Virus record (IMG/VR): IMGVR_UViG_3300028608_000058 | Location: 1 to 29,524 of that record | Origin: a virus | Length of the DNA: 29,524 nucleotides | Direction: 5' to 3' (one strand) | The notes under the pieces: generated by a model | What the model was told of the DNA's origin: nothing | Databases searched by the model: none | Seen by the model: the letters and a program-made list of their open reading frames with translations, nothing else | Part shown: one piece after another, positions 1-29,524 of the stretch | How positions within the stretch are numbered: position 1 is the first letter of the stretch | How the letters are laid out: every line of letters starts with the position of its first letter | Program-made: the position numbers and the translations under genes

Positions 1-380
1 CCCCCTCACTCGCCAAAGTCGAACCCCACCTCGGCTGGGCCGCCGGCTCCGCCGTCGCCATCCTCAAGGGCGGCGACCCCACCCCCGCGCCCGCCGTCCA
101 CGACATTTCAGCCAGACTCCGCGGCGGCCCCGACCGGCTCCGCGGGAAACTGCCCCTGCGGATCGTCGACGAACTGGAGAGCGACGACCCGCTCCTCGAC
201 TCCGCCGTCATCCAGCTGCCCGGCACCAAGGGCGTCCGCATGACCGTCGTCGTCCACGGGCAGCCCGACGCCACCCCCGAGGAGATCCAGGAAGCCCTCC
301 TCGCGTGGCGGCGCGCGGAGAGCAAGCTGCACCGGCTCCCCGGCGACGATGACGACTCCCCCGCAGCGAACGGCGCGTAA
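1..380 (+). CDS. XRE-type transcriptional regulator, C-terminal part (5' end outside window)
   Basis: The frame is open from base 3 to a TAA ending at 380, leaving about 125 residues with no start in view. Near the visible N-terminus the run KVEPHLGWAAGSAVAILKGG is the pattern I associate with helix-turn-helix regulators of Streptomyces and its integrative elements, where 'LGW..GS...IL.GG.PT' follows the HTH. The rest is a charged tail of unknown role (VDELESDDPLLDSA, later GDDDDSP). It would bind DNA and probably helps control the neighbouring element. The DNA-binding helices themselves are off the left edge, so the family call rests on the post-HTH signature. It lies upstream of the small gene and integrase on the same strand. 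It may belong to the prophage or to flanking DNA; I cannot tell which. Confidence 0.65.
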   Translation, partial: PSLAKVEPHLGWAAGSAVAILKGGDPTPAPAVHDISARLRGGPDRLRGKLPLRIVDELESDDPLLDSAVIQLPGTKGVRMTVVVHGQPDATPEEIQEALLAWRRAESKLHRLPGDDDDSPAANGA

Positions 381-515
381 CCGCAGCCGCACGCGTTGCG
401 CACGTCCCCTCCCCACCTCCACCAAAGTGTGATCTCATGGCAACACCACGAGGGAGGGGCGCCCGCGGAGGTCTTTGGGGGACCTATGTGCGTGCGGGTA
501 GTGCGAGTGACGGCA

Positions 516-704
516 ATGCCGTTCAACGTCCAACTGTGGGTGGAAGACCGCGACGACGGGCACTACATCGTCTACGTCGACCGTAAGCTGATCACCAGGC
601 GCGGCGCCCAAGCCCTGCAGCTCCTACTGACGTCGAGTGCCGCCGGCTGGAAGCGGCTTGACGAGACAGTGGTCCGCACCGTCCTGCGCGCCGTCACCGG
701 TTGA
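516..704 (+). CDS. Small conserved-looking protein before the integrase, function unknown
   Basis: A 62-residue protein beginning MPFNVQLWVEDRDDGHYIVY. I recognise no catalytic family. The N-terminal half alternates hydrophobic and charged residues as expected for a small beta-sheet. The second half (RRGAQALQLLLTSSAAGWKR, then ETVVRTVLRAV) looks helical and basic, so a small DNA-binding or recombination-directionality role is conceivable given that it ends 27 nt before the integrase start. That role is inference from position only. Start choice is uncertain: the same frame is open further upstream with an ATG at 486, but the conserved-looking part begins at 516 and neither start has a well-spaced Shine-Dalgarno. 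Confidence 0.6.
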   Translation: MPFNVQLWVEDRDDGHYIVYVDRKLITRRGAQALQLLLTSSAAGWKRLDETVVRTVLRAVTG

Positions 705-731
705 CGCACAGCGCACGCGGCGAGGTGATCC

Positions 732-2039
732 ATGGCATACGCGGAGAAGCGGGGACCGAACCGGTGGCGGGGCCGCTACCAGCGGCCCGACGGCACCTGG
801 GGGTCGGTCACCCGCGACGACAACGGCCAACTGTTCACGACGAAGACGTCCGCCAAGAACTATGCGGCCGGCCTCGAGACGGACGTGCGGCGGAAGACAT
901 TCCTCGACCCGCGGGACGGGCGCATCACCGTCGGCGAGTGGGCCGACCTGTGGATCGAGTCGGTCGAGCTCGCCAACCGCTCAGACACCACCTACCGGCA
1001 GCGTCTGCGGTCGGTGATTCTGCCCCGGTGGAAAGACGTTCCCATGGGGGACGTGTCCGAGGTCGCGGTGAAGATGTGGGAGCAGCAGCTGCGGAAGCAG
1101 TACAAGCCGCGGTACGTGAAGAGCATCATGTCGGTGCTGCGGGTCATGTTCGACGACGCCGTCTCCTCCAAGGTCCGCGCGGACAATCCGGTGCCCACCC
1201 TCAAGTCGCGCCGGCGTGGCCGGTACAAGGGTAAGCAGCAGCATGACGAGGTCGTCATCGCCACGCCCCGGCAGGCCTGCCTGCTGGCCCGGAACGCGCG
1301 TGAGATGCGCGGTGTCGTCGGCTACACGATGGTCCTCACGATCGCCTACTGCGGGCTGCGGATCTCCGAGGTGGCCGGCCTGCGCCGTTAGCACCTGATT
1401 CTCGAGGATGCCGGGCAGGGGTGCCGTCTGCTCGTTCAGGCGCAGTCCCAGTACGTGGGCGGCAAGAAGGCTCAGGTGGCGCCGAAGTACGAGTCGACGG
1501 GCAGCATCATCCTGCCGCCGTTCCTCGCCGGGCTACTGCGTGAGGTGCTCGCCTCCCACACCTGCGAGTGGGTGTTCCCCAGCGCACGCGGCAAGAAGAT
1601 GGATGTGGGGGCGTACTTCTACGCGGACATCTGGCGGAGGTTCGTCGACGGGCACCAGGCCGAGCGGGACCGGTTCGGCCGGCCGTCGCGGCTGCCGGAC
1701 ATGAAGTCGGTCGCCGGTATCGAGAACCTGGTGCCGCACGGGCTCCGACACTCGATGAAGGTCTGGCTGGATGAGCTGAAGCATCCTCGGGTGGCGGTCG
1801 AGGAGCGGATGCGGCACACGATCCCGGGCGTGGAGGGCACGTACTCGCATACGACTCTGGCGATGGAGAAGGACATCGCGACGGACCTGCAGAAGCTGTG
1901 GGAGGCGTCGGTGGCGGTGGTGGACGATCCCGGGGAGTGGGAGCCGGCCCGGCCGCGGCGGAAGAAGGGGAGTGAGTTGATCTCCCAGGAATCTCCCACA
2001 CCCAACGGATCTGGTCTGTTGGGTGGTTCTGGGTCATGA
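732..2039 (+). pseudogene. int: Tyrosine recombinase (phage integrase) interrupted by an in-frame TAG
   Basis: Reading straight through gives a 435-residue tyrosine integrase in one frame, but codon 220 (1389-1391) is TAG. The N-terminal fragment (219 aa) has an arm-binding type start (RWRGRYQRPDGTWGSV), a SAM-like core-binding region, and the box I arginine in CGLRISEVAGL (R210). The second fragment resumes at an ATG at 1455 and holds box II HGLRH (H336, R339), H362 and the nucleophile in GTYSHTT (Y371). Catalytic residues are therefore split between two polypeptides, neither complete. Frame and spacing are otherwise intact, so a single base substitution (for example CAG, AAG or TGG to TAG) explains the break. 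The enzyme would integrate and excise the prophage. As read, it is probably inactive unless the stop is read through or the two fragments complement each other. Confidence 0.88.
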
Positions 2040-2244
2040 TGGACGTGCGGTCCGAGCTGGCCTTTAACGGCACGGCGGACGCTTCCCATTAGGTTCCTCA
2101 CCGTTCACCTCGGACGATCCCCCGCGTCGCCCGAGTGTCTAGGTTGGGTGTTCGTTGGCCTGCGTTGTTGTCGGTGGTGTCCGGTATTTCGCCGTTAGCT
2201 TCCAGCGTTGGTTTGGATTCGTTGGGTGTTCGTCTGGGTTGGGT
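1999..2244. repeat. GTTGGGTG repeat cluster next to the integrase (candidate arm-type sites)
   Basis: CACCCAAC at 1999-2006 and GTTGGGTG at 2018-2025 form an inverted pair over the integrase 3' end. A 13-bp direct repeat, GTTGGGTGTTCGT, occurs at 2143-2155 and again at 2221-2233, and GTTGGGTC follows at 2237-2244. Short repeated sites of mixed orientation beside an integrase gene are typical of arm-type binding sites in attP regions. That assignment is inference; the repeats themselves are directly visible. Confidence 0.5.
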
Positions 2245-2303
2245 CTGCTAGATCATCTCCCATCCGTCTCCCATGCCTCCCTCTCGCGTTCCCTCTGGGG
2301 CGT

Positions 2304-2335
2304 GCGCACCCCCGGCATCGTTGCCGGGGGTGCGC
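2304..2335 (+). terminator. Strong hairpin after the integrase
   Basis: A perfect 14-bp stem (GCGCACCCCCGGCA / TGCCGGGGGTGCGC) closes a TCGT loop. There is no clear U-tract, which is common for Streptomyces terminators. It lies 265 nt after the integrase stop and could end that transcript or insulate the next gene. Confidence 0.6.
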
Positions 2336-2449
2336 TCGTATCGGCGACCGCGAAGGGAGGGGCGTCCGTTCGTTGTGCGCCGACACACCTTGCCCCCGGT
2401 TTCCTGCTATCCGGAAGGCTGCGGGTGATGCGGCAGTTCACTCTTTCGA

Positions 2450-2465
2450 GCGAACACGGGTTCGA
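2450..2465. promoter_or_regulatory. Candidate LexA (SOS) box
   Basis: GCGAAC-ACGG-GTTCGA matches the actinobacterial LexA consensus TCGAAC-N4-GTTCGA at 11 of 12 conserved bases. It sits about 120 nt upstream of the small XRE gene, in the gene-free stretch 2040-2586, so SOS control of that gene or of a nearby promoter is plausible. Confidence 0.6.
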
Positions 2466-2484
2466 TTAATGGACAGTACAGGGA

Positions 2485-2513
2485 GCCCTGCGGCATATGC
2501 CAGGCCGTAGGGC
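2485..2513. terminator. Hairpin upstream of the XRE gene, possible terminator or attenuator
   Basis: GCCCTGCGGC and GCCGTAGGGC pair over 10 positions with one G-T pair and a 9-nt loop. No U-tract follows on either strand. It lies just downstream of the LexA box and 74 nt before the XRE start, so a leader or attenuator role is also possible. Confidence 0.35.
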
Positions 2514-2586
2514 TGGGCTCAATCTTGATCTGTTGGCGACCACTTGGGTACTGACAGATGATCATGGACGGCTGAGCGTTTAGGGG

Positions 2587-2829
2587 GTGCCATCCCGCCG
2601 CAACCCCCGACCCGACTGGGTCATGCACCGCCGAGTCGCCCTCGGACACCGGATCGCCGACTTACGGCGCCAGGCCGAACTCTCACAGGAGCAACTGGCT
2701 CACCTCGCCGGCATGGAGCGGCGGAGTATCCAGCGCTACGAGAGTGCTGTCCGGGACCCGCAGTACTCGGACCTTCTGCTGATTGCTCACGCGCTCCGTG
2801 TGCATGTCACCGACCTTCTGCACGGCTGA
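2587..2829 (+). CDS. Small XRE-family helix-turn-helix regulator
   Basis: An 80-residue protein that is almost entirely one HTH_3/XRE domain. LGHRIADLRRQAELSQEQLAH contributes helices 1-2, MERRSIQRYESAVRDPQ is the recognition helix and following turn, and LLLIAHALRVHVTDLL is the closing helix pair. It lacks any dimerisation or peptidase domain, as in many phage Cro/CI-type or host Xre proteins. The GTG at 2587 gives the longest form; an ATG at 2623 (MHRRVAL) would still include the whole domain. A 547-nt gene-free leader precedes it, carrying a LexA box and a hairpin. A role as lysogeny switch protein is likely but not shown by sequence. Confidence 0.85.
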   Translation: MPSRRNPRPDWVMHRRVALGHRIADLRRQAELSQEQLAHLAGMERRSIQRYESAVRDPQYSDLLLIAHALRVHVTDLLHG

Positions 2830-3010
2830 TGGGCCGCTGCGGCCGCTTCCTGACCGGGGCTATAGACCGAAATTCAACAGCAGGTTGATCGGTGGGGGAA
2901 GGGTGTCGGCCGCACCTACTTGTGCGCGCCGTGAACACCCCGCGCGTTTCCGTCACAGCCTGTGCAAGGTGTGGCCCCGACTTGCCCGCCAGGTAGAGAA
3001 CCGCCGCCGC

Positions 3011-3262
3011 TCATTGCCTCCGAGGCGACACCCCGCCGGCGAGCCGCTCCGCCGCGTCCGCCGCAGTCTCCTGGTAGGCCCGGTACAGCTCCTCCGCCTC
3101 CTCGCAGGGGCTGCCGTCGGCGCACTGGCAGACGGGGCACTGGTGGAGGCTGTGGCGGACGTACCGCTGCCACGCCTCCTGAACCGGGCTGAGCCTGCCA
3201 GCGACAGCGGCGAGTGTCGGCCGTCTTCCGGCTGCGGGTGCGGGGTCTTTACGCTCGTCCAC
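3011..3262 (-). CDS. Small cysteine-cluster protein, function unknown
   Basis: An 83-residue protein starting at GTG 3262, chosen because AAGGAG lies 8 nt upstream. Longer in-frame starts have no such site. The middle holds HQCPVCQCADGSPCEEAEEL, a tight cluster of four cysteines in a CxxCxC-x5-C pattern suited to zinc binding, followed by a helical segment (YRAYQETAADAAERLA). Small zinc-finger proteins of this kind are common among accessory genes of Streptomyces phages and integrative elements; I know no assigned role. It is divergent from the GntR gene at 3424, so the two may share a control region (3263-3423). Confidence 0.65.
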   Translation of the reverse strand: MDERKDPAPAAGRRPTLAAVAGRLSPVQEAWQRYVRHSLHQCPVCQCADGSPCEEAEELYRAYQETAADAAERLAGGVSPRRQ

Positions 3263-3285
3263 GTCGACGGCTCCTTCGTCGGCTC

Positions 3286-3319
3286 GCCTCCGGGTGGGCG
3301 GCCCACGCTCCCCGGAGGC
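3286..3319 (-). promoter_or_regulatory. Leader hairpin upstream of the cysteine-cluster gene
   Basis: A perfect 9-bp inverted repeat (GCCTCCGGG at 3286-3294, CCCGGAGGC at 3311-3319) lies in the 5' leader of the minus-strand gene starting at 3262 and within the divergent intergenic space with the GntR gene. It could be an RNA hairpin or a protein operator. Confidence 0.35.
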
Positions 3320-3423
3320 TCGATTACGTGCAATTGCAGCGTACCCGTGCGGGATAAGCGGTATAGGTCGTATGGGTCGTCTGATCTCGCGTGTTCGGGT
3401 AGGTCCGCTTAGCGTCACGGATC

Positions 3424-3669
3424 ATGAAGTGGGAGCCGGATGTGCCGAGGTGGCGGCAGGTGTACGCCGCGATGTCGGAGCGGATCCTCGACGGCACCTA
3501 CCCGCCTGGTGGGCGGCTTCCGTCGGCGATGGCGGTGTGTGATGAGTTCGGGATCAGCCAGGTGACAGCGAAGCGGGTCCTGAAGGAGCTGCGGGCAGCC
3601 GGCTTGGCGGAGATGCAGCCGGGGATCGGCACGTTCGTGACGCAGTTGCCGCAGCCGCCGAACTCTTAG
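3424..3669 (+). CDS. GntR-type winged helix DNA-binding protein without effector domain
   Basis: An 81-residue protein that is just the GntR DNA-binding domain: WRQVYAAMSERILDGTYPPG (helix 1 and turn), LPSAMAVCDEFGISQVTAKR (HTH), LKELRAAGLAEMQPGIGTFV (wing). The usual C-terminal ligand domain (FadR, HutC, YtrA types) is absent. Such stand-alone domains are frequent in Streptomyces mobile elements, where relatives such as KorA/KorSA act as repressors. The ATG at 3424 starts the domain directly; the Shine-Dalgarno is weak. The short inverted and direct repeats at 5124-5147 are one candidate operator for it; that pairing is a guess. Confidence 0.85.
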   Translation: MKWEPDVPRWRQVYAAMSERILDGTYPPGGRLPSAMAVCDEFGISQVTAKRVLKELRAAGLAEMQPGIGTFVTQLPQPPNS

Positions 3670-3702
3670 GCGTCTGTCAGACCCCGCCCGTAGGATCGGT
3701 TC

Positions 3703-3882
3703 ATGTCTCCCTCTCCTTCGCCTTCGGGCCCGCCGCGGTCTGCTGCGGTGGTGGATGCGGAGATCCGTGCCCTGCTGGTGGCGACGGGCGGGTGGCTGTG
3801 GGGGCCGACGCGGGAACGCTACGAGGCGTTGCGGGATGAGTGGGTGCAGGCCGTCCGCGAGGAGATCGTCAAGGCGGCGTAG
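3703..3882 (+). CDS. Short conserved-looking protein, function unknown
   Basis: A 59-residue protein: a proline/serine-rich start (MSPSPSPSGPPRSAAVVDAE) followed by LLVATGGWLWGPTRERYEAL and a final acidic-basic helix (RDEWVQAVREEIVKAA). No known domain. It follows the GntR gene by 33 nt on the same strand and ends just before a strong bidirectional terminator, so it is probably the last gene of the GntR transcript. Codon use is typical high-GC at third positions, which supports a real gene. Confidence 0.6.
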   Translation: MSPSPSPSGPPRSAAVVDAEIRALLVATGGWLWGPTRERYEALRDEWVQAVREEIVKAA

Positions 3883-3894
3883 GCTGACACGCGA

Positions 3895-3927
3895 GCGCCC
3901 CCGCCTGCTTCTCTCAGGCGGGGGCGC
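3895..3927. terminator. Bidirectional terminator between convergent genes
   Basis: A perfect 13-bp stem (GCGCCCCCGCCTG / CAGGCGGGGGCGC) with a 7-nt loop is followed by TTCT on the plus strand. It separates the plus-strand gene ending at 3882 from the minus-strand gene ending at 3951. Confidence 0.85.
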
Positions 3928-3950
3928 TTCTGCATGCGGGGTTCAGGCGG

Positions 3951-4109
3951 TCACTTCTCGGTGGCGTCGGTCTCCCGAGACTCCCAGCCTTCAGCGCCAC
4001 AGCGGCGACAGGACCACTGGACCCCGTCGGGCCCGTCGTACTCGATCTCTTCGTCGTGGTCATAGGTCTCGCCGCAGACTTCTTCGTCCTCGGTCGGCTT
4101 GTAGGCCAT
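3951..4109 (-). CDS. Small acidic CxxC protein, function unknown
   Basis: A 52-residue protein, MAYKPTEDEEVCGETYDHDE..., with a single cysteine early and WSCRRCGAEGWESRE near the end. The CxxC plus nearby Cys/His suggests a small zinc ribbon. It starts at ATG 4109 after a strong GTGAGGA Shine-Dalgarno that overlaps the stop of the gene upstream. It ends in ...ATEK-stop, as do its neighbours in style, and is the last gene of the five-gene minus-strand cluster before the terminator at 3895-3927. Confidence 0.65.
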   Translation of the reverse strand: MAYKPTEDEEVCGETYDHDEEIEYDGPDGVQWSCRRCGAEGWESRETDATEK

Positions 4110-4120
4110 TGTCGGTTTCC

Positions 4121-4378
4121 TCACTTCTCGTCGGCGATGCGGATGTCGAGGCTGATGGCGTACACGCGATCCCGGTCGGGGTCGTATGAGGCGTACCGGT
4201 TGTGCAGCTCCTTGTCGGCGTCCTTCTGATGGTCGAAGACCCGGTGAAGGAGCGAGTCGTCCTCTCCGAGCGTTTCCTGGTGGCGCAGGTAATCGATCGT
4301 GTGGGCGCGGGCCATCTCGGCGCTGTCCGCGATGACGTAGATGGTTCCGCTGATGCGATCCGACTTGCTGATCGGCAT
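4121..4378 (-). CDS. Small protein of early gene cluster, function unknown
   Basis: An 85-residue soluble protein. MPISKSDRISGTIYVIADSA leads into a helix (EMARAHTIDYLRHQET), then a charged His/Asp-rich middle (RVFDHQKDADKELHNRY) and a closing beta-like segment RVYAISLDIRIADEK. No family recognised. ATG 4378 is preferred over an earlier in-frame start because GTGAGGA, shared with the upstream gene's stop, sits at the right distance. Second to last of the five-gene cluster. Confidence 0.65.
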   Translation of the reverse strand: MPISKSDRISGTIYVIADSAEMARAHTIDYLRHQETLGEDDSLLHRVFDHQKDADKELHNRYASYDPDRDRVYAISLDIRIADEK

Positions 4379-4389
4379 GGCCGGTGTCC

Positions 4390-4521
4390 TCACTTTTCGG
4401 TGGCGCGGTCGGTGCCGTACTGGGCGCCGTCGTCGTAGATCGGGTCGGCGGGCGTGTCGGTCGGGATCTGCGCGTCGGGGTCGGGGCCGTAGGTGGCGCC
4501 GTCGTCGTAGATGTCGCTCAT
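4390..4521 (-). CDS. Tiny acidic protein with duplicated motif
   Basis: A 43-residue protein built of two copies of one motif: IYDDGATYG near residue 4 and IYDDGAQYG near residue 28, joined by a Pro/Asp-rich linker. It is very acidic and tyrosine-containing, and probably unstructured on its own. It starts at ATG 4521 behind a GAGGA Shine-Dalgarno and ends ATEK-stop. I recognise no function. The internal duplication and conserved junctions argue that it is translated, but its small size leaves doubt. Confidence 0.55.
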   Translation of the reverse strand: MSDIYDDGATYGPDPDAQIPTDTPADPIYDDGAQYGTDRATEK

Positions 4522-4532
4522 GGTCGCTGTCC

Positions 4533-4844
4533 TCACTTCTCGTGGTAGATCCGCTTGTGCTTGCTGACGCTGGCTCGCGCCCCCCGGTAGCCGGGCTTGG
4601 TGGTGCACTCGTCGCACTCCACCCAGTCGGTCTCGCCGCTGGCCACAGCGTCTCCGGTGACGGAGTGGTGCGGGCCGTAGCCGTGAGCGTGGAGGAAGTG
4701 CGGCACGCTGCCCTCGTACTTGAGGGCGATGAGCGCGGACTCGGCGGTCTTGTCGTGGCCCTGGGCGAAGAACTTCCCGAGGCCGACCTCGCGACCGCAG
4801 CCGCACCAGCAGGTGCCGGTGGGGATGAGGCGCGGCTTGCTCAC
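4533..4844 (-). CDS. Phage-type zinc-binding small protein (CWCGCGREVG type), function unknown
   Basis: A 103-residue protein. Near the N-terminus TCWCGCGREVGLGKFFAQGH forms a dense cysteine cluster with a following histidine. Later ECDECTTKPGYRG gives a second CxxC, so a zinc-bound fold is likely. The segment GKFFAQGHDKTAE is one I have seen in actinobacterial accessory proteins of unknown role. The GTG start at 4844 overlaps the upstream stop (GTGA), implying translational coupling. It belongs to the five-gene minus-strand cluster. Confidence 0.75.
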   Translation of the reverse strand: MSKPRLIPTGTCWCGCGREVGLGKFFAQGHDKTAESALIALKYEGSVPHFLHAHGYGPHHSVTGDAVASGETDWVECDECTTKPGYRGARASVSKHKRIYHEK

Positions 4845-5110
4845 TTCTCGCCCTCCAGCAGTGCGCCGATCGCGGCGACGACGTCGGAGACGGCCTGGTT
4901 GTACGCCTCGTCCTCCGGCGTGCGGGTGTCGTCGTGCAGGTACTCGCCGCGCGCCGCCTCGATCGCCTCGCGGAGGATCTCAGCGCGGTAGGCGTCGAGC
5001 ATCTCCTGCGTGCGCTCCTTCGCCTCAGCGTTGTCAGCGCTGGGGACGGAGAGCCAGAGCCGCTCGGCGATCGCCCCTCGGGCGGTGGTGGTGCTCTCGG
5101 TTTTCGTCAT
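4841..5110 (-). CDS. Helical small protein, first gene of the minus-strand cluster
   Basis: An 89-residue protein: an unstructured start (MTKTESTTTARGA) and then mostly helical, acidic sequence (NAEAKERTQEMLDAYRAEIL, EAIEAARGEYL, AYNQAVSDVVAAIGALLEGE). Function unknown. ATG 5110 is chosen because the DNA just upstream (5118-5150) carries a TTGACT promoter element inside an operator-like repeat; the longer reading would start inside that promoter. As the first gene after the promoter it probably reports how the whole cluster is regulated. Confidence 0.65.
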   Translation of the reverse strand: MTKTESTTTARGAIAERLWLSVPSADNAEAKERTQEMLDAYRAEILREAIEAARGEYLHDDTRTPEDEAYNQAVSDVVAAIGALLEGEK

Positions 5111-5123
5111 GAACTCAAGGTAG

Positions 5124-5147
5124 CAAGTCAAGACTTGCAGTCAAGAC
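5124..5147. promoter_or_regulatory. Operator-like repeats over the promoter of the minus-strand cluster
   Basis: CAAGTC-AA-GACTTG (5124-5137) is a perfect inverted repeat, and GTCAAGAC is directly repeated at 5127-5134 and 5140-5147. On the minus strand this reads TTGACT, a good -35 element, 20-30 nt before the start at 5110. A repressor bound here would block the promoter. The repeats are visible; the binder is unknown (the GntR or LexA-type proteins in this window are candidates). Confidence 0.5.
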
Positions 5148-5184
5148 ATCATTAGGAAAGATACGTCCCCCGTAGACTTCGCCC

Positions 5185-5382
5185 GTGAGCACCTTCGACT
5201 TCCCCGACACCCTGCTCGACCTCGAACGCACCGCCTGGGCGGCCATCCAGGCCGGGACCCTCACCGTCGAGCAGGCCGACGCCGTACAAGCCGAGGTGAC
5301 CAAGTTCGCCGCAGAGACCGGGGCCGACCGACACAAGGTCGAGATGGCGCTCAAGAAAGCCGTCCGGCACGGGAAGGGCTGA
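5185..5382 (+). CDS. Short helical protein, function unknown
   Basis: A 65-residue protein starting at GTG 5185 and divergent from the minus-strand cluster, so it shares the 5111-5184 control region. The sequence is nearly all helix: FPDTLLDLERTAWAAIQAGT, LTVEQADAVQAEVTKFAAET, HKVEMALKKAVRHGKG. It ends strongly basic. No family known to me. A short convergent-type hairpin follows directly. Confidence 0.6.
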   Translation: MSTFDFPDTLLDLERTAWAAIQAGTLTVEQADAVQAEVTKFAAETGADRHKVEMALKKAVRHGKG

Positions 5383-5388
5383 CAGCAG

Positions 5389-5416
5389 CGCCCCGCCTGC
5401 GTGACCAGACGGGGCG
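5389..5416. terminator. Small hairpin between convergent genes
   Basis: CGCCCCG (5389-5395) and CGGGGCG (5410-5416) form a 7-bp stem with a 14-nt loop, immediately after the stop at 5382 and before the minus-strand gene ending at 5458. Probably a weak bidirectional terminator. Confidence 0.45.
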
Positions 5417-5457
5417 GCTACAGCACTGCGCCAGCAAGGGCTGATAGTCCCACCAGT

Positions 5458-5682
5458 CTACGAGGGTCCACCGACACTGCCGGAGCGTCGCGTCTCCTCG
5501 GGCCACTCCGTCAGCGTCTCGCCCGTCTCCTCATCCACCAGGGTGATACGGCTGCCAGGCTGCCCGTACCGGCCGACCAGGGTGAGGAACTGGGCGCGGG
5601 CGATCGGCTCACTCCCCCACCAGCCATGCAACGTCGGCCGGCCCGCCAGGGTCAGCGTGACGTGGAAGCGGTCGACGGTCAT
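5458..5682 (-). CDS. Small protein coupled to LexA-like gene, function unknown
   Basis: A 74-residue protein with a beta-rich look: FHVTLTLAGRPTLHGWWGSE, QFLTLVGRYGQPGSRITLVD, EETGETLTEWPEE. No domain recognised. Its ATG at 5682 overlaps the stop of the upstream LexA-type gene (ATGA), so the pair is translationally coupled and likely works or is regulated together. Confidence 0.65.
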   Translation of the reverse strand: MTVDRFHVTLTLAGRPTLHGWWGSEPIARAQFLTLVGRYGQPGSRITLVDEETGETLTEWPEETRRSGSVGGPS

Positions 5683-5900
5683 GCGAGGCGGATCCCGCGC
5701 GCCTGGTGCGGCTCACGGACGATCGCGCCCTTCGCTTCCAGTTCCCGCAGCTGGTAGTGCACCGACGACGGCCGCATCCCCACCGCCGCGGCGAGCTCGG
5801 CGACCGTCGGGGCGTCGCCCTCGTCGGTGATGGCCAGCCGGATGTGCCGGAGGATCTGTTCCTGCCGGTCGGTGAGGTGTGCCACCTTGTGGTTGGCCAT
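5679..5900 (-). CDS. LexA-type DNA-binding domain protein lacking the peptidase domain
   Basis: A 73-residue protein. HLTDRQEQILRHIRLAITDE, PTVAELAAAVGMRPSSVHYQ and LRELEAKGAIVREPHQARGI follow the LexA N-terminal winged HTH order closely (compare 'LT.RQ..IL..I.......PP.VREI...VGL.S.SSV..HL..LE.KG.L.R....R.I'). Full LexA is about 200-250 residues with a Ser-Lys autopeptidase; here the protein stops right after the wing, so it cannot self-cleave. It might bind LexA-like boxes constitutively or act as a small repressor of its own. The ATG at 5900 begins the domain; a longer in-frame extension has no LexA character. A GTTCGA half-site lies just upstream at 5919-5924. Confidence 0.85.
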   Translation of the reverse strand: MANHKVAHLTDRQEQILRHIRLAITDEGDAPTVAELAAAVGMRPSSVHYQLRELEAKGAIVREPHQARGIRLA

Positions 5901-5945
5901 ACCTCGATGGGAGCACGTGTTCGAATATTGGCGCAAACTGGGACC

Positions 5946-6284
5946 GTGACCGACCTGCCCCCCGACCTGCCACGACTCCGCACCCTCGAGACATGGCTCG
6001 CCCTTACCCTCGACGAAGTACGCCGGGCCATCGCCGCGGCCGAGCAACGGGAGGCGGAGCGGCAGCGCGGCATCGAAGCCCGGCCGCCGGCGCCGGACTG
6101 GCTCCTCGAGATGGGCCTCAACCGGAACGCTCCCCCGGTGCAGGTGCACGTCGGCGGCTGCTGGAACGCGGGCAAGAGGACCCGGGGCATCAGCCGGGAC
6201 GAGGCACTGCAGGCCCTCGCCGACGGGGTCAAGGCGTGCGGGGCGTGCCGGCCGGACTCGGAGCTGGGCTTCCTGGAGGGGTAA
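5946..6284 (+). CDS. DUF6233 domain protein
   Basis: A 112-residue protein. LPPDLPRLRTLETWLALTLD, a coiled basic-acidic helix (RRAIAAAEQREAERQRGIEA), RPPAPDWLLEMG, VQVHVGGCWNAGKRTRGISR, EEALQALADG-like text (DEALQALADGVKACGACRPD) and an ELGFLEG end match the Streptomyces DUF6233 family, whose function is not known. Cys residues in GGCW and CGACRPD could bind a metal. The GTG at 5946 begins exactly where family members start. The gene is divergent from the LexA-type gene and is followed at once by a 13-bp terminator stem. DUF6233 genes are usually scattered through Streptomyces chromosomes and mobile elements. Confidence 0.85.
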   Translation: MTDLPPDLPRLRTLETWLALTLDEVRRAIAAAEQREAERQRGIEARPPAPDWLLEMGLNRNAPPVQVHVGGCWNAGKRTRGISRDEALQALADGVKACGACRPDSELGFLEG

Positions 6285-6287
6285 CAC

Positions 6288-6322
6288 GAGTGCCCGCCCC
6301 CACGCATCAGGGGCGGGCACTC
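6288..6322 (+). terminator. Terminator after the DUF6233 gene
   Basis: A perfect 13-bp stem, GAGTGCCCGCCCC / GGGGCGGGCACTC, with a 9-nt loop, beginning 4 nt after the stop codon. Confidence 0.85.
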
Positions 6323-6465
6323 GGAGATCGGCGACCACGCTGGGCTGTCGCCACTGAGCACCGCGGACGGCGCGTCAGCAGTTCACCGGGACGGAGGGCC
6401 ACCTATTGCGCACCCCGGCTCCAACGGTCTCCAGTTGGCCGCCCCGCACATCCCAGAATGCCAGA

Positions 6466-6499
6466 AGGCCCGCCAAGACGGGGGATGCTTGGCGGGCCT
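6466..6499 (-). terminator. Terminator after the Ro60 gene
   Basis: A perfect 12-bp stem, AGGCCCGCCAAG / CTTGGCGGGCCT, with a 10-nt loop, 22 nt past the minus-strand stop at 6521. The interval 6323-6465 between this and the opposing terminator shows no gene I can support. Confidence 0.85.
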
Positions 6500-6520
6500 A
6501 CCGGCAGTGTCGCACGGGGG

Positions 6521-8146
6521 TCAGACGGCTGGGGCGTCTTCCCACGGCCAGCGCGCATCCCGACCCGCCTCCAGCAGCGGGATCATCCGGAAAGCCTGAT
6601 CCGTGAGCCCGCCGAACGTGTGGCGGCCGGACTTCCCGGACGGCATCGCGCCCGGCTTGTAGCCGGCCATGTTCCACATGTACACGGGCGTCGCCCGCGG
6701 CACGAGGTCATCGATCGCCGTCTCCCGCATGCCGCCATGCCCCCACATGTTGGAGGGCAGCCAGCCCGGCCGGGTCTGCTCATCGGTGACGATGACGATC
6801 CGATCGTGGGCGAACCAGTGGCGCTTGACCGCGGCCGGGATGTCGGTGCCGCCGATCTGCCCGTAGCCCTCGATGAGCTTCAGGACGCTGCCCCCCTTGG
6901 GGACGGGGATCTCCTTGGACTCGCCACCGAACTCGACCAGGGTCGGCTTCTCCGCCCGCAGGGCGAGCGCGCTACCGAACACTGCGGCCTGCTCGGCGAG
7001 CGTGATGTCCGACCGGTTCGGGGTGGAGAAGCCGTAACCGGGGAACATCGACGGCGACCGGTCCACCAGGATCAGCGTGCTGCCCTTCAGGCGCGGCACG
7101 TTGGCGAGGGAGTGGCCGAGGGCCTGCTCCAGGGCGTGCGCCCACCGCAGGGACGGGGCGTGCTTGTAGGCGGCCCACCAGCGGAACGGGAACATGCGAG
7201 ACTTGGCCACCTGCTCCGGGTCGGAGAACCGGGCGCAGACCTGCGCGGCCACCTCGTCGGACACGCCCGCCTCGTCAAAGTTCCTGAGGTTTCTCGCGAG
7301 CGCCATCAGCCCCATCGACGGGATGATCGCCTTCCACGCGGCCTTGTCCATCGGCCCCTGCAGCCAGCCCGCCAGCGCCTCCCACGTCATGCCGGCGTGG
7401 TTCAGGAAGTCCGCGGCGTCCGGCCGCTTCAGCAGGTCGCGCCGCTTCTGCATATCCCACTTGGCGATCTCGTTGCGGGTGTGGAGCAGTTGCAGCGACT
7501 CGGGGATCGGCTTGTCACGCTTGTGGCGGCGGTCGATGGCGTGCTCGAACAGGTCACCCTGCCACAGAGCGGCCGGGGCCGGGTGGACGAGTTCGATGAC
7601 GTCGCCGAACCGGTAGCCCTTGGAGTCGGTGTCGTACTTGAGAAGGGCCCGCTCCGTGTACAGGGAGCCGAGGGCGTCCTCGATGCCGCGCTTGACGGGC
7701 TTGGGGATGCGGCGGCCGTAGCGGGACGTCCAGTAGCCGAGGAGCTCCCCCGGCTCGTCGGCGCGCCGGAGGACGGAGGCGATGACCTGCCGCGAGTGAC
7801 CCGGCGCCTGAGCATCGAGGCGGGCCTTGGTGAACTCGGCGGCGCCGACGATCGCCGCGGTCCGCATGTTGGCCTCGGTGCGGAGCCAGCCGAGCAGGCC
7901 AGCGGTCCAGTCGGGATCTTCGACGGCGAGCTGCCGGACGAGGGCGGTGTACCGGTCGTCGCGGTCGCCACCCGCCTCGTAGAAGGTATCGGCGCCGACC
8001 ATGTTGGACACCGCGAGCAGGTAGAGCTCGGACCTGGCGTCGCGAAGATGACCGGTGGCGCCCTCGTAGGTGCGGGTCCGCACCCCGGTCGTGGTCACGG
8101 GCGAGTGGACGGCGGGACGGACACTGCGCTGGTTGAAGCGCGACAT
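6521..8146 (-). CDS. rsr: Ro60/TROVE-domain RNA-binding protein (Rsr)
   Basis: A 541-residue Ro60 orthologue. The N-terminal TROVE ring of helical repeats runs from about residue 10 to 340 (SRFNQRSVRPAVHSPVTTT..., ELYLLAVSNMVGADTFYEAG, GLLGWLRTEANMRTAAIVGA). The C-terminal von Willebrand A domain has an intact MIDAS: D362xS364xS366 in LILVDRSPSM, T434 in GGTDIPAA and D455 in IVTDEQ. In known systems Ro60/Rsr binds Y RNA on the outside of the ring and threads misfolded or single-stranded RNA through the hole, often with exonucleases such as PNPase or RNase II/PH. Here two Y RNAs end 37 nt upstream of its start on the same strand, so protein and RNA can come from one transcript. ATG 8146 is chosen for its GAGGGG Shine-Dalgarno. 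Its place in a prophage is unusual; the sequence shows no truncation. Confidence 0.95.
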   Translation of the reverse strand: MSRFNQRSVRPAVHSPVTTTGVRTRTYEGATGHLRDARSELYLLAVSNMVGADTFYEAGGDRDDRYTALVRQLAVEDPDWTAGLLGWLRTEANMRTAAIVGAAEFTKARLDAQAPGHSRQVIASVLRRADEPGELLGYWTSRYGRRIPKPVKRGIEDALGSLYTERALLKYDTDSKGYRFGDVIELVHPAPAALWQGDLFEHAIDRRHKRDKPIPESLQLLHTRNEIAKWDMQKRRDLLKRPDAADFLNHAGMTWEALAGWLQGPMDKAAWKAIIPSMGLMALARNLRNFDEAGVSDEVAAQVCARFSDPEQVAKSRMFPFRWWAAYKHAPSLRWAHALEQALGHSLANVPRLKGSTLILVDRSPSMFPGYGFSTPNRSDITLAEQAAVFGSALALRAEKPTLVEFGGESKEIPVPKGGSVLKLIEGYGQIGGTDIPAAVKRHWFAHDRIVIVTDEQTRPGWLPSNMWGHGGMRETAIDDLVPRATPVYMWNMAGYKPGAMPSGKSGRHTFGGLTDQAFRMIPLLEAGRDARWPWEDAPAV

Positions 8147-8183
8147 AGAAAAGCCCCTCACATGGGAGGGGAGGACCAGCAGT

Positions 8184-8324
8184 GGGGTGCCCGAGATCAA
8201 GTCGGCTGGGGAGACGTAGCGCTCTAGGCCGCTGAGCTACCGACGTTAGACGCCGGACGGGATTTGAACCCGCGTCTCTCTCTTAGCAGGAGAAGTATCC
8301 CCGGCCTGCGCACCGGGCACCCCC
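8184..8324 (-). ncRNA. yrlA: Y RNA with tRNA-like domain (YrlA type)
   Basis: Read on the minus strand, the ends form a perfect 10-bp stem (GGGGUGCCCG with CGGGCACCCC). Above it are the Ro-binding strands GGUGCGCAGG and CUUGAUCU, which correspond to GGUCCGAAGG and CUUGACU of animal Y RNA. A second stem GGCcGGGG / CCCCaGCC follows. The distal part mimics tRNA in permuted order: a GAGACG/CGUCUC stem, a T arm with loop UUCAAAU closed by GCGGG/CCCGU, a 7-bp acceptor-like stem CCGGCGU/ACGUCGG closed by a CUA loop, and a D arm GCUC-AGCGGCCUA-GAGC. The T arm comes before the D arm, and the acceptor strands are joined by a loop, so it is not a real tRNA. This architecture is that of bacterial YrlA RNA. 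Confidence 0.88.
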
Positions 8325-8333
8325 GATGCTGTG

Positions 8334-8403
8334 CCTCCCGAGATCAAGGACGGCCGCGGCGGCACTTTTCCAAAGAAGTAGCCGAGACCTGCGCACCGGG
8401 AGG
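8334..8403 (-). ncRNA. Second, short Y RNA without tRNA-like domain
   Basis: A 70-nt minus-strand element lying 10 nt upstream of the YrlA-type RNA. The ends pair as CCUCCCG / CGGGAGG. The Ro-binding strands GGUGCGCAGG and CCUUGAUCU are the same as in its neighbour, and the 5' halves stay similar through UACUUCU. In place of the tRNA-like part it has a simple hairpin: CGGC, bulged U, ACUU pairing with AAGUGCCG around a CUUUGGAA loop. It looks like a paralogue made by duplication, keeping Ro binding but losing (or never having) the tRNA mimic. A TTGTCA element at 8443-8448 (minus strand) may be part of the promoter, but no convincing -10 at normal spacing was found. Confidence 0.75.
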
Positions 8404-8494
8404 TGCATGAAGTTGTGTTGGTACGACTGTAACCCAAAGGGGTGACAACGTGGGGGGATTGTGCGTGCCCAGCAGTGTGGCACGGGGTGGGGCG

Positions 8495-10021
8495 CTATGC
8501 GGCCCTACCGAGCGCCTTCGTTTCCAGCTCCATCAGGTTCTCAAGTCCATGCCGCGTTGGCTTCCAAGTGGAGGTGACCACGTCCAGTAGCTCGCCCCCT
8601 ACAGTCTGGCCAGCGTGCGGGAACAGTCCAGCACTGTAGAAGGTGGCGGCGATCACGCGCATGGCGGGGATGTCCGGCCCCTTCCATCCCGAGTAGTCGG
8701 GTATCTCTGCGGTGTCGAACTCGCCAGTGTGACGCTGGAGCAGTTTCGCCGCCCGGTCGTTGTGGTCGTGAAAGTCGCTGCCGTAGATCTGCCGGATGAC
8801 CTTGGCTGACGTACCGGCCGGAAGTCCCAGGGCTTCGTCTGACTCGGCCAATGCATCTCTGCCGTAAACAGCGTTCAGGGCCTGTGGGTTGATGCGCTGG
8901 AGGAGCAGGCACATCTCCCTTGTTGCTTGGTGATCGCGCGCCAGCTTCGTCAGCCACTCATGCAGCGCGCCCTCAAGGAGATGAGGGACGGTGAAGCCCG
9001 GGATGTGCGCGGCCCCCAGGGCGAGCGCGTAGGTTGCGACATCCCTGTCCCAGTCCTGCCGCACGACCCCGAGCCAGCCGGGAGTAGTCGCGCGGTAGAG
9101 GTCGATAGCTTCGCGTGTCGCTGGATCGTCTGAGACCCATTCGACGAACTCCGACTCCTTCTTGTCGATCCCTGCTTCCCGGGCGAGCGCGACCCACGGG
9201 TCCATGGCGCGGGCCGCCCATGGGATGAGCGACAGGTGCTGCGCCATGTGGTCGGCGTCGCGGAACTCGTTCCGGTACGACTCCCACCCGCGGGCGTGGA
9301 CCCCTTCCTTGGAGCCCCAGCGGTCTCCGCTGTCCACGCTGGAGAAGGCGCCGCAGTAGGCGCGCAGGTACTGCTCCAGGGCGGTCTCGACATTACTTCG
9401 CCGCAGATGGGCGTCACGCCTCTCTTGGTCCTGAGTGCTATCCCCTGCAACCGTGACCCCACCGCCGGGGTGCAGCAGGTAGCCCGTGGACGGATTCGCC
9501 TTCAGGTGCCGGTCGACTTCGCGGTACTCCTGATACGCGCTCCAAACCGCTGTGGGGATCTTCCGTATCGGCACGTCGGCGGGTGAGATCGGTCCGCCGG
9601 TTGCGTCGCGGATCTGGTCGGCGACCTGCCGCCAGCTGGCTTGCCGCCAGGCCAGGTTCATTGCGTCCTCTTCGGCCTGCCGCCGCTTCGCTTCCTCGCG
9701 GCTGGCCTTACGGCGCTTTGTGTTGCCAGGCTGATTGCCAGCGACGTTGAGGATGTCGCCGCGTTCAGCGTGCGCCCGGATCTCTTCCTTCTCCGCCTCG
9801 TCTAGCCGGTCGGCGGGCACGTTCTCGCGGATCGGAACGATCTGCGGCGTGTACCCCTCGAAGGACAACTCCTCGATCCAGGCCCGCACGAGAGGAGCGG
9901 GAGCGGCCAGGTGGCCGGCGAGCCTCACCTCGATCGGCTTGGTGGTCTGCCCGATGTAACGGACCTCGTTGGTCCGCGGGTCGACGAGGACGTAGATCGT
10001 GCCAGTGGCTTCGGTCGTCAC
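8495..10021 (-). CDS. GIY-YIG domain protein with large unknown C-terminal region
   Basis: A 508-residue protein. Residues 5-100 form a GIY-YIG nuclease-type domain: TIYVLVDPRTNEVRYIGQTT gives the paired (G/T)IY and YIG strands, EVRLAGHL carries the conserved Arg/His region, and RLDEAEKEEIRAHAERGDIL followed by NVAGN supplies the candidate catalytic Glu and the closing Asn. After a basic helix (NTKRRKASREEAKRRQAEED), about 370 residues of mixed, mostly helical sequence match nothing I recognise. GIY-YIG domains cut DNA in phage homing and repair enzymes, and some restriction enzymes use them. The GTG start at 10021 overlaps the recombinase stop (GTGA), so translation is coupled. It lies upstream of the Y RNAs and Ro60 gene on the same strand, with 91 nt between its stop and the first Y RNA. 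Confidence 0.85.
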   Translation of the reverse strand: MTTEATGTIYVLVDPRTNEVRYIGQTTKPIEVRLAGHLAAPAPLVRAWIEELSFEGYTPQIVPIRENVPADRLDEAEKEEIRAHAERGDILNVAGNQPGNTKRRKASREEAKRRQAEEDAMNLAWRQASWRQVADQIRDATGGPISPADVPIRKIPTAVWSAYQEYREVDRHLKANPSTGYLLHPGGGVTVAGDSTQDQERRDAHLRRSNVETALEQYLRAYCGAFSSVDSGDRWGSKEGVHARGWESYRNEFRDADHMAQHLSLIPWAARAMDPWVALAREAGIDKKESEFVEWVSDDPATREAIDLYRATTPGWLGVVRQDWDRDVATYALALGAAHIPGFTVPHLLEGALHEWLTKLARDHQATREMCLLLQRINPQALNAVYGRDALAESDEALGLPAGTSAKVIRQIYGSDFHDHNDRAAKLLQRHTGEFDTAEIPDYSGWKGPDIPAMRVIAATFYSAGLFPHAGQTVGGELLDVVTSTWKPTRHGLENLMELETKALGRAA

Positions 10022-10668
10022 TTCGCGATCTCCTTAGGGCTGCCAGCCGTGAGGGATGCGCGTCCTGCCGCGAGCTCCGGCACGTACTTGTAGATGGTGG
10101 TGCGGCTGACGCCGAGCATTTTGGCGATGGAGCTGATGGAGGCTTCCGGGTCGGTGAGCATGGATCGGGCGTGCCGGATCTGCTCCTCCGTCATGGCCGG
10201 CGGTCGTCCAAGTCGCTGTCCGCGGGCGCGGGCGGCGGCGATGCCTTCGTGGGTGCCTTGGACGATGAGTTCGCGGATGAACTCGGCGAGGGCGGCGAAG
10301 ACGTGGAAGACGAGTCGGCCGCCGGGGGTGGTGGTGTCGAGGGCTTCGTGGAGGGAGCGGAAGCCGATGCCGTCCTTGCGGAGGTTGCCGACGATGCTGA
10401 TGAGGTCTTGGATCGAGCGGCCGAGGCGGTCGAGGGAGGGGACGATGAGGGTGTCACCGGGGCGGAGGTAGTCGAGGGCCTTCTGGAGTTCCTCGCGTTC
10501 GGCGTTCTTGCCGGACTTCTTGTCGGAGAAGATGCGCTGGCAGCCGCAGGACTGAAGGGCGGCGATCTGCCGGTCGAGGTTCTGGCCCTTGGTGCTGACG
10601 CGGGCGTAGCCGATGAGGGCGCCCCCGCCTCCGACTGGGGCGAGAAGGTCTTGGGTGTCGGGTTCCAT
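10018..10668 (-). CDS. Serine recombinase, resolvase/invertase type
   Basis: A 216-residue small serine recombinase. The N-terminal catalytic domain has IGYARVSTKGQNLDRQ with nucleophile S25, then DTLIVPSLDRLGRSIQDLIS containing the conserved Arg cluster, and the long E-helix (GRLVFHVFAALAEFIRELI) leading to RARGQRLGRPPA. The C-terminal HTH (SISSIAKMLGVSRTTIYKYV) is of the Hin/Pin type. It makes and rejoins double-strand breaks at a short dyad site, causing inversion or resolution. ATG 10668 is chosen; a longer frame runs back through the inverted repeat at 10677-10740, which is more likely promoter or target DNA. Translationally coupled to the GIY-YIG gene. It is too small to be a large serine integrase of the phiC31 type. 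Confidence 0.92.
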   Translation of the reverse strand: MEPDTQDLLAPVGGGGALIGYARVSTKGQNLDRQIAALQSCGCQRIFSDKKSGKNAEREELQKALDYLRPGDTLIVPSLDRLGRSIQDLISIVGNLRKDGIGFRSLHEALDTTTPGGRLVFHVFAALAEFIRELIVQGTHEGIAAARARGQRLGRPPAMTEEQIRHARSMLTDPEASISSIAKMLGVSRTTIYKYVPELAAGRASLTAGSPKEIAK

Positions 10669-10676
10669 GAGTCCAT

Positions 10677-10740
10677 TGTCCAACAAAGGGTCATCGTTGG
10701 TATATGAACATTGAGACTTTACGTACACCCTTTTTGGACA
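10677..10740. repeat. Inverted repeat pair upstream of the serine recombinase
   Basis: TGTCCAACAAAGGGT (10677-10691) and ACCCTTTTTGGACA (10727-10740) are inverted copies differing by one base insertion, 35 bp apart. A direct copy of the outer end, TGGACAGTC, occurs at 10736-10744 and again at 10807-10815. The layout just upstream of the recombinase start suits a recombination site or operator for it. Confidence 0.6.
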
Positions 10741-10787
10741 GTCGGGCGGGTACCTATGTCCGCTTTGCGTGCCACCTGTTCAACTAG

Positions 10788-10809
10788 CCATCAATCGATC
10801 GATTGATGG
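10788..10809. promoter_or_regulatory. 22-bp perfect palindrome
   Basis: CCATCAATCGA followed directly by its exact reverse complement TCGATTGATGG. A perfect 22-bp dyad is long and AT-richer than its surroundings, lying between the divergent recombinase and lipoprotein genes. It may be an operator, a recombinase half-site pair or a transcription hairpin. Confidence 0.6.
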
Positions 10810-10893
10810 ACAGTCACGCGCTGCGACGCACGGCGACCCCCGTCAGCTACCGGGTCTGTCGCCAACTTCTGGAGTACGTCGGAGGCGCCCTCG

Positions 10894-10911
10894 TGTCACG
10901 GCTCGGTGACA
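10894..10911. promoter_or_regulatory. Short inverted repeat upstream of the lipoprotein gene
   Basis: TGTCAC and GTGACA are separated by 6 bp, 62 bp before the lipoprotein start. Possible operator. The remaining part of 10669-10972 holds the repeats listed here and no supported gene. Confidence 0.35.
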
Positions 10912-10972
10912 GCCGCCCGGCGCCATGTCGCCCGGTTCTACGGTGTTCCGACGCTCAACGTTGGGGGGACTG

Positions 10973-11599
10973 ATGCGCGCACGCGCTACTGCGGTCATGG
11001 CCGCGCTGTGTCTGGCTGTTCTCACCGCTTGCGGTGGTGGGGACGATTCGGCGGAGGCGAAACCGTCGGTGGTGGAGAGCGCTGCCGGTGGGGAGTCGAG
11101 TGGGGAGCCTGCGCCGGGCACGGTCGAGGAGGGCATGGAGCTCGGGGAGCCGGCCCGGACGACGGGTGATGGCGGCACGGGCGTCTTGGAGATCACCCCG
11201 GACACGGTGGTGTTCGTGAAGGAGGGCGGCGGGGAGACCGCGGAGAACGGGCTGTTCGTCGTGGTGACGATGAAGGACAAGGCGGTGACGGCGGTGGCCG
11301 CCGACGAGCCGGCGCCGATCACCGGGCAGGGCTGGAAGTGGATGGCCCCGGACGGGGAGATGGTCGGCTCCGGTGGCGGGTCCGCGTTCAACGTGGTCAT
11401 GGACAAGTACAACAACGCGGACCCGGTGCAGCCTGGCGCTTGGCAGTGGCGCAGCCAGGTGTTCGATCTGACGGAGGCGCAGGCGAAGGGTGGCACGCTC
11501 ATCTACATCGACGGCGAGGAGAAGGCCCACCGCTGGCAGATGCCGTCCGAGGATGCCGGGCCGAACGTGGCCGTGGTGAAGAAGCAGCTGGAGTTCTGA
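10973..11599 (+). CDS. Secreted lipoprotein carried by the prophage
   Basis: A 208-residue protein with a clear lipoprotein signal: basic n-region MRARAT, hydrophobic AVMAALCLAVLTAC with lipobox LTAC (C20), then GGGDDSAEAK. A Ser/Gly/Glu-rich linker (to about residue 60) precedes a mature beta-rich domain (TVVFVKEGGGE, NGLFVVVTMKDKAVTAVAAD, WQWRSQVFDLTEAQAKGGTL, IYIDGEEKAHRWQM), which resembles immunoglobulin-like DUF4352-type lipoproteins; that match is tentative. It would sit on the outer face of the membrane. It is monocistronic, on the opposite strand to the late genes, with its own leader and terminator, the classic layout of a lysogenic-conversion gene. Superinfection exclusion is one known job of such lipoproteins, unproven here. 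Start set by GGGGGA 6 nt upstream. Confidence 0.85.
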   Translation: MRARATAVMAALCLAVLTACGGGDDSAEAKPSVVESAAGGESSGEPAPGTVEEGMELGEPARTTGDGGTGVLEITPDTVVFVKEGGGETAENGLFVVVTMKDKAVTAVAADEPAPITGQGWKWMAPDGEMVGSGGGSAFNVVMDKYNNADPVQPGAWQWRSQVFDLTEAQAKGGTLIYIDGEEKAHRWQMPSEDAGPNVAVVKKQLEF

Positions 11600-11607
11600 G
11601 CACGACG

Positions 11608-11648
11608 AAGCGCCCCCGCCGCCTGCCGAAGCAGGGGCGGGGGCGCTT
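11608..11648. terminator. Bidirectional terminator between lipoprotein and late operon
   Basis: AAGCGCCCCCGCC pairs with GGCGGGGGCGCTT (13 bp). Inside, one bulged G and CCTGC/GCAGG close a CGAA tetraloop. It ends both the plus-strand lipoprotein transcript and the minus-strand late operon. Confidence 0.88.
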
Positions 11649-11653
11649 GTCGT

Positions 11654-11830
11654 TCAGGCGATGTCGTCGGGCGTGTACCCGTCGGGCAGGCCGGGGTAGA
11701 CCGGCTCCTGGAACGGCTGGATCGCCGGCGCCGGGACAGGCGGTGGTTCTTCCCGGCCGAGGCGGACCAGGGATCCGACGTCGGCGGCAGTGTCGTCATA
11801 CCGCGGCGGACGCTCCACAGCTTCCGGCAT
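11654..11830 (-). CDS. Short proline-rich protein at the end of the late operon
   Basis: A 58-residue protein (MPEAVERPPRYDDTAADVGS...) rich in proline in the middle (REEPPPVPAPAIQPF) and ending GLPDGYTPDDIA. Probably disordered; function unknown. Its ATG overlaps the upstream stop (TGATG), which supports real, coupled translation. Last gene of the late transcript. Confidence 0.6.
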   Translation of the reverse strand: MPEAVERPPRYDDTAADVGSLVRLGREEPPPVPAPAIQPFQEPVYPGLPDGYTPDDIA

Positions 11831-12195
11831 CACAGAACTCCAGTTCGGTTGAATTCCTCCACCAGAGGGTGCGCGGGCTCCGGCTCCATCTCCGCGCGCT
11901 GCATCTGACGCAGCCATCGGTCCTGGCTCCAGGAGAACGCCCGGACCAGCGTTTCCAGACGGAACATCTTGCCCCTCAGCTGCCCGTTCTCCTCGTCGAC
12001 GCGTCGGACGGTCGCTTCGAGGACGGCCAGGTTCGTGGCCTGCTGGGCCGGTGCGGCGTTCGCGCGGGCTGCCGCCTCAGTCGCCGCCGCCGTCGCTCGG
12101 GCAGCATCACGGGTCGCGCGGGACACGAACCATCCCCCGCCACCAAGGACACTGCCGGCGGCCCCGATAACTGCCGCCCATTCGCCGACGTTCAT
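11830..12195 (-). CDS. Membrane-anchored coiled-coil protein of lysis region
   Basis: A 121-residue protein with one N-terminal membrane segment (WAAVIGAAGSVLGGGGWFVS), a long alanine-rich helix (RDAARATAAATEAAARANAA) and a coiled coil (LAVLEATVRRVDEENGQLRG), ending in a charged tail (MEPEPAHPLVEEFNRTGVL). The layout of a single membrane anchor plus coiled coil fits a spanin-like or holin-accessory protein, or a small scaffold; this is inference from topology and position next to the lysis genes. The ATG overlaps the upstream stop (ATGA). Confidence 0.65.
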   Translation of the reverse strand: MNVGEWAAVIGAAGSVLGGGGWFVSRATRDAARATAAATEAAARANAAPAQQATNLAVLEATVRRVDEENGQLRGKMFRLETLVRAFSWSQDRWLRQMQRAEMEPEPAHPLVEEFNRTGVL

Positions 12196-12635
12196 GGCGC
12201 CTTGCCCTTCCGGGGCGGTCGCGGCACTGGGGGGACCGAGTACTCGGGCACCGTGCTCGCCCACCAGATGACCCCGACGTGCGAGGTGAGATACCAGATA
12301 GCGACGAAACCGCCGCGGCTGTATTCGCCGTTGAGGACGGCGACGGTGTAGGCGATGGCCCACACGGTGGGGGGAATGAAGGCGGCCAGGAATCCGAGCC
12401 GGTCTCGGCCGATCCGCAGGAACGCGGAGCCGAAGGTGATGAGTCCGCAGACGATCCACAGCCAGGACCAGTGGCGGAGACTGCACAGCGACGTGAGCAG
12501 GTCCAGGCCGTGGTCGCGGGGCGGGTCGACGAGGAAGGACACGCCCCAGCAGGTTTTGCCGGTGCCGAGGATCGCGAGGAACGTGCCGCGGCGGCCCAGC
12601 TGCTTGTACAGCCGCCGGGCCGCACGGCACCGCAT
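12192..12635 (-). CDS. Four-helix membrane protein, lysis-region accessory
   Basis: A 147-residue protein with a basic start (MRCRAARRLYKQLGRRG) and about four membrane segments: TFLAILGTGKTCWGVSFLV, WSWLWIVCGLITFGSAFL, FLAAFIPPTVWAIAYTVAVL and VAIWYLTSHVGVIWWAS. The tail is basic and proline-rich (PVPRPPRKGKAP). Function unknown; the position after the holin candidate suggests a role in the membrane phase of lysis, or simply a conserved tail-end late gene. Start ATG 12635 overlaps the stop of the holin candidate (TGATG). Confidence 0.7.
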   Translation of the reverse strand: MRCRAARRLYKQLGRRGTFLAILGTGKTCWGVSFLVDPPRDHGLDLLTSLCSLRHWSWLWIVCGLITFGSAFLRIGRDRLGFLAAFIPPTVWAIAYTVAVLNGEYSRGGFVAIWYLTSHVGVIWWASTVPEYSVPPVPRPPRKGKAP

Positions 12636-12997
12636 CAGACCGCCCGGGGCGGTTCGGCCGTCGCCGGCACGGCCGGGCCGGTCGGGGCGACCTGGCCGCG
12701 GGTGAGGAGGGCGAGGCCGGCGAGGACGACCGCGTTGAGCGCTCCGACCTTCTCGGCCGACAGTTCGAGGCCGTAGGCGGCGAGCAGGGCGGCGACGGCG
12801 GCGACGAGGCCGGTGAACGCGGACGGCGCGATCGGCCGGGTGACGGCGGCGGTCGCTGCGGCGAACACGGCGGAGATGACGGCGACGATCGCGCCCGCCT
12901 GCTCCGCCGACAGGCCGAACCCGAACGTGACCAGCAGCGACAGGCCGGCCGAGACGGTGGCGATGAGGAGAGCGGGCTCTCTGCCGAAGATCTTCAT
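12635..12997 (-). CDS. Probable holin
   Basis: A 120-residue protein with hydrophobic segments LLIATVSAGLSLLVTFGFGL, AGAIVAVISAVFAAATAAV, FTGLVAAVAALLAAYGLEL and ALNAVVLAGLALLT, a short charged N-terminus (MKIFGREP) and a Pro-rich soluble end. It appears internally duplicated: FGFGLSAEQAGAIVAVISAV resembles YGLELSAEKVGALNAVVLAG. Small size, membrane segments and position 3 nt after the endolysin stop fit a holin, which makes the membrane lesion that frees the endolysin. Actinophage holins are diverse, so the call rests on topology and place. Confidence 0.75.
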   Translation of the reverse strand: MKIFGREPALLIATVSAGLSLLVTFGFGLSAEQAGAIVAVISAVFAAATAAVTRPIAPSAFTGLVAAVAALLAAYGLELSAEKVGALNAVVLAGLALLTRGQVAPTGPAVPATAEPPRAV

Positions 12998-13000
12998 GGG

Positions 13001-13804
13001 TCAGGTTCCCTTCGTGACGGCCGCGCGGAGCTGGGCGACCTCGGTGCGGAGCGCCTCCACCTGGCGGAGGAGTTCCTCGGTGTTCTCGCGGGCCCGGCGG
13101 ACGTGGCCGTAGCCGGAGCCGAGGGCCGTGCTCACGGCGATCTTCTTGTCGGCCAGGCCCTTGTCGTCGGGCCACGTGTCGGGCACCCAGTCGGGCAGGG
13201 TGATCTGGTCGTTCATCTGCATGCCGGTGTCCTTCGGAGCGGAGGGGGTTGCGGTCCCGGTGCTCGGCGTGGTTGCGCCCTTGGCGCGGGCGACGATCCC
13301 CGGGAACACGACCTCCTTGAACTGCTTGATGCGCGCCTTGCCGGGGCAGGCGGTGCCGGACGTGGACCACTGCGGGAACATCGAGTGGTAGCCGAAGCCG
13401 GGGTCGGAGTGGCTGCGGCAGATGCGCAGCGGGATGCCGTGCTTCTGGTGCAGCCACACGCCGAGCTTGATGAGCTCCTCGACCTGTTTGTCGTTCCACG
13501 GGTCCGACGCGGACGTGTTGGATGCGGTCTCGGCGGACACTGCGCCCGTGCCGTCGGCCCGCCGGTTCGCGCCGGCGTTGGCGTCGGCGCGGGTCTCGGT
13601 GCCGATGTACTGGCCGACCGCGCCCTGGTAGTCGATGCCGAAGTGGGACTCGAGGTTGGTCGAGTCGCGCCAGTACTCGTAGGTGCGGCGGGCGCTCCAC
13701 GGGGCGACGATGCTGTGGACGATGAACTGCGTCGGCTTGATGGCGGGCTGCGCATCGGACTCGGGCTGCAGTTCCATCTTCGTGGCGCCGGGGTACCAGG
13801 CCAT
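13001..13804 (-). CDS. Endolysin, PGRP-type N-acetylmuramoyl-L-alanine amidase
   Basis: A 267-residue amidase that cuts the bond between muramic acid and the peptide stem. The catalytic domain covers about residues 20-180: TQFIVHSIVAPWSARRTYEY has the first zinc histidine (H30), NLESHFGIDYQGAVGQYIGT is the characteristic 'S.H' strand, and CRSHSDPGFGYHSMFPQW with SGTACPGKARIKQF supplies the remaining His and Cys ligands. A Thr/Pro linker leads to a C-terminal region (LPDWVPDTWPDDKGLADKKI) and a coiled coil (ENTEELLRQVEALRTEVAQL). No signal peptide, so it depends on a holin. ATG 13804 follows GGAGG. It begins the lysis cassette after the tail genes. Confidence 0.92.
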   Translation of the reverse strand: MAWYPGATKMELQPESDAQPAIKPTQFIVHSIVAPWSARRTYEYWRDSTNLESHFGIDYQGAVGQYIGTETRADANAGANRRADGTGAVSAETASNTSASDPWNDKQVEELIKLGVWLHQKHGIPLRICRSHSDPGFGYHSMFPQWSTSGTACPGKARIKQFKEVVFPGIVARAKGATTPSTGTATPSAPKDTGMQMNDQITLPDWVPDTWPDDKGLADKKIAVSTALGSGYGHVRRARENTEELLRQVEALRTEVAQLRAAVTKGT

Positions 13805-13860
13805 GGGGCCTCCAGGACTTGGGTGGGCCTGCCGGCGGGCGCGGGCGGGCTTGGGGTCGG

Positions 13861-14451
13861 TCAGGTGGTGCGGATGAAGGTGATGTGGAGGCGGAGGTTG
13901 GTGCCGCCTGCGACGCCGTTGGATGCGGTGCGGAGGGTGACGATGCCGTCGGTGCCGATCACGAAGCCGCCGAAGCTCGAGCCGCTGTCCCAGTAGCCGG
14001 CGATGGTGCTGTGGGTGGGCCGCCACGCTGACGGGACGGTCGCGCACACGGTGTCGGCGATGTTCCCGCCATCATTCGCTGAGATGGTGCTGCCGGTGCG
14101 GGCTAGGTACAGGTCGAGGACCACGACCTTGCCTTGCCGGTGTCCGAAGAAGTCGAGAACGCTGAACCCGGACGCGGCGCTGAGGCCGCTGGTGGTGGTG
14201 GCCAGTGACGGTTCCGGTGTCACCCAGGTGCTGCCGTTGTAGACGTCGAGGCGGTTGGAGTCCTCCAGCCACGTCGTCATGCCTTCGACCGGCGCGGTGA
14301 GTGTTGCGCCGCGTGTCGACGCGGACGCGAACCGCATCACCGTGCGGGGGATGATTCCGTCGGCGAGGGCCTGTGCGGCGTCGGGGATGGATGGTGGGTC
14401 CGTCATCTGCCAGACGGCAACGTTCTGGCCGTACTTGTCGGGCGCGGTCAC
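13861..14451 (-). CDS. Tail-tip or fibre-like structural protein
   Basis: A 196-residue protein beginning at GTG 14451 after a GAGGGGGG Shine-Dalgarno. The N-terminal third (QMTDPPSIPDAAQALADGII, MTTWLEDSNRLDVYNGSTWV) is the pattern of short actinophage tail and minor structural proteins. The C-terminal part is beta-rich (GKVVVLDLYLARTG, GFVIGTDGIVTLRTA, LRLHITFIRTT), like a receptor-binding or trimerising head. Its place between tail-tip genes and the endolysin supports a role at the tail end, but the exact part is uncertain. Confidence 0.7.
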   Translation of the reverse strand: MTAPDKYGQNVAVWQMTDPPSIPDAAQALADGIIPRTVMRFASASTRGATLTAPVEGMTTWLEDSNRLDVYNGSTWVTPEPSLATTTSGLSAASGFSVLDFFGHRQGKVVVLDLYLARTGSTISANDGGNIADTVCATVPSAWRPTHSTIAGYWDSGSSFGGFVIGTDGIVTLRTASNGVAGGTNLRLHITFIRTT

Positions 14452-14462
14452 GGGCCCCCCTC

Positions 14463-14735
14463 TCAGGTGGTGGCGAGTTTGCCGAGGACGGCCCAGTTGC
14501 CGTCGCCGAAGTCGGCGAGGACTACGAGGTCGCCGATGGTCGGGGTGTAGGCGGTGAGGCGGCGGACCTGCATGTCGCCGTCGACTTCGACGAGCCCGCC
14601 GCCGGGGATGGCGGTGATCGCGGCGAGCATGAGGCGGGATCCGCGGACGCTGGCCGTGTTCTCCCCGGTGCGCTGCGCTTGCCGCTTCAAGGCGGCGGCG
14701 AGGTCGCGGTTCATGGAGTGGCCGGACTTCGTCAC
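14463..14735 (-). CDS. Small OB-fold-like tail protein
   Basis: A 90-residue protein. After a helical start (SMNRDLAAALKRQAQRTGEN), the sequence forms an OB-like run of strands: GSRLMLAAITAIPGGGLVEV, MQVRRLTAYTPTIGDLVVLA, FGDGNWAVLGKLATT. The 'GD.V...' and 'G.W.VLG.L' pattern is what one sees in phage baseplate or spike OB domains. The GTG start overlaps the previous stop (GTGA), linking it to the DUF5047 protein; the two may form part of the tail tip. Function inferred from fold-like pattern and context. Confidence 0.65.
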   Translation of the reverse strand: MTKSGHSMNRDLAAALKRQAQRTGENTASVRGSRLMLAAITAIPGGGLVEVDGDMQVRRLTAYTPTIGDLVVLADFGDGNWAVLGKLATT

Positions 14736-15832
14736 GCGTCCTCCTTCGCCGAGATGGTGGCGATGGGGAAGTCGCCGCCCAGGTCCAGCGGCACGCTGAA
14801 GCTGGCGACTTGGTGGAGTTCGCGGGTGTCGTCCTCGTGGACCACCCGGATCACGTCCCCCGGCTCCAGCGCAGGGTTCGGCAGGCTGGAGATGTCGCCG
14901 GAAGCGTTCGGTGCCTTCGCGACGGCCAGCTTCAGTTGGGCTGCCCGCAGGCAGGCACCAGACGTGATCAGCGTCGACGACGAGTAGAAGAACGGCCGCC
15001 GCCCGTAGGGCCCCGACCAGTAGGTGGGCGAGTTGGGGTCGTTGTCGACGACCAGCGCCGACACCGGCGGAATGCCGTCGCTGCTGTTTTCGCCGCGGGC
15101 GAGGACTGCGTTGTGGACGCCGTCGGAGGTCATGGCGCGGCTGCCGGAGATGTAGACGCCGCCCTCGACCGCTTCGACCGCCCACACGGGTGTGGTCGTG
15201 GCGAGGTCCGGCAGGGTGCTGATGGCGAACTCGCCGTCCGCTGTCGCGTACACCTCCGCCCCGGCCGCGGCAGCGATCTCCTGGCAGCCCGCCCACGGGT
15301 CCGCTTCCACATCAAACCAGCGGGATCCGATGGCGGTGTCGTCGATGAGGCTGATGATGGTGGCGTCGGGGAGGCTGCGGCGGATCAGGGCGCTGATGGC
15401 GGTGACGACGGTGCCGGATGCCCGGTAGCGGGCGGTGAACTTGTCGTCGGCGACGATCACCGACAGGTCTTTCCCTGCCAGGGTGACGGGCCCTTCGCTG
15501 ACGTCGCCGTCCACGCTGTCGAGGCGGAACACGCCCAGCGGCACCAGTTCGGTGTCGTCGGGCCGCCCGTACTCGACGCCGCGGGACACCCGCAGCCGGG
15601 CGCCGTACACGGCGAGCTGGTCGGCTGGTGTGCGGGGGATGACGGCCGGGTCGGGAACGGTGACAGTGCAGGTGCGGCGGATGGCCTGCCCGCGGTCGAC
15701 GGTCACCGACCCGCCCGTGTGGGGCAGGTCGATGACGTCGCCGTTCGTCAGCATCAGCTGCACCTGCGTGACCGGGGTGTGCGATTCGGCGAGCCGCTTC
15801 AGCAACCTGTCGGAGACGGGGTACACGATCAC
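14732..15832 (-). CDS. DUF5047 tail protein
   Basis: A 366-residue protein. It opens VSDRLLKRLAESHTPVTQVQ, then LPHTGGSVTVDRGQAIRRTC and IPRTPADQLAVYGARLRVSR, which is the DUF5047 signature seen in tail operons of Streptomyces and other actinophages. Next comes LGVFRLDSVDGDVSEGPVTL, and a C-terminal region (LEPGDVIRVVHEDDTRELHQ, LDLGGDFPIATISAKEDA) like baseplate hub proteins of the gp27/gpD kind. A hub or tail-tip role is inferred. GTG 15832 is chosen because it overlaps the upstream stop (GTGA). Confidence 0.85.
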   Translation of the reverse strand: MIVYPVSDRLLKRLAESHTPVTQVQLMLTNGDVIDLPHTGGSVTVDRGQAIRRTCTVTVPDPAVIPRTPADQLAVYGARLRVSRGVEYGRPDDTELVPLGVFRLDSVDGDVSEGPVTLAGKDLSVIVADDKFTARYRASGTVVTAISALIRRSLPDATIISLIDDTAIGSRWFDVEADPWAGCQEIAAAAGAEVYATADGEFAISTLPDLATTTPVWAVEAVEGGVYISGSRAMTSDGVHNAVLARGENSSDGIPPVSALVVDNDPNSPTYWSGPYGRRPFFYSSSTLITSGACLRAAQLKLAVAKAPNASGDISSLPNPALEPGDVIRVVHEDDTRELHQVASFSVPLDLGGDFPIATISAKEDA

Positions 15833-18051
15833 CCCCGGCGGTCGAGGAGGAGATCCTCGCTGGTGTCGTACACGTCCAGCAGGTCCGCGCACGTCGCGAA
15901 CTCGGTGACGACGTCCTGGCAGGTGCGGCCCGCGGCGCCGTTCACGCCGACGGTGACGGGCATGTCCTGCTCGGTCAGCGGCAGTGTCCAGGTCCGCCAC
16001 TGCTCCTGGGCGAGCCTGCCGAGGCGCGCTTCCGGGACGTTGCCGACGGACACGTACATGTCGTCGACGCCCATGCCAGGGGCGGCCTGCCACAGCAGCG
16101 TGTTGCCGGAGTCGAGGAGCAGATGCAGGGCCTGACGCTCGGCGTCGGAGCGGGTCGCAACAGCGAGCTCCCCTTCGAGACCCTGCCTGCGGCCCGAGAA
16201 GACGACCTTGTTGCGGCGTCCGCGGACGATGTGGCCGGCCTGCTCGACGGGCCGCTGCCAGTCCGGCGCCTGCCCCGCGACCACCCGCATGTTGCGTTGC
16301 GGGTTCGCCGGGTCCTTCAGCCAGCACAGGTTGATGTCGTCGAGGGTGAGGGTCACCCGGTCTGAGCCGCGCGTGGACCGGCCGCCACCCAGGTCGAACA
16401 TCTCGATCCGGTACGACACCGGTACGCCCATCGGCGCCTCATGGTCCTCGATGACCATCAGATCGGAGGTGATGATCTGCCGGTCGATTAGACCTGCCGT
16501 GCCCCGGACGAGGGTGCGACCCCCGTCGGGGCCGACCCGGTACACGGTGATCGTGTAGTCCAGCGGCAGCTCCCGCAGCGTCAGCGTGACATAGCCGGCG
16601 TCCGAGTCGGCCGTCGCTGTGGTGAGGGGCAGTACCTCCCACAGGGCGACCCGGTCGACGTGCAGGATCGACCCTGCGGCCGTCGCGGTCGGCACGACCT
16701 CGACCGCCGCCTGCGTCGCCCCCGTCGGCGCGGTCTGGTCTGAACCCAGTCCGTACCAGGAAGTTCCCGGAAGGTTGTAGGTGGAGCCCCCGCTGACACC
16801 GAGGTCCGTGTTCGTGTCGTCGTACCAGCGGACCCGCACCGCGGCCGTCGACCAGGCGCCGGCTGCCGGGTGCGCGAGCACGTAGGCCCGCCAGTTCACG
16901 CCTGCCGTGACCGGGAAGCGTGCCGACCGGATGGTCGACGTGGTGGCGGTCGGTGAGGTGATGGCGAGGGAGTAGGAGCCGTCGAAAGCGGAGAATCCCC
17001 ACGGCGTGGTGCGGGCGATCGACGCCACCCCGGAGGCCACCGTCCACCCTGCGACGCCCTGCTCGAAGCTCGCGTCGGCGTAGGGCAGGACGCTGCCCGC
17101 CTGCAGTTTGGGGGCGGCGACGACGGCGACGCTTTCCAGGCGCAGCACCTGTCCGGCCGATGCCCCGTCCAAGCCTGCCGCGAGTCCGCAGGTGGCCGCC
17201 GTAGCAGGGGCAGTCGCGGACACGCGCTGCCGGTACATGCCCGTACCCGGCGCGGCCAGAGTCGACCGGGCGGTCTGGATCTGGTTGCCGTTGGCGTCGT
17301 AGAAGCGAAGCTCGATCCACGCCTGCGCGGTCAGCACGGGCGGCTGCAGGTAGGCGTAGGCGAGGTACTCCTGGCCGGGGGTGACCGTCGGCCGGTCCAC
17401 GGACAGGATGGATGCGTTGCCTGCGGAGGCCGCGGTCATGGCGAGGGTGTGGCCGCCCGCAAGGTAGTTGGTCACCGACCAGTTGACCACCGGGACCTGG
17501 CGGGAGATCGTCGCGTTGACGACTGCCGCCCATCCCGACGTGTCCAGCTCCGTGGACTCGGTGTTGAAGCCGAGGAGGTTGCCGGTCGTGCGGATCGGCA
17601 GACCCAGGTAGATGTTCTCCCAGTAGTGGGAGACGCCCGCGCCCGCTTCCGCGGACGACAGCAGCACCTGCGCCTGTGCCGCCCCCACCGGAGCGGTGGC
17701 CGCCACCGATACGCGATGCCAGCCGGAGGAGGCTGCCATCGTCGTCAGCGACCACGACACTGATACTTCGGTGCCGGTCGTGGACAGCCAGCGGATCCCG
17801 ATCCGTTCCGGGACCGCCCCCGCCGTGTCCGCGAATGCGTAGTAGACGGTGCCTGCGGTGACGGGGTAGGAGGAGACGGTGCGGGCCTGGATCTCCCCGG
17901 CGGCGACGCTCTTGACGGCGAGGCAGCCGTCCCCGCCGCTCCTCCCTCCCACCCCCTTGAGGAGCGTGCAGTTGAGCTTGCTCGTCCACCCGGAGGTGTT
18001 CGGGTCGATCGTCTCGGTCGTCGCGGAGAGGAGGTTCCCTGGGATCGCCAC
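15829..18051 (-). CDS. Large minor tail protein with three beta-sandwich repeats
   Basis: A 740-residue protein with three roughly 150-residue repeats (about residues 4-155, 157-315, 317-475). Each opens with a GNLL or SVLP phrase, contains '..SGW..' and 'PVTAG..Y.A', and ends near 'LRLESVAVV' or 'LHVDRVALWE'. This is the layout of carbohydrate-binding-module-like jelly rolls. The C-terminal 260 residues (VTLTLRELPLDYTITVYRVG, then VAGQAPDWQRPVEQAGHIVR and PLTEQDMPVTVGVNGAAGRT) look like a distal tail or tail-completion domain that docks on the tube. It probably sits at the tail tip and binds cell-wall sugar. The GTG start at 18051 follows AGGAGG. Confidence 0.8.
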   Translation of the reverse strand: MAIPGNLLSATTETIDPNTSGWTSKLNCTLLKGVGGRSGGDGCLAVKSVAAGEIQARTVSSYPVTAGTVYYAFADTAGAVPERIGIRWLSTTGTEVSVSWSLTTMAASSGWHRVSVAATAPVGAAQAQVLLSSAEAGAGVSHYWENIYLGLPIRTTGNLLGFNTESTELDTSGWAAVVNATISRQVPVVNWSVTNYLAGGHTLAMTAASAGNASILSVDRPTVTPGQEYLAYAYLQPPVLTAQAWIELRFYDANGNQIQTARSTLAAPGTGMYRQRVSATAPATAATCGLAAGLDGASAGQVLRLESVAVVAAPKLQAGSVLPYADASFEQGVAGWTVASGVASIARTTPWGFSAFDGSYSLAITSPTATTSTIRSARFPVTAGVNWRAYVLAHPAAGAWSTAAVRVRWYDDTNTDLGVSGGSTYNLPGTSWYGLGSDQTAPTGATQAAVEVVPTATAAGSILHVDRVALWEVLPLTTATADSDAGYVTLTLRELPLDYTITVYRVGPDGGRTLVRGTAGLIDRQIITSDLMVIEDHEAPMGVPVSYRIEMFDLGGGRSTRGSDRVTLTLDDINLCWLKDPANPQRNMRVVAGQAPDWQRPVEQAGHIVRGRRNKVVFSGRRQGLEGELAVATRSDAERQALHLLLDSGNTLLWQAAPGMGVDDMYVSVGNVPEARLGRLAQEQWRTWTLPLTEQDMPVTVGVNGAAGRTCQDVVTEFATCADLLDVYDTSEDLLLDRRG

Positions 18052-18060
18052 GTCGCCTCC

Positions 18061-21000
18061 TCAGACCGCGTTGAGTACCTGGATGAGCTCGCCCTGAGCG
18101 GTGCGTACCTCGGCGCGGGCGATGTCGGTGATCTGCTGGTCGCCGACGTACACGGACACCTGCAGGTCGCCGAGTTCCCCCCCGCCGCGGGCGAGAGCGT
18201 TGAACTGGCTGCCGGTCAGTACCGGCTCGGGCCGGCCGGTGCCGTTGTAGGCCAAATTGAAGCCGGGCTGGAGCATGCCGCCCCGGTCATACTTGCCGGG
18301 CTCGAAGCCATACCAGCTGCTGAAGAGACGGTCGTTGTAGCCGCGCGCCCTGGAGCCGACGACGACGCCGTCACCGCCCCGCGATTCGACCTTGGTGCGG
18401 CCGATGGTGCCCGCAGTGTGGCCGACACCGGCGTGCGTGATGCCGACCCGGAAAGCCGAGTTGCCGTTGCGGACCCAGCCGGGCGGTGTGCCGCCCTTGA
18501 AAGCGTGCGTCGACCAGCGGCGGTGCGGCTTCTGGCCTCGAATGACGCTCTCAATGGCGCTCATGAACCCGGAGCAGTCCCAGCTCGGGTTTCCGTTGCC
18601 GCCCCACTGGTAGGGCTTGCCGTGCTGCGTCTTCGCCCACTTGAGTGCGGCAGAGATCCGGGGCCCGCCGATCCCGCCAGCGCCCCGCTTGTCGGCCTCC
18701 TTGCTGTAGCCGAACAGGGCGTCGATGATCCGCGTGGGGATGCGGCGGAGCATGCGACCGAACGCGGTGTCCATGCCGGGGAACTTGGCGAGGAGCGGGT
18801 CCACGACGTGCTTGATGCCTGCGCGGGCCGAGTTCTCCAGGCCGTCCTTCAGCCAGGATGCACCCTCCTTGATCTTGTTCCAGGCTGCTGATCCGGCACC
18901 CGCCGCATCCGACGCCCGGTCCTTGATCCAGCCGAAGATGCCGCCGTCCGCGAACGACTGCACCACACCGCCGCCCGCGTAGCGGAGGGACGTGTCCGTC
19001 GGCGTGTGCGGGTTCCCGCCGAACACCGGCGCCAGCGCAGCCTTGACGCCCTGCGTACCGCTGGACTTGGCGATGCTGTTCATCGTGCCGACGAAGCCGC
19101 TACCGACCGCCCTCGTGAACTCGGGCCGCATGATGGCCTCGCCACCCGACAGCTCCAGCCGCCCGCCGGTCGGCGACACAAACTGGTGCACGTCACGGCC
19201 CGGCGTGTAGCCAGGCATGATGCCACCACTGGCGAACTGGAACTTCTTCAACTTCGGCGCCCCGAACGCGCTGGCGACGCTGTTCCACACGCCGACGATG
19301 CCCTTGTTGTAGACGGTGTCGACGATGAAATTGATGGGCTTCTTCGCGACGCCCTTCAGCTTGTCCCACTGCGTTTTGATCGCGCCAACGGCGTCCTCGA
19401 AGACGCCCCCCAACCCCTTTATGATCTTCTTCCAGCCGTCGAAGATGGGCTTGATGCCCTTCTCCCACGCAAACTTGCCCGCGGCGACAATCCCGTCCCA
19501 GGCAGGCTTGATGGCCTCCTTCCACAGCCACTTGCCCCAGCCGCCAATCGTCTTCAGGCCGTCAACGAAGGCACGGAAGATCGGACGGAGAACCTTCTCC
19601 CACATCCACTTCGCGCCGGCGACGATGCCGTTCCAGGCGGGCTTGATGGCGTTGTTCCACAGCCACTTTGCCTTGTCGCCGATCCACTGGAAGGCGGGCT
19701 TGAAGGCGTTCGTCCACAGCCACATGGCCGCAGCGCCGATCGCCTCGAACGCCGGCTTGAGCGCGTTGTTCCACAGCCACTTGCCGACCCAGCCGACCAG
19801 CTTGATCGCCGCGATGATCGGCAGGAGGACGATCGTAACCAGAGCGGTGAGCAGAATCTTCCCTGCCATGACGATGGCATCCCAGGCGGGCTTGATCGCG
19901 TTCTGCCACAGCCAGGTCGCCCAGACGCCGACCGTCTTCAGCGCGCCCACAATCCCGTCGAACGCAGGCTTCAGGGCGTTGTTCCACAACCACAGGGCGC
20001 CCGTCCTGATGGCGCCCCACACGGCCTGCACCGCATCCCGGAACCACTCGAACCTGCGGTACAGGTAGACCACCGCGAGGACGACACCCGCGATCGCGAG
20101 AGCAATCCACCCCCACGGGCCGGCCATGGAGATCAGGTTGAATGCGGCCATCGCCCCGCTCGCGAGGAGCAGCCCGATGCGCCACAGACGGGTGACGACC
20201 AGCAGCCCCCACAGGCCGATCACAACCTCCGGCAGGTACCTGGCGACGTGGCTCAGACCCTGCGCAAAAGCCCCGATCAGCTCCAGCAGCGGCTTCGACA
20301 CCGGCTTCAGCGCCTGGCCAATGTCCATCAAAGCGGACCCGATCTTGCCGAACGTGTCAGCGAGGACCGGCCCCATCTCCGAGGAATATGACAGGAACCG
20401 CTCAAACTCTGGGGAACCCTTCAGGTTGGTGCCCCAGTTCGCGAAGCGGCCGGTCAGGCGCTGCATTCGCTCGGAGATGGAGTCCATGTGCGGCATGAAT
20501 GCCTGCATCATGCCCGCCATGCCCTTGAAGACGTTCCCGAAGGCGATGCCCAGGCCGGTGATGGCGGGCTTGATAGAGCCCTCCAGATCCTGCTTGAACT
20601 CCTTCCACCACGGCGACTTGAAGCCCGCCGACGCCCGGTCCTGCAGGCTCTTGATGGCGTCCGCGGCCTCCAGCACGAACGGCGTCAGACCGGGCAGGCT
20701 GTTCTTGATGCCTTCGAGTGCCCGCGTGAAGATCGGCATGACGGCCGGCTGAAGCGCCCGCGACCAGGCGCTGAAAGCGTCCTTCAGGTCGAGGAACGCA
20801 TTCATCGTGTCCCGCGCCGACGGCGTCAGCTTCGCAAGCTCGTCCTGGTACTTCTGCTGTGCGAGGGCAGCCTGATCCACGCCCCCCGCCGCCGAAAGCG
20901 ACGCGGAGGCAATCTGCCGCTGTGCCGATGCGATCGAATCCGCAGCCGACTGCTGCGCCTGCGCCAACTGCTCCTGCGCGCGCGCAACCGAGCGCGCCCC

Positions 21001-23001
21001 GTCCTCCTGTGTGCGGGTCACATTCCGCTGGGACTCGGCGACACGCTCCTGCGCGTCAGCGATGTCCCGCTGCGCCTGCACCTGCTGCCGGGCCGCATCC
21101 TCCCGCGCCTTCGACAGGGCCTTCTGCTGGTCGGCGACACCCTGCTCCGCCTGCCGCAGACGCTCCTGCGCATCCACCACCAGGTCGGAGCCCTCAACGC
21201 CCGCCTTGTCGGCCTTCTGCTTCTCCGCCGACAGGCGCTTCGTCTCCGAGCGCTGGTCCTCGAGCCGCTGCACCGCCTGGTCGTAGGCGAGCTGGGCGCG
21301 CTGCTGATCCACATAAGAGGCGCTCTCGCCGGCCTCCCGCATGCGGACCAGACGCGCGTGCGCCTCCTCCACCGCCAGCACAGCGTCCCGCTCCGAAAGG
21401 CTGGCGTTCGCCAGCCGGGACTCGAGATCCTCAAGCTGCCGTGCCGCGTCCGCGCGGGCCTGGGTGAGATCCTCCTGCGCCTGCCGGGCAGACCTTTGCG
21501 CGTCGGCGAGAGAGTCCTCCGCGCTGCGGATCTGCTCCGCTGCACTACGCTGCCGGTCCGCGGCCTGCTGCACCGCATCCGCGAGACCCCGCCGGGCCTG
21601 CTTGACCTGGTCGGCCGCCCTCTCGTTCGCCTCCGCAGCTCCCCGCACCGCGTCCGCGACGCCCTGCTCGGCCTGCCGAATCTGCCGGGCAGCGTTCCGG
21701 TGCGCGGACGCCAACGACTGCTGCGCGGACGCCATCTGCAGCGAGCGCTGAGCCGCCTGAGCCGACGCCTGCCCGCCCTGCCTTGTCGCCTGCGTAGCCG
21801 CATCCTGCGCAGCCTTCTGCGCCTGCAGCACCTTCCCGATCTGCATGAACGCAGGCGCCGCCACCAGCGCGATACCGCCGATACCGACAGCCGCAGCCGT
21901 CGCAGCAGCAGCCACCGCACCCAAGCCGGCCGCAGCAACAGGCAGCACCGGAAGCAGCGCCGGCCCAAGAGCCACCGCCGCCGTAATCAGCATCTGCATA
22001 CCGGACACGCGAACGTTGAGGTTCGCCGTCTGGCCGTCCAGGCGGTTCACCATAGCCTGCACGGCGGCAAGCTGCGCTGCAGCTCCTGCCGTGTCTACGC
22101 GGATCGCAACGTCCGCGTCCGAGGCGGACAGGGCCTGAAGGCGGGCCTGGATCGCCTCGATGCGGGCGGTTGCGGTTGCGGCGTCCATGTCGACGCCGAT
22201 CCGCACATCCCGCAGCGCGGTGAGCTGTGCCCGCAGCCGGGCAATCTCCACCTCGGCCGCGCTGGAGTCCGCGGTCAGGTTGATGTTCGGCAAGCTCGCC
22301 TCAGCCGCCTGCACCTGGGCACGCAGCCGCTGTCCGAACGTTCCGTCCGTCTCCACCCGGATGCGGGCAGGGTCGCGCGTCGTCTCGTCGATCTGCTGCT
22401 GCAGAAGTTGCAGCTGCGCGATCGCCGCCGCCGTGTCCGCACGCACCGCAACGTTGGGGTGGGCTGCGCCGATCCGGCGCAGCCGCTCCTCAATGTCGGC
22501 GGCCTCCGCGCGGGCGGTCGCCGCATCGACATCGATCCCGATGGTCTTACCCGCGAGGGTTTCCAGCCGGGCGCGGAGCCGGGCCAGGTCGGCGTCGACA
22601 CCTGTGTCGGAGAGGCGGACGTCCAGCTTGGGCATGCTGCGGAAAGCGGCCTGAAGACGAGCCCGCAGACTACGGGCGAACGCACCGCCTGTCTCCTCGC
22701 CCTGCCGGGTCGCTGCAGGGCGGGCGGCCCGCCCGCCCTGCGTGATGCCGTCCCGCAGGCCATCCCGGATCGTGGCCGTGATTCGGGCGGCGATCTGCCG
22801 CCCGACCTGCTCACCAATGCGCGTGCCGATGGTCCCGATCGCACCCTGCATGGCAGGACCGAAAGCCCGGCCAGCTACCGCGCCGGCCTCATCACCAACC
22901 CGCGCGGCGGCAGGCAACAGAGCAGCCCGAAGGTGCCCCTGGATACCGCGCGCGTTGGGAACGACATCGATCTCGACGGAGCCGACGGAGATTGCAGGCA
23001 C
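18061..23001 (-). CDS. Tape measure protein with C-terminal NlpC/P60-like hydrolase
   Basis: A 1646-residue protein that sets tail length; by the usual ~0.15 nm per residue the tail would be about 200-250 nm. The start (AISVGSVEIDVVPN) is typical of actinophage tape measures. Residues 390-720 form a long coiled coil of repeated A/Q/R/D-rich helices (QAEQGVADAVRGAAEANERA). Hydrophobic segments follow near 900-960 (WGWIALAIAGVVLAVVYLYR). From about 985 to 1195 there are eight tandem W-rich repeats of the form 'KWLWNNAIKPAW.GI'. The end holds an NlpC/P60-type domain with SWDCSGFMSAI (catalytic Cys near 1475) and GVGHTAGTIG (His near 1528), which would open peptidoglycan during DNA entry. The GTG start at 23001 has an AGGAGG site. 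Confidence 0.93.
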   Translation of the reverse strand: MPAISVGSVEIDVVPNARGIQGHLRAALLPAAARVGDEAGAVAGRAFGPAMQGAIGTIGTRIGEQVGRQIAARITATIRDGLRDGITQGGRAARPAATRQGEETGGAFARSLRARLQAAFRSMPKLDVRLSDTGVDADLARLRARLETLAGKTIGIDVDAATARAEAADIEERLRRIGAAHPNVAVRADTAAAIAQLQLLQQQIDETTRDPARIRVETDGTFGQRLRAQVQAAEASLPNINLTADSSAAEVEIARLRAQLTALRDVRIGVDMDAATATARIEAIQARLQALSASDADVAIRVDTAGAAAQLAAVQAMVNRLDGQTANLNVRVSGMQMLITAAVALGPALLPVLPVAAAGLGAVAAAATAAAVGIGGIALVAAPAFMQIGKVLQAQKAAQDAATQATRQGGQASAQAAQRSLQMASAQQSLASAHRNAARQIRQAEQGVADAVRGAAEANERAADQVKQARRGLADAVQQAADRQRSAAEQIRSAEDSLADAQRSARQAQEDLTQARADAARQLEDLESRLANASLSERDAVLAVEEAHARLVRMREAGESASYVDQQRAQLAYDQAVQRLEDQRSETKRLSAEKQKADKAGVEGSDLVVDAQERLRQAEQGVADQQKALSKAREDAARQQVQAQRDIADAQERVAESQRNVTRTQEDGARSVARAQEQLAQAQQSAADSIASAQRQIASASLSAAGGVDQAALAQQKYQDELAKLTPSARDTMNAFLDLKDAFSAWSRALQPAVMPIFTRALEGIKNSLPGLTPFVLEAADAIKSLQDRASAGFKSPWWKEFKQDLEGSIKPAITGLGIAFGNVFKGMAGMMQAFMPHMDSISERMQRLTGRFANWGTNLKGSPEFERFLSYSSEMGPVLADTFGKIGSALMDIGQALKPVSKPLLELIGAFAQGLSHVARYLPEVVIGLWGLLVVTRLWRIGLLLASGAMAAFNLISMAGPWGWIALAIAGVVLAVVYLYRRFEWFRDAVQAVWGAIRTGALWLWNNALKPAFDGIVGALKTVGVWATWLWQNAIKPAWDAIVMAGKILLTALVTIVLLPIIAAIKLVGWVGKWLWNNALKPAFEAIGAAAMWLWTNAFKPAFQWIGDKAKWLWNNAIKPAWNGIVAGAKWMWEKVLRPIFRAFVDGLKTIGGWGKWLWKEAIKPAWDGIVAAGKFAWEKGIKPIFDGWKKIIKGLGGVFEDAVGAIKTQWDKLKGVAKKPINFIVDTVYNKGIVGVWNSVASAFGAPKLKKFQFASGGIMPGYTPGRDVHQFVSPTGGRLELSGGEAIMRPEFTRAVGSGFVGTMNSIAKSSGTQGVKAALAPVFGGNPHTPTDTSLRYAGGGVVQSFADGGIFGWIKDRASDAAGAGSAAWNKIKEGASWLKDGLENSARAGIKHVVDPLLAKFPGMDTAFGRMLRRIPTRIIDALFGYSKEADKRGAGGIGGPRISAALKWAKTQHGKPYQWGGNGNPSWDCSGFMSAIESVIRGQKPHRRWSTHAFKGGTPPGWVRNGNSAFRVGITHAGVGHTAGTIGRTKVESRGGDGVVVGSRARGYNDRLFSSWYGFEPGKYDRGGMLQPGFNLAYNGTGRPEPVLTGSQFNALARGGGELGDLQVSVYVGDQQITDIARAEVRTAQGELIQVLNAV

Positions 23002-23023
23002 CAGGAGCCTCCTCCCAGCGCCC

Positions 23024-23850
23024 CTATGCGGCGCCCCCTTGCAGCAGCTTCAGTAGCTTGTCCGCGGACTTCTCAGTGAGCTGGGCCCGCGTCTTCTTCG
23101 GGCCCGCACCGGGCCGGCGCATCGGATCCGGTGGATCCGACCGCTTCTTCTTCTCGGTGTTCACGGACCAAAGAGCCCACTCGACGCGACGGGTGGCGTC
23201 GATATTCGAGGCGATCAGTTGCTCAAGCTGCGACCAGCGGGCCTTCTCCGGCTCACCCTTGTCTGCCTGCTCCGCAAGCTGCATCGGGGTGAGCTCGTTC
23301 CGGAGAGCGGTCATGGTGTGCGATTCGGGCGGCAGGTGTTCGATGACCACGCGCAGCCACCGCCACGACCGGCGCCCCGACAGCACGTCAGCGATGTCGT
23401 AGTGCCGGTCGATCAGGTCAGCCTCTACCGCCTCCGGGTGGGCCTGCCAGATCGCGATCGTGCCCTGGACTTTCCCAGAGGCTCCCCCGACCGCTCCCCG
23501 GCGTCCGTCACGAACTCCTGGAACTCGGTCGCGGTCGGGTCGAGTTCCTCGAAGAACTCGTAGTCGTCCGGGTGCAGGATCTTCTCAGCGAACTCGAAGA
23601 TGAGCCCCTGCGTCAGCATCCGCTGCCACGACACCCGCCACGCTGCGGGCGGCACGACCCGGACTTCCTCACCGCACAGTTCCGCAGTGACGTAGCGCCC
23701 CTCGGCTTCGATCTCCTGCGCGTCCGCCGCCGTCACCTCGACGTCCTCGTCCGGCTCGACGTCCGGCTCCTCACGGCGGGTGGGGCGGGTCGCGGCGCGC
23801 GAGGCGCTGCGGGGCTTCCTGCTGCTGGTGGTGGTCTTGCTCGTCGCCAT
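23024..23850 (-). CDS. Tail assembly chaperone GT, long form made by -1 frameshift
   Basis: The first frame runs 23850 to 23425. At GGGAAAG (23476-23470 on the minus strand) a -1 shift gives a fusion of about 275 residues. It keeps residues 1-127 and continues VQGTIAIWQAHPEAVEADLI, DIADVLSGRRSWRWLRVVIE, TMTALRNELTPMQLAEQ and a basic end (KKTRAQLTEKSADKLLKLLQ), stopping at 23024. The second frame has no start of its own in this stretch and continues smoothly in composition, which supports the fusion. In siphoviruses the G and GT forms, made in a fixed ratio, coat the tape measure and recruit tail-tube subunits. It sits directly before the tape measure gene, as expected. Confidence 0.92.
23425..23850 (-). 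CDS. Tail assembly chaperone G, short form
   Basis: The unshifted product, 141 residues. A basic/serine-rich N-terminus (MATSKTTTSSRKPRSASRAA), a strongly acidic stretch (EEPDVEPDEDVEVTAADAQE) and a conserved-looking body (VVPPAAWRVSWQRMLTQGLI, ILHPDDYEFFEELDPTATEF), with the arginine-rich readout RSRSGRPTRRR past the slip site. It is the major chaperone species in tail assembly. ATG 23850. It lies after a hairpin that separates it from the major tail protein gene, which may lower its expression. Confidence 0.9.
   Translation of the reverse strand: MATSKTTTSSRKPRSASRAATRPTRREEPDVEPDEDVEVTAADAQEIEAEGRYVTAELCGEEVRVVPPAAWRVSWQRMLTQGLIFEFAEKILHPDDYEFFEELDPTATEFQEFVTDAGERSGEPLGKSRARSRSGRPTRRR
23470..23476 (-). 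promoter_or_regulatory. Slippery heptamer for -1 ribosomal frameshift
   Basis: GGGAAAG read as ctG GGA AAG in the zero frame fits X XXY YYZ exactly (base 23476 is the third base of a codon). Shifting back one base opens the downstream chaperone frame, which stays open to 23024. Confidence 0.92.
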
Positions 23851-23892
23851 GGCGCGGGCTCCTCACTGTTCTCGGCGCGGGCTGGTGTAGAG

Positions 23893-23952
23893 GTGGACGG
23901 GCCGGGCCCGCGCCAACGGTGGCGCCCCGCAAGGCGCCTACGGCCCGTCCAC
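23893..23952 (-). terminator. Hairpin between major tail protein and chaperone genes
   Basis: GTGGACGGGCCG (23893-23904) and CGGCCCGTCCAC (23941-23952) pair perfectly over 12 bp, with a structured 36-nt loop, starting 5 nt past the major tail protein stop. Likely a partial terminator or mRNA 3'-end stabiliser that keeps tail-tube output high relative to downstream genes. Confidence 0.65.
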
Positions 23953-23957
23953 CCGTC

Positions 23958-24545
23958 TCAGGACCCCGAGTAGTCCGCGGTCTCCGGCACCCTGTCGAAG
24001 TGGTACACGGTGTTGCCCGCCTCGTCGGGGTAGGCGGTGATCGTCCACTCGTAGCCGGCGACCTCGTCCTGCTTGTGGTTCACGTCCGACCGCTCGGTGA
24101 TCTCGCCCGCCGGGACGTAGAACCCGCGCTGGAAGTTGTCCCCGTCGAGGACCACGAACCAGAACGCGCGCCGATCCGGTGCCGGAGACGCGGTCTCCGC
24201 GAACGTCGTCAGCCCGGCCGTCGGCTGCAGGTCGGCCACGTCCAGCCTGTACTGCAGGGACTGGACCGTCGTCCGGCCGGTCTCCCACACCGTCAGCCCG
24301 AACGTGCGCAGCGACGATGTGATGGTGGTACGGATCGGCGCCGTGAACCCCCACGGGGTGAAGCTCTCGGAGTCCTCGTCGAAGCCCTGCACCAGGCCGT
24401 CGTCAGAGATGGCCCCGAGCGGCAGCCACGGGGCGAGCGGCTGGATCGCCGGATCGCCAGGCGAGGTCGTGCCCAGCGGAGCCGTCCAGCCGCCGCCATT
24501 GGCGCCGACCTCCAGCAGGTCCGCGGCGCGGGTGATCTGAACCAT
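23958..24545 (-). CDS. Major tail (tube) protein
   Basis: A 195-residue protein with the order typical of actinophage tube proteins: VQITRAADLLEVGANGGGWT, LAPWLPLGAISDDGLVQGFD, SFTPWGFTAPIRTTITSSLR, TFGLTVWETGRTTVQSLQYR, RAFWFVVLDGDNFQRGFYVP, and EVAGYEWTITAYPDEAGNTV. It polymerises as stacked hexamers around the tape measure. ATG 24545 (MVQITR) is preferred over an ATG five codons upstream because GGAG lies 5 nt before it. The surrounding gene order (tail terminator before, frameshifted chaperones after) confirms the call. Confidence 0.9.
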   Translation of the reverse strand: MVQITRAADLLEVGANGGGWTAPLGTTSPGDPAIQPLAPWLPLGAISDDGLVQGFDEDSESFTPWGFTAPIRTTITSSLRTFGLTVWETGRTTVQSLQYRLDVADLQPTAGLTTFAETASPAPDRRAFWFVVLDGDNFQRGFYVPAGEITERSDVNHKQDEVAGYEWTITAYPDEAGNTVYHFDRVPETADYSGS

Positions 24546-24619
24546 GATTTCTCCAGACATGCGAAAGCCCGCGCACGGGCGGGAACCGAAAAGGGGCCAG
24601 GCGCGGGCCGAACAGCCGG

Positions 24620-25012
24620 TCAGGAAACCGGATGGCAGAAGATCTCGTAGGTGGCGCCCACCCTGCGGAGCGCGAGGTTCTCGTAGGGGCGCACCGCGGG
24701 CAGGGTGATGGCTCCGGTGCGGCCGATGACCATCGTGCTGCTGGACGAGCCGCGCAGTTCGCCGGTCACCCAGGCGTGCACCTCGTTGGCCAAGGCGATC
24801 GCCTGCGCGCGGGTCGCCGCGTACACGTCGATGTCGACGAGCATCCGCGCCAGTCGGATCCCGTCGTCGTCGCCGGCCGGGATCTGGTTGATCTGGATCG
24901 TCGGCAGCTCTTCGAGGAGCCGGTTGTCGAGCTCATCCCTGACGACTGCCTGCGGGAAGCGGGCCGTCGCCCGGGTGATGAGCTCCAGCTCGATGTCGAC
25001 GAGGGCGGTCAC
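24620..25012 (-). CDS. Tail terminator-like protein
   Basis: A 130-residue protein of gpU/tail-terminator type: a helix at the start (VDIELELITRATARFPQAVV), strands around IQINQIPAGDDDGIRLARML, a helix AQAIALANEVHAWVTGELRG, and closing strands (AVRPYENLALRRVGATYEIF). It would cap the finished tail tube and fix its length. The GTG start at 25012 overlaps the upstream stop (GTGA). The 74-nt gap after it contains a short GCCCG/CGGGC hairpin followed by TTT, before the major tail protein gene. Confidence 0.75.
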   Translation of the reverse strand: MTALVDIELELITRATARFPQAVVRDELDNRLLEELPTIQINQIPAGDDDGIRLARMLVDIDVYAATRAQAIALANEVHAWVTGELRGSSSSTMVIGRTGAITLPAVRPYENLALRRVGATYEIFCHPVS

Positions 25013-25338
25013 TGGTTCCGCCCGCCCATCTGTGCGGCCCGCAGCAGAACGTGGTGGGCGGGGACTTTCTCGGTGCCGTACTCCACCCAGCGGGCGTAGT
25101 ACGCCGTGTTACGGACGTAGCCGACCGCGCGGTCCCGGCGACGACCACCCCTGGCGGTGCTGTCCGTCTCCCACGACTCCTTGTAGTGGCCGGGGTGAGG
25201 ACTGTGCGGGTCGACCGGGGACAGGCCGATCGCGACACCCTTGATGACTTCGGCGCGGCGCAGCATCTCCGCCTGCATGCCAGGCATCCGCAGCATCTGC
25301 CCGATGCCCTTCCGCTTCACCTTGAAGCGTGCTGCCAC
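25009..25338 (-). CDS. HK97 gp10-like head-tail joining protein
   Basis: A 109-residue basic protein. FKVKRKGIGQMLRMPGMQAE is followed by a helix with VIKGVAIGLSPVDPHSPHPGH, then YKESWETDS, and RAVGYVRNTAYYARWVEYGT. The 'G.YK.SW' and 'Y..WVEYGT' phrases mark the gp10 family of neck/tail-completion proteins. GTG 25338 is chosen for its AGGAG site. It overlaps the tail terminator start, and the gene order connector-gp10-terminator is the usual one. Confidence 0.87.
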   Translation of the reverse strand: MAARFKVKRKGIGQMLRMPGMQAEMLRRAEVIKGVAIGLSPVDPHSPHPGHYKESWETDSTARGGRRRDRAVGYVRNTAYYARWVEYGTEKVPAHHVLLRAAQMGGRNQ

Positions 25339-25354
25339 GAGGTACTCCTCTCGG

Positions 25355-25726
25355 TCAGCCGGTGACCCGGTCGGCAGCGAACTGCACGGGGCCACGCGTG
25401 CCGGTGAACGGTGAGCGGCCCCAGTCGCCGGGCTCGCCCGTGATCTCGCAGACGACGCCACGGATACGGGCCTTGTCCGTCGTCCGCAGCGGCATCCGCG
25501 GATGGTCCGGCGGCGCGTACACAGTCCAGCCGACGATGACCGTGTCCCTCTCCTGCTGCTGCGAGCCGCCCACCTGCGGCGACTGTGCGCGAGGCGTCAC
25601 CACACAGCCGGGAAGGTCGAACGACTCGTCCGGGCCCGGCAGCGGCTGGCCGCGCGGATCCCGTCCCGGCGACGGGCCGGTGCGCAGGATCCGCACCGTC
25701 TCACCGAACGGGTACGGGGCAGGCAT
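25355..25726 (-). CDS. Head-tail connector/stopper-type protein
   Basis: A 123-residue beta-rich protein: PYPFGETVRILRTGPSPGRD, ESFDLPGCVVTPRAQSPQVG, DTVIVGWTVYAPPDHPRMPL, then DKARIRGVVCEITGEPGDWG and PFTGTRGPVQFAADRVTG. This order is that of SPP1 gp16/HK97-type stopper proteins in actinophages. It would seal the portal after DNA packing. ATG 25726 overlaps the upstream stop (TGATG). Confidence 0.75.
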   Translation of the reverse strand: MPAPYPFGETVRILRTGPSPGRDPRGQPLPGPDESFDLPGCVVTPRAQSPQVGGSQQQERDTVIVGWTVYAPPDHPRMPLRTTDKARIRGVVCEITGEPGDWGRSPFTGTRGPVQFAADRVTG

Positions 25727-26136
25727 CAGTACCCCCACCCGGGCTCGAACTCGTCCGCGAAACCGGCGTCGTCGATCGGCCACGTCGGCGACGGGTCCGC
25801 CGTCACCGGTGTCGGATCCACCGTGAACGCGCCGCCGCGACCGGCGAGGGACTTGAGTGCCGCCTTGTCGCCCTTCGTGAGGTACAGGCCTCCAGAGCCT
25901 TGGGGGCGCTGCACCGACATCGGGCCGATCGTCTCGTAGCTGACTTGCTGCGGATTCACGTAGGCCCGGCCGGCAACCGACAGGACCACCGCTTCCGCCC
26001 CCTCAGGGAGCGGTTTGACGATGGTCTGGCACAAGCCGATCGCCGACGTGATCAGCAGGTCGGCGCGGTCTCCCTGGATCTCATCGAGTCCCAGGTACAG
26101 GCCGAGCTGCTCGGCAGTCGGAGGGACGAACGGCAT
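25726..26136 (-). CDS. Head-tail connector (gp6-like adaptor)
   Basis: A 136-residue protein. The first half is helical (TAEQLGLYLGLDEIQGDRAD, LLITSAIGLCQTIVKPLPEG), followed by short strands (VSYETIGPMSVQRPQGSGGL) and TKGDKAALKSLAGRGGAFTV, with a Pro/Asp-rich end. This is the arrangement of gp6/gp15-type adaptors that dock on the portal. Usually such a gene follows the capsid gene directly; here a glycosyltransferase intervenes. ATG 26136 with a GGAGG site. Confidence 0.78.
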   Translation of the reverse strand: MPFVPPTAEQLGLYLGLDEIQGDRADLLITSAIGLCQTIVKPLPEGAEAVVLSVAGRAYVNPQQVSYETIGPMSVQRPQGSGGLYLTKGDKAALKSLAGRGGAFTVDPTPVTADPSPTWPIDDAGFADEFEPGWGY

Positions 26137-26146
26137 GGTCGCCTCC

Positions 26147-27178
26147 TCAGGCCAGGGACTCCACAGCACTGCGCCAGGCCGCCAGATCGGCGGCCGGGTC
26201 GAGCTCGGCACTGCGGGCCTTCGCCCGCTTCGACGCCAGCCGGTACTCGGCAGGCGTGAGCAGCTTCCGCAGCACAGCCTCATAGCCCGGCACGTCGTTC
26301 CGGTCGACGAAGATGCCCGCCTCCCCCAGCGACTCGCACAGCCCCGGCGTGGGGTGCGCGACCACGGGGATACCGCTCGCGAGCGCCTCGCAGCCGGCCC
26401 GGCCCCACGACTCGTAGGAGGACGGCATCAGCAGCACCCGCGTGCGGGCGTACACCTGCTGCCGCATGTCTGTGCCCTCGACGTGGTCGAGAACCGTCAC
26501 GTTCGGCAGGTCGGGGAGGATCTGCTCCCCGTAGGCGCCGCGTACCGCAAGGAACTCCTGGTCCGGCATCCGCTCAGCGAGGGCGGCGAAGACTTTGCCG
26601 CCCTTGTCCGCGTTGCAGTTGATGAGCGTGACCGCCTTGCCGGGTCTGGTCGCGTACTCGCCGGCGAACACCGGCGGACGCACGACCAGCGACTCGGCGG
26701 GGCGGATGGCCTTCGGGTACTCGGCGAAGAAGAGCTCCGCCTCCCGCTCCATCCACTGGCTGTTGTACACCGCTAGTGCGGTGCCGCCAGCGCCCATGTC
26801 CCGGAACGTCGGCCGGTGCGTGTTGTGACACACCACCACCAGCGGCTTCCCGTACCCGCGGGCCAGGGACGCCGTCGACGGCACCGTCTCCAGATGCGCC
26901 AGCAGCACATCCGCCCGCCGCACAGCAGTCGGGAAGTCCAGCCGCGACGCGAGTGGCACCACACGGATGCCCCGGTACTCGTACTCCTGCGAGGCCTTGC
27001 CGTACCGGGACAGCCACACCTGCACGTCGTGCCCGCGCTCCACCAGAGGCCGCAGCATGGAGACGAGCATGTGCTCTGCCCCAGCATTGTGCTCCGGCGG
27101 CATCAGATGAACGCGGGCCACGATCGTCAGGGGCTTGGCTGCCCCGCCCGGCGCGGAAGCCGGGACAGCCGTAGCCAT
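26147..27178 (-). CDS. GT4-type glycosyltransferase inside the head operon
   Basis: A 343-residue GT-B fold enzyme. N-terminal half: LTIVARVHLMPPEHNAGAEH, a 'GGAE'-like loop, and ADVLLAHLETVPSTASLARG. C-terminal half: GKAVTLINCNADKGGKVFAA, NVTVLDHVEGTDMRQQVYAR, then LLMPSSYESWGRAGCEALAS with the E-x7-E donor motif and GIPVVAHPTPGLCESLGEAG. It would move a sugar from a nucleotide-sugar to an acceptor. Between capsid and connector genes, with stop-start overlap on the capsid gene, it most likely decorates virion proteins, as reported for glycosylated capsids and tails of some actinophages. Acceptor and sugar are unknown. No membrane segment. Confidence 0.92.
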   Translation of the reverse strand: MATAVPASAPGGAAKPLTIVARVHLMPPEHNAGAEHMLVSMLRPLVERGHDVQVWLSRYGKASQEYEYRGIRVVPLASRLDFPTAVRRADVLLAHLETVPSTASLARGYGKPLVVVCHNTHRPTFRDMGAGGTALAVYNSQWMEREAELFFAEYPKAIRPAESLVVRPPVFAGEYATRPGKAVTLINCNADKGGKVFAALAERMPDQEFLAVRGAYGEQILPDLPNVTVLDHVEGTDMRQQVYARTRVLLMPSSYESWGRAGCEALASGIPVVAHPTPGLCESLGEAGIFVDRNDVPGYEAVLRKLLTPAEYRLASKRAKARSAELDPAADLAAWRSAVESLA

Positions 27179-28131
27179 CAGGTGCCCGAGGGGGTGCCGG
27201 TGAACTTCACGAACGCATCCGGGTCGCCCTGCACGTACCCGTAGTACGCCTCCGCCAGCAGCAGCACCAGGTTGTTCTGGAACGCCGACACGACGTTGTT
27301 GTCCTCGTCGACGTAGGTCGCCTCCTTCGAGATCCGCACGGTGATGTCCATGCCCACGCCGAACGCCGCCTGGGAGAAGTCACCGCCGATCGCCCGCAGT
27401 CCGGTGTCCGTCGACGCCGACTGCCGGCGCTGCTTACCACTCACCGAGCGGGAGTAGGCGAGCGGCTCCCCGATCAGCGTGCCCGCCGCGGCCATGTCCG
27501 TGCCCGGCGTGGCCGTGTCGACCAGGATCGGCCGGCCCGTGGTGTCCGTCGCCAGCAGCAGCTTCGGCTTCAGCCGGTGGTCCGCGATCGTGCCGGTGTA
27601 GTCCCAGTCGTCGTCGATGACCAGCTCCATGCCGGTCACCAGGTCGGCCCAGATGCCGCCCTGCGCCTGCGTCTTCGTGCCCAGCGCCACCGCGTTGCTG
27701 GTCATCGCCATGTAGTCGGCGAACGGGCCAGCCGCGCCCTTCATGGTCTTGCCGTGGATCGCCGCGTGGTCGAAGGCCCGCGCGAACGCCGTCGGCAGGT
27801 CGGTCTGCAGCTGCGTCCACAGGCCGCCCGCGTTGGTCATGACGACCTCCTCGGCGACCGGGATGAGGACGGCGAGCTTCTTCGCCGTCATCTCCTTCAC
27901 GCCGACACTGCCGGACGACAGCGGCTTCTTCTGCGCCTGCCCGACCCAGTCCGCGGTCGGCACGTCCATCGGGATCGGCACGGAGGTGGTGGCGTCGATC
28001 GCCAACGGCGCCCGACGGGCGAGCGCCATCACCGCGGACTGCTCCACCGACTTCTCGAAGATCGGCCCCGCGAGGGTTCGCGGGAGGAGTGAAGCGTTGA
28101 CGTCGGACAGCTTGATCGGGGCCGTAGCCAT
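27178..28131 (-). CDS. Major capsid protein, HK97 fold
   Basis: A 317-residue protein. A short N-arm (IKLSDVNASLLPRTLAGPIF) then E-loop region (VPIPMDVPTADWVGQAQKKP), P-domain helix (AEEVVMTNAGGLWTQLQTDL, AFARAFDHAAIHG), A-domain (KPKLLLATDTTGRPILVD, LIGEPLAYSRSVSG), and the closing strand with DFSQAAFGVGMDITVRISKE and FQNNLVLLLAEAYYGYVQGD. This is the HK97 fold as in many actinophage capsids. No long scaffold (delta) domain is fused; a separate scaffold gene precedes it. ATG 28131 follows AAGGAAGGA. Confidence 0.95.
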   Translation of the reverse strand: MATAPIKLSDVNASLLPRTLAGPIFEKSVEQSAVMALARRAPLAIDATTSVPIPMDVPTADWVGQAQKKPLSSGSVGVKEMTAKKLAVLIPVAEEVVMTNAGGLWTQLQTDLPTAFARAFDHAAIHGKTMKGAAGPFADYMAMTSNAVALGTKTQAQGGIWADLVTGMELVIDDDWDYTGTIADHRLKPKLLLATDTTGRPILVDTATPGTDMAAAGTLIGEPLAYSRSVSGKQRRQSASTDTGLRAIGGDFSQAAFGVGMDITVRISKEATYVDEDNNVVSAFQNNLVLLLAEAYYGYVQGDPDAFVKFTGTPSGT

Positions 28132-28152
28132 GGGTTCCTTCCTTCTCCGCAG

Positions 28153-28806
28153 CTACTGCTTGAGCTGCGGTGTCAGCCACCCGGCGAACTCGTCGCCCGG
28201 GGCGGGGGGCCTGGTCTTGTTGGCGCCGGACGCCTGAGTGCGGTCCGGTGCGGGACGCCGCGGGCCCTCCTGGGGCTGGGATTTCGCCCAGTGCGGCTTG
28301 CGCTCCAACAGCGCCTGGAGATCCGCCTCGATGGCGGACTCGTCGATGTCGCCGTCCTCGCTGATGTACGAGTCGAGATCGAGTGCACCGACCGCGTCCT
28401 CGGGATCCGTGAACGCCGGCCGGTCGTCGGCCGATGCGCCCGCCATGGCCTGCACGCGAGCCTTCGCCAGCTTCTGGCGGGTCTTCGCGATCTGGTCGTT
28501 GGCACGCGCCAGCTGGTCGTTGAGGCGCTCGGACTCCGACTTCTCGGCGTCCTTGATGCGCTGCAGCTCCGCGGCCTTGGGCTCCAGCTCCTTGAGACGC
28601 TTGCGGAGGTTCGCGGCCTCCGAGTTCGCCTTCCGGATCTTCGCCTCGGCCTGCTTCCGGTCGAACGGCTTCTCCTCGCCGCCGGACTCCGCCTCCTGGG
28701 CGTCGTCCCGCTGCTCGGTGCCGTCCTGGCCCTCGGTGGCCGTCTCGTCGACGGTCTCCTCGGTACCGGACTCCTGCTGCTCGGTCGTCTCGTTCTCTTC
28801 GGGCAT
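28153..28806 (-). CDS. Capsid scaffolding protein
   Basis: A 217-residue protein of scaffold type: a very acidic, Gln/Glu-rich N-terminus (MPEENETTEQQESGTEETVD), a long coiled coil (KIRKANSEAANLRKRLKELE, SERLNDQLARANDQIAKTRQ), an AFTDPEDAVGALDLDSYISE segment and a Pro/basic C-terminal region ending EFAGWLTPQLKQ. It shapes the procapsid and is removed before maturation. ATG 28806 has a GGAGG site. It precedes the capsid gene directly. Confidence 0.93.
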   Translation of the reverse strand: MPEENETTEQQESGTEETVDETATEGQDGTEQRDDAQEAESGGEEKPFDRKQAEAKIRKANSEAANLRKRLKELEPKAAELQRIKDAEKSESERLNDQLARANDQIAKTRQKLAKARVQAMAGASADDRPAFTDPEDAVGALDLDSYISEDGDIDESAIEADLQALLERKPHWAKSQPQEGPRRPAPDRTQASGANKTRPPAPGDEFAGWLTPQLKQ

Positions 28807-28833
28807 GACGAATCGGCCCTCCAGGGGCTGTCG

Positions 28834-28862
28834 AAAAGGGAAAGGCCGCCACCAGGGCGACC
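28834..28862 (-). terminator. Intra-operon terminator/attenuator before the scaffold gene
   Basis: On the minus strand GGUCGCC-CUGGU-GGCGGCC forms a 7-bp stem (one G-U) followed by UUUCCCUUUU, right after the MuF-like stop. A leaky intrinsic terminator is likely, with a possible extra promoter for the head genes downstream not evident. Confidence 0.6.
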
Positions 28863-28866
28863 GTTG

Positions 28867-29524
28867 TTAGAAAGCTCCGGGGAGCGGGTTCGGATCGTGC
28901 TCGGCCAGCGCCCGCCTGAACCGGGCAAGCTGGCTACCGGAGTGGCCGGCGGCGTACTCCTCGTACAGCCGCGCCCACTCGCGGGCCTGCGGGGACGGCT
29001 CGAACCGCTGCCCCGCAAAAACCGGGATGGCGCCACAGTGGCAGCCATCATGGGCACGGAAGCCCACCGTCTCCCGGGCGAAGACCGAGCCGCGGGAGGC
29101 CAGCAATTTACAGAAGGCGCACGCCCCCAAGGCTGCCGACCGCGCCCACGCTCTCGCCTGCGGATCCTGCCGCACCGCCTCCAGGACAGTACTGCGGCCC
29201 GTATCGGCGACGAGCTTCTGCGCAACCAGTTCGGCCTTCTTCTCCGCCTGCTCCAGACGCGTCTCCAGCGGCTGCTGCTGCGCCACGGTGGCCTGCTCAG
29301 GCTCGCGTTCCCACACGTCCTTCGCCGCCCACCGCAGACTCGCCTCGGTCTTCTCAGGCGGCGGCGGATCCGCGACCGGCACCGTGAACGAGCCGGACAC
29401 CCCGGCCGCGTCCCGCTGCGCGTCGTAGAACTCGGCACCCAGCGCGGCAGAGGTTTGCGCGTACTGGTCGACGACCGTCTGCACGGCCGTGACCCGGACC
29501 GGTATCGGGCGGCTCAGCGTGGGC
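28867..29524 (-). CDS. MuF-like minor head protein (5' end beyond window)
   Basis: About 218 residues are visible; the frame stays open through the right edge, so it is partial. It carries DQYAQTSAALGAEFYDAQRD at the start, a coiled middle (LETRLEQAEKKAELVAQKLV) and the diagnostic CAFCKLLASRGSVFARETVG with FRAHDGCHCGAIPVFAGQRF, the Cys-His pattern of MuF/VG15-type head morphogenesis proteins. Such proteins are packed with the portal and enter with DNA. The C-terminal part is helical (RLYEEYAAGHSGSQLARFRR). The portal should lie just beyond the window edge. Confidence 0.9.
   Translation of the reverse strand, partial: PTLSRPIPVRVTAVQTVVDQYAQTSAALGAEFYDAQRDAAGVSGSFTVPVADPPPPEKTEASLRWAAKDVWEREPEQATVAQQQPLETRLEQAEKKAELVAQKLVADTGRSTVLEAVRQDPQARAWARSAALGACAFCKLLASRGSVFARETVGFRAHDGCHCGAIPVFAGQRFEPSPQAREWARLYEEYAAGHSGSQLARFRRALAEHDPNPLPGAF

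What the first reader, a model, noticed from the sequence alone, without database searches (positions are those of the whole stretch)
6521..8403. Prophage-borne Ro60 ribonucleoprotein: TROVE protein with Y RNAs encoded just upstream
The Ro60 gene is intact (TROVE ring plus vWA with complete MIDAS). The DNA 37-257 nt before its start folds, on the same strand, into two Y RNAs with the Ro-binding strands GGUGCGCAGG and CUUGAUCU. Known Ro60-Y RNA pairs act in RNA quality control and rRNA decay, often with exonucleases. In a lysogen this could protect phage RNA, steer host RNA decay after stress, or serve as defence. As RNAs and protein can share one transcript, the Y RNAs could be processed from the rsr 5' leader, linking their dose and allowing feedback by Ro60 binding its own leader.
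Basis: partly seen in the sequence, partly recalled or inferred. Interest (0 to 1): 0.9.

Follow-up and report, generated by a model that had tools for sequence, protein, structure and literature searches.

The report
Phage Ro60 cassette with tRNA-mimic RNAs
A Streptomyces-type phage carries its own copy of the RNA-binding ring protein Ro60 together with two small partner RNAs, one of which folds like a complete transfer RNA cut and rejoined in a different order, anticodon arm included; phage Ro60 and Y RNAs were already known, but the intact anticodon arm and the built-in control hairpin appear new.

Summary
Two Y RNAs lie just upstream (8408-8326 and 8324-8184). The second is YrlA-type: Rfam matches its tRNA-like core, and a model of this RNA finds partners beside rsr in phages not used to build it. 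In 61 Streptomyces genomes, Y RNAs occur in 34 of the 39 with a TROVE gene and in none of the 22 without. Beyond the finding: (1) the YrlA RNA is a circularly permuted, complete tRNA cloverleaf. In 35 of 51 distinct relatives, this window included, the anticodon arm is intact (5 bp, 7-nt loop, mostly CUNNNAA); Rfam's YrlA model has that stem split. (2) A -10-like box precedes Y RNA 1. (3) A hairpin with the Shine-Dalgarno sequence in its 3' arm sits directly before rsr in 46 of 56 leaders, against 28 of 216 other genes. (4) At least four phage 'tRNA' annotations beside rsr are, or overlap, these Y RNAs. Phage Ro60 and Y RNAs are known, so this is a new variant of a known kind. Function (RNA decay, repair, decoy) remains inference; 'defence' is unsupported.

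The parts
6521..8146 (-). rsr: Ro60/TROVE ring protein, 541 aa, MIDAS complete (D362-x-S364-x-S366, T434, D455)
   Evidence: translate; phrog_850; TROVE; invariant columns; profile hits to 1yvp, 2nvo, 9kop; AF2 and Foldseek
8326..8408 (-). Y RNA 1 (short, no tRNA domain); stem AUGC..CCUCCC / GGGAGG..GCAU; Ro motif GGUGCGCAGG and CUUGAUCUC
   Evidence: 33 distinct relatives; R1 hit 8327-8407, 42 bits
8184..8324 (-). Y RNA 2 (YrlA type) with circularly permuted tRNA module; closing stem GGGGUGCCCG / CGGGCACCCC
   Evidence: Rfam YrlA E 2.7e-4; 51 distinct relatives; R1 155 bits (window in training set)
8278..8294 (-). intact anticodon arm UUCUC-CUGCUAA-GAGAG; 4-nt V loop 8277-8274
   Evidence: fixed-geometry test: 35 of 51 distinct relatives, stem covaries
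8257..8273 (-). T arm GCGGG-UUCAAAU-CCCGU
8240..8256 (-). closed 7-bp acceptor stem CCGGCGU / ACGUCGG capped by CUA (no CCA end)
   Evidence: own 90.6% paired vs 55.6% when dealt anew, 44 distinct stems
8221..8237 (-). D arm GCUC-AGCGGCCUA-GAGC
8426..8431 (-). -10-like box TACAGT, 34 nt before the GGUGCG motif of Y RNA 1
   Evidence: TANNNT at this place in 29 of 38 loci vs 0 of 38 further up (Fisher 4e-13)
8147..8171 (-). leader hairpin CCCCUC-CCAUGU-GAGGGG plus CUUUUCU: SD in the 3' arm, terminator-like, ends at the rsr start codon
   Evidence: 46 of 56 leaders vs 28 of 216 other genes (Fisher 6e-23)
6467..6498 (-). 11-bp inverted repeat GGCCCGCCAAG / CTTGGCGGGCC just after rsr, probable terminator of the cassette
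   Evidence: read from sequence

Best explanation
The cassette is a self-contained phage 'moron' that makes a Ro60 ribonucleoprotein. One promoter drives Y RNA 1, YrlA and rsr. Most transcripts probably end at, or are translationally held by, the SD hairpin, so Y RNAs outnumber Rsr. Rsr binds the shared GGUGCGCAGG/CUUGAUCUC element of both RNAs. The YrlA RNA then presents a closed, circularly permuted tRNA body (acceptor, T, D and, in this variant, anticodon arm) that recruits a host tRNA-binding partner, most likely the exonuclease PNPase as in Deinococcus RYPER, and so re-targets host RNA decay or quality control during phage stress or induction. Shown here: protein fold, both RNAs, permuted tRNA geometry, co-occurrence with rsr, -10 box, SD hairpin (all from sequence). 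Inferred: RNP assembly, PNPase partner, transcript gating, and effect on the phage.
For: Protein. RNAs and covariation. Y RNAs beside rsr in phages not used for the model (VanLee, BearBQ, prophiGD43A-5, Quantum, Neville, Kela, pSt2308, GiJojo, Frankenweenie). Y RNAs in 34 of 39 Streptomyces genomes with TROVE, 0 of 22 without. Promoter, SD hairpin. rsr is the only gene common to the loci, with endolysin upstream in 22 loci and integrase downstream in 15: moron position. Literature: YrlA stem binds Rsr and its tRNA-like domain binds PNPase, forming RYPER (PMC8394870).
Against: No RNA or binding data. PNPase binding is carried over from Deinococcus/Salmonella. Only some relatives have a U-run after the SD hairpin, so termination is not the general rule. 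Swapping of the tRNA module on the rsr tree (10 changes) shows that the module evolves freely, which sits uneasily with one fixed partner.
Confidence: 0.55

Rival explanations
1. tRNA decoy or shield: the intact, closed tRNA body with a normal anticodon loop occupies host anticodon nucleases or tRNA-processing enzymes during infection; Rsr stabilises the decoy.
For: Intact anticodon arm kept by compensatory change with a U33/A37/A38 loop and variable anticodon. Phage rsr sits in tRNA arrays (GiJojo, Atuin, pSt2308) or beside an RNA ligase (Kela). A competitive-inhibitor role of YrlA against an anticodon nuclease was proposed in PMC7790460.
Against: 14 of 48 rsr loci have a split anticodon stem; intact arms are not enriched in viral loci (23/30 vs 11/18, p 0.33). 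Salmonella YrlA was not cleaved by the nuclease.
Confidence: 0.15
2. RNA repair/tRNA quality control: the RNP hands damaged tRNAs to repair enzymes, as in rsr-rtcBA operons.
For: RNA ligase next to rsr in Kela; jumbo-phage survey places TROVE with RNA repair.
Against: The window and the prophage relatives examined show no ligase, RtcB or kinase as a recurrent neighbour of rsr.
Confidence: 0.15
3. Genuine tRNA-Ser(GCU) gene upstream of rsr, as ARAGORN calls it.
For: ARAGORN call 8248-8321.
Against: The acceptor stem is closed by a 3-nt cap with no CCA; the D arm lies after the T arm; the same place is called Asn, Gly, Val, Met, Lys, Ile in relatives; the acceptor arm covaries in the permuted pairing.
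Confidence: 0.02
4. The leader hairpin is only the Y RNA terminator; its overlap with the SD is compactness, not control.
For: U-run in close relatives.
Against: Several relatives keep the SD hairpin without a U-run (L055, L077, L028, L045).
Confidence: 0.3

Closest known systems
Bacterial Rsr with YrlA Y RNA (Salmonella, M. smegmatis; Rfam RF02553)
   Same: Rsr beside Y RNAs; closing stem with Ro element; tRNA-like D, T and acceptor arms in permuted order; Rfam model matches relatives full length (L014 54.8 bits)
   Different: In Rfam's model the anticodon stem is long-range; here a local 5-bp/7-nt anticodon arm is intact. Score on the window is below Rfam's cut-off.
Deinococcus radiodurans RYPER (Rsr, Y RNA, PNPase)
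   Same: Ro60 fold (2nvo match); Y RNA encoded by rsr
   Different: Phage-borne; PNPase association not tested
Phage Ro-like proteins (phrog_850; Thermus phage phiLo Ro60 structure 9l5y)
   Same: Same family; 68 phage records hold a homologue, many named 'Ro-like RNA binding protein'; one structure solved
   Different: The records inspected annotate no Y RNA; some call them tRNAs
Permuted tRNA genes of algae and archaea (from memory)
   Same: 3' half precedes 5' half
   Different: Here the acceptor ends are joined by a short cap inside a Y RNA; no sign of processing to a tRNA

Membership tests
Ro60/Rsr protein | TROVE HEAT-ring plus vWA fold | tested here: met
   PF05731 1.2e-11; Foldseek 1yvp, 2nvo prob 1.00
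Ro60/Rsr protein | MIDAS DxSxS...T...D | tested here: met
Ro60/Rsr protein | binds Y RNA | not testable with these tools
   needs pull-down or gel shift
Bacterial Y RNA | encoded next to rsr, long stem with conserved Ro-binding element | tested here: met
YrlA (RF02553) | tRNA-like T, acceptor and D arms in permuted order | tested here: met
YrlA (RF02553) | reaches the Rfam gathering score | tested here: not met
   29.1 of 69 bits; relatives up to 54.8. I therefore call it YrlA-type, not a curated member
YrlA (RF02553) | anticodon stem long-range, no local anticodon arm | tested here: not met
   local arm 5/5 bp, long-range 2/5 bp in the window
RYPER | PNPase bound by the Y RNA module | not testable with these tools
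   no interaction data
Functional tRNA | free acceptor end with CCA | tested here: not met
   acceptor strands joined by a CUA cap
Anti-phage defence | match to a PADLOC model | tested here: not met

The most novel reading that the evidence does not exclude
Actinophage Y RNAs carry a complete permuted tRNA with a working anticodon arm that is read by an anticodon-loop-recognising host factor (anticodon nuclease, modification enzyme or ribosome), making the Ro60 RNP a decoy or sensor for host attack on tRNA.
Probability: 0.13. Interest if true: 0.85.

Novelty: new variant of a known kind. Interest (0 to 1): 0.58.

Why it matters
Bacterial Y RNAs are described as mimicking the D, T and acceptor arms of tRNA (PMC8394870). 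Here a widespread actinobacterial and phage branch mimics the whole tRNA, anticodon arm included, and switches repeatedly between intact and split anticodon stems. That gives a natural set of variants for asking what the tRNA mimicry is for. It also corrects phage annotation: in VanLee the only annotated tRNA lies inside a Y RNA. And it supplies a testable link (SD hairpin) between Y RNA and Ro60 dosage.

Tried and rejected
Real tRNA-Ser gene: rejected. Y RNA as chance folding: rejected by conservation and covariation. Link of intact anticodon arm to viral rather than host-genome loci: no support. MFE z-score of the leader: uninformative (median -0.9), so replaced by a comparison with other genes. 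Conserved partner gene beside rsr: none found. Phage BearBQ and prophage prophiGD43A-5 first looked like orphan Y RNAs; both have a Ro-like gene. In alignment A2 I gave too long a window stretch for Y RNA 1; no conclusion rests on that row. Key papers (Chen 2014, Sim 2020) could not be read: Chen 2014 is not held, Sim 2020 I did not look up; what I say of them is from memory or from papers that cite them. The decoy reading is a hypothesis only.

Full report
WHAT IS THERE. The window is an IMG/VR virus record of 29,524 bases with capsid, connector, tail, tape-measure, lysis and integrase genes, so it is a tailed, temperate-type phage or prophage. Relatives of its rsr lie in Streptomyces and other actinobacterial genomes. 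On the minus strand, rsr runs from an ATG at 8146 to 6521 (541 aa). Its family profile reaches solved Ro60 and Rsr structures. Its predicted model (pLDDT 85.8, pTM 0.86) matches Ro60 structures, including Ro60 of Thermus phage phiLo. MIDAS residues are conserved.

THE RNAS. Upstream lie a short Y RNA (8408-8326) and a YrlA-type Y RNA (8324-8184). In 47 viral and 36 genome loci, plus phage records, I extracted 33 distinct short and 51 distinct long units. GGUGCGCAGG and UGAUCUCGGG are nearly invariant (partly because units were picked by these motifs); the stems and the tRNA module vary. Rfam's YrlA model matches the window's module at E 2.7e-4 and relatives full length at up to 54.8 bits, E 7.8e-10, always below the curated cut-off. 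A covariance model from this family finds Y RNAs in phages that were not in its training set, from VanLee (113 bits) down to Frankenweenie (43 bits). In a draw of 61 Streptomyces genomes, Y RNAs occur in 34 of 39 with a TROVE gene and in 0 of 22 without (Fisher 4e-12).

A COMPLETE, PERMUTED tRNA. With offsets fixed by canonical tRNA geometry and no alignment, the module reads anticodon arm, V loop (4-5 nt), T arm, acceptor 3' strand, short cap, acceptor 5' strand, two bases, D arm. Acceptor strands pair in 90.6% of positions with their own partner, against 55.6% when partners are dealt anew (44 distinct stems; none of 5000 reach it). In 35 of 51 units a local anticodon arm is intact: 32 with all 5 pairs, 3 with 4, a 7-nt loop that is CU-NNN-AA in nearly all, and the anticodon varying (GCU 14, GUU 9, GUC 3, others). 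The 13 distinct stems pair in 96.9% of positions, against 77.0% when dealt anew. In most of the other 16 the anticodon stem is instead long-range, the topology of Rfam's YrlA model. If the two halves are put back in normal order with CCA added, ARAGORN calls a tRNA in 35 of 36 and in 0 of 720 shuffles. This last test is partly circular, since arms were chosen by pairing.

CAUTION ON THE STATISTICS. Dealing partners anew keeps column make-up but not kinship, so related sequences inflate it, and the D-arm and V-loop offsets were chosen to give the best pairing. The size of the acceptor effect and the number of distinct stems make chance unlikely; for the anticodon arm the margin is smaller (best shuffle 93.8%), so this is the less certain of the two claims. 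The comparisons of SD hairpins and -10 boxes likewise count related loci as if independent.

SWITCHING. On a tree of 48 Rsr proteins the intact and split topologies need at least 10 changes, 7 of them forced by well-supported branches. The window's own group of four close relatives (93-94% identical Rsr) contains both.

CONTROL ELEMENTS. A TANNNT box lies 31-34 nt before the Ro motif of the first Y RNA in most of 29 of 38 loci that have one, and in none in an equal stretch further up. The rsr Shine-Dalgarno sequence lies in the 3' arm of a hairpin of 5 bp or more in 46 of 56 distinct leaders, against 28 of 216 other genes. Some relatives use quite different sequences for the same hairpin (L027, L029, L067). 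The hairpin is followed by a U-run only in part of the set, so it may act as terminator, SD lock, or both.

CONTEXT. rsr with its Y RNAs is the only widely shared feature of the loci; an endolysin-family gene lies upstream in most of 22 loci and an integrase-family gene downstream in most of 15 (families annotated from one representative each). This is the position of a cargo gene (moron). In other phages rsr sits in tRNA arrays or, in Kela, directly after an RNA ligase. Overproduction of the Ro-like protein of mycobacteriophage LeBron is toxic to its host (PMC13148394).

MECHANISM. The RNP model follows known bacterial systems: the YrlA stem holds Rsr, the tRNA-like part holds PNPase, and together they steer decay of structured RNA (PMC8394870). 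I judge this most likely at about 0.55, with decoy and repair roles as rivals. None is demonstrated here.

NOVELTY. Y RNAs near Ro60 in phages were reported earlier (Chen et al. 2014; title via PMC7790460, content from memory). The intact anticodon arm, its repeated switching and the SD hairpin are not described in the texts I could read, but the key papers were not read, so priority is unproven.

Noticed in passing
window 732-2039 (+): The phage integrase reading frame is interrupted by a single in-frame stop at 1389-1391; both parts match phrog_1 in order. Broken gene or sequencing error.
   Followed up: partly
L097 7766-7912, L096 8336-8475, L100 5994-6140, L095 8100-8240; further G029, G045, G046, G065: Orphan Y RNAs far from any rsr gene; L096, L097 and L100 share only about 200 nt, with their own -10-like box and inverted repeat. 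In the genomes searched whole a TROVE gene exists elsewhere.
   Followed up: partly
L088 1204-1275 (VanLee), L085 1269-1343 (GiJojo), L102 1245-1335 (Frankenweenie), L099 5798-5876 (prophiGD43A-5): GenBank tRNA annotations (Arg, Arg, Pro, Thr) that lie in or overlap Y RNA hits; VanLee's is its only annotated tRNA.
   Followed up: yes
L002 6374-7279: Ku-like DNA end-binding gene downstream of rsr in the closest relative and some others.
   Followed up: no
window 8495-10728 (-): DNA invertase/resolvase gene overlapping a 508-aa ORF of unknown family, directly upstream of the Y RNA promoter.
   Followed up: no
L014, L017, L018, L025, L038, L041: Loci that appear to hold three Y RNAs (long, short, long) before rsr.
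   Followed up: no
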